From: Citrus sinensis
Taxonomy: Eukaryota > Streptophyta > Magnoliopsida > Sapindales > Rutaceae
Direction: 5' to 3'
Assembly: GCF_022201045.2 (NCBI RefSeq)
Contig: NC_068564.1
Coordinates: 2,542,001 to 2,606,000, forward strand
Length of the DNA: 64,000 bases
This document shows, piece after piece, positions 1-64,000 of the stretch (position 1 is its first letter; every line of letters begins with the position of its first letter). Both the position numbers and the translations under genes were made by a program. The notes under the pieces are model-generated. The model had not been told where the DNA came from, made no database searches, and saw only the letters and a list, made by a program, of their open reading frames with translations.

Positions 1-1484
1 GATTATTTAATAAAAAAATGAGCGTCATTTCATTGTTAATCTTATTGCACAGCCTGCAAGCTGACAGCATTTTGATTACACACTGATGCATCAATGATAA
101 GAAACAGAAGTAGACTGATAATCTTCTTCTTATTTTAATAATCTTCACCTGTTTTATTCTCTATGGTTGCACATTCAATGCCTTTAGGAAGCAGTACAAC
201 ACATTGTGTTTATTAGATAAAGCAGGAGAAATGCATTTTCAAATCCTCAAACTTCTGCTGAATCTAAAAATTCCATCATGCTAGTGAAAAAAAAAAAAAA
301 AAAAAAAAACAATCAGACTCTCAAGATTTATCTTGAGGTATAAGTAAACCTCCAATATTTTAAAAATAAGCACACGTACTTTCTTTAAATTTGGGTCGTT
401 GCATTTAATATTGCGCATGTGGTTCCTTCATTTTTCTTTTCATAAAATCAATCTCACAATTGCTTAGAACTCGAAAAATAAAGTATGAAAATATAAAGAT
501 ATTCCCAAATAAATGAAAAACATTAACAAGAGAGGGTCTATGTGTCTATATTCGCAGCAATAGTCTATCCACATATTGAATAGCTTTTTTACATTCGTAT
601 AAAAATAGTCTATCCACATATAGTAAAAAAGCTTTTTTTTTAAAAGCTATATGTGTCTCCTATTTTTTTTTTTTTTCATTCTAACATTTCCTAATTTTGC
701 AAATATAGTAAAAAAAAACAAGCTTTATCGTAAATAAAGTGAACAAAATTGACTTATTGTTAATACTAAAATTTAAAACTCAATTTTGACCGCTCACAAA
801 ATTAGAGGAGGTTAGCTTAGAATAAAAAAAACATTAGGGTAAGGGAATATGATCCTCTCCTGATTTGAGCTTTATTGAGCTTTTAAAAATATTTTGTCAC
901 GTGTCTTTTAATGGTAGTATATGGGTGAGATTTAACTTCTTTTATTTTATTTATTTATTAACAACCAATTAGTAATTGATTTATTTACTCAGAACATTTT
1001 CAGATTATGAGAGAATCCTGATCATAGAACAAGTGTGTTTCGGCTCAGATCAAGAGAGGATTATGATCCATTTTGGTTAACCTATTTCCATTATCAATTG
1101 TCAACCATCCAAGTGGCTTCATTAATCAAAACCCTTTACCCTTATTTAGTTTCTGTTTAAAAAATAAATATGAGAAGTAGGCAGCATGCATAGTACAATG
1201 TACTTTGAGTTTGGTTAGGCAAATTATTAAGCGACCATACTGCAAGAAAATTCAATGGTTCAAAATACGTTTTTAAACAAAGCTACAAATGGCTTAAAAT
1301 TTGAAAGTCGTTTTATATAAAACTTTGTTAAGAGTTAAGAGAAGTTATATGAGCAAGAAAGCGACTTTCTGAAAAGTCAACGTTTGGATCTCTAGAGATA
1401 CATAAGATGTGCTTGCAAGATAGTTCTATCATCTTTAATTTTTTTCCCCTCTCTCTCTCTTTATCAGAAGTCAAGATTTGATAG
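1..1484. other. AT-rich intergenic DNA and CLE promoter
   Basis: I see no gene here. The stretch holds poly-A and poly-T runs (290-309, 660-676). The last 150 bases are the promoter of the CLE gene, with a CT-rich run at 1449-1461. Confidence 0.6.
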
Positions 1485-1492
1485 TATAAATA
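1485..1492 (+). promoter_or_regulatory. TATA box of the CLE gene
   Basis: TATAAATA lies about 100 bases before the ATG at 1590. Transcription would start near 1515-1525, so the in-frame ATG at 1494 would be outside the mRNA. This is the main reason for choosing the start at 1590. Confidence 0.6.
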
Positions 1493-1589
1493 AATGAAAG
1501 TCCAACTCAAATTCTGCTCACCACAAGCATTAGCTTGTTTCCCATTTGCACCAAGTCCGATTTTCTTTAGATATTTTTCAGCCATTTCC

Positions 1590-1859
1590 ATGATGAGAAT
1601 CCAAAACTCTCCCCATCTATCCCTAACTTTGATTATTCTTCTGCTAGCAGTATTAATCCAGATAGCGAGTTGCCGATATGTAAACCATGTGACAGCTGAA
1701 GAGACAGGACAAGGATCAAGAACCAAGTATACTTCAATGTTTTGGGAAAGCTTCTCTGCAATCGTCAGCTCTATGGAGTCGCACAACAAGAAGATCCACC
1801 ATATGCACACGGTGTCACGCAGACTTGTCCCTGGCGGACCAAACCCCCTTCATAATTGA
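1590..1859 (+). CDS. CLE family signalling peptide precursor (CLE9/10-like)
   Basis: Small secreted prepropeptide of 89 residues. From the ATG at 1590 it has a short polar start, a hydrophobic signal peptide (about residues 9-27, rich in L, I and A, ending near ASC), a variable middle, and a C-terminal 12-residue CLE motif, RLVPGGPNPLHN (bases 1821-1856), directly before TGA. An Arg precedes the motif, as expected for processing. In the family the released, often hydroxylated and arabinosylated, dodecapeptide is read by LRR receptor kinases of the CLV1/BAM/PXY group and controls stem-cell, vascular or stomatal fate. The motif differs from Arabidopsis CLE9/CLE10 by Gly for Ser at position 5. 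It is intronless, as most CLE genes are. A longer reading from 1494 adds 32 residues before the signal peptide and is unlikely given the TATA box. The adjacent ATG at 1593 is an equal alternative. Confidence 0.87.
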   Translation: MMRIQNSPHLSLTLIILLLAVLIQIASCRYVNHVTAEETGQGSRTKYTSMFWESFSAIVSSMESHNKKIHHMHTVSRRLVPGGPNPLHN

Positions 1860-2817
1860 CTGTACGCACAAATCTGCATTATCCATTTGTTTCTTCTTTG
1901 GTTTTTCAGACTGATCATAGTTTTTTTTTTTAAGTTATAAAGAGAATTATTTGCATATGTATATGGTTTTGTTTCTGTGATTTATGCATTCCAAATATTA
2001 TCTTGTAGAGTACTTTTCAGATATATAATCAAATATTCTTTCACTCCACTAAATCCTCGAGCTTCCATAAATAGGTTGTTTCTGTAGCTTATTGTTGAAA
2101 AGGGTTAGTAAAATTTAGATGTCCAAATCTCGACTGAACAATAAAATGGAGGTGACAGGAAGTAAGCCCCGAGCGGGAGCAACTTCTACAGCAAATTCAG
2201 ACTAAACTGGATCTCTTCTCTTGGCAGGGGGGGTTTAGGAGGTATTTTTGAGCGCATGTTGATCATTTCATGGCGTGTGTCTTAATTTTTTTTTTTTTCC
2301 AACATTCTTTCATGATGGGTGCTTTTTAAAAAATAAAATAAATAGGTGTCAAAATTTGATTAGATGGGTACATGAATGACGGGATCATGCGCCCGTTCAA
2401 AATAAGACTTTCTTTCAAACAGGATTGGCTATTGGGGTCAAATGAGGATAACCTCCAAACAATCAATATTGAGAACTAGTCCTAGTTAATTAATGTGGAC
2501 GCTTAAGCGTTTGAGGATGATAAAAGCAACAGATGAGTCATCAGTGAGGGCCACGTTGCTTGGCATGAATTTGGTTTTTCAGATAAGTTCTTGCATATTA
2601 GTTTGCGGAAGAGATAAGATTAAAGACCAAGAACATCATGTCTCTTGAGTACGTACAGGTGTTAAGAGAAGTCAACTTTTGGCTGTCTACAAGTACATAA
2701 CATGAGCTTGCAAGAAAGTATTATCATTTTTCTAGAGAGTTCAAGATAGATAAATTCAAGATAGATAACATATATATTCTCTAAGAAGGATATATATCCT
2801 CATTTTAAAAAAGTAGG
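1860..2817. other. intergenic DNA with relic of a duplicated CLE promoter
   Basis: No coding region is seen. Bases about 2662-2740 resemble the CLE promoter at about 1373-1437: both have a GTCAAC box, a TACATAA box and a GAGCTTGCAAGA-like box in the same order and spacing. Confidence 0.5.
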
Positions 2818-3642
2818 TAGGGGTGGGCAGGGTTCGGTTCGGTTCGGTTCAGTTCGAAATTAAGTAGAACTGATTTAAATCGGTTATTTTATAAAAAGAA
2901 CCGAACTCAGACGGTTCTTTTCAGATCGATTCGGTTCGGTTCGGTTTTTTCGGTTCTGGGCCTATTTTGAATTTTTAAATTTTTAGCCCATTGGGCCTCA
3001 TGAATGTAATAATTTTTTTCAACAATTAATTTATCCTAATTTTATTACAAATATTAACAATAAATACAAAGTATTCAAAACACATTTTATCACTAATATC
3101 TTACTAACTATTAATAAGATACTCCCAAAATATGAAATATTAAAATTTCAAAATACATAACCAAACTCCAATATTCCATCTATATAAACATAATCATAAT
3201 GTTATAAAGAGAAATAACACATGTTTGATTTGAATAAAATTATTAACACATGTTTGATTTGAATAAAATCATGTTTGATTTGAATAAAATTATTAACACA
3301 TGTTTGATTTGAATAAAATAAAAAAATAATTCGGTTTTTCGGTTCAGCTAAGTGAACCGAATACCGAACCGACATTTCGGTTTTTTTTACAAACGGTATA
3401 TTCGGTTTTTTAAAAAAATAAAAACCGAACCGAACCGATGGTTTTTTCTAATTCGGTTTTTTTAACACTACGGTTTTTTTGCCCACCCCTACAGCTAAGT
3501 GAACCGAATACCGAACCGACATTTCGGTTTTTTTTACAAACGGTATATTCGGTTTTTTTAAAAAATAAAAACCGAACCGAATTAGAAAAAATCGTCGGTT
3601 CGGTTCAGTTTTTTTAACACTACGGTTTTTTGTCCACCCCTA
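2818..3642. mobile_element. hAT-type non-autonomous element with GGTTCGGTT-rich ends
   Basis: It begins TAGGGGTGGGCA and ends with the inverse (TGTCCACCCCTA). A second, inner end (TGCCCACCCCTA) stops at 3491, so the 3' end is present twice. The flanks AAAGTAGG and AAAATAAG match at 6 of 8 bases, consistent with an old 8-bp target duplication. Subterminal regions are dense in CGGTTCGGTT and its complement. No transposase reading frame is present. It shares terminal sequence and GGTTCGGTT-like content with the element at 25765-26509. Confidence 0.7.
3208..3321. repeat. short tandem repeat inside the hAT-type element
   Basis: About four copies of a 20-35 base unit containing CATGTTTGATTTGAATAAAA. 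The third copy is shorter than the others. Confidence 0.75.
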
Positions 3643-4132
3643 AAAATAAGAATGTTACTTAGAAGGAAAAAAAAAAGTCTTTAATGTATATTTTTTTTAA
3701 TATTCTAACAACACACTCTTATTTGTTTATTATGCGGACATATTATTAAGTCATATAGTATAATGGAATTAATGTTCAATTCACTACTAAACTATGTGGT
3801 TTAATAGTGTTCAATTAACTATAGAACCATATGATTTAATAACATATATGCATAAAAAAACAAAACTAAGATGCCCGCACTTGAGTATAAACGCACACAT
3901 GCACACACGCGCACACAAGTAGAGCCTCTCATGTTCGGATGCCTAAATGTGGATTTCGTGTGGATTCGTTATTACACCATATAATGTTATAGTGTTCTTG
4001 CTCAATTAATTGTAATAGCGAAAGCACAAAAAATCTGCATTTAGCCATCCTAACTTGAGAATTTATACATATAATTTTTTTTATAATGAGGAAATTATTA
4101 TTTTAACAAAGTGAAGATACCATTAATCCAAA

Positions 4133-4135
<3 letters not shown>

Positions 4136-4221
<86 letters not shown>
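4136..4221. repeat. (CA)n microsatellite
   Basis: Uninterrupted CA dinucleotide repeat of about 43 units. Likely to be length-variable between individuals. Confidence 0.97.
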
Positions 4222-4225
<4 letters not shown>

Positions 4226-5138
4226 TCAATACACTAATAGAAAAAAATAATAATTTCTAACGTATTGAAATATGTGTTTTTGTTATATTTTAGTGGCATC
4301 GAAGTAAGGATATATATATATATAAATACACATGGATGCCCTCATTTAGTATTATTATTATTTTTTATATGGATATGTTATTAAGGTCTTGTTTGGAATT
4401 GAAGTGCTGTAATTTTTAAATAACAGCTGTTGTGAAAAAAAGTTGTAACTATGAAATAAAATTTAATAATATATAGTAAATATAAATTTTAATTAATAAT
4501 TTTGATAAAATTAAAGATATAACAAATTTTTTATTATACAAATGAAAAATCAAATCAATATAGCTTCCAAGCTATAACAATTAGTGTTTACCACACACTG
4601 TAGCATTATATCTTTTAAGATATAGTTGCTCAATCTCAATCACAAACGCACCCTAAATCATATGATTTTATAATTAATTGAATATTAATTTTATTAAACT
4701 AAGGGTGGACAAAAAAGTCTGAGTCAATCGGCCCAAACTTACGGACTTTAGACCCAGTCCGCATTGTCAGGCTATGGACATATGTCAAAATTTTTAAAGT
4801 TTATTGTGAATGGACCTAATTAAGGATTTGTAAGCATTATTTGTAGTTTACTATGTTGTATTGCTAGTATTTTGTGTATTAGACTATTAGTCTATTATGT
4901 ATTGAATAATTATTTTTAATTTAAATATTCCTTTTTTTTTTTAACTTTTAACTTTGTTAAAAATTTATTTAAAAATTTAACGGAGGCCTAAACTACGGAC
5001 TTTCAGAGGGTTTGGATCTATTAACAATAACATATTCTGATTCAAGCCCACAATTTATTATCTCTAATTAAATTATATGATTTAATAATAAATTAAACAT
5101 TCTCTCTATTAAATTATATAGTTTAGTAGTGTGTCTAC

Positions 5139-5142
<4 letters not shown>

Positions 5143-5215
<73 letters not shown>
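5143..5215. repeat. (TA)n microsatellite
   Basis: Uninterrupted TA dinucleotide repeat of about 36 units. Confidence 0.97.
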
Positions 5216-5217
<2 letters not shown>

Positions 5218-5373
5218 CATGAGAGATGGAGTCAATAAATTAAATCATGCTAAATCGTAGCTCACTGCAGTGACTTTGTTCCCTTTGTTACAAACTGCCA
5301 AATCGCACAAAAAAACAAGTCCCACTGGTTTCATTGTTCAAGCCTTCAAGAAAAAAATAGTCGTTGTTCAAGA

Positions 5374-5425
5374 AACAGGACAAGGATCAATAACCAAGTG
5401 ATGCTTCAACAATGTTTTCAGTTTT
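5374..5425 (+). pseudogene. relic of a second CLE gene
   Basis: AACAGGACAAGGATCAATAA followed by CCAAGTGATGCTTCAACAATG closely matches the CLE coding region around 1700-1742 (GACAGGACAAGGATCAAGAA, then CCAAGTATACTTCAATG). In the CLE frame it would read ETGQGSITK and then a stop. No signal peptide or CLE motif is found next to it. With the promoter-like relic near 2662-2740 it looks like a tandem CLE copy torn apart by later insertions. Confidence 0.6.
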
Positions 5426-5567
5426 TACAAGGCTTCGCTGTTAAGTTTCTTCTACGTCAATTGTCACTTTGGCTCCATTTTTTTTTAAAGAACGTTAGCA
5501 GGAATAATGTATTTTTTTCGACAAGAAATTTTTTGAACATGAAAAGCTTCAATTGAGCTTTTCAAAG

Positions 5568-5593
5568 TTCGATTGTTAAGACTCAAATTGGGC
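5568..5593. repeat. target-site duplication of the SINE, left copy
   Basis: These 26 bases recur exactly at 5920-5945, on the other side of the SINE. Confidence 0.93.
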
Positions 5594-5919
5594 TTGTAGT
5601 CCAGTGGTAGACCATTGGCCTCATAGTCATGCTTCGAGTTCCTACGGACTCAACTTTCTCCAATTAAACATAATTGTGTGGAGATTTCTATAAACATCTT
5701 TCTCCCTTGCAAAATGCGAGTGGAGTAGAGACATCCCTCCTCCGTGAGGAGTATTTGGGATGGACATGTACTTTATAAAATAAAAATATAATAATATAAG
5801 TCCCATATATATATATTTGATTGTAAATATCAATGTAATAACCTGCTGTCATAGTAATTGTATATATATCTGTGTAATACAGTAATCCGATGCTTAATCA
5901 GTTTCAAAAAAAAAAAAAA
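5594..5919 (+). mobile_element. tRNA-derived SINE, recent insertion
   Basis: A 326-bp retroposed element. Near its 5' end it has a tRNA-like box A (TAGTCCAGTGGTAG, about 5597-5610) and, at tRNA-like spacing, a box B (GCTTCGAGTTC, 5631-5641), the internal RNA polymerase III promoter of SINEs. The tRNA-unrelated body follows, and it ends in a run of A (about 5906-5919). It is flanked by a perfect 26-bp direct repeat, the mark of LINE-driven retroposition. Perfect flanks suggest a young insertion. Short open frames inside it are not genes. Confidence 0.88.
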
Positions 5920-5945
5920 TTCGATTGTTAAGACTCAAATTGGGC
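5920..5945. repeat. target-site duplication of the SINE, right copy
   Basis: Exact copy of 5568-5593, directly after the poly-A tail. Confidence 0.93.
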
Positions 5946-6916
5946 CTCCGAAGGCCCATCAAATGAAAAGAAACGTAACGTACACCGCATTGAAGAAAGG
6001 ACAGAAGAAGCCGAAGAATCGGAACCTTTTCTAAAATGCATTTTCCATCGCAGAGTCGAGCTGTTGTCTTCTCCAAGTACAGTGTACTGAATCAACGGCT
6101 ACGTGGTCGTCTATGATTGGCATAAGTTACAATAATAGACTGCACTCAGTTTACGTGTGCGACAGTGGCATCCATTATCTAAAAAGGGCGAAAGAATACC
6201 AAGCTAACACACACACACACACACACACACAACACACTCACTCACTTTTTGTTCAAGAAAATATATAAATTTTTAAATACCCGTTTTATGCTTTCTTGTC
6301 ATAATTTCTTTAATTAATATATTTATTTATTTGGAGAGATGAAAATTTAACTGAAGATATCGGAAATGTTCATTTCCAGACTCTTTATTTCTTATAATGG
6401 TGATTTAGGACAAATGAGTTATTATCTCCAATGTACACTGCGTCTTTATTTTAGGAGGAAAATGAGGTAATTGATAAGGCAATACAAAGCACTCGGTCAC
6501 CATCACACACACTGGGAAAGGAAAAAAAGATTGCTGAGGAGAAGATTAAACATTGGAAAAAAGAGAGAGAGAGAGAGAGAGATATATATAAAATACTGCT
6601 AACAAGAAGTAAATTAATAAGAGCGAGTGGGCGGGGGGGTCACGTTTCGATGGCACCAACAGCAACACGGGAAATTTGGGAACACGTGGTAACTGTAAGA
6701 ATCCCCACTTACAAGTCTTGTTTTGTCCGAACAGTAAACTCCATCTCCAAAATAGCCTTTGTCCTTGACTCGTCAGTCGTCACATTAACATACACATACA
6801 GCCAGCTGAGCTAAGAAAGAAAAATAAAAAGACCCGTTTTTTTTTTTTTTTTCCCCTCTTCTTTTGTTTATTCCTTTTGCGTCTTGTTCTTACCGGAGAC
6901 CCTGGGATTCCGGTGA
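5946..6916. other. intergenic DNA and MBD13 promoter
   Basis: No gene is seen. It holds a (CA)n run at about 6209-6231 and a (GA)n run at about 6564-6581. The last few hundred bases should be the promoter and 5' leader of the MBD13 gene. Confidence 0.55.
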
Positions 6917-9900
6917 ATGGGTGACCGGGAAAACAGCGATGAGCTGCTGCCTGATGGCTGCAGAGTGGAGGTCCGAGTGAGAAAGAATGGTAAAAAAGAC
7001 AAGGTAATTTGTTTAATTAACCGTTTCCTTTTATTTATTCTCTAATAATTTTTTACTCTTATTATTATTATTATTATTTTTCTTTTAGCTTCATGATTGT
7101 ATGTAAAGATCTTTGCTTTCTCATTGATGGGTTGATCTTGATTTTACTGCTGGGGCTACAATCTTTGAGGTTTTTTTTTTTTTTTTAATTTTCAAAAAAA
7201 ATATATATATATATCTATATGGTTACGTTTTTGTGGGTGAGAAAGCGGTTATAGCTTTAGCAATTGAAGATCTTTATCATATGTTTCTGGTTTGTTTCTG
7301 TTTTACTGTCGGGATACTTGTTCTTAGATTGGACTTTTCATTTGGGAGTAAAAGAGTTATCTTTGTGCTTTAAGAAGCAGTTTCTTCTTGAATTTGGAGC
7401 AACATTTTAGTATAAGTTTGACAGCTAGGGTAGAACGTTTGTTGGTGTAGTGACTTATGTTTACCTATGGGAAGAATTGTGGGTTGCATGTAAGTTTTAG
7501 CTTGTTTGTAAATTTTTCCGGAAAGATTTGATTTTCTTGAATATAGTGAGAATTGAAATGGTGGAGATAAACACCGTGTGCATGGTGTCTGGGTAGATAA
7601 ATAACGAAATGGGAAAGAATTCTGTTTCATGGTTTCTCCACTGCATGTTAGTTTATTCATGTGGTTGTAATACGGAGGGTACAAAATAATACATGCGGAT
7701 GCATGTAGGAACGGTGGCATTCTCCTGTATCAAGCAGGCAGTAATGGAAGGAAGGTTTTTAATAGATATTTTAAATAAGAATAAATTCGAGAATGTTTCG
7801 AGAAGGTTGTTATGACTGTAAGTATTTGAAAACAACTTCACACATATTTCTAATTTTTCTTTCGTGTCACTAAATCATCAAAAGTACTGACAATGGATTT
7901 TTTTTTTTAAATTTGATTATGTAGAAGTGTAGAAACTTTTGTTTACATATAGGAAGAATTATGGCTTGCATGTAATATTTAGCTTGTTTGTAAATTTTGA
8001 GGAAAAGGGTTAGTTTTCTTAAAAATTTACAAAGAATTGAAATGGTGGAGATTAAGACTGTGTTTCTTGTGTGAGATAGATAATGAAGAAGGGCACAAAT
8101 CTGTTGCATGTTGTATGAATTGCACGTTAAATTTATAATACTGAGATTATTAATAATATGAGGATACATGTGAAGTTGTTTAAAAAGTTCATCGGCATTC
8201 TCATGTTGCGAGCAAGCCATGACAGAAGCAAGGTTATTGTTAATAAAAAATAAATAAAATTAAGGATACATTCAGGAATGTTTGGCAAAGCCTTTTGTGA
8301 GAGGAAGTATTTGAAAAAGCCTTCAAATGTATTTTAAATGTTTCTTTCACATCATTATTCTTTCTGGTTGTCTCAAATTAAAAGCCATATTTCAAACCAA
8401 GAGACTAACATATTTTTTTGTAGTTTTTAGGCAACCTAAAGTAGGTTAGTTGATTATATCATCATTCTCTGTGAGGGAGTAGCAATGTTTAAAGGCATCC
8501 TTTTTTGAGCTTTGGCTAAGTCATCCTCTTCGGATAACTTCCTCGACTGCACTTGCAAAAGCTTCCTTACTTTTTATTCTTTACCCCTTATGGTATTGTT
8601 ATCTATTGGTACATATTCTTTGCAGCTTTATCCATATCTATGTACAATTCCACATTCTTCAACCTATTCTGACATTCTTCACTTGTTACTTTTTGTGAAC
8701 ATTGTGGTCGTTAAATTTATTAATAATTCTTACTGTGGGTTCATTAACAATTGAAAGTTATAACGGAAGAAACTGATTAATAAAGATCTATGGAGAATGG
8801 TTGACGGAATCTTTTGGTGGTGCTTTTTTCTGCTTTCTTTGGTGATAAATTAGTGTGTTTAAGATTGTTGGGCTCATTGCAGTGCAACTTGTTCCCTTGA
8901 CTTATTTCAATTCCAAGGTAGGAGGTTTTCACTATCTCAATATTAAATCTGAAGAGACCTAGCAAGCAATCGGGGAAAAATAGTCTGTTGTCTCTTGCTT
9001 GACACAAGCTACTCAGTGTGCTTTTATTTGTTTTGTGATTTTTTTTTTATCTCGCTTTTTTGTTTTCTGAGAGGAAAGTTGAATGTAGATCATAATCGAG
9101 AAGGACACACCCGACGGGTTACCTCCAGGCTGGACTAAAGAAATTAAAGTGACAAAGACAGGACGTAAAGTCCGAAGAGATCCGGTATTCAACTATCACT
9201 TCCATTTTTTGGTGTATTTTGGTAGTTTTAGCACTATTTTTTTCTTGATGTTGTTCATTCTTTTGACTTTATCATGAGATTCTAGTTTTTGCTTGGCTGA
9301 TTTTAGAGTTTATTAGTTGCTCAGAAAAGTTTTCATTATTTTGCTTTCTCAGTGGACAGCTGGTCCACTCCCTATAACGACTCTTCATCATTAATACAAT
9401 TTATAGTTTTTTTTGAAAAAAAAAAATTGTTCTGACTGTTTAAATAAGGTACATTTCTAATAAAAAATTTATCTTCTGCAGTATTACATTGATCCTGCTA
9501 GTGGTTATATATTCCGATCTATGAAGGATGCAGTTCGATATGTTGAAACTGGCGAGATAGGAAGGTTGGCATACAAACCTAAGGATGATGGCAACCAGGA
9601 TGAGGAGGACCTGGAAGATGATAAAGACAATGTAAGCCTGCTCATTATTGGGCACTCCAAGTCTATATATTTGTTTCATCAAGCAATTAAATGAGCTAGA
9701 GTATCTATCTTTGGATTTCAAATACATTCTCTATTTCTTGTTATTAATTATTAAATCTATTCTGCAGATTTTTAGTAAGTAAAACAGTTCCCTATTGTGA
9801 TCAAACATTACCAACAACAAAGTTTTTCCTTAGAATGATTAAGTAACGAGCTGTCTGTTATATTTTATCATGAAAAAACACCAAAATCCATTGCAACCCC

Positions 9901-12321
9901 TAATACACAATGGACATATAGGAGCACCAGAAACTAGAGGAAATAACAAATTATTTTACAATGAAATTACATGAAAGAACTATTTAAAGAAGATACTGGA
10001 AGCTATTTGAACAATCTCGGAAATCACTAGTTTGAGTTTCTAAATAAATCTGCAGTCCCTGAAATTCCCTTTATTACTTCTTATTTAGATACAATATACA
10101 CCGCAGTTAACGGATATGCTCTGTGTGATCTTTTCTTGTTCGCACCCACCAATATCTTGCTAACAGAAAGCTCAGCAACATTTTGTGGCATCAACTGAAA
10201 CACCACCTGAAAATAGAGGATATTAAATACTGAAGCTCGCTGATCAGTGCAAACGCAACTAGTATACAATCCATCTTTTTGTTGGAAAAAAGGACTTGAG
10301 ATACTTTAATAATGCCATTGATTCTGCAAGACTACATAGATTTGTAAACATTCATTTTTTTAGGTTTGGTGGTGGCATATTAAACTGTGATGGAGTGCAT
10401 GTTTATTATTAGATATTTCACTGCTGTTGGCCCATATGTTTATCCGTACTCGAATCATTACATTCTTGAAAACAGTTTTCGATATTTTCAACCTCCAAAG
10501 ATGCCATATATACCCAATAATAGGACAAGAAAGTACTTTTAGTAACTTGCTTTGTCGAAATTATACATTCTTGCAGCATTTATGGCATTCAATTTTTTAT
10601 TATTTTCCTTCTTTCCATGCAATGCCAGGTGGAACTGTTGTTTGCATTAAAATTCTCAGTTACCTATTTTTATTTTTATTTTTATTAATTTTATTCTTCT
10701 TGTCTTTTCTCAGTCGCCGACAGCTACCAAGAAACAGAAATTAGAAGTCACTGGGACAGAAACAGATATTACAAGCCAGAGTACAAAGTTGAGTGAGGTA
10801 GCGAAGGATGAAGATGCACTTGATTCTGCGGGTACGAGAGAATGCATATCCCACTCTGAACATACTTCTGGTCAGGGTAAAGTCCTAAATATCCATCTCA
10901 GCTTGACACATTGTTTTAATGTCCACTAACAAGGAGACTCTTCAATTGCCATGCAATCATTTAGGGAACTTGTAGCAAGCAAACAAGATACACCATTTGA
11001 TCTTTTGTTATTTACAGTATCTGCTGATATTGGAGGATGTATTCTTGGTTTCCTTGGGTTCTCACGAATGTCCGTTACTAATTGAAATCTTGCCTTTAAT
11101 ATAAATTTAATGCATATTGCAGTTGAGGCTGGAACCGAGCTGAGGGGTTCAAACCTTTCAGAAGCCAAGGATTCTGACAAAATGGATTACAGGAAAGATT
11201 CTGATAAAAACGTGCTTTCAACTCCTGTAGTGGTAGTCCTCCCACAGGGGCAGTCATCAGATGTTGGGGAGATGATGGATGAAACTATGAATACCACACT
11301 TGGAAAGAGTATGTCCAGGAAGAAGAAAGTGTTTGACTTGCCTCGTCGAGCTTCAAAACGACTTGCTGGGCTTGCACTTGATCCAACACCAGAACTAAAA
11401 ACTAGTAATCGAGTGCGTCGTAAACAGTCGGATAAGATAGAAGCCAGTAGTACAGTTGAGGCTTTTTGCTCTGGCAGTCAGGTACATCTGGCATCACAGC
11501 AACCAGATCAGCTTGAGGCCAAGCCTGAAGCAAACTGCGCCTTTGACACTTCTAAAAGCACAGAAGTTTCCTCGGCTACAAGTGAGGCCAAGCATCCTTC
11601 TGGGGATCTGAATGCCTCTTCAGGAAAGATTGAAACGGGATGTAAGAGTGACCAGCCGCAAGGATGTGCTGTCGATTTGACTATGAAGCATCCAGACAAT
11701 ATTGAAACTGACATCGAGGCTGATAAGAATCCGAGTCCCCTTATTGACCTGCCTTTTGGGGATTTATTGTCAGACCCTTGTATTGCATTTGCAATTAAAA
11801 CTCTTACTGGAGAAACTTTTGAGACTTCCAGTGACAAAGAAGTGTCGCTTGAATCAAATAGTGGCAAATCTGAGGGCTTTGCATTTTTGGAAGGGCAAGC
11901 TGGAAAGAAAAGGGAGAATGAAGGCGAGGAAAAACAGGAGAACCTAGCTACTTCAGAAGAACAAGCCGCAAATGTTGAAAGCAAACTTAAAACTGATGAG
12001 AAGCTGGAAAATCCCCTCGATTTGCCTTTTGCAGATATCTGGAGAGACCCATGTATTGAGTTTGCCATAAAAACTCTTACTGGTGCAATCCCAGTGGGTA
12101 ATGATTGGGACGTCCAGGATTACTTCCAGCAGCAAATTAACTCATCACAAACACAACCGAATAACAACTTCTGCCAAACTGAGTTCTTGTGCCAGCAATT
12201 TGACTCCCTGGAGAAGCCCGTGTCAAGAGAACAAGCTCGGACAGGTAACTTAAGCATCCAAAATCCAGGTGGATCAGGTTTTCACCAACAAAGTGAAAAG
12301 AGGTGCAATGAATGCCATTGA
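6917..12321 (+). CDS. MBD13: methyl-CpG-binding domain protein 13-like
   Basis: Five coding exons: 6917-7003, 9089-9184, 9482-9631, 10714-10876, 11123-12321. All junctions are GT-AG and in phase, giving 564 residues. Exon 1 (ELLPDGCRVEVRVRKNGKK) looks like the first half of an MBD fold. Exons 2-3 encode a complete MBD (about residues 38-90: LPPGW, GRKVRRDPYYIDP, GYIFRSMKDAVRYVE). An acidic stretch (DEEDLEDDKD) and a long Ser/Glu/Lys-rich region follow. The C-terminal part holds the motif DPCIxFAIKTLTG twice (about residues 375-395 and 466-486), each preceded by LPF(G/A)D, as in the MBD13-type plant proteins I recall. A basic stretch (RKKKVFDLPRRASKR) is a likely nuclear signal. Plant MBD proteins are nuclear; whether this class binds methylated DNA is uncertain. 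The stop at 12319 follows a low-complexity tail, so the exact C-terminus is less sure than the core. Confidence 0.87.
7436..8330. repeat. diverged tandem duplication inside MBD13 intron 1
   Basis: Bases about 7436-7850 and 7932-8330 align along their length, offset by about 496. Shared landmarks include GAAGAATT, TTGCATGTAA, TTTAGCTTGTTTGTAAATTTT, GAATTGAAATGGTGGAGAT, GGCATTCTC and GTATTTGAAAA. Many substitutions separate the two copies. Confidence 0.85.
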
Positions 12322-12936
12322 AGGGCAATCTGCATGAACTAACTTCCAATTGTATAGTCAGAAAGCTTTGTAGAACAGTGCTTTAAACCTTTTCGGCAGT
12401 CGCTGTGCATCAGAAATTTTCATTGGGATACCGATGCTTAGTAACATTAGCTTCTTTAGCCGGTAAACTCTCTAGTTAGCTTGACAGTCCAAATGTAATA
12501 AAAAAAAACCTTTTCTGAGTTTGGTAGTGCTAGTGTTTAGTTGAAGACTTGGAACCTTTTTTTAAAAACTTTCCTGGAATTCCCTTCTTTTATTCTATTT
12601 TCTGTTTCTTCGTTGTTTGTCTAACCTACGATGTTGATCAAAGATAATGTTGTTGATCAGTGTTTAGTATTTCCGTTTCGGAATCCAGCACACAAGGGGA
12701 AATTTGGATTTTCATTATTCAATGCTGAAAAAAGCATTCTATTTTTAACCCCCTTAATGGCTAAAATGAACATTTTGAATATAAATATCTTTGAGTTATC
12801 TGTCATGTACTCGTGTTAGACTGTCTATGAGTAATCGGTAAGTAATTAATTCACAGAATGCTCGTTTATTTAACGCGACTTACAAGTATTTATATTTGAA
12901 ACACTTATTTTTTGATAATAAAGTAAAAAGAAGAAG

Positions 12937-12967
<31 letters not shown>

Positions 12968-13247
12968 GGGGTTGTTTTTGTAATAAGGTTGGATTTTTAG
13001 AAATTGAAAGAAAATTTTTTTTTTTTAAATAATGAAGGCCCTCCTCAGCAATAGATTAAACGACATCGTACATCTCCAAGGCGCCAGGACCCAACTGCTT
13101 GCCGCCAAAATTCCCAAATCAATGTTCTTCTCTTCTCTCCCACGAGCCCAAAGGTTAAATTTTCATTTTAGCCTAATATTGCAATCTAGCTTAGAAAAAT
13201 CAAGGCGAAAGAAAAAAATAAAATAGAGAGAGAGAGAGAAAAAAAAA
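12322..13247. other. MBD13 3' region and CTF8 promoter
   Basis: No gene is seen. It contains the likely 3' UTR of MBD13, with AATAAA-like signals near 12494 (GTAATAAAA), an AAG microsatellite, and the 5' leader of CTF8 ending in a GA run (13225-13239). Confidence 0.6.
12928..12966. repeat. (AAG)n microsatellite
   Basis: Thirteen uninterrupted AAG units. Confidence 0.95.
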
Positions 13248-14255
13248 ATGCAGATTCGAATCAAGTGTGGCTGCGGTGCGGAGTCTTGTAGAGAATGGGC
13301 AATCATAGAATTACAAGGCTTCGTCGAAGTTCAACCCTCTTTTCAAGATCGCCTCCAGAACCTCGTCATTGGTCAACTTTGCCGACCTTCATCTCAGGTT
13401 TTAAGATTTTAATAATAAGATTTACGTTTACTTTCTCTACTTATTTCATCATCTGAAGCAGAATAATTGCAAGCATGCCCCTGATTCTGGGTTGTACTGT
13501 TTTGCTTTTTTTTCAGGAGAGCTATACTTTCACAGTTGGGTACCATGAACTGACGGGGTCAAAAGTGCCCTTGAAGAAGCCATTGCTGGTGCTGAAGAAA
13601 GTGAACTGTATGGATGTCGATCAGAGCTGTGAGGGTAGTTCAGCAGGGACGGATTTGGAAGTTGTTGGGATTATTCGACACCGGATTCTGTTCAACACCA
13701 GACCACAAGCCCTAATATCCAGTACCAGCAAGCTTCTTCTTCCCCTTTCTTAAATATGATTTAACTCTTAATTGTGCATTGCTAGTTTCTTGACTCTTGA
13801 CTCATATGTGCCAGTAGTAAGTATTCAGGTTTGTTGCTGATTTACATTTTTTGGTTTCTTGAGGGAATATTTACGATGCAGCAAGCCTCCACTCTTTGTT
13901 TAATATCTCTTAACAATTACAGTTAATATAAACATGCATCTAAGTAGATTAATCTTCTAAGACTGGTTCGAAAAAAAAAAACTTAAATCTTTTAAGCAAC
14001 ATGCATTCTTTACTCGTGGGGAAGTATAATGTTACAAAACTTACTCTTGTTTATTTTTGTACAATACCATCTTCATTGGATTACATTGTGCGACTTCCTT
14101 GCCCAAAAGAGAAATCAATTTACTTGACATTCCTTAGTTGAGCACTTATTTAACTTTACAGCTCTGCAACAGAATTAATTTAGTACCTAAAAGAAGATCA
14201 ATTGAAGCCTCCTTTCTCACCCTTTTGTTTTTGTTGTTTTGTTCCAGAACCATAA
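13248..14255 (+). CDS. CTF8: chromosome transmission fidelity protein 8 homologue
   Basis: Three coding exons: 13248-13397, 13517-13721, 14248-14255, giving 120 residues, close to the usual length for CTF8. In yeast and animals CTF8 joins CTF18 and DCC1 in the alternative RFC clamp loader that supports sister-chromatid cohesion and PCNA loading. Conserved features seen: MQIRIKC at the start, EWAIIELQG (residues about 16-24), GYHELTGSKVPLKKPLLVLKK (exon 2), and the C-terminal signature GIIRHRILFNTRPQALIS. The donor of intron 2 (A|GTACCAG, 13722) is weak; the acceptor (TTCCAG, 14247) is good. Exon 3 then reads Lys, Pro, TAA. Beyond that TAA the same frame stays open for 28 codons (PVVKKRANPQ...), which looks like former coding sequence. 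Retention of intron 2 would end at 13753 with a ten-residue unrelated tail. Confidence 0.87.
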
Positions 14256-14726
14256 CCTGTTGTGAAGAAAAGAGCTAATCCGCAGCTTCTCAGTACTCGT
14301 CAAGTAGAATGGAATCCATTTGCATCAGTGGGTTTGAGTTGAAGCAAGTGCTTTTAATTTTCAGTATTAGCTAAATGTGTCAATCTGCCAAGCCAGGCTT
14401 ATAGACTATAAAAGACTATTCATGTCACAAGAACATAAACCTTGTGTATATTTCTGTCATCATTGAACATTTTGACAATTTAAGGCTTTAAGATTCTAAT
14501 ACAAAGAGGCGACACAGGTAATCTCTTCATATGGGTTTTGCCCATGGAATTAGAATCAAAACTTTCAAGAATTAAGACTATTTGAATCCCACAACAATTA
14601 AAACAAGAAAGCACCGATTGGTAGAATCAACCTCTAATCATGGCAAATTTTAATGTCAATCCTGATTTATTTACAGAAGCTACAAAAGGCAGAGGACATC
14701 AGCTGTGATTTAATATAATGTTCCTA

Positions 14727-16607
14727 CTAAACTGAACCAGTACTTGCACCAGCACGAGCTCTCAACATTTCAGTTCTCTTGCTCCTCTCCATTACCTCGA
14801 CCAACCACTCTACACTTTCTTTTATTCCGAATCTGCAACCAAATTTCAAATGAGATCACTTCTGCTGTTTAGGTGCACATTTCGGTGCCCAAAAGATTGT
14901 TGATATGGAGTAAGGAAAATTTGACTACAATCCCAACTCTATACAATTATACATGCAAGATCAGATTGCATATTTTACTAGCTTTTTGTCTTCCTGTGAA
15001 CCATCTAACTTACCCATCATAACCTGACACTGCTTCAAACATGCAAACCCGTTCATCCAACTTCTTAAGGTCTAGATATCGTGCTAGTTCATCAGCTGAT
15101 ACAGCATCAGGAAGATCCTGGCATTGAAACAACTCACAAAATGACTACTGATATTGGAAAATTCAACAAAGAAGATATAACAAAATAAATTACCTGTTTG
15201 TTTGCTAGTATCAAAAGTGGCGCTCCTTGCAAATCCTCATTCCGAAGAACCTTTTCTGGTATGAAAAAATTTAAGATATGAGTACATTGAGGTATTGCAA
15301 ATTCCAACCTTCCTCACAAGAGACTGAGAATGACAAACTATTCAAAAGTTCCATATAACTTGCCTAGAGCAGTTTTTGAATCTTCAAAACGTGAAGGGCA
15401 AGCAGCATCAATTACAAATACCACAGCATGTGCCTCTTCATAATATTTCTCCCAAATTGAACGAAGGCCAGGCTGAAAAAAATCATCAATGACCAGGACT
15501 TCAGGTTTGCAGTGGATAATATATAGTCCACAAAAGTTACACATCAAGAATGTAGCTAATTTTGTCTATCAAACAAGACAATCATAAGCAGTTAACCTCA
15601 CATGGAGCAAGAAAACATCCTTTTCAGAACCTAAATTTTCAGCTCCTCTTTCCCATTTTGATTTTAAAAATATGAAAATTGACAGCTAAGGAGGCCTGAA
15701 GACTAAAATCAGCTGAATAAAGCTGGATGCCATAAAAGTCAAAATTTAAAAGCCTAAGGAAACCTGAAGCTAGTGTTTCCAGAAATGTAATATCATGAAA
15801 ACTGTTAGTTCTAGCATGAATCATTTTAATAGGTGGAAAATCACAGGGCTAAAATATAATTGACCAGTACAAAACAACTGTAATTAATCATGATAGATTT
15901 TATTTGAGACTACTTGTAGAAGCTAAAATGTTTTCTACTATTTCTTAGCCATCTCCAGACTAATAAGTAACATTGTCAGTGTGAACTTGATTATTTATAC
16001 CAATAATGAAAATCAAGAAATTGTTACATAACTGAAAACAACACATAATAAGCAAGCAACTCTTAAAGCTGTTAGAATCAATAAAAATCAAGATCTACCA
16101 CATATCTGCTAATCATAACCACAACCATGTTACTATAGCATGAGGAAGCAGCACCTCTGACTTATTTAAGTGTAACTGAAAATAATAATAATAATAATTA
16201 TTATTAAAATATTGATGGTTTCGCTCACATGCCTGACCACCCAGATCCCAGAAGACCAGCTTTGAATTTGAAACTTCAATACGACCAATATTCAGTCCCA
16301 CAGTAGGAACAATTCGATCAGGTGGGAGGCCTTCCACATTTGAGTAGACAGACTTCAACTTCTCCAACAAAGTCTACAAATTAAAAGATAATATCATGAA
16401 TTCAACAGATACATTCAACATAGATAAAGCCAAGATAAACGATTAATATTGATGGAGTTTCGGAGAAGCAAAATGTAACAACTATAATTAAGAGAAGTCG
16501 GCAAAGCATATTACCGTTTTCCCAGCCTTGTCAATTCCAAGAATGAGCACATGAAACTCAGTCTTAGTAAATATATACTTCCAAAGTCCATAAAACAGCG
16601 AGAACAT
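14727..16607 (-). CDS. ARLB1: ARF-related small GTPase (ARFRP1/ARLB1 type)
   Basis: Six coding exons on the minus strand: 16607-16515, 16373-16233, 15472-15364, 15255-15194, 15117-15014, 14832-14727, giving 204 residues. GTPase boxes seen: P-loop GIDKAGKT (residues about 24-31), switch I region with TVGLNIG, switch II WDLGGQ, NKQD across exons 4-5, and a C-terminal helix (KESVEWLVEVMERSKR). Residue 2 is Phe, not the Gly that ordinary ARFs myristoylate, as in the ARFRP1/Arl3p branch. In other eukaryotes that branch sits at the trans-Golgi and brings in Arl1 and golgins. Two of the five coding introns start with GC rather than GT (see findings). A 5'-UTR exon begins at 16655 (after CAG); a further leader exon probably lies near 17944-17990, leaving a long leader intron. 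Confidence 0.93.
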
Positions 16608-16655
16608 CTCTAACTTCTTTAACGTTAATTTGTATTTATTCCCGCTAACCTTCAA

Positions 16656-17945
16656 CTGTGAGAAGAAAAGGGCTTCATAATACCAAAGTCTCACTCATGT
16701 ACACTGCTTGAAAAAAAAAATTAATAAGGTCCAATTATTAAAAAAAATTATTAATCAAGACTGGTCAACAAAAAACAAAAGAGCCAAATCAAGGTATTGA
16801 AGTTGAATTCATGTAGCTCAATCTTTGTTTACTCTTAATCACATATTAGTATAGAAATATGATTATCACACATCCAGAAATTATTAAGGTCCAATTATTT
16901 CGAACATCCAATCTAAAATACAATTGACATGCAACAAACACTCTGTGGCCAGTTTAAATTCATAGCAAACACTTATGCCAGGAAAACTTGAAAAAAATCT
17001 CATGCATTAAACTTGTAAGACCTCAATTATACACACGTACAAATAATGATAGGAAATCTAGCTACTGAACAACTGATCAAACTTATGGCCTCAGATAGTG
17101 TGGAGGAAAGCCAATTCCAACTATTTCAACATTGACGCTTAGCAGAGGACCTGAAGTGTTTGATAAAAATCCACTTTTACTTGGAAGCTAATAATATATC
17201 AACCACTCTTACTTACCAACTACAGCATCTATTCTACAACAGCAGTGGATTAAAAGCCACAAAACCTCAATTCCAAACATACTCTTTGTCAGGTAGACTT
17301 GCTTTTAAACTACATCTCTAATTGTAACTGTAACTGCATTCAGGGAAAGACAACTTATGCAATTTTTTTCTTCAATCAAGCTTCTTTTTCTACCAATAAA
17401 ACTACATCCGAAGCATCCAAAAGAATACAACAGTTGGATCTTAGTTTTAACAAGAAGTGAAAATTCAACAATAGATTTTGTCGTTAACATGACACTTCTT
17501 ATTATCCTAGAGCATATGATCTTAGAGCCAAACCAATGAAACAGCCCAATTTAATTACATCGAATTATACATTCCATATTCTTGGAATGTCTAAAAAACC
17601 AAATAGGAGCAAAAGAATAAACAAATTGGATCTAATCACCAAGTATTACAGCTACAAATAAATAATGTGCTAAAAAATGAGATCCCATCTACCTACTGAG
17701 GAAAACAAACCGACCCACAATCATATACGATTTAAAAATGGAAATTGAACATAAACCCAGTAATTTTCCAGCAATGGAAGTAATATTGCCAAAGATAAAG
17801 AGAAAAAACGAGATCAAGGAAAAAGGATCACGACATTACATGTTACATATTCATGTATAATAAAGCTGGAGCTTGGAGATATTAATTCAAATAGACAAAT
17901 TTTATTCGCTTAAGTTGAATGTAAAATAGATCAAAAGCGCGTACT
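16656..17945 (-). other. probable 5'-UTR intron of the ARFRP1-like gene
   Basis: No coding region is seen. The acceptor (CAG read on the minus strand, 16656-16658) is clear. The upstream leader exon near 17944-17990 is inferred from pyrimidine-rich sequence and a TATATAAAAA-like box on the minus strand near 18026-18037. Confidence 0.45.
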
Positions 17946-17990
17946 TTTGAGAGATTGAAGAAGAGAGCTCTCGGCAATCCCTCCTATTGG

Positions 17991-20510
17991 CTCTGCATAT
18001 GAGAGCTTATTTTAGGTATCGAAGTTTTTATATATTGTTTTTCTTTTTCTTCTTTTTCCTTTTTTTTTAAAAATTAGTTTATTCTTTTATTTACTTATTT
18101 TGATACGATATTCCCAATTTCCCATACGATACTCCTCTCATTAAAAATCACGCCACAAGAATAAAACTCCATGTGATGTGGCATGTAGCAGAAGTTTACA
18201 CCCAAATTTTTTCAAGAAAAAATAATTTGGATAAAATACACATTTTTGTTTTAATAATTTTAACTCATTTCATATTAAAAAACTAACTTTTTTTTTAATT
18301 ATATGATCCTAAAAAGCTTGTTTATTGAATTAATTACATTATAATCGTTAAAACTAGGACAAACAATTAATAATTTTTTACTGTGAAATTATTAAAAAAA
18401 AGTTCTTACTTAACTTTATAAAAAGGAAAATTATCTATTAGAATAAACTCTATTTAGATTATCTCTATTTAATGAGTAATGAGTTACCCTAATTAATTTT
18501 AATTGAGATTAAGGTGTTAGAATTTTTATTTATTTATTGAAAAATAATTTTGATTAAGGGACATATAACTTTTAAAATAATTGTTGTTAGCTGTTCTGTA
18601 AAAATTATCAATTGAAAAAAAAAATTAATTAAATATTTAATAAAATTTTACTTTTAAAAGTACTATGAGTTTTATAATTAATTGTATGTGTTTGATAAAT
18701 CTTATTATTAAACTACTGTAAAAATATAAATAACTAAATTAAATAAAATTTATTTATATATTTATAAACACATATATATAATATTTTTATTGTGTATATA
18801 TAATAATTAATAACTAAAATAAATATTTTATATTATTTATTTTATTTTTTATTCTATTACCTCAATATAATTAGTAATAATAACAATCTCTTTAATGATT
18901 TTATTTATAAATCAATAAGAATAATTTCAAACTTTTATAACATATATCAAGATTTCTACGAAATTACTCTTTTCTTATTTTTTAAAACTTATAGCGATTT
19001 TACTAAAAATAATTTTTTTTAAAATTTTCTAAATACTAATTTATAATTTTAAAAAACATTTCTCAACTTCTCAAAGACAATTCCAAAACGGACGCTAATT
19101 CTTTGACATTCTCTGCAAATTTATCCAGGAACTTACAGAGTAGTTGAAAGGACGAAAGAAGTCAAATCAACGGAAATTTGCGGTCATTCCACTGCAGATG
19201 GATAGATGATAGCCCACCCTTGCTGTCCGATTTAATTAAACCGCCAAAACATATTGTTTCGACCGACAAGGGCATTATTGGAAATAAAAAATAGGTCAAT
19301 ATTACCTGATAATAGAAAACGGGGAGCACACGCGGAATAAAAACTTCCCCAAGGACGTTTTACTGGTAAAAGTTTCTCCCATTCAAATCATTATTATCTT
19401 TCTTTCCTTTTTTTTTCTTTCTTTCTTTTTCTAAATTTCATTTTCCTTTAACAATTTTTATTTTCCTGCATTTTCTCGGTTGACAAACAGACTCGTAAGG
19501 ATCCGTTTTTATCTGATATTTCTCCTATTTTGTAAGATACATGCAGTTTATTTCAGAATTTAATGATCCGTGGCTTGAATTAGTTTGATTAGTTTCATAT
19601 ATGTCTCGATTCATGAGCTATAGATTACTGTGCCTGATTCTTGCTATATATATATTAATTATCCTAGCTTCAAATTTAGGTTTTAACAAGTATTTTATGG
19701 ATAAAATTTATTTTTAATTACTATTTTTCCTTGATTTTGGTAAGTTTCTTTATCATGATCTCATTAAATAGTGGATTCGTCTTCTTAGTGCATTTAATTA
19801 TTTTTTTTCAAAATTCATACAAGCTTAGATTTAGAGGTTGAAGTTTCATATACTAATTCAGGTATCAAGAGCATCGAGATGCAATTTGAACAAATGAAGG
19901 CTGAAAAGTTATGTTGACATTGTATGTATAGTCGTTTCATATTCCGTTGTTAAAGCTTTATGTAGTAGCTATAACTCCAATTCGCCGGAAAATATCTGAA
20001 TTTTTTCTTTTTCTTGTTGCCTCTCTATTTTTACCTTTTACTCAAGTTACCATTAGTATGTAATTTGTCTTCATTGTTCATCACATGCTGACATTACACC
20101 ATTATGACTTTTAAATGTGCTTGCTCAGTTCATTTTTTCTCTTGTCTTGTATAATGTTAATCGACTGAAACTGTTTCTTTTGGGTGTTAGAAAGAGCATT
20201 TTACCCTTCAATATTGTTGGTTGAGAAATCGATGGCAGCTATGCATATTTAGGATTTCAGAGAGTCTTATTCATCATTCTCATCTTGTAGAAAGAGCATT
20301 TAACCCGTCAATATTGTTGGCTGAGAAACGGATTGCAGCTATGCATATTTAGTCATCTTGTCCCCTGGCCTACAAGAACAGTGATATTAATGGATATGTA
20401 GAATTTGTTAGTCTATTGTTTTATATCTCTTCTACCAGATAGCGCAAGTACTTTTTACTTGGCATCAAAATTTTAACAAGTGCTTTCGTTTGTTTTTTCC
20501 TTGATATCAG
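17991..20510. other. AT-rich intergenic DNA between two divergent genes
   Basis: No coding gene is seen. The left edge is the minus-strand promoter of the ARFRP1-like gene. The right half (from about 19330) should hold the promoter, leader exon and leader intron of the inhibitor-2 gene. A local direct repeat is present: GAAAGAGCATTTTACCCTTC... at 20189 and GAAAGAGCATTTAACCCGTC... at 20290, about 60-75 bases each. Confidence 0.5.
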
Positions 20511-20570
20511 GTCGATTGAGTGATTGCCTGGCTTGCTCTCTGTGTTGAAGAAGATAACTTGTCTTGTGAA

Positions 20571-23037
20571 ATGAAGTAATTTATGCAAACTTTTTAACAT
20601 AACATTTTCCTTTCTTTTAAATTTTTTGGTTTAGGATGAATGCGGACTATTTTTGTTATTATTTTACAATTTGAAGAGAATGACTGTAGTTAATGCATTA
20701 TGTTGGGTTCCTTGATGACCATCATCATACATTAGCTGCAATGCCTGTACTTCACATCATGTCTTTTAGTAAAGTAGTTATATATGCAATCTGGTCAAAG
20801 TTGTGAAGATTTGATATCATAAAGATGTCTTGAGGGAAATTGTGCAAATTGGGAATTACATGGTTGGCTTAGTTTAGGTATTTTTGGTATATTTAATGTA
20901 AAGAGAACCTTGCTTGCTTAGTGCCTGCTTGGTATAGCTTATCTAATGGTCATAAGTACTTATTTAATTCCATAAGCTCTTATCAAAATTTTTATTATTG
21001 TTTGGCTGTCTTTTAGTAGAGCTTTTAAAGATTAAATAAGCTATTTTGCCTCTACTAGCAAAAGCTGAAATTTTGAGCTTTTGGGAGTAGAGATTGAAAA
21101 GCTTTTTTTAAATGTTAAAATATCTTAAATATCATTTACATATTTGACAATCTTATTTCATTCTTTTCATAACACAACTTTAAAAAACTTGCCTATTGAA
21201 GTAATTTTATAATTTGTAATAAAAACTCTCATTGATAACCAAACAACTAAAAGTTTTTGGGTAAAATCTCTACTTGTAAAGGCTCTACTAACAAAAGCTC
21301 TACTTAAATAAACTCTATTTGGAAAGTTATAACGAACAGAACCTTACGCAATTGGAATTTTTTAGTATTACAGAAAAATTAATGTTGTAATTATTTAAGG
21401 CCTTTAGAATATCTTATACCGTTTTATATATATATATATTCCTTTTCGAGGTAAGACCACCGTTTCTATTGTTTCAGATAAATACTTTGCAAACCCCTGC
21501 CTGTCCTTTTCCAATTGGTCCTTTAATCTCATTACTTTTGAACTTTGGCATTATACTGTTCTGTTTTTAAAATTTGACATCTCACACGGACAAATTCAAA
21601 AGTTGTGAAATTCTTGCATTCAAATTAGATTTTGCTAAGTGCAAAAAGGTTTTAATAGCTGTCAGTAAACGATGGTAATTTGTTTTCTGTTGCTTTTATT
21701 CTTTCTTCCTCTCACCACAAGGTTTCCCACTGTTTGCTTGTGTAAGATATTATTTTTGGTTAACCATCGTATCAGACTATGCAAAATCAAATGTCTGAAG
21801 TTTATTGGATTAACAGGGGGCGTGTGAGGTGGGATGAAGATAATCTTGGGGAAATTGAAGCAAATAAACCTGTAAGGCAGAAAATTACTGAACCCAAGAC
21901 ACCGTATCACCCAATGATTGATGATGATGGTATGTTGATCTCAATTTTGTTTTCACTTCTGCAGAAGCCATACAAACGATGTGTATTTTTAGATATTTTA
22001 TCGTAGTTAGTGGATGCCTATATGCTAAAATGCTTATTGACTAGGATGGAAATTGGAATTGTGGAGTTGTTACTTCTAAGTTGGGCTAAAACTATTGTTA
22101 CCATTACCTGGTGCTGGGTAATATTTGGGGTGTTTGATAAAGATAAAGGGATATTACATTGTCAGCCCTCCTTTTGAGCTGTTTAGCAATGAAGAGGTAT
22201 ATTCCTGACCAGTGCCATTTGATATTTTTTAACAATAACAGATTATACCTCTCCTAGACAAGGTAGCTTTGATCAGTGTGTTGACGCCATTGCTGATGGT
22301 ATGAATGCTGAAGAGTTGAGGACAGCTTTGAATGATGTGGCTTCTTCAAGTGGGAAAACTACAGGGAAATCTGGCTGGACATCTTCTGAGGACGAAGCAG
22401 ATCCCATGGAAGAAGAAGATGAAGGTTTTCCATTTTAGTTTTTCCTATTTAAATTTAGTTTTTTCTTCAGCATATTGAACATTTTTGTAATTGCTTTTGA
22501 TGACTGTGTTGTGTGTGTGTGTGTGTCTAGAGAGAGAGAGAGAGAGAGTAATTTTACAATAAGGAACTCCTTTATGTTAATAAACGAAGGGACAAGCTAA
22601 AAGACAAGCATTTTGAGATTAATCTTCTGAAATTACTTAAATGAAGATAAAGATGATATTGTTGCATTTGGCTTCTAGTTTTAGTTTGGTTTTTTGAATT
22701 AATTCTTTGTTGGGTAATGCCTTAATTATATTAGCCACTCTTGTTTGTGAGGTGTGGTTGACAGATCCTTTCTTTTGTTGTTTCAGATTCGGAAATGGAT
22801 AGGGGTTCTGTTTCTTTTAGAGAGCACAGAAAAGCACACTATGATGAGTTTCTGAGAGTGAAAGAACTCCTGCGTGAAGGCTCTGTACTTGAGGAAGAAG
22901 ATGAAGATAATGGTAATGGGAAGGCAAATGATGGGATATGTGATTCATCTTCATCTTTAAGCGCTGGTGTGAAGTGTATAGACATCGAGAGAGACACCGC
23001 CACCCCCCAATCTGAACCTCCAGCCAATGGAGCATAA
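20571..23037 (+). CDS. protein phosphatase 1 inhibitor-2 homologue
   Basis: Four coding exons: 20571-20575 (only ATGAA), 21817-21929, 22242-22424, 22787-23037, giving 183 residues with consistent phases. The join ATG AA|G GGG CGT gives MKGRVRWDE, the typical start. It is a PP1-binding regulator. Visible features: an RVRW motif at residues 4-7, able to occupy the RVxF groove of PP1; the highly conserved block [20 protein letters not shown] (about residues 13-32); an acidic middle ([14 protein letters not shown]); and the RKAHYDEF motif (about residues 114-121) matching the conserved RKxHY segment that reaches the PP1 active site in animal I-2. The protein should be intrinsically disordered. 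The 5'-most acceptor (ATATCAG, 20510) shows that the ATG exon is preceded by a leader intron. An in-frame ATG at 21779 lies in intron 1 and is not the start. Confidence 0.92.
20915..21346. mobile_element. possible MITE in intron 1 of the inhibitor-2 gene
   Basis: The left edge (CTGCTTGGTATAGCTTATC) and the inverse of the right edge (CTGTTCGTTATAACTTTCC) resemble each other, and the interior is rich in AGCTTTT and its complements. No clean target duplication was found, so the call is weak. Confidence 0.35.
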
Positions 23038-23762
23038 TAACTCAGACAATTCCAATTTAAGATGTGACGCTGACTATTTTGACATGGTGCTTACTGTAGT
23101 TTCTTTGTATGTGTACAAAACAAGTACGTGACTCCCATTCTGTGTTTCTTGTACTTTGCTTGGAAATGGTTTTTTCATTTTCTCGTTCTGTTTTTTTTTT
23201 TTTTTTTGACAAGTCATCCGCCTCTGCGTGCATGTTCTTTACCAAATAAACAATGTTAACATCAAGGTTTTGGCTGCAATACCTGCCTTAGTTCGGGGAG
23301 TTTCATGCTGGTGAGGGCTCAATTTTGGGGGGTGATCTTTATGATGTATTTTCTCATTTATAATGTTAATGATTGTTTGTTTCACCAAGAAAACGATCTA
23401 CCACTGAGCTAACTATCCTCAGCTTCCCTAGTGTCGGGCTGATGTGGGCAAAATTGCATGGGATGGTCGTTTTTGATGTAATTTGTCATTTATATCATAG
23501 CTGCTTGTTTCACCAGAGAGCCCTTGGAGCATAAGTTTTGAAAGTCTGGATCCTTTGTTGGGTTTGTTGTTGAATGGGTGGTATGCTTCATTTTGTTCTG
23601 ACGTTTCAGAAAAAACACAATTAAGTCAACAGTAACTCCACAACCATTCCACAATCTCACACATCAGCCACGCGTGGTGGATAGAGCCTTACATCTCTAT
23701 ATAATAAATTAAACCCTGAAAGCCAACCGGCCCAACACAAAGACAGAAAGAGTCTAGTGTCG
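23038..23762. other. inhibitor-2 3' region and SIS gene promoter
   Basis: No gene is seen. A perfect 10-bp palindrome CCACGCGTGG (23668-23677), containing a CGCG box of the kind bound by CAMTA factors, and a TATA box (TATATAAT, 23698-23705) lie about 95 and 60 bases before the ATG at 23763. Confidence 0.6.
23698..23705 (+). promoter_or_regulatory. TATA box of the SIS-domain gene
   Basis: TATATAAT about 60 bases upstream of the start codon, implying a leader of roughly 30 bases. Confidence 0.6.
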
Positions 23763-24377
23763 ATGGCCTCTGAAAACTCGTCTTCAATGTCGAGTCTAGC
23801 TTCTCAAATCTGTAACCAAATAGCCTCAATCTTCTCCAAACCCACAGCGCCACACCCACCACCGTTAGATATCATGGTGGCCGAGCTCACCAACACAGCA
23901 ACCCAAAAGGGCAGCGTTTTCCTCTACGGAGTTGGCCGTGAGGGTCTCATGCTAAAAGCACTCTGCATGCGCTTAGCCCACCTCGGAATCTCAACCCACT
24001 TGGTTTTCGACATGACCACTCCCCCAATCTCCTCTAACGACCTCCTTATCGCCTCCGCTGGGCCCGGAGGATTCTCCACCGTGGATGCCATATGCTCGAG
24101 GGCACGATCGTATGGCGCCAGAGTGTTGCTGCTGACAGCTCAGCCAGAAAGCGGGTCCAGCGTGAAGCATGCTAGTGTTGTGGCTTATGTGCCAGCGCAG
24201 ACCATGGCGGATGATGACGATGAACAAGGGAAAGAGAAATCTAGGCCGTTGATGCCGATGGGAAGTGTGTATGAAGGAGCCATGTTTGTGTTGTTTGAGA
24301 TGGTGGTGTATAAGCTTGGTGAGGCCTTGGGACAGAGCCCTGAAGCTGTTCGGTCTCGCCATACCAATCTTGAATGA
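23763..24377 (+). CDS. SIS-domain sugar phosphate isomerase family protein
   Basis: Intronless, 204 residues from the ATG at 23763 (the in-frame GTG two codons earlier is not a likely start). A single SIS (sugar isomerase) domain fills most of it: an N-terminal helix region, the phosphate-binding entry FLYGVGREGLMLKALCMRL (about residues 53-71), and a second strand-loop-helix with LLIASAGPGGFSTVDAICSRA. The segment ending YEGAMFVLFEMVVYKLGEALG resembles the C-terminal helix of bacterial 3-hexulose-6-phosphate isomerases. These domains bind phosphorylated sugars; the true substrate in plants is not known to me. A loop rich in Asp and Lys (ADDDDEQGKEKS) looks like a family-specific insertion. 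The coding region is noticeably richer in GC than its flanks. Confidence 0.9.
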   Translation: MASENSSSMSSLASQICNQIASIFSKPTAPHPPPLDIMVAELTNTATQKGSVFLYGVGREGLMLKALCMRLAHLGISTHLVFDMTTPPISSNDLLIASAGPGGFSTVDAICSRARSYGARVLLLTAQPESGSSVKHASVVAYVPAQTMADDDDEQGKEKSRPLMPMGSVYEGAMFVLFEMVVYKLGEALGQSPEAVRSRHTNLE

Positions 24378-24756
24378 AAAATCAATGTGTGGCAAAAAAA
24401 TGTCTTATCCAACTTTAACAAACTATAGTTGTGTAGTAGTCTTGTCCTTTGTGTACACTTCTGTTGGTTTCTGAAACTCAAAGACTCCGATGGTAATGTC
24501 TTTCCTCTTTAATTAACGGGATTAAGAACGAATAATGGTTTGTTTTGGATTTACTAACCCTGTGAGGCCACTCTGCCTTTGGCGGGTGGTCAGGGCTGCT
24601 GCTCTCCCCCACAAACGTACGTATTGTGGGGTAATTAATTTCTTAATTATAATGTATAATTGGATGGAAGCAGTCTTTTAACTAGTCTTTGATAATAGTA
24701 TGATTTATAAATATAAGATATGGTATTATATAATATGAGTTGTAGTTGTGATAAAC

Positions 24757-25390
24757 AAGCCCACTTCGATCCCTTAAGAGTCCTTTAATTGCATGTACTG
24801 AGTTAGCGTTTGTGCTCTGCTTGGCACAAACAATCTGAATTATTGGACTTTCAATTGACAAATCGTGGTCAGCACCAACATCTGTAGCACTTATATGCGG
24901 TTACGCCATCACCAAAATTGCTAGTCTGGAGAATTCAAAAAAAAATTAAAAAATTGCTTGTCTGGAATGTGATGGCTGCTGTGATATCGCATCAGACGGC
25001 AAGCACACAGGAGCCTGCATTGTTTATAGCAATGTCCTTGGCAACTCTCAGCCTCTCGGGCCTCAGCACAGTGCCGCCTCAATAGCAGCCCTGAAGGTAT
25101 AACATCACAGACGGTGAGAGATCGAGGAGGTTGGTTAGCTGATAATCTGCGCCGGGCATCTGTACACATGAGGTTGTACAGAATACAAGGTGTGTCGTCT
25201 TTGATTTGGGCTGACCCCCACTCTTTGATAGCTGCTGACGCTACTTTTGCACCTGGTTTTGGTACTTCTTCAGGCACTATATCCTGACGCTTGTTGGGCG
25301 AAGAAGCCATGTAGGTGCTTATATTTGGGTTTTGTTTCATCATCTCTTCAGTCAAGTGCACATAACGTTTTCTAATAATTGATTTTTCAA
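24757..25390 (-). pseudogene. chalcone-synthase-like (type III polyketide synthase) pseudogene, exon 2 part
   Basis: Read on the minus strand, similarity starts at 25390 directly after a splice acceptor (TTTGCAG), at the place where CHS genes carry their conserved intron before the (D/E)KSxIxKRY segment. It shows EKSIIRKRYVHLTEE, RQDIV, AIKEWG, then in other frames [40 protein letters not shown], and last DLSIESPIIQIV. This corresponds very roughly to residues 60-270 of a protein of about 390. Several frameshifts, in-frame stops and an internal loss between CDITAAITF and FGDG make it non-functional. No exon 1 or C-terminal part was found. The bordering intron sequence shows it came from genomic DNA, not from mRNA. 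CHS, stilbene-, acridone- or quinolone-synthase ancestry cannot be separated. Confidence 0.87.
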
Positions 25391-25756
25391 CTGCAAATGC
25401 ATATAATAATTTTGGATCAGAATCCATTCATGATTTTAGCTTTTCACGAGAAAAATGATTGAAAATTAATAAATGAAAATATAATAGTAGTTAAATCTTT
25501 ATCTTGTACTTGTTGACACTTAGCAAAACAAAATAGAGTGATGGTAAATAAATATAACTCTAAGATAGGTTATCAATTTCAATTCAAACATGGGTTTGAT
25601 TTACACTCCATGTACTGAGAAATATTTACCATTCGAAAAGGGAAAGAGGAAAAAACAGAGTCTTTGTTCAAAGAAATGCATTGAGAAAGGGCAGATGTCT
25701 AGGTATGTAATACAATATCTTCAAATCGTCATCAAGAAAGAGGATTGTCCCACAAA
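25391..25756. other. intergenic DNA
   Basis: No gene recognised. The part next to the pseudogene may be remnant CHS-type intron. Confidence 0.45.
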
Positions 25757-25764
25757 ATTTAAGT
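25757..25764. repeat. 8-bp target duplication, left (ATTTAAGT)
   Basis: Identical to 26510-26517 on the other side of the hAT-type element. Confidence 0.9.
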
Positions 25765-26509
25765 TAGGGATGGGCATCGATTCAGTTCGATATCAGGATA
25801 AACCGAAATTTTTAATTCGGTTCGGGTCACAAATTCAAAAAAAAAACTTATTGATTTTTAAGGAAAATAAAAACCATACTAGAATCGAGAGTTCGATTAT
25901 GTTCGGTTTCAGTTTTTTCGATTCAATTTTAGTTTTTAAAGGAAAAGAAAACTAATTCCAAGCAACACACACACATATTAACACAAGAAAGCAAGTTAGA
26001 TTACCTGGTAGCAACAAATTGGAAACGGTAGGGGCAAGGCCAGCGGTAGTGGCAGTGACAACAATAGTAGACTGGAGATAATAAGATGGATGTCAAACCT
26101 GAACGAACAAAGGTCATGGTCGCAGTAGTTGTGGTGAAGCAAAGGTCATGATTGGCAGCGACACTGCGAGTTTGTGGCAGTGAAGATTCGGCAATTGGCA
26201 CTTGGCAGCACCGCATCAACCAGCAAAAGTTAGGAACTTAGGGAGTTAGGGTTCAGTTATGTGAACTGAATTGCGATTCAGCTAGCACTTGTCAGTGTGT
26301 GTATGCGTGCATGCGCATTTATAAATAAATGCAATTGATATCAGTTTGGTTTGGGTTTTATAACTTTTGATCCGAAAACTAAATCGAACCATTCAGTTTG
26401 CTTCGATATTTATTTATTTCGTTTTTCAACTTAAAAAATACCAATATGAAATCGAAAAAATAAACAGAACTGATATTTTTGGGTTTCAGTTCAATTCTGC
26501 CCACCTCTA
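25765..26509. mobile_element. hAT-type non-autonomous element, 745 bp
   Basis: Begins TAGGGATGGGCA and ends TGCCCACCTCTA, near-perfect inverted ends. It is bracketed by a perfect 8-bp target duplication, ATTTAAGT, the size made by hAT transposases. Subterminal parts carry GGTTCGG/TTCAGTTCGAT-like motifs related to the element at 2818-3642. No transposase domain is visible; short frames in it look random. Confidence 0.85.
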
Positions 26510-26517
26510 ATTTAAGT
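26510..26517. repeat. 8-bp target duplication, right (ATTTAAGT)
   Basis: Right copy of the duplication at 25757-25764. Confidence 0.9.
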
Positions 26518-26520
26518 AAG

Positions 26521-27239
26521 GTGTCATCTTGACACCAAGAGTAGGAGTAAAGCCACTTGATTTATAGCACTACCTCGTTGTCATAAAGGTGTCACCTCGG
26601 CACCAAGCGTAGGAGCAAAGTGTCTTGTTCGCATCACCTCTTTACCCACAAAAGTGTTACCTCGGTACCAAGTGTAGAAATAACACGCTTTGTTGGCGCC
26701 GCCTTGTTGCCTCAAAAATGTCACCTTCGCATCAAGCGTAAGAGCAAAGCACCTCGTTGGCATTGTTTTGTTGCCACGAATGTGTCACCTTGGCACCAAA
26801 CGTAAGAGCAACGTGTCTTGTTGGTGTCACTTTGTTGTCATGAAGTGTCACCTCGACACCAATTGTAGGAGCAACTTACCTTATTAGCGTTGCCTCCTTC
26901 CCACGAAGATGTCATCTTAGTACCACTGCATTAGGAGAAACACACCTTATTGGCACTGTCATTTACCAAGAAGGTATCGCCTTGACACCAAGCGTATGAG
27001 CAATACACATTGTTACCGTCACTTTATTGCCACGAAGATGTCACCTTAGCACTGCCTTGTTGCCACAAATATGTCACTTCAACACTAAGCGTAAGTGCAA
27101 CACACTTTGTTGGGGCCACCTAATTGCCATAAAGGTGTCAACTCAGCACCAATGCATTAAGAGCAATCCACCTAGTTATACAAAGGTGTCATCTCGGCAC
27201 TACTTCGTCATTACAAATATGAGATTTCATCTTGACATA
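26521..27239. repeat. minisatellite with a unit of about 64 bp
   Basis: About eleven diverged units, recognisable by GTGTCACCTCGGCACCAAGC, then GTAGGAGCAA, then TTGTTGGC and TTGCCACGAA. Starts of the first block fall near 26521, 26588, 26652, 26717, 26781, 26844, 26909, 26974, 27038, 27070 (short), 27137 and 27187. Frames running through it (PRWHCFVATNVS-like) are repeat artefacts and not genes. Confidence 0.9.
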
Positions 27240-28085
27240 TGACTAAAGAAGCATTTCGATTACCCACATTAAATGCCTATCAACATTCGTTTCTAAGCTA
27301 AATGCAAGTCATTAGATCTAGAGTCAGTGTTTGGCAAATAGGGTGTAATGTTAGTTGGCGTGGGATCGAGGTCTTGAAACAAGAGTAAAGTGACTAGTTG
27401 ATGTGCCACTAAAGAGCAAGTAAGCGTGGTTATTTAATTAATCAAACATATAATGCCCTAATGATGTGTGTACGTGGAAGAAGAAACCAGTGCCTAAATG
27501 ATGCGCGTACTAAGTGGGTATAACTCTTCTTTCTCCATTTGCCTATAAATAGAGGAGAAGTTGAAGGTAAAGGGATGGACAATCTTTTGTCTTCCTATCT
27601 CTTTTTCCTTTCTAAATTTCACTCTCTCAAACTTGAGCGTTAGATTATTTCATCATTGAACACCACTAGCAACTCTAATTGTGTTTGTTTTATAGGCACT
27701 GTCACTTGATTTTGAGGTTGACTTGTTGTCTGGTGAAGATCTTAACCTCATCTTTCATTATTCTCTTTATGTATTTCTCTTACTAAATTATTTGTATTCT
27801 TAATGTGGAGTATAATTTGAGTTGTATAAATTTTTATATGTATTTTAATGTGTTCCTCACAACAATATAAAATCATGAATGTTTATCAAATTTTTGTGGT
27901 CGCATGTTCAAAATTTTGGCATCAGCAGTACTATTACTAATAGAAATGGGGCGCAAAATCAATAAAAACTAGGGAAAATAATATTTTGTGCATAAAACAA
28001 TTTGCAAGTATCATTTTACAACAATATTTTAGCAATGACTGTTTTTTAATATGTGCACCTACTTTGTACAATTATTTAGGGTTAT
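27240..28085. other. LTR-like relic
   Basis: A TATA box (CCTATAAATAGAGGAG, near 27542) is followed by a CT-rich leader. Near 27916 there is TTTTGGCATCAGCAG, which resembles a decayed tRNA-Met primer binding site just after an LTR ending in CA. No gag or pol domain follows. The 5' end is not defined; the minisatellite may belong to the same LTR. Confidence 0.3.
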
Positions 28086-28672
28086 CAATTTAAGGGTTTG
28101 GAATAGGCTTTTTCAAGCCCATGCCCAAGTCCATTAAAGTAAAAGTGTAAGGGTTGGGCTTGAGTTGGGCCAATTGCGGGCTTGGGCTGGGCTTGGGCCA
28201 AGCTTGAGCATTTGCTTGTTTTTAAAAAAAATTTAAAATTGTTGTAAACTCGAAATGAGTTAATAATAATCAGTTGTTATAATCAACAATGAATTAAAGA
28301 AAATAAATATTTCAAAAATAAAATAATAACTAAAGAAAATAAAGCAAACAAAATTTTATAGATTTAAATTTTTGTACTGAATTCTCTAATTCACGGACTC
28401 TCTTAATTAATTAATACTTAAAAGAGATTTTAATATTATAATTTTAAATATTTTGATTCATTATTAATATATAAATTAAGGATTCAAGCTTTCTATTTTT
28501 ATGTTTCAAATTTAAATTTATTATTCTGATTCATAATTTTTTTTAAAAAAAATATAGGGTTTGGGTCTGGCCCGAACTTTTTTTACTAAACCCTTGTCCA
28601 GACGCTCATGCGAGAGGACTGGACCAAAACCAGGAAGAATGGATAGGACCGACCTGGAGTTTTTTATCATCT
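28086..28672. mobile_element. possible diverged hAT-type MITE
   Basis: Both sides are rich in GGGCTTGGGC / TGGCCCGAAC type blocks in opposite orientation, and the edges (TAGGGTTATCA and its rough inverse TTTATCATCTA) face each other. The flanks CAATTATT and CAATGGTT match at 6 of 8. The middle is AT-rich and non-coding. Confidence 0.35.
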
Positions 28673-29170
28673 ACACAATGGTTCTTCTCCTAAAAGTTAC
28701 AGTTACACGCCCAAAATAGTGGAAATGTCGTTACTCTAAAAGTTCGTAAGACTTTAGATGATCTAAAGAACATCCTAATTCGTGACTGTAACCTACATGA
28801 ACAGGTCCTATAATGTTTACGCTTTTACTAATTATCAACTTTTGTAACATCTCGTTACTCCTTAACATTAGTCAAGTTTAACGGACAAAAGACATACCAC
28901 CCGCAAGATAATTACTTCCTTTTGATGAAAGTTTCGACATCCCCAAAGTGGTAATAAAAGAATTTGGATACAATGCTTACTTACTTCTTGGTGTTATTCG
29001 AACCAAACTCGATTGATTCAAGAAAGTTTAAACAACCCAAACCACCAATTGTTGTATTTGAATGAGATGATCTTAAACTTGTAATCCACGAACCAAAACG
29101 CATTTTATTTCTGTTTGGACATTTTTACCCATTCCTATTTTAGAGTGTTTTGAGTAATCAATTTACCTGC
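28673..29170. other. intergenic DNA
   Basis: No gene or repeat structure recognised. Confidence 0.5.
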
Positions 29171-29178
29171 CAAGAGGG

Positions 29179-29380
29179 CATGGGCGGAGTTAGGGGAAAA
29201 ATTCCACAGGGGTCAAATTTAAAATTTTAATTTTTTTGTTGTTATATATGTAAAATTATAATTCTACAGGGGTTAATATAAATATTTTACACTAATTTTT
29301 CACTTTAAAAAAAAAATTAATATTTTTTAAATTTCTACGGGAGCCACGGCACCCTCTAGCCTTATACTAGCTCTGCCCTG
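29179..29380. mobile_element. hAT-type MITE, 202 bp
   Basis: Starts CATGGGCGGAGTTAG and ends CTAGCTCTGCCCTG, an imperfect inverted pair of the common plant CAGGGGCGGAGC type. The perfect 8-bp duplication CAAGAGGG occurs at 29171-29178 and 29381-29388. The interior is AT-rich. Confidence 0.85.
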
Positions 29381-29765
29381 CAAGAGGGGCTGGAATGAAG
29401 GAAAGTCGGGCTAACAAAGTGCAAAATCGACATCCAGCTTTCAGATAAAAATTTGCATGCATTGGTCCTTTTTATTTATTTATTTATTTATTTTGACCTC
29501 TTATGATTATAGCCACTAGAAAGATTACATCTGTAACATTCCCTCGCAATGGATAAGGATAAAAGGTCATTACGAAACGCCAACAGAGAAAAATAAAAAA
29601 AATCAAAACCCAGCGGCATCTCACATCCGGAATCTAGATAGCGGTCAGCATCTCATCACTCGGGATCAAACCCCCCTCAAGATTTTTTTTTTTAAAAATA
29701 TTTTTACTTTTCCTTTTCCGGTTATTTTGTTTTAATTATATAATATAATAAATGAATATACCACA

Positions 29766-29938
29766 AAAATATCTTCCAGTTCTCGATTGGTGCCGGAGAT
29801 ATTTTCACTTTCTTTTCACCAGAAATCTACCCGCGCGCGTACGTTTAAATTTTCCTACTCGCTTTAAGGCTACGCGAATAGTTCTTTCAGATTATAAAAG
29901 TGCATATGGGGCCAACGCTTGCTTGCCACTCCCACGTG
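29766..29938. promoter_or_regulatory. cluster of two evening elements and a G-box
   Basis: AAAATATCT at 29766-29774 and its inverse AGATATTTT at 29797-29805 are exact evening elements. CACGTG sits at 29933-29938 within CCCACGTGTC, an ABRE-like G-box. Evening elements bind CCA1/LHY/RVE clock factors and also act in cold response. They stand about 1.1 kb before the inferred COR27-like start site. Link to that gene is inference. Confidence 0.5.
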
Positions 29939-30911
29939 TCACTTGCACTGTCGTACCAAATTATCAATATTGAGAATTACAAAAATTTATTAAAATTTTA
30001 AGTAAAAAGATAAGTTAAAATAGCCCATCATTCTTAAATATACTTATTTTTTAAAATTTTTTCAGCATATTTTCATTTGATAATATCCAATATTACAAAT
30101 AAAGAGTCGGTTTCTATTGATGTACGTATTAAAATACAAAAAATAATTAATTGCATTCAATACTTAAATTTATTTAAAATTTTTATAACGTAAAATGATA
30201 ATTTTGAATCTTTTATTATTTGAGTAATATTATCGTCAAAAAGAAAACAATACATGACACATTTAATTTTTTTATTATTATTTTGTAAGACGATCATTCA
30301 ACTAATAATATTTTCATTCAAGTTTATAGTTTTATAGAAAATATTTTTTTTAGAAAATATTTATAACTCTGATTAGTTATTATCTTTATTTATAAACTTG
30401 TATCATCATGATCAATTTACACTTTATGAATATCGAAAATTATATTTTAAAAAAATATAAAGTTGTTATTAATGATTATTGAATAAACACGCGTGTGTAT
30501 AAAATTAAATTATCACCACATGACATAAATTTTTTAAAAGGTCTAACTCAACTCTCAATAATATATTAAATCTAAATTCATTCGCTGTTATGGAACTTAC
30601 AAAGTGGAATAACTATTAATAAAATTCCAATTGCAGGACAGCATTTATAAATGTCAAAAATACAGAACTTGACACTATATAATGAGTATCTTTTTTTCTT
30701 TATTCTCGGTAAAATATTATTTAAAATTAAATAATTAAAAAAATGAATGAAGCGAGTATGGTTCAAACTCTCTCCTCTCAAGTACTTTGGCAGAACTTAA
30801 AGAAAGAGAAGCCATTCTAAATAAAAAAATAAAATAAAATAAAATAAAAAGAAAGAAAGAGAAGAGAAGCCAAGTTGCCAACCACGAGCTCTCTGGGGGG
30901 AAACCTCTGTG

Positions 30912-30920
30912 TATATAAAG
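30912..30920 (+). promoter_or_regulatory. TATA box of the COR27-like gene
   Basis: TATATAAAG; a start near 30945 would give a leader of about 165 bases. Confidence 0.55.
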
Positions 30921-31109
30921 TCCTCGATCGAACCACCAACATAGATCATCAATCCAACAAAGACCAAAGCTATTTTTATTTGCTTCAAAAGCACTTCCAA
31001 ACAAAAAGTAAAAGCAGTTTTCAGGCGAATAACCAGACCAGACCCCAAACAAGGTGGTAATATCCCCCCTGCGAAACAATATTAATATTGATATTAATAT
31101 TTGATATTA

Positions 31110-32538
31110 ATGGACACAGCAAGTAGAAGCAGCAGCTTTTCGGGGCCGTGGACGAACGAGAAGCACTTGCACTACTTGAACGCAATGGAGGCCGCGTTTG
31201 TTCATAAAATGCTTGACAACAAGCGTCGTCTTCCCCGTCTCGACCGTTACTTGCCTGATACCTCTGACTCAACCCTAGATTTGAATACTCACCCAACCAA
31301 AAAGCAAGCCACCACCTCGCGCTCTTCAGGTATCATAATATATTATATTGATTCATTCATTCGATGGGTTGCGAGTTTATTTCGCGCTCTTCAGGTATCA
31401 AATACTTGCATTGTTTTAGACCTTTAATTTACATAAAACATTCTTTTGGTCAAATACCTGAACATTGAAATCAACTTAAACCTGAAACCGGTAAGTAAAC
31501 TTGCCGTCCAAACAGGACCTACTGAACGTGAAAAATCACGAATATGCCTCAAGATATTTGTGTGCCATGTAACCCCTTTTTTTATTGTTCTTTTTTGTGT
31601 CTTCATTCGCTTTATTGTTATCTTTTTAACTCTCTTTTTTTTTTTTTCTTAGTCATTTTATATTATTATTACATTATTCTCATTTTAGATTTTTGGTTAT
31701 GGGCAGCTGGTAATAAAACTGGAATGGACAGCAGAGCTGACAAGAGACTGACTAGAAGAAGACGCTCAAATCGGCCCTACACTTCATCAGAAGATCAGGT
31801 TTGATACACAAATATCATAAATTTAATTTGCCGTAAAATACACAATTACTATGGAATGCATTCTTGGGTGAGGATCAAAGGCGCATTAAGGCAAATGTGG
31901 TCACCCTTTACAAATACTTGTAGCTTGATTTTTACCCTCTGATCTTGATTTCAAGTTTTTGTTCAATCAATGTTTTAAGTGTACTAAAAATATATGCATC
32001 TAAACTCTCGATAGAATTCAAATATATATGTATATATTTAAAAAATATATATATATATCCGCAGGAATTTACCTTCTCTCTCTACCCACTCATTCTCTCT
32101 CTATCATTTTCTTCACTATGTCTCTCAACTTTCTCTCTCTCTCTATCCTTTTCTTCACTACTTCTCCCGATTTTCTCTCAGCTTTCTCTCTATTTAGCAT
32201 TAAAAAAAAGTACAATTATTTCCCCGGCACGATCTATCATACGAGGGGTCCAAATGATACTGTCACAAATTTTTTTTTTATTAAATTTTACAAGTTTCTT
32301 GTTATAAACTCAATTACTTTCTCATCATTTTTTTTTAATTTTTGGGTTATATATAATGTATGTGATAATTAAAACAGTCATTAAAAAATTTTGAAAGGGG
32401 GTGGCGTAACATTAAATTCGTTGCATGGTAAAGATGACTTTTTTAATTATCATTTTCTACTTTTGTTGACTCTGGATATATTTATGAAAACACTGAAGAC
32501 TTATATATATACAGGTGGTCCCGCAGATTGAAAAGTAG
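31110..32538 (+). CDS. COR27/COR28-like cold-regulated protein
   Basis: Three coding exons: 31110-31329, 31689-31798, 32515-32538, giving 117 residues. The N-terminal half has WTNEKHLHYLNAMEAAFVHK (residues about 13-32) and DRYLPDTSDSTLDL, matching the signature of the plant COR27/COR28 family. The tail has a basic run (RLTRRRRSNR), then SSEDQVVPQIEK and stop, matching the conserved C-terminal (D)QVVPQ. In Arabidopsis these proteins are cold-induced, gated by the clock and light, and act as repressive nuclear cofactors in clock, flowering and freezing pathways. At 117 residues it is about half the length I recall for the Arabidopsis pair, mainly from a shorter middle. Exon 1 is chosen to end at 31329 because this keeps phase with exon 2; a duplicated donor lies 65 bases downstream (see findings). 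Family call is from motifs only. Confidence 0.65.
31799..32514 (+). other. intron 2 of the COR27-like gene with CT-rich repeats
   Basis: Contains a TCTCTCTC-rich imperfect tandem region (about 32073-32195, units like CTCTCTCTATCATTTTCTTCACTA). No coding content. Confidence 0.6.
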
Positions 32539-35500
32539 AAGAGGTTATAAAGACGAAAGTGACCCTCCTGCTGCGTCCACCTGCCGAATGAGATGAAGAT
32601 TCTTCTTTGTATTAGGGTTTTTAATCATGTAATAAATTTATTATCATTCTTTTTGTTTTCCTTTTTTTTTTTTTCTTTTAAGTTTGGTGTAGTTGATCTG
32701 GACCATCTGGTAATGTAGTGTACGTATTTTGCAGTGAAATTTGCTAATTAATTAGCATGACTATGTACTCAAAAGTTGATATCCATTAAATGATTTGGAG
32801 CTTGTTTGTTTTTTATTAGAAGTTTTTAAGTTTACTTTTTTATCAGGCATTTTAAGAGTTTTAATTGTTTTTTTTTTTTTATAAAAATTATGTCTGATTA
32901 TAAGGCATTTATCTCTAAATGAAACAAGTTAAAATTACTGATTTTTATCTTAATAGAAAAAAGTCTGAATAAAAAATAATTTTTTACTCTCAAAACTGCC
33001 CCTGACAGATATATTATTTTACACTACAACACCAACATCATCAGTTCTTACGCGTGCATTTGATCAATTTACGTATGGGTTGAAGACAATACTCTTAGCA
33101 GGTTGTAGCCGTTTGCCTTATCATGGCAGAATAGCTATAATTCCTCTCACATTTTTTATCTTTTAAACAATTTAACAATCATAATAAAATGTATAATTTT
33201 TTTTTTTTGTATTTTGAGCAATGGTTATCATTTTTATATTATTTTAAGATAAATGATTCATTGATTTCATTTTTGGTTATATGATCAAACAAAATATAGG
33301 TAATATACATGTACAGGCAAATAGTATCATTAACATTATATATGTTAACTAATGTACATATGTTATATAAATGTTGAATAAATTATTAGGAGAATAATAC
33401 TTTCCAATTCAATTCCCTCCTTACCTATGTGGGTGGGGTTTAAATTCCAAACCTCTTATTTTCAAAACAATAGATTTTACCAATAAAATTAGTTGATCCC
33501 CACGAACATAAATATTTTGGATATGTACTTTGTAATTATTTTTTTCAACTATAATTTCTAATTATTTAACTAACGAAATCTATAACAATCATATGTCCTA
33601 CCTACAAAGGACATAAATGTCAAAATATCAAATTTTAGATATTTTTTATTCCCAAAACAAAAAACTTAGCATTTATATTTAGACGTCTAAAAAAGAAAAA
33701 TAAATATTTCATTAAGATATTTATATACAAACCTATTCAGACTTCAATAAAATTTAAATTTATTTAAATTTCAGATAAAAAAATAAAAAAATATGACCTT
33801 TAGACAAGGCCTTGCGTGAGCATGTTACGCATGTAAATGACATAAAGCAGTTGCTTTGTGTAATTAGCTGGCATCCCATGTGATTATGATTAAAACACAA
33901 TTCTTGATTTATAGGCTATATGAACATGCTTTTGCCAGCTGCTTATTCGTTCATTGAAGATATTTTACAAGTTCTGTATATTAAAAGATCGCAAAGGTTG
34001 GATGGCGAAAAGAGTATGGTTTTGGAATATTGCAGATAAAGATAGATGGATATCATATTTCAGTCTTGATCTCTTTGCCAAACCTTATCTTTTAGACTTT
34101 AATGATAGGAGCTGACAGCTTAATATATCTTACCATACAAATTTTGCTGACCCAATTGCCCTTTTAATATCTCCTAGATAGCAGCAATGCATGTGACTAC
34201 TGCATGCAAATACCGTCGGGGTAAGTGGGCAGAATGGGGAGAAAAGAAAATGAAGGATATTTGTAAATCGCGTAAACTACTAAGTGATTTCATTTAAATA
34301 TCAGCAATATGAAGTGACCGGATCATGTGGTCAAAAGTTATTGATTCCTAATGAGATTTTGAGAAATGGTTGATTCTATATCCAAGGAGAATATTTCTCT
34401 CGTATTATTACTGTTAATGGTAAAAAAAAAAACATGGATAAATTCTGTAGCAATGTAAAGTTTCATGTTTTTTTTTTTTCTTTCTACCGTTCATCAAAAT
34501 GAATTGGAGTCATATACGCAGACGCATAAGTTTAATGGTAGATATTTATGAAGATATTATTCGATGAACTCTTTACTAAAATCCATTAATGTGTGGGGCA
34601 CCAAACTGAATGGATAGCTCACCCATAATTAAGGATCCTCCATTTTTTGATATTTTAACTCATATATAGTTTTCATATGTGTATAATTTATACGTAGGTG
34701 GTGATTATTGGACAAGCTTAGATACCATTACTTGGGCCGCCATTTTCAAGCTTATATTTACTTAAGTATTAACGCATTATATGTGTTTTTGAGATGATTT
34801 GACAATCTTATTCAAATCTTTTTAACATGAATTATAAATTCAAGAGAGTGAAACGAGTTATTTATTCTAATTAGATTCATGTGACAACTCTAAAGGTTCC
34901 TTTGGGGCAGCTGCTCTGCCACAGCGCAGCTGCACCCCATGCTTTATTCTGGGGGAATATCCCCTAAAATAAAGCACCACAACGCAGCTGCTCCAAACGC
35001 TCTCTAAATATAATTAAAATTTAACTTTTGTCCTTCATGATGTATTTAATCGACAATCATTTTTATCATTTATGGTGCCTATATTTTAATTTGTATAATA
35101 TTCGCATGAGAAATGAAAATATTTTGGTTGTGAGATATTGGGAAAAGTATATTAAGGGCCTATTTGATACGCAGGATAGGATATGATTGAATGGGATGTG
35201 ATGAAATTAAATTATATTTAGTACTATCTCATGTTTGGTGATTGAACTAGATTGGGTTACAATAATGTTGTCTTGTGTTTATTGTAACATAAGATTGGAC
35301 AAAGTTTTATATAAATTTTAATAATATTAAAATATAAAATAAATAAATATTAAATTTGATTACAGAGTTTATAAATAATATTTTCAAAATAATAAATTTA
35401 TATATGTAAATTTGAAATTATGAAAAATTACTTATACATTATCACATTTATGAAGCTGATGTAATATTTAGAAAATATTATCTCAATTATTTATTTAATG

Positions 35501-36497
35501 TGAAAAAAATAAATTGTATAATATTTATTCTATTACTTAAATTTAAAATTGTAAAGAATGAATAATAACTTAAATTAATAGATTACGGGGGAATTACCTT
35601 TGAAAAAAATTAAGATTAACTAATTTTTAGGGCTTCTAACGTAACCCTTTTATTTTGTGTTGTTAACATAAGATTAAAATTTAGTCTAAAAAGTTTATCC
35701 TGGGGGTCCCTTCATGGCACGTGATAATTTGGTAAGTTCAAGTTGTATTATTTCTAGTTTACTTATTCATGCAAAAACACTATATTGGGATTAAATTTTA
35801 ATAAAATAGGCTTATTCTACCACCTTTGGCCGCATTCAGGAAACCCTAATTATTTAGGTTTTGTATATGAAGCAAGATACAATTCCTTTTTTATTATAGT
35901 GGTAAAGGAAAAAAAAAACATAAAACGAATAAGAGAAGGGAAGCATCATTTTTCTAAGCTTTTGTATTTAAGAAATTAATCTAATTTATGTGATTAGAAA
36001 ACTATTAATTTAATTTATGTGATAAGAAGACTCTTTATTATTTGATATTTTGAAATTGTTATATGTTTGATATTGAATAAATTAAGATTTAAGGTCGGAC
36101 AAAATGATTAATAAGAAGACAGAGAATAATTTTTTTTAAAAATTTTAAAATATATTATAATTGCTGCTCATTATATGAAATTATTGAAACTTATAGTTTT
36201 TATTATTTACAGAGGACAATAGCGATTACTGAAGAAAATGTCAAATAATTTTTTTAGAATTTTAAAATTATTATATTTTAGTTGGGGCTCATTATGTAAA
36301 ACTTTTGAAACTTATAGTTTTTATTATTTACAGAAATATTAGGGACTGCCAAATAAATTGCCACGGGGACAAGATAGTTCTGTCCCGGCAATCAACGCAG
36401 CCAATTAGATCAATTCTTCAGAATATATTTGTATCTACCTGGATTACGTTTACAAGAGTTTTCAAAATAGTCAAATTTGCTTTTTAATAATCATATG
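32539..36497. other. AT-rich intergenic DNA
   Basis: No gene found. It starts with the COR27-like 3' UTR. A probable small MITE with GGGGCAGCTGC and GCAGCTGCTCC ends lies at about 34896-35004. A region near 35158-35300 (GGGCCTATTTGATACGCAGG...) looks transposon-like but its ends are unclear. Confidence 0.5.
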
Positions 36498-36506
36498 TAT
36501 TTTTTT
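36498..36506. repeat. 9-bp target duplication of the MULE, left (TATTTTTTT)
   Basis: Matches 44567-44575. Nine bases is the standard duplication made by Mutator-type transposases. The sequence is low in complexity, so it is weaker evidence alone than the TIRs. Confidence 0.8.
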
Positions 36507-36589
36507 GGGAAATTTTACAAATTAGCCATTAAAATTTTGCATTTCTCACTTTTAACCCCACTAACTTATTTCTATCAATATTAGCCAAA
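36507..36589 (+). repeat. MULE left terminal inverted repeat
   Basis: Eighty-three bases from GGGAAATTTT to TTAGCCAAA. It matches the inverse of 44484-44566 with mismatches mostly in the first 20 bases. Confidence 0.95.
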
Positions 36590-36976
36590 TAACAAACTTT
36601 TGGACCATAATACCCTTGCAATCTCACCCAGAGCTCACCAAAGCTTGAACTCACCTACACTTCTCACCAAACGGAAGCACCATAGAGAGCCAAATCGGAG
36701 ACCATCATCGGCGGCAATCTCACCGGAATCCCGTTCAGCAACACTAATTCCACCAAAATCACGTATAATAGCAATCAAAATCTCCAAGATAACAGTTGAA
36801 GTTCAAAAACCCTAGGTTAGCAATTTCAAACACATGCTTTATATTGTTCTTGTGTTGTGTTGTGATTGTGTATTGTTGTGATGATGTTTGTGGTGGTTGG
36901 TGGTCTATTGTCGGACTGTGTTGGAGGCAATACGTTGCAATGGCTGTTGACCAATTTGTGAAAATTCAAATTTTTT

Positions 36977-37195
36977 GTGCGATAGGTTCCTGTCGCACCA
37001 AATTTTGCGCGACTGCCTTTCTGTCGCACAAAAAATATGATTACACAATCTGAAATTTTGTGCGACAGGTTCCCGTCGCACCAAATTTTGTGCGACTGCC
37101 TTTCTGTCGCACAAAAAAATCTGATTACACTATCTGAAATTTTGTGCGACAGGTTCCCATCGCACCAAATTTTGTGCAACAGATGCTATCGCACA
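36977..37195. repeat. left subterminal palindrome array of the MULE
   Basis: Six 21-23 bp palindromes with arms GTGCGAC and GTCGCAC (some mutated), in a repeat of about 82 bp (about 2.5 copies) joined by spacers such as GATTACACAATCTGAAATTT. It ends about 170 bases before the transposase ATG. Confidence 0.9.
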
Positions 37196-37363
37196 AAAAA
37201 ATCATATTACACAAAATTTAGGTTATTTTCTGGAGGTCATAATTACAGCTAAATAAATTCATTTTTTGTGTATAATATATCATTTCAACGCTTGCAACGA
37301 AACAAATCAAACCCACAATGTGTAACCACATTTGTTATATTTTTTGTATATTTTGTAGATTTA

Positions 37364-40009
37364 ATGGATTCAGTTGTACTTCAACTGTGTTACGACGGTT
37401 GGTGGGAGATGTTGGCGGATGGGAGTATGGAGTACGTGAATGGTAATAATACAGCCTTTCTAATTCGAAAAGACTGTACATTTGATCAGTTTCTGGCAAG
37501 AGTTTATGATGTGTTACAGATAAATCGTAATGAATACAATATCACCATGAAGACAACTTTGAGGTCTAGTAATACAATGTATCGTACATGTTCACTGCCT
37601 ATGGACATATTTAACGATGAAATAGTCAAGGTTGTGTTACATATGGCCTCTGATGTGGTAAATTACGGATGCATTCCTATATTTGTGACCACATCTTCTC
37701 GAGTTGATTACCAAGATCTTGAGCCACCTGTAAAAACTGAAACTTCTTTTAGAGCAAATGTCTCTGTTCCTGATAGTGAAGAAGAGGTATTACCACAGAC
37801 ACTGTCTTTACAACAACGTTACTCTCCACTCCACGGCTACAATGACACTATTAATGACAATGGCATTACTCTAGCGGATGTTGAAGCAGAGGCATTACCA
37901 CAGACACTGTCATTAGAGCAACGTTACTCTCCATCCTACAATAATGAATTTCGCAGTAATGATGATCCTATTGACGACATCGGCAACACAGCAGTAGATA
38001 ATGTTTGTATGGAACCATATAATAATACAACGGACAACCATTTCAATAGTTCAGTTTGTGATGGAGGCGTTGGTCCTTCTCATATTCCTACTAATGTTGA
38101 TGATGATGATCAGAATAGTATTCCTATTAATAACATTGCCAACCAACCTATTCCTTCAGTGCCACGTTCAAGAAGGAGAACAACAGTTGACCACCTCGCA
38201 CAACTTGCTCCAGTTTTACCTTCAAACTTAGCTGCTCCTAACTTGGTCAGAAATTATAATTATGATGATATTAGTGTGGGTAAGTTGTTTGTTGCCAAGA
38301 ATGAGTTAATACTACAACTGCGTAAAGTTGCCTTGAGGGGTAAATTTGATTTCAGGATCACACGGTCCACAACAACACATTTCGAGGCTCAGTGTTCTTC
38401 GGAATTATGTAAATGGCGTATTCGAGCAACAAGAGTTTCGAATGAGCAGAATGTTCCGTGGTTAGTGAGAAGAGTTGACAACGTACACACTTGTTGTAAT
38501 GAGGTATTGGCTGGTGGTGTTCATCAAGTAAGGAGTCGGGTTGTTGGTCATATTATTGCGGACAAGTTCATCCAAGAAAAATGAATATATACTCCAAATG
38601 ACATCAGAGCAGACATCCAGCAGGAATACGGTGTCCAATTAACATATCAGCAAGCATATCGGGCCAAAGAAGTTGGCCTTGAAATAGTTCGAGGCAACCC
38701 TACAGAATCATATAACTTACTTCTTAAATACTCTCATGTTTTGACCAAAGCAAATGAAGGTACAGTTACTCACCTGCGGCGAGATGGAAATGATAATTTC
38801 TTATACTATTTTGTAGCTATTGGCTCTTCTATCAAGGGTTTCATGCAGTGCATGAGGCCAATGATTGCTATGGATGGTACTCATCTAAAGGGGTTATACC
38901 GTGGAACTATGTTTGTTGCGACCTGCCCGGATGGAAACAACCAATTGTATCTGTTAGCCATTGGGGTTATGGATTCGGAAAATAATGATGCTTGGGAATG
39001 GTTTATGACGAAATTACATAGAGTAATTGGTGATATGCCGGAGTTGGTATTTATCTCAGACCGATGCACTGCGATCAAGAGAGCCGTTTTAAAAGTATTT
39101 CACTCAGCTTCCCATGGCGTTTGTTTTTACCATGTCAAAGGTAACGTTAAGTCAAAATTCAAGATGTCGAAAGCTCTTTGGGATGAATTTGAGCCTGCCT
39201 TCATAAACGCAGCGAAAACATATGGACACGAAGAATTTAAAAAACAACTAGAGGGGTTGTGGCAACTCCACGCGGGTGCAGCTAACTACTTAGAGAATAA
39301 TGTTGGCACATGTAATTGAGCAAAGTCTGAGTTCGAAGGTAGAAGGTACAGTATTCTAACCACCAACATTGCAGAGAGCGTGAATTCATTATTGAGGGGA
39401 CTGAGGAAATTTCCTATAACTCATCTTGTTGATCACTTTAGGAAAATATTGCAGCAATGGTTTTATGATAGGAAAATTACGGCTGAGTTGATGAGTACTC
39501 GTCTAACAACGTGGGCAGACGAAATAGTCTCTGATAGGAGAACTTTGGCTGAAAGAATGATCGTTCGTCCTGTGGCTCAGTATCGATTTCATGTTTTGAG
39601 TGGTGGTATTAAAGAAGGGATAGTTGACATTCGTGAGAAGACTTGCTCCTGTAGAGTGTTCCAACTTGATCAGCTTGTTTGTGCACATGCAATTGCTGCT
39701 TTCATAACCGTGCGCGTGGATTACATAAGTCTTTGTTCCGAATTTTACACTCAGGAATCATTAGTGACGGCTTATGCACAACCAGTAGAGCCTGTTGGCG
39801 ACATGGCAGATTGAGAGGTTCCTGAGGAAATTTGAGCAATGAAAGTTAACCCACCAATAGAAGCACCACTGCCTGCCCATCGTCCAGAGCTCAGAATACC
39901 CTCTGTTGGTGAGGATGTTGACAGGAGAACTATAAGATGTGGCCGGTGCAACGAAGTGGGTCATAACCGAAAAAAGTGCAAAAATCCCATTGCGTCGACA
40001 CGAAGCTAA
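37364..40009 (+). pseudogene. mudrA-type MULE transposase, broken by TGA stops
   Basis: One reading frame of 882 codons, interrupted only by TGA at 38582, 39317, 39812 and 39833, ending at TAA 40007. Domains in order: an N-terminal region as in plant MuDR proteins (about residues 1-115); an acidic linker with LPQTLSL(Q/E)QRYSP twice; a MuDR DNA-binding domain with CCHC-like zinc ligands (about 300-400; CSSELCKW and VHTCC); the MULE DDE catalytic domain with MDGTHLKG (first Asp) and FISDRCTAIKRAV (second Asp); a SWIM zinc finger (CSCRVFQLDQLVCAHAIAA); and a CCHC zinc knuckle (CGRCNEVGHNRKKC). The start at 37364 is chosen because it follows a possible acceptor (TTTTGTAG) and gives the typical N-terminus; the frame is open from 37268. 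At the second stop, family alignment expects Trp before AKSEF, so TGG to TGA fits. Confidence 0.92.
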
Positions 40010-40214
40010 TTGTATCATTTTAAATTGTTATGTATTTTGAGATTTGATTTTTATTTATTGCACCATTATATATAACAACCTATTTAATTTCTATTATATT
40101 GCAAATTTTTTATTTCAATTATATGTAAAAAAAAGTTTTGTACACACCAATAATAATTATAAATACAATCGTCTAAAATCCAATTTCATCATTATATATC
40201 ACTGCCACAATATC

Positions 40215-43200
40215 CTAAAGGCCGATATCACCATTAAATATGTCTACAACAATTTTCTTCCTAAAGTATTGCTCGTGGCCACTAGTAAAATTAAGTCTTA
40301 GCCCAAACATTAAATACATCGTGATCATCAACATAAAAACGCCGCAATCGCCACTACCAGGCTCTTGTTGCGGCACACCCTTACATATTTTGACATTCCA
40401 AGGGTTGGCATTCCGCAAGTCATGTCGGACGTTGTAAAATCCGACATCTTCTAACCATCGAGGGAAGACGACTTCAAGTGGCTTGAACTTATCCTTGTAC
40501 GTTTTATCATCACGAATTGCCACCAACGAGTCATAAATCCACACATTTTTCTTGCGAAGGTCGACTCAAGCTACTATCCAATGATCGCCGCCCAGATTCA
40601 CGGGAATGAAAACCTACATACATTAATTAATGCAAGTTAATTGTTATGTTTAAGATATTAAAAAAAATATAAACCATCTTGAATTGCGTAGCTATTCTAA
40701 CCATATCGACGTCTGTGAAACGTTTCGACATGATTTCTTCTCGTCCATCAATATAACTATTAAAGTTGTAGCTATATTGTAATGAATTAAGGTCACAGTC
40801 ACCATCGTTCCATAATTACTTCAAAAAGACCTAGAAGATATATTCAAAGAAAAATAACAGGAGAGTATCAATATCAACATGCTATTACAATATAAGAAAT
40901 TGAGAGGTTAATTACAAGTTCTGTAAGATCATTACCCAAAAAAACGTATATGTATGCGTGACACGTTGAGACATGGCATTTGGATACTGTCTCTGTTTTT
41001 CACTTATCAATCGCAAGTACTCATGGATGTACTGTAGCATAATATAAACATGTTGGTTTAAAATAGAAATAGTAGATGAGACGTATAAGAAAAAAAACAT
41101 TTAAAAAAGCTAACCTCATCCCCCAACCATCCAAGTGCATCGTGGCCCAACAGTATTTCAAAAAATTTATGCGATTGTCGAATAGTGCGATCCACTGTTA
41201 TTGCGCTAGCAAACCACTGATCGAACTCATCGAATCCTCTTGGATCCTCCAATCCTCTAAGTGAGTTTATATCGACATTGGTTCTTTCATCGATATCACG
41301 ATCCATTATTTGGAGTGTAGGCGCAGGCCTAATGTTCTTTACTTTCTTGAAAGGAGGAATCATGTACGGACTATCAAAAACATATGAGGGCCGGTAGGGA
41401 CGTCCAAACTTACTTATGCATGGCGGCGCCTCCGTCAAGATTTGCACGCTATCACCACTTACTTCCCCGTACAAACTGTATAATGACATGGGAGTCTGAT
41501 CGTTGTTGCCACCAACATCAGTATATACTCCTCGGTCTCCCAGGGTCTGTCATTTAAAATAAGATAAATATATTAAACTAATGTCAGATTAAAATATCAA
41601 ATAACAAACATAAAATGCTAAACTACCCTACCATATACGAGCGTCCAGTCGGAGAAGTATCGTATCCACGCTTGGACGTACCATCATTATATGAATGAAT
41701 GAACCCCATCACATCTTGTCTAAACTCCCTTAATTCTGACTTCAGCGCAAAAATGGAGCTATCAATTTTGTCCATCCGTCGAATGACATAATCGAAGGAC
41801 AACTTTGTCCTAGACTGGTATCAGGGTAGACAAATATAACAACATAGTGTTAAAATGATTTATTAATTTATATTTGTGCAACAAAGATGATTATTAAGAA
41901 AAATATAACCTCAGGATCCTTTGTGTTGTCAGAATTATAGTCCCGGTCGTCCTGGTCAGCTGGAGCATGCTCGTTGCGGTCGTTGTAGTCAGATGGAGCA
42001 TGCTCGTTATGGTCATCGTGGTCAGATGGAGCATGTTCATCGCGGTCAGATGGAGCATGCTCATCGCGGTCATCCTGGTTAGCTGGAGCATGCTCATTGT
42101 CAATAGGGTTCTGCTCCGGTACCTTCATTCGAATGAGCGGCGCATTGACTATAAATTGATGCTGCACATGGTACAAAATAATGAATAAATAATTAGTAAC
42201 ATTGTCGAGATTTGATAATATACATAACTTTTTACTACTCCATGCCACTTACATTACGAACCCATATTGGGATACGTGGCACGTAATCCTTCACAGACTT
42301 CCAATAATTTGTAATTTCCTCATTTGCATCTGCCTAGAGGGTTTGCATAACATTCCCCTGTCAGTTGATTACCAAATTTGAAGTTAGAAAATCTTTTTAG
42401 TACTTAACATTTTTATCGTTGTTTAAATATATATAATACTTACAACATGAGTGTTATCATTGAAAAACAAATGCACTGCATCATAAGTTATTTTCGAAGA
42501 AACAAATGCCTTCCACTTTAAGATGCGGGGAATATGATTGTTTATCTTTACGACCCACTGTGATGGTATCCCCTCGATCACTTCGAAAAGTCAAGCCTAC
42601 AACAAACAAAGTTAAAAAACCACATAAGTTAATTTGGTATAAATATACTACTAACGAAGTCTAATATATATATATTTTTTTACCAACTCACCTGAACCCC
42701 ATAACTGAACCCATAAATATTGTATTTCTCAATATTATGAGAAGGATCTTTCAAACGCTCCATCTTAAATTTGTTGGCCTTCTGGTTCAATGCATTGTTC
42801 AAACTGTTGTATATTATTTCCCACGATAAACGACCCCATGGACGACTTCGAAAGTGGTCTATATCGTCAACATGATTCATTAGCTGAAAGTCAGCTTGAC
42901 TATGATCCTTTCTCCCCTTCAATACCCTATCCGCAAAGTAATACAACGCGATTTTCAAGGCATCAGTGTCGTCCATGGCACGAAATTTCAAAGCGAAAAA
43001 TCTAGCATCCAATTGCTTGAGAGTCAAGTCCTTAAACCGACCACCGAAGTACTTATTAAGCAACCTATGTTGCGTCTTCAAATTTTTTGGTTCGACATTT
43101 GGACCATTGGAAAGCCTCGTAATGAGGCACCATTCTCCAATTGATAAACGAACCAAGTGCTCTCCAATTTGAAACCATAATTGATTTTTATTAGTTTTTT

Positions 43201-43468
43201 TATGTGCCACTTGCCTAAGCAATAGGTTGTGAAATATAACACCACTGAAATTATAACTACCCAAGTCCAGAAAGTGCCCAAAAACATCACTTCTAAACAA
43301 TGACAATTGTTTGCGCGTTAGCTTACACTGGATAGTTGCGATGATTTTTTTAAATTTTGACATCTCTGAAATACGACCCGAGAAATGATCATCAAAATAT
43401 AACTTCATCACGCCCGACTCCTTCCCAGGTTCAGGCGGATTGCGCTTTGCCAACTTAGTTTTCGCCAT
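40215..43468 (-). pseudogene. DUF1985 / Ulp1 (C48) protease-like gene carried by the MULE
   Basis: Exon 1 (43468-42692) encodes MAKTKLAK and a DUF1985-type domain (FSGRISEMSKFKKI, FLDLGSYNFSG, LSIGEWCLITRLSNG). It ends with a good donor (CAG|GTGAGT). Further pieces: about 42600-42454 (IPSQWVVKI), 42163-41910 (acidic repeats), about 41814-41632, 41549-41113, about 41040-40920, and the end at 40611-40215. The last piece holds the C48 cysteine protease site: GGDHW (His), IWIYDS-type Asp (here VWIYDS), and QEPGSGDCGVFM with catalytic Cys codon at 40344-40346. Two in-frame TGA codons are seen, at 42591-42593 and 40566-40568 (after DHWIVA), both where Trp fits. Ulp1 proteins remove SUMO from targets; the role of such copies in MULEs is unknown. 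Middle exon borders are approximate. Confidence 0.83.
41945..42100 (-). repeat. in-frame acidic repeat in the Ulp1-like gene
   Basis: Five copies of a (D/N)EHAPx(D/N)-type unit, of 24-33 bases each, with DDR/DDH spacers. On the plus strand the unit contains TGGAGCATGCTCNT. It lies between the DUF1985 and protease parts. Confidence 0.88.
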
Positions 43469-43585
43469 CTACCTGAGACAATTGAAATTTTATTCATTAT
43501 TGTGTTATTTATAGAATAATAATATTAATAATATAAAATAAATAAGGTATCTACAAAGTAAAAACGGCCTTGGGTGTAATCTATA

Positions 43586-44095
43586 TTTTTATGCGACAAT
43601 CTATTGCTGCATTTTTTTATCACACACAATCTGAATTTTTGTGCGATGAGTGCCCGTCGCACAAATATTTTTGCGACGGCCATTTATCGCACAAAAAAAT
43701 AGTCTTTTCTTTCAGCAACATGCTTGAATTTAAAGCCGACGGCCACCCGTCGCACAAACTTTGGTGCAAGGGGCACCGGTTGTACAAAAATTAAGATCAA
43801 ATACTCTTGAAAAAAAATTCTGAATTTTTGTGCGACGGGTGCCCGTTGCACAAAAATTTGTGCGACTGACACCCGTCGCACAAAAATTTTTGTGCGATGG
43901 GCACACTGTCGCACAAATATTTTTGCGACGGGCACCCGTCGCACAAAAATTCAGAACGTGTGTTTTGAGTTTTTGTGCGACGGGCACACTGTCGCACAAA
44001 AATTCAGAACGTGTGTTGTGAGTTTTTGTGCGACGGGCACACTGTCGCACAATTTTTTGCGATAGGCACTTTTGTGCGACGGACAAACTCGCGCA
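43586..44095. repeat. right subterminal palindrome array of the MULE
   Basis: About nine palindromes of 21-23 bp with arms GTGCGAC / GTCGCAC, spaced by A/T-rich joints such as AAAAATTCAGAACGTGTGTT. It starts about 120 bases upstream of the Ulp1-like gene's ATG, mirroring the left array. Confidence 0.9.
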
Positions 44096-44122
44096 ATGGG
44101 AATGGGTGCAGCAAGCATTGCA

Positions 44123-44160
44123 CGAGCTGCAGCAACCATCGCGATGCTTGCTGCAGCTCG
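44123..44160. repeat. 38-bp GC-rich near-perfect palindrome
   Basis: Arms of 17 bases (CGAGCTGCAGCAACCAT and ATGCTTGCTGCAGCTCG) around CGCG, with one mismatch. It is embedded in a GCAGC-rich segment (44096-44200) that has further inverted pairs (GGGTGCAGC / GCTGCACCC). Confidence 0.9.
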
Positions 44161-44483
44161 CGCGATGGGTGCTGCACCCATGGCGTTGCAGCCCAATCCC
44201 ACTGCACAATCACGCACCCTTCGCACAAAAAATCTCCGTTACAAAACAACACACTCCCAAAATCCACAACCACCATTACAAGCACTACCACCACTATTGT
44301 TATTCTCAAATTTCATTCTTAATTAATCAAATATAAATAAAATGGCTTACTTATGTTGATGGTGTGTGAAGCCGTCGCCGGTGATGGTTGAAGCTGCCGC
44401 CGTTTTGCCTCTTGGAGATCTCACGTGAAAGAGGTGGAGTTGGGGGAGAGATGGAGAGGGCACTTTGGTCTTGAAATTTTAGT

Positions 44484-44566
44484 TTTGGCTAATATTGATA
44501 GAAATAAGTTAGTGGGGTTAAAAGTGAAAAATGTAAAATTTTAATGGCTATTTGTGTAAATTTTCC
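44484..44566 (-). repeat. MULE right terminal inverted repeat
   Basis: Inverse of 36507-36589; same length, ends at the same relative base. Confidence 0.95.
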
Positions 44567-44575
44567 TATTTTTTT
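44567..44575. repeat. 9-bp target duplication of the MULE, right
   Basis: TATTTTTTT, matching 36498-36506. Confidence 0.8.
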
Positions 44576-44864
44576 TGTTGAGATATGTTATTAAGGTACT
44601 ATAAATTTCATAGCTAAGGAGTAAATTGATCGTAGTTTACGTAGGAAGCAATCAACAAAGTGGAGTAATCATTAAAACATGCTGCAGATAAAAAAAGCTT
44701 TCCGATCTATGATTGTTTCTGTGTTTTGAATGAATGTAGTAGTCCCTTAAGCTGCACTCAATTCTCAATCCCAATCATAACGTGGCGATTCAATACGAAA
44801 TGATTCTCGATGCATCTCTATATATGGTATTTGAACCTTCTTCTTCTTTTTTTTTTTTAAATAA

Positions 44865-45280
44865 GAGAAATTATTATTCTTATACCTTATAGATATTATG
44901 TTATAAAAATACCATAACACTTTGATGGTGTATCAATCGTTCACCCTAAGTTGACAAAATATATTTGCCGTCCACCAAAACGTTATTTGCCGTTTAAATA
45001 GGATAACGCCAGATGGGTAATTTAGTATTTTCATATGATATAAGTGATAATTTCAAGGTATACAAGTGATAATAAAAGAATTTAAGGGTATATAGGTGAT
45101 ACTTTTCAAGAGTAAAATCGTCAATTCGCTATAATTCCGTTAAATTTCAAACAGTAGCTAACAATTTGGTGGTCGGCAGATAATTTTTGTTAATTTAGGA
45201 TGGACAATTGATACACTCTCAAAGTATTGTAGTATTTTTTATAACAAGACATCTATAAGGTATACGAATGATAATATCTT
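44865..45280. mobile_element. Mutator-type MITE, 416 bp
   Basis: Its two ends are inverted copies of each other over about 90 bases (left has ACCTTATAGATATTATGTTA, right has the inverse of ACCTTATAGATGTCTTGTTA). Flanks TTTAAATAA (44856-44864) and TTAAAATAA (45281-45289) match at 8 of 9. Long inverted ends and a 9-bp duplication point to Mutator-type mobilisation. No coding content. Confidence 0.8.
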
Positions 45281-45289
45281 TTAAAATAA

Positions 45290-45610
45290 TAATAATTCAA
45301 AACATGCTTTGATGATAAAACTTGTATAAAAGAAAGATGAGTTTCGTATAGAGGATCGAACTCGTTTCCTCCACAATTTATTTAAAGATCAATGAATTTG
45401 GGCCGATCCTTGAATCCACAATCAGCCGAGAGGACCCAGAAACAAATCCAAAAATTAGAAGCCCTTTTCACGCAAATAAATACCAATAACAGCATTAAAA
45501 CGATCTACGAAACGAAAAACATTTCTAAAACCACCTGCAACAGCTTCTCACTCGATCAATCAAAAATTCAAAACGAACGCACTAACTAACGAACGAACGA
45601 ACAAGCAAAC
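45290..45610. other. promoter and leader of the TMEM161-like gene
   Basis: No gene seen. It includes ACGAACGAACGAACAAGC just before the ATG. An open frame at 45392-45589 ends before the gene and shows no family features. Confidence 0.45.
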
Positions 45611-47026
45611 ATGCTGTTCACAATCTTTGAAACACACAAGAATTTAATCCTACAAGCGACACTCTCAATATCACTCACTTTGCTCCTCACATATCTGAAA
45701 ATACCAATCATTTTCTTACAAGGCCTTCACACTTACATCCAGCCTGAGAATCTCGGCTACAACAACAACAACGGCAATCAAAATGGTCTCAGAGCTGCAA
45801 TTCGCAGACCCTCGAGCTCTAGCCTTGATGGGTATCAATCTTTGTCCTCCAAAACAAACGCTGAGCTCCAAAAGAGGAGTAAACCCAAAGAAAAATTTGA
45901 GTTTGATGAAAGTAAAGCTCAGATGTTTAGGCTGAAACTTGATGAGTCTCATCTTCGATCACGGGTGTACTTCAACGGGTATTTTAATTCGTTTGTTTAC
46001 TCCTTTGTGGCCTTTTCTTGTTTGCTGCTTTACGCGTATTTGGATCGAGATGAAGAAAATGGGAATTTTGCTAATGGAGTTTTAGTTGTGGTCGTTTTTG
46101 GATTTGTTAGTTTATGCAAAGTGTTTACTTTGTTAGTTAAGACATCGTTCGAGAAATCTGCATCAAAGAGGTCGGAGAAGCAACTGAGTTTGGTTTTTGG
46201 TTTGTTGGGGTTTGTTTTTGGACTCTTGATTTGTTCCGGGGTTGTTAAAAAAGTTTTGGACTTTGATTTTGATTCAATAGATGGGTTTGCAAGGATTGTT
46301 GTAGCTGTTCTGATGGGTTGCATCGCGGGCTTTTTATACATGCCCGCAGGAAAGAGTGCCCGGTCGTTTTGGCTTGGGACTGATCAGCTTCGAAGCAATT
46401 TGTCTATGGTTTTTTGTGGATGGTTAGGTAGAATGATTTTATACACGAATTATTTGTTGATTGTTTCTACGGCCTTGCTTTGGATTAATCCGTTCACTGA
46501 CATTCTTGTCAACAAGAACATTGGTGTTGGTAGAGGAGCAAAAGGAATTAGTAGTCGTAGAGATGCTGATAATTTGATTGGGAATGTTGGTTTATCGCGG
46601 GGGGATTTTGCCAAGCTTAGGCTTTGGTGCTTGTTGCTTTCAGGTGTCATTCAAATTGTCGCCCTACGTCCAAACTTGCAAATGTATTTGAACGAAGCAA
46701 TGCTGTCTTGGTACCAAAGGTTGCATGCGAGCAAGGTGCCAGATTTGGATTTTAGTAGGGCTAAGGTTTTTCTCCACAATCACTACTTGTGTCTTGTAGT
46801 TTTACAGTTCGTTGCACCGGCAATCCTGGTACTTCTCTTTCTTGGCTTGTCTCAAGTTGATGGTAACTCATTTACAAATTTCAAATTGGTTTGTGGCTTA
46901 CTGCCTTGCTCTGCTCTTATCAAAGAACTAGCTTTATTAATGGCTTGGTGGGTTGTTTTTGTTTCGGCTGTTTACACTTCAGCAATCCTTATTTTGTATC
47001 GCCATGGCAGTTTGTATATTTCATAA
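45611..47026 (+). CDS. multi-pass membrane protein, TMEM161-like
   Basis: Intronless, 471 residues. About nine or ten hydrophobic segments are visible: near residues 10-36, 127-147, 155-178, 191-212, 228-246, 272-293, 337-353, 395-416, 425-440 and 444-466. Between the first and second lies a hydrophilic Ser/Lys-rich region (about 50-105) ending KAQMFRLKLDESHLRSRVYFN. The overall layout, and stretches such as KVFLHNHYLCLVVLQFVAP, fit the TMEM161A/B family as found in plants, but I cannot confirm this by alignment. The function of plant members is unknown to me. The ATG (CAAACATGCTG) is the first in frame. No operon-like partner; the next gene is several kb away. Confidence 0.6.
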   Translation: MLFTIFETHKNLILQATLSISLTLLLTYLKIPIIFLQGLHTYIQPENLGYNNNNGNQNGLRAAIRRPSSSSLDGYQSLSSKTNAELQKRSKPKEKFEFDESKAQMFRLKLDESHLRSRVYFNGYFNSFVYSFVAFSCLLLYAYLDRDEENGNFANGVLVVVVFGFVSLCKVFTLLVKTSFEKSASKRSEKQLSLVFGLLGFVFGLLICSGVVKKVLDFDFDSIDGFARIVVAVLMGCIAGFLYMPAGKSARSFWLGTDQLRSNLSMVFCGWLGRMILYTNYLLIVSTALLWINPFTDILVNKNIGVGRGAKGISSRRDADNLIGNVGLSRGDFAKLRLWCLLLSGVIQIVALRPNLQMYLNEAMLSWYQRLHASKVPDLDFSRAKVFLHNHYLCLVVLQFVAPAILVLLFLGLSQVDGNSFTNFKLVCGLLPCSALIKELALLMAWWVVFVSAVYTSAILILYRHGSLYIS

Positions 47027-48640
47027 TGATATGAATTTTCTTGTGTTTATCTTCAACTTTTGGACATTGACTTGTTTGTCAAAATTTTGAGGAAGAGTGC
47101 TGTGCTTGTATCAGACATTACTATTGTTAATTGATTCACTGCAAACTATTGGGCAACAAAATCTATTCTTGGATATATTGGCCCTCTTGCTTATTTTAGT
47201 TTGTTATGCATGTAAATTTTTACCTAGATACTGGCAGAAACAGACACCTGATTAGAACCGGCAGACGTTTATTTGCAGCATTTAATATTTCTCTATGAAA
47301 GAATTAACTTCATCGACTTCTTATATTGGTGCTTGTGCTTATTGGTGAAAATTTATATTGTCATTTGAAGATAAACTCCTGTAGTTGTCAGTCATAAGAG
47401 TATGAAGGTAACGTAATATGGGTCGTAATTAGTTGTTTAATGGTAAGCAATTATTGCTGTTTAGAGATATCATTCTTGTGATTGATAGACATCTCTTGAG
47501 TTTTTTTGGTTGTGAGCATGTGCTTCCTAGTGATACATTGGTAACTTCATGTACATACTGTTCTATGTAGAATCTACATTCAATGTCATCTACATGATCT
47601 GATGAAAGTTTGATTTTTTTTTTTTATGACACGTGCGAGGCATATACTTCAGTTTTTGTTAGTATTGAAGTGATGTTGAAGTTTGAGATCGTTTCACATC
47701 AATTTTATATTATGAGAATTTGGCAATAGCATCAATGCATGAAGTTACAGAAAAAAGTTGTTAATATCCTATATCATTTTGAAGACTTTCCCTTTGATGC
47801 CACAGCAAGTTAAATTTAACTGACGAGGTAAATCTGTGTAGTCTGCTGCGAAAGTGAGTTCTCTTGTTGGCCAGAACATAGATGAGATCAAATGCAGCAT
47901 TGTTATGCCAAGGCTTCAAACAATTCTGCAGGTACAAAGATTAAGAGCCGGTGCTTTTTAGGTATTAGGTATAAGGCTTACCAGACTCCAGTTTGTAAAT
48001 CTTGCTTGGTAGTGGTTAACTGCCTTTTTCTTATTGCATCATGCTGAGTTGTCGTCAATTCTTTTGTTGTCAGCATTCTTCACTTCTTTTATGTTCATCT
48101 TGCTGCTAATTTTTTAATAAATCGCCTGGTGAATTTTATTTCTTAATATGCTTTGAAAACTTGAAAGTCAGAGCTTAAATTTATACACTTGCATCTGAAA
48201 TGTATTTCCAAGTGCGACTACATTTTTTTTTTCCCTTTTATTGTTAAGGAATAATAAGATCACAAATTCAAGTTGTAAATTTGTGATTGGCAATGCTATG
48301 AAAGCCCTGTTTAGTATTAAGATTAGGTAGTTGTAGTTTCCAAGTAACAACACTAAAGTATTTAGTAAATATTAGTTGTTATGGCTTAAAAACTAAGTTG
48401 ATTTGATCCGCTACTTATTTGATAAAAAAAATCTATTATATTTTTGCTACTTTCGTCAAAATTATTGTAAAAATTTATATTTATTACACATAATTAATAA
48501 TGATTTTGTAGCTACAGTTTTTTCCTTCCTTTTTTTCTTTTAACAGTGATTGTATTTTAAAGTAGAGCTACTTTAAGCACATCATTGACATCAACACCAA
48601 ACCGAGCTGAAGTTATCCTCGTCTGATTCATTGTTGTACT
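47027..48640. repeat. 3' region, and copy A of a direct duplication
   Basis: From about 47293 to 48640 this matches 49197-50310 in the same orientation. Shared blocks include GGTGCTTGTGCTTATTGGTG, GTCATAAGAGTATGAAGGTAAC, ACATCTCTTGAGTTTT, ATGTAGAATCT, AATTCTGCAGGTACAAAG and GTTATCCTCGTCTGATTCAT. No gene is seen. Confidence 0.85.
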
Positions 48641-49196
48641 TGTAACAAAGAGTGCTGCTAGGTATTGAGAATGCCGAGAGAAAGCTGAGAGAAACGGCAG
48701 CATGTGCTGAAGTTTTTCTTCTCTCTCTCTCTCTCTCTCTCGCAATTTAATATTTTCTTAATTGTTAAAAAGATAATTAAAAAAAAATGAGAGGAAACAT
48801 AATCCCCATCACTCCATCACTCACTCTCTCTCTCGACTTTATCCTCACTGTCTCCGGCTACCAAAATCCCCATCACGCTCCTCTGCTTTTTCTATAAAAA
48901 TTGAAACTCAACTCTGCTCTTTTCCTTCACCAAAACTCTACACAAATTCTCCCAAACACGGAAGCGCCGCCCGTTTTAGATCTGAAAGCAGAACTCAAAG
49001 TTGCTCTCGAAGTTGAACCCACTACCGAGGTTGTTGAGTCTGCTGTCAAGGAAGAGCCCAACCACCGCCTGTTTTATGGTCAGTGATTAAAGAAAATGAT
49101 AATGTTTTGTGTTTTGTGCATTCTTGGATTAATTTTGTGAATTCCATGGGCTTCAATATCTGTTGTTTGGTGGTAATTATTTGATTATAAAGATGA
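48641..49196 (+). other. unassigned segment between the duplicated copies
   Basis: A CT run (48719-48741), a TATA-like box (TCTATAAAAA, near 48890), and an open frame 48901-49086 (DLKAELKVALEVEPTTEVVESAVKEE region) that lacks an ATG start. It resembles a first exon but I recognise no family. It could be a captured gene fragment. Confidence 0.35.
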
Positions 49197-50310
49197 TTAA
49201 AGAATTTACTTCGTCGACTTCTTAGGTTGGTGCTTGTGCTTATTGGTGAAAAGTTATATTGTCATTTGAAGATGAACTCTTTTAGTTTTCAGTCATAAGA
49301 GTATGAAGGTAACATAATTTGAGTTGTAATTAGTTGTTTAAATTATTGCTGTTTAGAGATACCATTCTTTGTCATTGATAGACATCTCTTGAGTTTTGTT
49401 GGTTGTGAGCATTGCTACCTAGTGATACATTGGTAACTTCACGCACATACTGTTCTATGTAGAATCTGCGTTGAATGTCATCTACATGATCTGATGGAAG
49501 TTGGATTTTTTAATGACAATTGCGAAGTATATACTTGGTCAACTTGACATGATACCTACGCTTTATAAGAATGCTTCAGTTTTTGTTAGTATTGAAGTGA
49601 TGTTGAAGTTTGAGATCGTTTCGCATGACTTTCCCTTTGATGCCGCAGCAAGTTAAATTTATCTGACGAGATGAATGAGATCAAATGCAGCATTGTTCTG
49701 CCAAGGCTTCAAACAATTCTGCAGGTACAAAGATTAAGAGCGGCACTTTTCAGGTATTAGGAATAAGGCTCGCCAGATTCTTGTTTGTAAATCTTGCTTG
49801 GAAGTGGTGAATTTTATTACTTGACATGATTTGAAACTTGAAATTCAGAGCTTACATTTATACACCTGCACCGGAAATGCATGTCCAAGTGCAACTACAC
49901 TCCTTTTTTTCTTTTACTGTTAAAGGAATGTCACAAATTCAAGTGGACATATTTGTGACTGCCAATGCTATCAAAGCCTTATTTAGTATTCAGACCAAGT
50001 AGCTCTAGCTTCCAAGTAATAATACTAAAATATTTAGTAAATATTAATTGTTGTGTCTAGAAAATTAAGTTGATTTTATTCACCACTTATAAAATAAAAA
50101 ATATATAATATTTTTACTATTTTCACTAAAATCATTATAAAAAAGTTATGTTTACTACACATAATTAATAATTGTTTTGTAGTTACATTTTTTTAATTTT
50201 TTTTACAGTAATTATAGTTTAAAGTAGAGCTCCTTTAAGCGCATCATTGACATCAATACTAAACTGAGCCGAAGTTATCCTCGTCTGATTCATCATTGAA
50301 CTTTCAAATA
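49197..50310. repeat. copy B of the direct duplication
   Basis: Second copy of 47293-48640, shorter by roughly 230 bases through several internal gaps. No gene is seen. Confidence 0.85.
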
Positions 50311-51004
50311 TTTGGTTTCCACGGAGTAACAATAATTACTTTTGGTTGAGTGATTAATCAAGGGACTGTTTGTTTTCTTGACTTAATGATTTAATTAACT
50401 TAATTTCAATTAATTAAGTTATTAAGTCTGTTTATTTTTTTAATTTAATGAAAATTTTGGTTGAGTGATTGATTAAGGGGGTTTTTTTTTTCTTAATTTC
50501 AAAAGTTTGAATGATATCATTAAAAAATATTCTCTAAAATGTCTCTATCCGATTAATTAATTTTCATCTTTACCTAAATAAAATTTAATAATTAGCATTA
50601 TTATCCATCTTTAACTTGTGAATTGTGATAGTCTAGTTATTATTATTGTTATTATTTTCTTCAAATTAGTATTATTTATTTTCTTAATTTTTTATGAATA
50701 TTTTTTTAAAAAAATTATAAATTACAATAAAATTAGTTAACATAAACTAATTTAGAATACTAAAAGATTGTATTCAATTGAACATAATTTATATTATGAT
50801 AACATATTATTTTATTTATTTTCTTTAAAATACTTATTATTTATTTTGCATTTATAATTTATAAGGATATAAATGTAAAAATATTAATTTTAAATTTTTT
50901 AAATTAAAAAATAAATAACTTAATTTAAGTTTATTCAAATTTTAAATTAAAAAAAAAACACAAACGCCACATACATCTAACTTTTGCGTATAGGAAATTA
51001 AATT
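50311..51004. other. AT-rich intergenic DNA
   Basis: Possibly a long AT-rich MITE from about 50360 (GGGACTGTTTGTTTTCTTGA) to about 50970 (AACACAAACGCCAC), whose edges are roughly inverse. No gene. Confidence 0.4.
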
Positions 51005-51214
51005 TCAGCAGATAATTAAGGATAATTTTATGAACCACAGGATCTCTCCGCGAGTATGATCCACAAAAAGACAGTACGCTGGATAAACGAAATCCGATTC
51101 AGGAGAAACCCAAGCAACCGTTTTGTATTTATGTTTCAAATGCGAGACAATTTCTTCATTCTTCTGGGCATTAATTTGTTGAAAATGACTTTTCCCGCAA
51201 AATGATAAAAGCAA
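51005..51214 (-). pseudogene. possible fragment of a class 3 lipase-like gene
   Basis: A 69-residue frame containing HLKHKYKTVAWVSPESDFV and YPAYCLFVDHTRGEILWFIK, which resembles the region before the GTxS-type segment of plant class 3 lipase (alpha/beta hydrolase) proteins. It ends abruptly at WFIK followed by unrelated residues. No nucleophile motif (GHSLGG) occurs nearby. Probably a truncated relic; the family call is tentative. Confidence 0.35.
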
Positions 51215-54200
51215 ATTAAAAAAAGGCCGCTTTCCTTATGGTTGGTTTGGAGGCTCGTATAAGAATCTGGAAACATCTCTTATGGGGGACTGAAGGGACA
51301 ATTTTGGATTACTCAATCGTGGGACCAAAATTGGACGTTTGGATAAAAAATTGTTCTTTACTGTTAATAAGCACACTGCCAGCAAGCAGCAAGACAAATT
51401 TGACCATTTTGGGGGGGGGGGAAGATTTCGACAGTATTAGCCGAAAACACAGGGGACGTGCCTTTCTTGTTCGACTTCTCCACATTCGCATTCAATAGTA
51501 AGAACCAAAAATCTAGTGGATGGATTGGCTTCGCTCGCCGTTATGATGAGCGGCTTCATCGCAACATAACACTTTACTTAGCTTGCAGAACTTGGTTCAT
51601 TGAATATTGTGTTATCATAATCCACGCTCTCTCACATCAAGAAGACTAGGAGGTAGTTTTGAAGAAAAGCAAAAACAGAAAAAGCCTCAATTATAAGGAG
51701 CCCCTGCGTTATTATTAACATAACGCACTTACACACAACAACAGTATTTATTGATGGGATCCACTATTATTGTTGTGTGTGGGCGTATATTACGCTAATT
51801 GTAACGTAGCACTAACCCAATTATAATTAAAAGAGTACTATTTTTTGCCGATGAGCTCGGAGTTCATAGGTAATTTATGCACTTAAGGGTATGACTCTCA
51901 ACAATAGTTAAAATTTGATTTTTGTCTTGATAAAATTAAATAGGGATCTATTTATCTCCTCGTCAAAAATTTTGGAATGTTTCATAATAAAATTATTAAA
52001 GAGAGTTTTAATTGATTTTTGTTTATAAATATCAATAATTCTCTAATTATAATATATTAATATATGAAAAAAAAAAGAGCACTACTTTTGTCACATAAAG
52101 CCATTGACAAAGCTCAAAAACTCAAATATTAGTACTCGTCATGCCTTGGTAGCACCGTTAGGTCTAACCAAAATACAAAAATCTAATTTGTCAAAAACAA
52201 AAAAAACAAAAATCTAACAAGAAGGATATAGCTATTTGATACCAGTGATGGATGATTCTTGATCGCTCAATTTTTTTTTTCAAATAAAGGATAATAATAA
52301 TAATAATAATAATAAAGAAACAGGATGAATGGTCAAGTCATGAAAGCCTGCAAGGGCGGTGTTATGCCAAAAGTCACTAAGGAATTAATGGAGAAGAGCA
52401 GAATAAAGTCCAAGAAAGACACAGAGCGAAGAAAAAATGAGTATAAATTTAATAACAACTTTTTTTTTATGCATTGATAAGTATATTTCAATTAAAATAT
52501 ATTAGTATTTATAATAAAGAGATTTTTTTTAAAATTATCTTGATAAATTTATTATAGAAAAAAATTAAATTTTTAAGTTCAATTAAGGACATCATTAGAA
52601 GACTCTTTATATAAATTCTCCAAATGAAATAATATTTCTCTCTATTCTCAAATATTAAAGAACCATACATTAAAATCTTTTTTGAAGAATCATTTAAAGT
52701 TTTTAATTATTATTCTTTATTTTTATCATTCTTGAATAAAGAAATATATTAAAATTATCATTATTTTAGTAGAAGAAAAAAATTTAATTAAAATAATATA
52801 AATCTATTTTATTTATAGAGCTATTGAGAGAAAATTTATTTATTCACACTTTCATTTATCACACAAATAAATATTTTTAAGAAAAATCAATAAATCTTTT
52901 AATAATGCTCTTAACACCATAAGATATCTATTTTACTCAATCTTTTTTCTTTATTCAATTCAATTAAAAAATAAAATAAAATGAGTCCCAATAATAATAA
53001 CTAATCGGAGCCAATCCCATTGCCATCCTCTGGAATGTACCTGAGTGCTTGGGTGGTGCCAATGGGCTACGTACCAACCAACTGGCTAATGTAATAATGA
53101 TTTATGATCTTCTTCAGATAATCACTTCACATCATCGAGCCCCGTTATTGCAAATCTGTCAATAAAGCCGAAATTACTCGACGAACGACAAAACCCTTTC
53201 AATCTGGAAAGGGCAAAACCGCCACCGCGATTATATAATTATATAATTATACATTCTTTTCAATATTGTACACAATAAAAAAAAAAATCCAAACATAATC
53301 CAACATACGACGGTCCAAAATAAACACTGAAGCACCAAAAAAAAAAAAAAAAAAAATTCTACATTAAGAGTTATTTGAATAAAGGTAATTATTTTTTTTA
53401 TAAAATATAAGTGGAATAAATATTTTTTGAATATTAATAAAGATAAAAATTTAGACATGATAATATTAACAAATAATTTATCCGGATCCACCTATCATTA
53501 ATCAAAATTTTTTTAATTTTCATTGAACAAGAACAGCAGCAGCAGCAGTTCAAATACTCCTACTGCTTTGATTCTTTTAACCATAATTTCAATTTTCATT
53601 TCATGATCGTCATTATTTATGCAGCCTCAAGGAAAAGTCTTTCCTTCTTGTTTCCTCATTTTCTTCAAGAACCCAAAATAAAAGCATACACGACATGCCG
53701 CCCTCCTAATCTTTTATTTTATTTTATTAAGCAACCAAATTGATCAAGCTTCGGTAGAGGGAGCTGGATGGAAGTGGAGAGTGAGATGGGCGAGAAGTCA
53801 CGGCGCGACATGACTCGTGAGCAGAAACGGCATGGTGAGCCACCACTACCAAAAGAAGAAAAAGAAGCTAGACAATGGGCTGATTCCTATTTCCTAGTGA
53901 TGATATAGCACGGTAGAGGAGATGCGATAATTAGCTAATTCTGCAATTTGGGCGATATGGCATTGGATTTGGAGCTGTGGGATTTTGGTTTCTGGGATTA
54001 GGTTAGAAGTTTATGATAGTTACAATTTTAGATTTATAACTTAACTTTTTTTTTTAAATATCTATTTCTAAAAATTAATACGAATTTTTTTATATATGAA
54101 TCTTTCGAATCTTTGTGCATACAGATTAGATCTGAATTTTTTTGTCATCTCTATTCATATATCGTGAATCCTCCTCGCATCATCCCATCGTTGATTTTAA

Positions 54201-54859
54201 AAATTCTACACAAATATGTAAATAATATTAAAGAAGAAGTAACACGTAGCATAACAATCATTTTATTGATGTTACTTATTAATACTGTATTTTTTTACTT
54301 AGTTACCCAGTAGAAATAAAATATTATTAAGGCAAAAGAATATTAAAGCCAACAAATTCTTCCACACACAAGTCGTTGATCGCTGTCTAGTCAATGAGAA
54401 AAACATTTAGCTGATGATGTTACTTATTAATAAATAAAATATATATTTTTCACTTTGGTTAAACATTAGTAATAGAATATTAAAGCCAATAAATGCTTTC
54501 CACACAAAAGTTATTGATTGGTGTCTAGTCAACGAGGGAAAAAAAGAAAAAAAGAAAAAAAGAAAGAAAAATTGGTAAAGCGTTGCAATGACCCAACAAA
54601 CTAATTTTTTGCCAATAAATATAATTAAATAATAACATATGGATCCCTGATTTTTTTTAATGTTTTCCCAGACCTATATTATAGAAATGAACAAACAATG
54701 TCATTATTTGTAAAAACATGGAAAAACAGGGACTAAACACGAACATTCCACTCATAGCAACTGCCACGTCGAAAGTAAAATAGAACTCTATCGTAACCCT
54801 GGAGAAGGTTCTTGAAAAGACGTTACGTAGCTTTTCTTTGTTTCCCTTCCCTTGCACAC
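51215..54859. other. intergenic DNA
   Basis: No recognisable gene. Open frames at 51238-51649 show no family features. An imperfect hairpin lies at about 51729-51788 (arms ACACACAACAACAGTA / TATTATTGTTGTGTGT). A direct repeat of about 65 bases occurs at 54341 and 54478 (TATTAAAGCCAA...TGTCTAGTCAA). Small AAT (52288-52314) and poly-A runs are present. Confidence 0.5.
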
Positions 54860-54862
54860 GAA

Positions 54863-54981
54863 ATGCGCTTTGATTGCGTCGTCGTTTCGTTTCCTCTCAG
54901 CTCGTTCTCTCGCTTCATCTCGTTCCCTCTCCCTCTTTAACTCCTCATTCCGAAATGACGAACCTTCTAGAATCACCATAA
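54863..54981 (+). promoter_or_regulatory. two small upstream open reading frames before HSFB2
   Basis: 54863-54940 (25 residues, MRFDCVVV... to TAA) and 54955-54981 (MTNLLESP, stop). They count as uORFs only if transcription starts upstream of 54863, which is not known. Confidence 0.35.
54960..54972 (+). promoter_or_regulatory. perfect three-unit heat-shock element
   Basis: GAACCTTCTAGAA fits GAAnnTTCnnGAA exactly. It stands about 100 bases before the HSFB2 start codon, suggesting heat-shock-factor control or feedback by the gene's own product. Confidence 0.75.
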
Positions 54982-55073
54982 CCAACTTCTCACCTTCACC
55001 CTCCCCACAAAGAAAAATTAAAGAATAAAAAAAATCTCCCCTTTCAACCTGATTTCAATTACACTTTATCCAT

Positions 55074-56171
55074 ATGACTCCGCCTCCGACGGCAATGGAG
55101 CAGAACGGAGACTCTACACCGTCGCCGACGACTACGGCCAGCGACTCTCAACGTTCTATGCCGACGCCGTTTTTGACGAAAACTTATCAGTTAGTTGACG
55201 ATCAGGCGATTGACGACGTTATTTCGTGGAACAAAGACGGAACTACGTTCGTCGTCTGGAATCCTACCATTTTCGCTAGAGATTTGCTTCCTAGATACTT
55301 CAAACACAACAATTTTTCTAGCTTCGTTCGTCAACTCAACACTTATGTGAGAGGATTAACAAAAAAACACGCACACATATATATTATTAATATTTTTGTT
55401 ATTATTTTAATTGTATTCTTGTGTTGATTTTTTTTTTGGAATGATTTACAGGGGTTTAAAAAAGTAGTGCCCGATCGGTGGGAGTTTTCTAACGACTGCT
55501 TCCGCCGTGGCGAGCAACAGCTTCTGCGTGAAATTCAGCGACGGAAGATTCAATCAGCGGCGACGGCGCAGCCTGTCACCGTTGCGGTGCCGGCCGTGGT
55601 TCCGGTGGCGAAACCGATTGTGTCGCCGTCGAATTCGGGGGAAGAGCAGGTGATTTCGTCGAACTCATCACCGGCAGCGGGAGCGGCCGGTGTAACCGCT
55701 CACACGTGTGGAGGTGGTCACACGTGTGCGGAGATAGTTGAAGAGAACGATAAATTGAGGAAGGAGAATGCTCAGCTGAACAAGCAGGTGGCGGAAATGA
55801 AGAATCTCTGTAACAATATATTTAGTTTGATGTCTAATTACACCCGTGGTGGTGTTGGTGGTGGTGACGGCGGCGGTCAGGCGGCGATGGAGTTGTTATC
55901 AGAGAAGCGGTTTTCCTGTGGTGAGGGAGAGGAAATGAGTACGAGGTTGTTCGGTGTTCCAATAGGCGCGAAGCGCGCGAGGGAGGTAAACTGCGGCGGT
56001 GAACCCTCCTCGTCGACGGCGGAGAACGCGACTCGTTTGCAGCTGCAGTTAAAATCCGAGCCGTTGGATTATCAGATGGGCGGCGGCGGCGGCGGCGATC
56101 ACTGCGATCGTCAAGAAACGCCGTGGCTGCGGCAGAGCCACCACAGGCCTAACCAGAGGGTGTGTAATTGA
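55074..56171 (+). CDS. HSFB2: class B heat shock factor (HSFB2 type)
   Basis: Two exons, 55074-55346 and 55452-56171, giving 330 residues. The intron interrupts the DNA-binding domain after VRQLNTY, the position conserved in plant HSFs. Order: Ser/Thr/Pro-rich start; winged-helix DNA-binding domain (about residues 31-124: [30 protein letters not shown], then [15 protein letters not shown]); linker; short HR-A/B coiled coil without the class A insertion (about 186-220: [20 protein letters not shown]); then [13 protein letters not shown], combining the LFGV repressor motif of class B factors with a basic nuclear signal. No AHA activator motif. Class B2 factors are transcriptional repressors that tune heat and defence responses and bind heat-shock elements. 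The ATG at 55095 has a stronger context (G at -3 and +4) than 55074 and may be the main start (323 residues). The exons are much richer in GC than the surroundings. Confidence 0.94.
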
Positions 56172-58468
56172 TTAGATGATCCAAAAGGGGTTAGGTAGCG
56201 CCTAGATTGATCAGTCACGTGTCAGAACAAACACGTGCTAAACTGAAATGTGACACGTGATTCCTTGAACTTTCTGGAGGCCGAGTGGGGGGTGGGCCCC
56301 GCCAGAGGAATATTTGCGGGGATTTTGCTTTTGGTAAAAAAGGGACACGCTTGGATGGAAATGGCAGGTCAAATGAAACTCCCTGATAATAGGCGGAAAC
56401 GTGTTGGTTAGAACTCATAAGAAATAAATAATATATATAATTCACTAGTTAATAGCATAATAATCTTCGTCTTGCATTGTTCTCTCTTTCAATTATAATT
56501 TGGTTTGAGCTTAGACTATGAAATATCATAGAGTATATAATATAAAATATGTCGCAGTTATTAATTTTATTTTACTTCATAAACTGGGGGAAACGTCCGT
56601 CCAAAGGAAATCGAGCTCAATTATTATGAATGCGCCATTTGTTGTGCTGGGTAGAGTTTGCTGCTGAGCTCTCACATACGTTTGTGTTTACTTTTTTGGG
56701 TCCTCATGCACCAACCATCTCGCCTTCATTGGCTTGTTTCAAAACGTTTGCTAAGGTATTTTAAGGCGCAAGTTCTATCGCGGCTTATTGGTTAAGGGGC
56801 CGATGTCCCATGTTCTTTTAGATGCATTTTCGGATTAAAGATTAGATGGATAAAATGATTCATAATTGTCTTTTTAACCTGAGTTTCGATCCAATCTGTT
56901 GGCGCTCTAAAAGAAAAGAAGTGTTGCTTGTTTTTCCATGGGAGTATGAATATCAAGCGGTTGCCTTGGCTGATGTTGATTTGATCGCTTGAAGTATGAG
57001 TATCAAGTCGTTAAACAAGTTCTACAAATTAGTAAGCATTGGTGAGTACAACCAAGATAATTAATAAATTCACTCGCACATTTTCACTCCTACATAAAGT
57101 GTGTAAAGGTAATCATTGTCACACATGGTGTTCAAATTAGAATGTAATTAATTTAATATGTTACTAACTTGGTATTCTACCATTGGTTGATAAATTAAAT
57201 GACAAGAGGGGTCATGGTTTTCGGCTCCAACATGTCATTAGCTCATCGTTTTGAACATGATTGTTCGCTGTGGAATTTATTAAAACAGGGCTCTCATTTT
57301 CCAGCTTTGGCGTCCGTAGACTCTGGCAGAAAGGTATCAAGATTTGTTTTTAACATCTCATTCAATAAGTAAGTAAATAATATTAGGTGGAAGAAAAACG
57401 TCTGCCTGCATTATCTTTATTTAATTTTCATAGTCAACAAGTCAAAAACCATCAATTCTGGACTGCAGTTAGTAAGACCCATAATTTCTGATTTGTGCTG
57501 AGTCATCGTCCCTCATCGGTGATGGATGACCAATATTATTGTGTCCGCCACACAACACTGCGAAGAAGTCGCTTAGCTCGGGTGATGTTGATCTTTGTCT
57601 TCCCACGTGTTTTCGAAAAGTCACAGTAGTTTTTCCTCTAATTCAAAAATATTATATGGGTCAATCTCAAAACTTTAGTTGGGATCCATTTATGACTACA
57701 AACTGAATCACGATAGCTGAAACGTTTGATAAAACGACATTAATCTCAAAATAATGCATTAGAAGTCAACAACATCCCAGTCTCCGTAGGCTTAGTCCGA
57801 GTATTTACTTGATGACATTCTGATCTGATCATTTAATCAGTAAACATTTATTTAGTTCACGTCTCAAGGACAACGAAAACCCACTTGTTATGACAGTACT
57901 GTTACTATTAAATACAAGAAAATGACTAGCGTTGAATAAAAGAAAAGAAACGTTGAAATTCAGTAAACCAAGAGACAACAAAACCAAGTTGAAAATTATA
58001 AAAAAAAAAAAAAAGAAAGAAAAAGCAGCAGCAAGAGGAACATCCCTTGATGAAAAAGTCAACATATGGAAAAACTGCTACGAGATTAAATCAGACAATG
58101 GGATTCGGTTTTCCAAAACTAAAGGCGTTTTTCATCATCAAATCTTAGTCTCCAGCTTTTCTTGCAGGCCAAGTTAACGCACGTGTTCCAGTTAGCCTTA
58201 AATCTGTCCTCAAAAGTTCAGAACAACAAGTAGATGGAGAAGATTTTTGAAGCTAACTTATGATTAGATTAGTAATAAATCTAATTACTAACCAATACAA
58301 CTGTTGCCAAAAACTTGATAAAAAGGCAGTCCCAGGTAATCAATTTAATTGACGATGAAGAAGATTCTGAAGCTAAAATCATGATTAGATTAGCAGCAGT
58401 ACATTTAATAAGTTGTCATCCTAAGCTCTTCCTACATATTTTACAAACTTATGGGAAGAAACTCTAAC
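56172..58468. other. intergenic DNA
   Basis: HSFB2 3' region followed by unassigned sequence. No gene or clear repeat found. A local repeat is seen near 58235-58290 and 58348-58400 (ATGAAGAAG-type, AGCTAACTTATGATTAGATTAG against AGCTAAAATCATGATTAGATTAG). Confidence 0.5.
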
Positions 58469-60388
58469 TCAGTCAACAATCTCGTGCAGCAACTTCAATA
58501 CATGAAGCATGGTAGGCCTAGTAGCGGGATTATCTGCGACGCAATCAGCTGCAATTCGCAGCATCTTAAGCATCATCGGCTTCGAACCTGCATTGAGAAC
58601 TGTTGGATCCAGAACATCATCAGCCTGTTGCTTCTTCATCTTTTGAAACACCCATCCGACCAAGTTCGCACCTTCTTTCTCTTGGAATTCAGGCCCAGTA
58701 GGTTCTTTTGCGGTCACCAACTCAAGCAGGATTACACCAAAGCTATATACATCGCCCCTTGTGGTGGACATCCTACTCTGCCCATACTCCGGGGGAATGT
58801 AACCTAATGTGCCAGCTATATCGGTGCTGACATGGGTCTCACAAGCACTGATCAGTCGAGCAAGCCCGAAATCTACAACTTTAGCGTCAAGATGTTGCTT
58901 GCTTTGATATCCCTATGGATGAAATGAGGGGTGAACCCTGATGAAGAAAAGCTAGACCACGAGCAGAACTGCATGCAATTTTGTAGCGTTTAGCCCGATC
59001 AAGAACTTCATGGGATCCTGTAGCATTTCTTAGCCAAAGATCTAAGCTACCATTTACCATGTATTCGTACACAAGTAGCTTCTCCTCATCAAATGAGCAA
59101 TAACCAAGCAACAGCACAAGATTCTGGTGCTTCACCTTGCCCAAGGTTTCCATTTCAGCAGTGAATTGGCGGTGACCCTGTGTTTTAGCTTGGCTGAACT
59201 TCTTAACTGCAACCGTTTTCCCATCAGGCAAAGTGGCTTTGTATACAGTTCCAAAGCCACCATCTCCAATAATATTGGACTTGCAGAAGTTGTGGTACCT
59301 TCAAGAATATCAACCAAAGTTAATTTCAGAAGAGGCTGCTGAAACATAGATATATTGATTCTCAAAGGCCCTTTCGACCTACTGCTACTCAAATAGAGAT
59401 TATAATCTTAAAAACGGTTTTCTTCCTCCTCAGGATCACTTTGCTTGCTGCTTCTATTAATCCGTCTCCACCAAGCAAAGACAATGGCTAAAATGAGAAA
59501 CACAAATGCAATTATTCCAGCGAGTTTGAAAACTCGTAATGCCACTTTATCAAAGGTTTTGTCCCGACAATCTGAACCCACAATTTTCCCACAGAACCTT
59601 TGTTCCCAGGAAGTGAAATTTTTGAGAGGTTTTGGCAAATACCACTTTGCGGCACCAGCCCTTCCAATCTACTTTCTGCCAAACTTTTAAGTAAAATAGA
59701 TTGAACAAACTGCAAATTTTCTCTGGAATCTTTCCACATAGCATGTTCCTTAAAACATCCAGGTGTTCCAGTTGCGCAAGATTACCAAGGTTTTGAGGAA
59801 TTTCTCTTGTAAACTTATTATCATGAAGGTCCAAATACGTTGAGTATGAAAGGTTGCCCAAAGAACGTGGCCAACCCCCATCAAAGAAATTGCTACTCAA
59901 TTTCATTGTTTCAATCTTCTAAGTAACTGAATTTGAGAAGACTTCATCCACTGGACCAGAAAGTTTATTGTGCTGAACATAAAGCCCACAAGGCTTAGCA
60001 ATTGTGACAATGATGAAGGAAGTTCACCATTAAGCGAGCTTAAATCCAAGTGGGAAAGCCCTTTCAAGTTCCCAAGACTAGTCGGAACTGGACCAGAGAA
60101 CTTATTGCGGGTCAAATTTAGCTTTACCAAACCACCCAACTGACCTAAGCTACGAGGAATGGAGCCAGTAAGCTGGTTATTTCCTAAATACAAGCCTTGA
60201 AGCTTGAGAGAGTCACCAAATTCTGATGGAATGGAGCCTGTTAACTAATTTCCAGACAAATTCAAGGTTGTGAGATTTGTTAGCCAAGAGAGTGATCTAT
60301 GAATTTTACCAGAAAGCATGTTATTGTTGAGTAAAAGATCCACCACCACCACATAGCCTCCTAGTTCTTCAGGTATTCGACCAGATAA
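58469..60388 (-). pseudogene. EMS1-like LRR receptor kinase pseudogene, 5'-truncated
   Basis: Read on the minus strand from about 60388 to the stop at 58469. Pieces in order: leucine-rich repeats (NQLTGSIPRSLGQL, NKFSGPVPTSLGNL, LDLHDNKFTREIPQNLGNL), a cap region (CGKIVGSDC), a membrane segment (KLAGIIAFVFLILAIVFAWW, about 59500-59570), juxtamembrane PLLKLTLVDILE, then kinase: LPDGKTVAVKKFSQ (ATP Lys), YMVNGSLDLWL, the catalytic loop HRDIKASNI (near 58900), DFGLARLIS, GTLGYIPPEY, GDVYSFGVILLELVT and a normal C-terminus. Similar to EMS1/EXS-type receptors that read small cysteine-rich peptides in anther development. At least five frame changes or stops break it (near 59920, 59700, 59400, 59285 and 58900), and the signal peptide and most LRRs are missing. 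The upstream edge coincides with a tandem repeat array. Confidence 0.92.
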
Positions 60389-60389
60389 T

Positions 60390-62525
60390 CAGATCAAGTT
60401 GTGTCATTTGAATTGAATATTGTTAGAGAAGATTGGAGGTAAGTTAATTCTTGGTTTTTATTAATTTGTTATGGAGAAGTATGATTAGATATTTGCAACA
60501 GGAGTACTACCCCAATTCTCTTAAGGGTATTTAAGTATTTTTAGGTTTTTAGAGATATTTTTATCCTAGTATAAAAAAAAAAAGATGTCTTTCCTATTAT
60601 GAAAGAGAGAGAAAGAGAGATCGACTAAGATGAGGAAAAAAACAAAATACGACAGAGAGAAAAAAGAAAAAGAGATGGAAGGAAAAGAGAGAAAAGAAAA
60701 GAAAAAAGAAGAAGAATAATAAGAAGAAAGTCTTCTTCTTGGTTCTGCCATAAGCAATGCATGAGATTAAGTTGTGTAATTTGAATTGGATATTGTTGAA
60801 AGAATATTTGAGGTAAGTTAATTCTTGACTTTCATTAATTTGTTATGGAGAAGTATGATTGGATATTTGCAACAGAAGTAATACCTCAATTCTCTTAAGG
60901 GTATTTAAGTCTTTTTAAATTTTTAGTAATCTTTTTATCCTGGTATAAAAAGAATAAGATATCTTTCCTAATATGAGAGAGAGAAAGAGAGAGAGAGAGA
61001 TCAGTTAAGATGAGGAAAAAAAAACAAAGATCGATAGAGAAGAAAAAAAAGATAGAGGGAAAAGAGAGAAAAGAAAAAAAGAAGAAGAAGAAGAAGAAGA
61101 AGAAAGTTTTTTTCTTGGTTCTTCCGAGAGCAATGCATGAGATCAAGTTGCATCATTTGAATTGGATATTGTTGAGAGAAGATTTGAGGTAAGTTAATTC
61201 TTGATTTCCATTAATTTGTTATAAAGAAGCATGATTAGATATTTGCAACATAAGTAATACCCCAATTCTCTTAAGGGTATTTAAGTCTTTTTAGTTTTGT
61301 AGTAATCTTTTTATCCTAGTATTTAAAAAAAAAGATCTCTTTCTCATTATGAGAGAGAGAGAGAAAAAGAGATCGGCTAAGATGAGGAAAAAAAAAAGAG
61401 ATGAAAGGAAAAGAGAGAAAAAAAAAAGAAAAAAAGAGAAGAATAAGAAGAAAGTCTTCTTGGTTCTGCCATGAGCAACGCATGAGATCAAATTGCTTCA
61501 TTTTAATTGGATACTGTTGAAAAGAGATTGAAGGTAAGTTTTAAGGGTATTTAGGTCTTTTGGGTATTTAGTAATCTTTTTACCCTAATATAAAAAGAAT
61601 AAGATGTCTTTCCTATTATGAGAGAGAGAGAGAGAAAGAAAGAAAGAAAGAAAGAGAGATCGGCTAAGATGAGAAAAAAAAACCAAAGAACGACCGAGAG
61701 GAAAAAAAAGAGATAGAGGGGAAAGAGAGAGAAAAAAAGAATAAAGTCTTCCTCTTGGTTCTGCTGTGAGCAACGTATGAGATCAAGCTGTGTCATTTGA
61801 ATTGGATATTGTTGAGAGAAGATTGGAGGTAAGTTTTAATTCTTGGTTTTCATTAATTTGTTATGGAGAAGCATGATTAGATATTTGCAACAGAAGTAAT
61901 ACCTCAATTCTATTAAAGGTATTTAAGTCTTTTTAATTTTTAGTGATCTTTTTACCCTAGCATAAAAAGAATAAGATGTGTTTCCCATTATGAAAGAGAG
62001 AGAGAAAAGGAGATCGGCTAAGATGAGAAAAAAAAATAAAGAACGAAAGAGAGGGGAAAAAAGATGGAGGGAAAAGAGATAAAAGAAAAAAAAAAAAAGA
62101 AGAAGAAAATTTTCTTCTTGGTTTTGCTGTGAGCAACACACGAGATCAAGTTGCATCATTTGAATTGAATATTGTTGAGAGAAAACTGGAGGTAAGTTTT
62201 AAAGGTATTCAAGTTTTTTTAATTTTTTAGTGACCTTTTTACCCTAGTATAAAAAGAATAAGATGTTTTTCCCATTATAAGAGAGAGAGAAAGAAAAAGA
62301 GATCAACTAAGATGAGAAAAAAAAAACAGAGAACGACAGAGAGGGAAAAAAAAAGATTAAGGGAAAAGAAAGAAAAGAAAAAAAAAAGTCATGAGCAACG
62401 CATGAGATTAAGCTGCGTTATTTGAATTGGATATTATTCAGAGAAGATTGGAAGTTAGTTTTAATTATTGGTTTTCATTAATTGTTTATGGAGAGGCATA
62501 ATTAGATATTTGTAACAAAAGTAAA
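60390..62525. repeat. tandem array with units of about 260-380 bp
   Basis: Six full or shortened units and one partial. Units start (GAGATCAAGTTG or close) at about 60390, 60763, 61139, 61484, 61779, 62142 and 62404, giving lengths near 373, 376, 345, 295, 363, 262 and at least 120. Each unit has TGTCATTTGAATTGGATATT, GGAGGTAAGTT, TATGGAGAAGTATGATTAGA, a TTTTTATCCTAGTATAAAAA stretch, a long purine-only tract (GAGAGA, GAAAAAA), and TCTTGGTTCTGCC. Short units lack the TAATTCTTGGTTTTCATT to AATTCTC portion. The many frames on the minus strand (FFFSLSFS-type) are translations of the purine tract, not genes. Confidence 0.93.
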
Positions 62526-63234
62526 AACTTAAGATTTTGCTGAAAATATACTGATAGTGTGTTATTTTAAAAAATCATAGTAATTTGTACAAATTGATTT
62601 TGATTCTTAACTTTGGGTATGTTAAACTAGACATCTTCTAGAATTGTTTGAAGTTGTTTCAAGCTAATCAGATGAGACTTCAATTAATTACGATTTTTCA
62701 AAGTCATGTATGAAAACCTAACAATTTTTTTATTATTTTAGTGAAGAACATAAATTAAGAAATTATTTTTTACCATAGCTAAACTTTTTCAAAAATTATG
62801 AAATTTTGACCAGAGATTTTTATATATGTCTTGTGTGATTCTCTAAATGTTCATGATTTTATGATAAAACAATAAATTGTTTTATATTTTTAAAGCAAGT
62901 ATGTTCAAAATAGAAAATTGTTTGACAATATTGATGATGTTTAAAACGCAAATAATTTTCAATCGTTTTTTAAGGAATTAAGTTATGAAATCTTTATTAA
63001 TGAATTTTATATGTTAGCATATAGTTTGTAAAATTTGATATTTTTCCAATAAGGTAATAAGTTATTAAAAATTGGAGAAGATAGACTGTTTGGTTTTGAG
63101 GAAAGAACATTGAGGGCATTTGAGGTTAGGTTTAGGAGTTGTTTAAAATGAGATACTTGAGGATATTGGAGTTTATGATCATAACTCGATTATATCTTAT
63201 GAGAATTTTATTAATATTTTTAGGTCTATGATAT
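62526..63234. other. AT-rich DNA
   Basis: No gene or repeat structure recognised. Confidence 0.5.
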
Positions 63235-64000
63235 TAGTGTTGTGCAAATTTTAATGTACTCGCAAGCGCACGAATCTATTGTAGTATAGATCTATGGTGA
63301 CGAGTGTCGATCCCACGAGGAGGTGGATTTTAATTGTGTATAGAATTAATTTTGTAAATGGGTTGTTGGATTTATGGTGGAAATGATTTGGTATATGCTA
63401 AAACTTAAATTAAAATGGCGAGAATAAATTGTAAAATTGGAATTGCAATGGCGAGAATAAATTGAAGATAATTCTATTGAAATGACGTACTTGGGTATCT
63501 GGATCCGTATCAACATGCATCATGGGCTAAATAATCCGTATTAATGCCAATTAAATCATGAGGGGGGAATCCACACCTCATGAACCACGCTCTAATCAAT
63601 ATGGTGCTAAGGGCTTATCGTGCCAAATAATAATAACCTTATACTAGAGAGCCGGTGTAACCAAGGCGGTATCTAGACAAGACTATTATTATTTGTCGAC
63701 GAGAAGTCAAAACATCCACAAAAATTAGAGGGGAAGAGAAAATAAATTTACCAAATTAAGCCCATGACACATGTTGAGACTTCACCTTCAACCCAAGCTT
63801 GAAAGAAAATTAGCCACTCATAGTTGAACTAGGGGCAAAATAGGAATTTATTAAAATACGAAGAAAATACAAGATGGAGAGGGAATTACAGAAAATGGAT
63901 TCCAAAAATGGATTCAGAGATATCAAATTAGGGGGGGGAGGCCCCCTTTTTATAGATACATGGAGTAAATCATGGCCATCGGATTAAAAACAGTTTGGAC
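63235..64000. other. repeat-like DNA, possibly an LTR-element part
   Basis: Segments such as CTCGCAAGCGCACGAATC and GTGTCGATCCCACGAGG resemble non-coding repeats I associate with plant LTR elements. A short internal duplication (AATGGCGAGAATAAATTG at 63413 and 63447) is present. No coding domain; it runs off the window. Confidence 0.3.

Follow-up and report, generated by a model that had tools for sequence, protein, structure and literature searches.

The closest described systems are plant MULEs that carry a second gene besides the transposase gene mudrA. In Arabidopsis, the VANC proteins of VANDAL elements (e.g. Hiun) contain a DUF1985 domain, carry peptide repeats in variable regions, and bind short motifs that stand in tandem arrays in non-coding parts, as described in passages of PMC5735166; the Arabidopsis VANDALs have degenerate terminal inverted repeats (TIRs; in part of PMC10398659), and some Brassicaceae members of the group do have TIRs (in part of PMC6446971). 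Kaonashi elements (KI-MULE/KIU) encode a Ulp1 domain on the strand opposite to mudrA, and TIR-bearing grapevine MULEs (Mutavine) carry ULP genes that follow the transposase and occur in either orientation, with melon cited as a further case (passages of PMC2528002). KIU has been described, in part of a review, as a Ulp1-carrying VANC with an anti-silencing role (PMC13317346).

A MULE of 8,060 bp was found at positions 36507..44566 of the window, i.e. the whole 64,000-nt stretch of Citrus sinensis contig NC_068564.1 that was analysed; its features are listed in Table 1. A MULE transposase domain together with TIRs and a target duplication of about 9 bp places the element in the Mutator superfamily, and mudrA (forward strand) converges with a gene for DUF1985 and C48 (reverse strand). 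A sequence-only reading of this DNA had proposed 83-bp inverted ends, which were confirmed, and a 9-bp target duplication, which is exact here (TATTTTTTT) but T-rich; since these letters occur 15 times within the window, the duplication is weak taken alone. Both ends were present at nine of the ten places retrieved from the host genome; the duplications of these nine copies, read by eye from the flanks, comprise six exact 9-bp pairs (window copy included), two with one mismatch, and one case with none clear. We assign the window element, a decayed copy, to a MuDR-type MULE family with TIRs.

Table 1. Features of the MULE and its flanks, in window coordinates.
Feature	Position	Strand	Remarks
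Left target-site duplication, TATTTTTTT	36498..36506		same letters at 44567-44575; low complexity
5' terminal inverted repeat	36507..36636	+	94% over 83 bp; homology 80% over 130 bp
Left subterminal array, GTGCGAC-type palindromes	36973..37214		84-bp unit x 2.9; TRF, inverted repeats, genome counts
mudrA transposase (DBD_Tnp_Mut, MULE, SWIM, zinc knuckle)	37364..40009	+	four premature stops
Exon 9, C48 protease core of VANC-like gene	40215..40610	-	Peptidase_C48 1.7e-14; one premature stop
Exon 8	40693..40830	-	one stop in window copy
Exon 6, conserved	41112..41537	-	no Pfam family in window piece
Exon 5	41626..41820	-	limits approximate, by eye
Exon 4, linker with tandem peptide repeat (EHAPSD type)	41910..42170	-	limits approximate, by eye
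Exon 2	42438..42596	-	one stop in window copy
Exon 1, DUF1985, VANC21 homologue	42683..43468	-	Pfam DUF1985 1.6e-16
Right subterminal array, GTGCGACGGGCACCCGTCGCAC palindromes	43823..44052		units 30/53/63 bp; repeats, with related repeats from 43634
3' terminal inverted repeat	44437..44566	-	inverted counterpart of 36507-36636
Right target-site duplication	44567..44575		matches 36498-36506

The mudrA frame, for which an in-frame ATG was picked by eye as start, is interrupted by stops at 38582, 39317, 39812 and 39833 (frame end at 40007), and other copies contain stop-free frames of 917-918 aa. Pfam searches identified MULE (PF10551, 1.2e-20), DBD_Tnp_Mut (PF03108) and SWIM, the last as anticipated by the sequence-only reading; the zinc knuckle that it also named is present as letters (CGRCNEVGHNRKKC), and all zinc-knuckle families fell below the Pfam cutoff. 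Its description of the element as structurally complete thus holds for ends and layout and fails for the coding parts, as both genes of the window copy carry stops (in mudrA and in exons 2, 8 and 9).

The convergent DUF1985 and C48 gene was recovered as proposed, by Pfam matches on the opposite strand, and its exons were joined by eye, from DUF1985 to C48, into one gene model. When the DUF1985 profile was searched against 177,635 PDB sequences, the single match at E<=1 was the Arabidopsis anti-silencing factor VANC21 (9lnj/9lnk; 9.4e-9, about 210 residues), and an AlphaFold model of the window's DUF1985 exon by itself reached pLDDT 37 and was not used. The C48 profile matches SENP1 at 1.6e-11, aligned at the active site. 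His, Asp, Gln and Cys, which we take to be its active-site residues, are invariant in four aligned C48 sequences (from subfamilies C, D and E and from the subfamily A copy L010, which showed no stops in any piece tested); subfamily B (two stops) and the window copy (one stop, between the His and Asp regions) were left out of this alignment. Since its DUF1985 part is homologous to VANC21, the most fitting reading of the "Ulp1 gene" is a putative gene of VANC type whose product ends in a SUMO protease, and this homology points to sequence-specific anti-silencing. The interpretation as a MULE with a Ulp1-like gene is therefore kept with regard to the long TIRs and the selected C48 domain, and amended in that the copy is broken in its coding parts and the DUF1985 part is a VANC homologue.

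As in the VANC/VANDAL systems, the second gene of this MULE encodes DUF1985 and a peptide repeat, here in the linker, and a short motif is repeated in tandem in the non-coding DNA; both the gene and such arrays were found in all five subfamilies (A-E). It differs by its C48 domain, by long rather than degenerate TIRs, and by a motif that is palindromic and GC-rich, in contrast to YAGTATTAY or AGTTGTCC. With Kaonashi it has in common a Ulp1 gene reverse to mudrA, whereas Kaonashi is described as a non-TIR group and the present element has TIRs of 83-130 bp. SENP1/Ulp1 SUMO proteases share the C48 match and the active-site alignment; unlike these, the putative SUMO protease of the window sits in a transposon gene with DUF1985. 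The grapevine and melon elements (the latter named CUMULE) resemble ours in TIRs, in ULP downstream of the transposase and in a 9-bp duplication, and their ULP genes were read as independent captures or as the result of frequent loss; here, one gene occurs with two transposase lineages and a common motif. They may carry the same gene. The sequence-only reading did not cover the grapevine report of ULP genes in TIR-MULEs (in part of PMC2528002).

The GTGCGAC-type palindromic arrays occur in subfamilies A-E, with unit lengths that vary among subfamilies and a common palindrome core that is kept while the flanks differ. Three motif forms were counted in the host genome (469, 87 and 9 sites; each reversed control 0). 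For the first form, 23 clusters were found among the listed sites: nine are at most 10 kb away from a DUF1985/C48 match and one lies by a TIR match, and the remaining 13 were all retrieved, of which 12 adjoin a TIR of the window element's family; for the B form, three of 20 clusters had no listed gene within 8 kb. Among 13 candidate periods, 10.5 bp gave the best fit to the palindrome centre spacings, which are not independent. Gene-less copies of 1.0-2.3 kb still carry arrays. A rule that palindromes lie upstream of every DUF1985 gene was discarded, as it held for five clear cases and one partial case (L055) among 14 further genes; the other eight showed no GTGCGAC/GCGAC palindrome in the 2.5-kb upstream piece. 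The arrays, the linker peptide repeat and the broken state of the window copy are absent from the sequence-only reading.

Relative to the window element, the transposase core is 86% identical in subfamilies B, C and D and 31% identical in E; the values for DUF1985 are 57-61% (E, 52%) and for C48 69-71% (E, 62%). Subfamily E has both termini and mudrA in common with the gene-less elements L057 and L060, and mudrA in common with L058 and L061. Its arrays are found also on the mudrA 5' side, far from the DUF1985-C48 gene, with a further array between the two genes; a portion of the 5' region of E finds no alignment in L057. On the mudrA 5' side, three gene-bearing E copies contain 10, 6 and 9 GTGCGAC heptamers, and none was found in eight of eight examined MULEs with E-type transposases (61-73%) in which no DUF1985-C48 gene was found (three of them gene-less among the matches listed). 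Since zero in the gene-less set (41.7 kb) equals the chance level (mean 0.43), only the contrast with E1+E2 is informative (22 against 1.0). Fisher tests, indicative only as the copies are related, gave 0.006 for 3/3 against 0/8 (L066 excluded), 0.018 with L066 counted as a miss, and 0.002 with L067 added (4/4). L066 (an E copy at C9) had been dropped from the comparison, with only 52 bp aligning to E and the 5' side missing; of one more E-type copy that has DUF1985, the fifth (C2:9604719), the mudrA side lay outside the comparison. L067/L068, an E-family copy that lacks the gene and keeps the motif, is read as an internal deletion of the gene region and was kept out of the gene-less set. We see about an even chance that the DUF1985-C48 gene makes up, together with its putative palindromic targets of GTGCGAC type, an anti-silencing cassette exchangeable between MULE lineages with transposase cores about 30% identical, the recipient then bearing arrays on its own transposase 5' side and the examined gene-less cousins none.

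The best explanation, and in our judgement a reasonably probable one, is a predicted anti-silencing VANC-type gene with C-terminal Ulp1/C48 that is exchanged, together with its DNA targets, between MULE lineages. The DUF1985 part would bind the palindromes of GTGCGAC type that lie in non-coding DNA of the element and so deliver the SUMO protease to the element's own copies, as well as to those that have retained the arrays but not the gene; removal of SUMO from silencing factors, or a VANC-like action of DUF1985, would lower DNA methylation and let the transposase be expressed. Gene and arrays would then be one unit, passed between lineages with very different transposases.

That the element once captured a host SUMO protease by chance, and that this gene is now in decay, would agree with the stops in both genes of the window copy and with gene-less copies with related TIRs in the host genome; however, a convergent C48 and/or DUF1985 match stands beside 121 of the 150 mudrA matches listed (no partner gene listed beside 29), five exon blocks are present in 9/9 sequences from five subfamilies, and C48 dN/dS between subfamilies is 0.09-0.23. 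We consequently reject it as having next to no chance of being correct. The sequence-only reading had named gene-less copies combined with neutral dN/dS as the sign of such a capture; the former exist, the latter was not found. Its suggestion of past selection on the protease is upheld by these ratios and by the unsaturated C-D pair (Fisher p 9e-8), and the constraint on C48 is comparable to that on DUF1985; exon 6 of this pair is not significant (p 0.11), dS is near saturation between most subfamilies, and some ratios within family A exceed 1. Judged from these ratios, purifying selection acted on the DUF1985...C48 gene in the past.

Three other explanations concern the arrays and the protease. 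CACTA elements have subterminal transposase sites, and by this likeness the arrays, which adjoin the TIRs and persist in the short gene-less copies, might be transposase-binding sites with the DUF1985-C48 gene unrelated to them. We hold this to be unlikely, as the motif is common to A-D and E despite their divergent transposase cores, is absent from all eight examined MULEs with E-type transposases in which no such gene was found, and in E also forms the array between the two genes. The arrays might instead be functionless flanking DNA gained along with the gene: slippage spreads tandem repeats easily, unit lengths differ, and a portion of the 5' region of E is without an aligned counterpart in L057. 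Yet the E arrays at the mudrA 5' side are remote from the gene, the core is common while flanks differ, and the spacings, though not independent, favour a 10.5-bp period; this seems very improbable to us. The C48 domain, finally, might promote transposition directly, with the transposase or SUMO signalling as its point of action, and have no role in VANC-type anti-silencing. Its retained active-site residues and DUF1985-like constraint would suit this, but the domain and the VANC-homologous part belong to a single gene model, and the Ulp1-bearing VANCs (KIU) are described as anti-silencing (in part of PMC13317346), so that we consider a direct role distinctly unlikely.

Within the favoured explanation, novelty lies in the exchange of the gene with its motif; TIR-MULEs with ULP and VANCs with Ulp1 are already on record. 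A literature search (titles and some passages) found no report of MULE lineages exchanging a VANC-Ulp1 gene, and a search by motif words gave no plant transposon in the titles among the matches listed. Part of what we call new may be contained in Sasaki 2022, which reportedly treats how VANCs gained and lost DUF1985, DUF287 and Ulp1, as well as motif sequence, density and helical periodicity.

A passage of a 2026 review calls the role of Ulp1 in such transposons unknown (PMC13317346). Here, the protease is joined to a putative VANC-type part for which a DNA target of about 20 bp is predicted, and copy L010, free of stops in the pieces tested, together with natural variants with different predicted targets, makes binding, methylation loss and the need for the protease each testable. 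If true, exchange of the gene with its targets would account, with no need for repeated capture, for the scattered occurrence of ULP among plant MULEs.

The element is bounded by inverted ends with 80% identity over 130 bp (94% over 83 bp) and is flanked by a target duplication; its mudrA gene contains premature stops. On the opposite strand lies the DUF1985...C48 gene, which comprises approximately nine exon-like blocks (read by eye) in conserved order; DUF1985 and exons 2, 6, 8 and 9 were detected by tblastn in all nine sequences (five of the window element's own family, subfamily A, and one each of the related subfamilies B to E). Linker peptide repeats are present, and differ among A, C and D. 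The description of the MULE as structurally complete in the sequence-only reading holds for the ends and the layout, but not for the coding state, since mudrA and exons 2, 8 and 9 of the window copy carry stops; stop-free mudrA frames of 917-918 aa are found in copies on contigs C2 and C6.

Table. Features of the window (window positions) and array palindromes of the subfamilies
Feature	Position	Detail
MULE	36507-44566	8,060 bp
Target duplication flanking the MULE	both sides	TATTTTTTT
mudrA	37364-40009	premature stops at 38582, 39317, 39812, 39833
Tandem array	26704-26875	64-bp unit, 2.7 copies
Tandem array, outside the element	60391-61449	376-bp unit, 2.8 copies
Palindrome, A		TTTGTGCGACGGGCACCCGTCGCACAAA (consensus by eye)
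Palindrome, B		GTGAGACAGGCGCCTGTCTCAC
Palindrome, C/D		TTGGTGCGACAGGCNGCCTGTCGCACCAA (consensus by eye)
Palindromes, E		CGTGCGACAATCTTGTCGCACG and GGGAGACAAG...TTGTCTCCC

The host genome (300 Mb, 11 contigs) was searched for copies. The TIR probe yielded 59 candidates, and the 40 that were scored include paired ends bounding copies of 2.2-9.8 kb. Both ends are present in nine of ten fetched places, with the 9-bp duplication exact in six, with one mismatch in two and not clear in one; the tenth place (C8b) has lost the 3' end. At one locus (L011/L012, C8:919428-935115) two family members abut in opposite orientation, the first with an exact 9-bp duplication and the second without a 3' end at the junction. 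Another copy (L013, C1:13466346-13476110) carries an insertion of about 1.5 kb within the C48 exon. In three short copies (L016, L017, L018) a 5' end stands at either terminus, the two inverted relative to each other as repeats of about 560-670 bp, so these copies are hybrids rather than plain deletions.

Genome-wide, at least 147 DUF1985, 150 C48 and 150 mudrA-core matches were obtained. Among the 150 mudrA matches listed, 84 have convergent C48 and DUF1985, 26 C48 only, 11 DUF1985 only and 29 neither, and no same-strand or wrong-side C48 occurs within 6 kb of any of them; with a convergent partner in 84 + 26 + 11 of these matches, a chance one-off capture of the protease gene is not borne out.

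Selection was estimated as dN/dS (NG86) between subfamily representatives (A, the window family; B, L023; C, L024; D, L025; E, L026). The ratios for the C48 exon are 0.09 for C-D (dS 0.24), 0.23 for A-B, 0.12 for A-C, 0.14 for A-D and 0.12 for A-E, and those for DUF1985 are 0.25 for C-D and 0.17 for A-C, with dS of both parts above 1 or undefined in most pairs other than C-D. For the MURA core, the ratios are 0.018 (C-D) and 0.06 (A-B). Fisher tests of the C-D pair gave p = 9e-8 for C48, 2e-5 for DUF1985 and 0.11 for exon 6. The past selection on the protease proposed from the sequence is supported by these ratios. The His, Asp, Gln and Cys residues are invariant across four aligned C48 sequences. 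Within family A there are few changes, and some ratios exceed 1, all of them in mudrA, as expected for decaying copies. The C48 profile matches SENP1 (E = 1.6e-11).

The DUF1985 part is homologous to VANC21, an Arabidopsis anti-silencing factor (9lnj): the window exon alone matches it at 2.2e-5 and a five-subfamily profile at 9.4e-9, with no other PDB match to this profile at E<=1. According to published work, VANCs combine DUF1985 with variable parts containing peptide repeats, and bind short motifs present as tandem arrays in non-coding regions, leading to methylation loss (PMC5735166; PMC10398659). A review reports Ulp1-carrying VANCs (KIU) that function as anti-silencers, and describes the role of Ulp1 there as unknown (PMC13317346).

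Tandem arrays with palindromes are present in the representatives of all five subfamilies. Genome sites number 469 for the GTGCGACRGG form, 87 for the B form and 9 for the E form, and 0 for each reversed control; beyond the element, the remaining 55.5 kb of the window contain four single heptamers (GTGCGAC) and no degenerate palindrome. The 50 sites of the first form that were listed, from C1 and the first 25.8 Mb of C2, group into 23 clusters. Nine of these have a DUF1985 or C48 match no more than 10 kb away and one lies by a TIR match; the remaining 13 were all fetched, and a family-A TIR is found in each except L040. Eight loci (L028, L032, L033, L035, L037, L038, L039, L041) have 1.0-2.3 kb between TIRs, with 2 to 25 heptamers and no protein match to the window element's genes. 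The 50 listed B-form sites form 20 clusters, 17 of them with a DUF1985 or C48 match at most 8 kb away and three without one among the matches listed; in 15 of the 16 with a DUF1985 match (counted by hand) it is 58-61% identical to that of the window, a class that covers B's range but holds more than B. A rule that every DUF1985 gene has palindromes upstream fails: in 2.5 kb upstream of 14 further genes they were clear in five, partial in one and absent in eight. For the spacing of palindrome centres, a 10.5-bp period was the best of 13 tried (mean cosine 0.715, or 0.57 with repeated values removed; the spacings are not independent). Most palindromes in L032 and L033 are about 31.5 bp apart (three helical turns).

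In subfamily E, copies E1 and E2 share 96% identity across 9.77 kb. They are bounded by 123-bp TIRs, with duplications read by eye as 10 and 11 bp, so the two genes transpose together. Compared with the window element, the transposase core of E (708-aa frame; MULE and SWIM domains) shows 31% identity, versus 86% for B, C and D; MURA-core dN is 0.76 for A-E versus 0.06 for A-B, and DUF1985 dN 0.33 versus 0.29. E aligns to other E-type loci at both termini and mudrA (L057, L060) or, in that search, by mudrA alone (L058, L061), and its middle aligns to A's DUF1985-C48 gene. Neither DUF1985 nor C48 was found by tblastn in five E-type MULEs (7.5 kb each), or among the matches listed for three more, which were covered over 1.4 kb 5' of mudrA. 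The stretches covered in these eight MULEs contain no GTGCGAC heptamer (0.43 expected from Markov shuffles), versus 22 observed and 1.0 expected in E1 plus E2; on the mudrA 5' side, the gene-bearing copies E1, E2 and C3 contain 10, 6 and 9. Within the sample examined, the motif tracks the family of the gene rather than the type of transposase. One E-family copy (L067/L068, C5, ~25184080-25190205) apparently lost its DUF1985-C48 region by internal deletion and keeps five heptamers on the mudrA 5' side.

Grapevine TIR-MULEs with ULP genes in both orientations have already been published, with melon cited, as has the scatter of ULP-bearing families over the transposase tree (PMC2528002), and the review already describes VANCs with Ulp1 (PMC13317346). 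Sasaki 2022 aside, the parts of the literature searched yielded no report of a TIR-MULE ULP gene as a VANC homologue, of GTGCGAC-type palindromic arrays, or of a gene exchanged together with its motif between transposase lineages. The sequence comparisons show homology, conservation and co-occurrence. The most probable mechanism is a VANC-type factor that would bind the palindromes and deliver a SUMO protease onto the element's own DNA, with deSUMOylation and methylation loss as predicted effects; gene-less copies that keep the array would benefit in trans.
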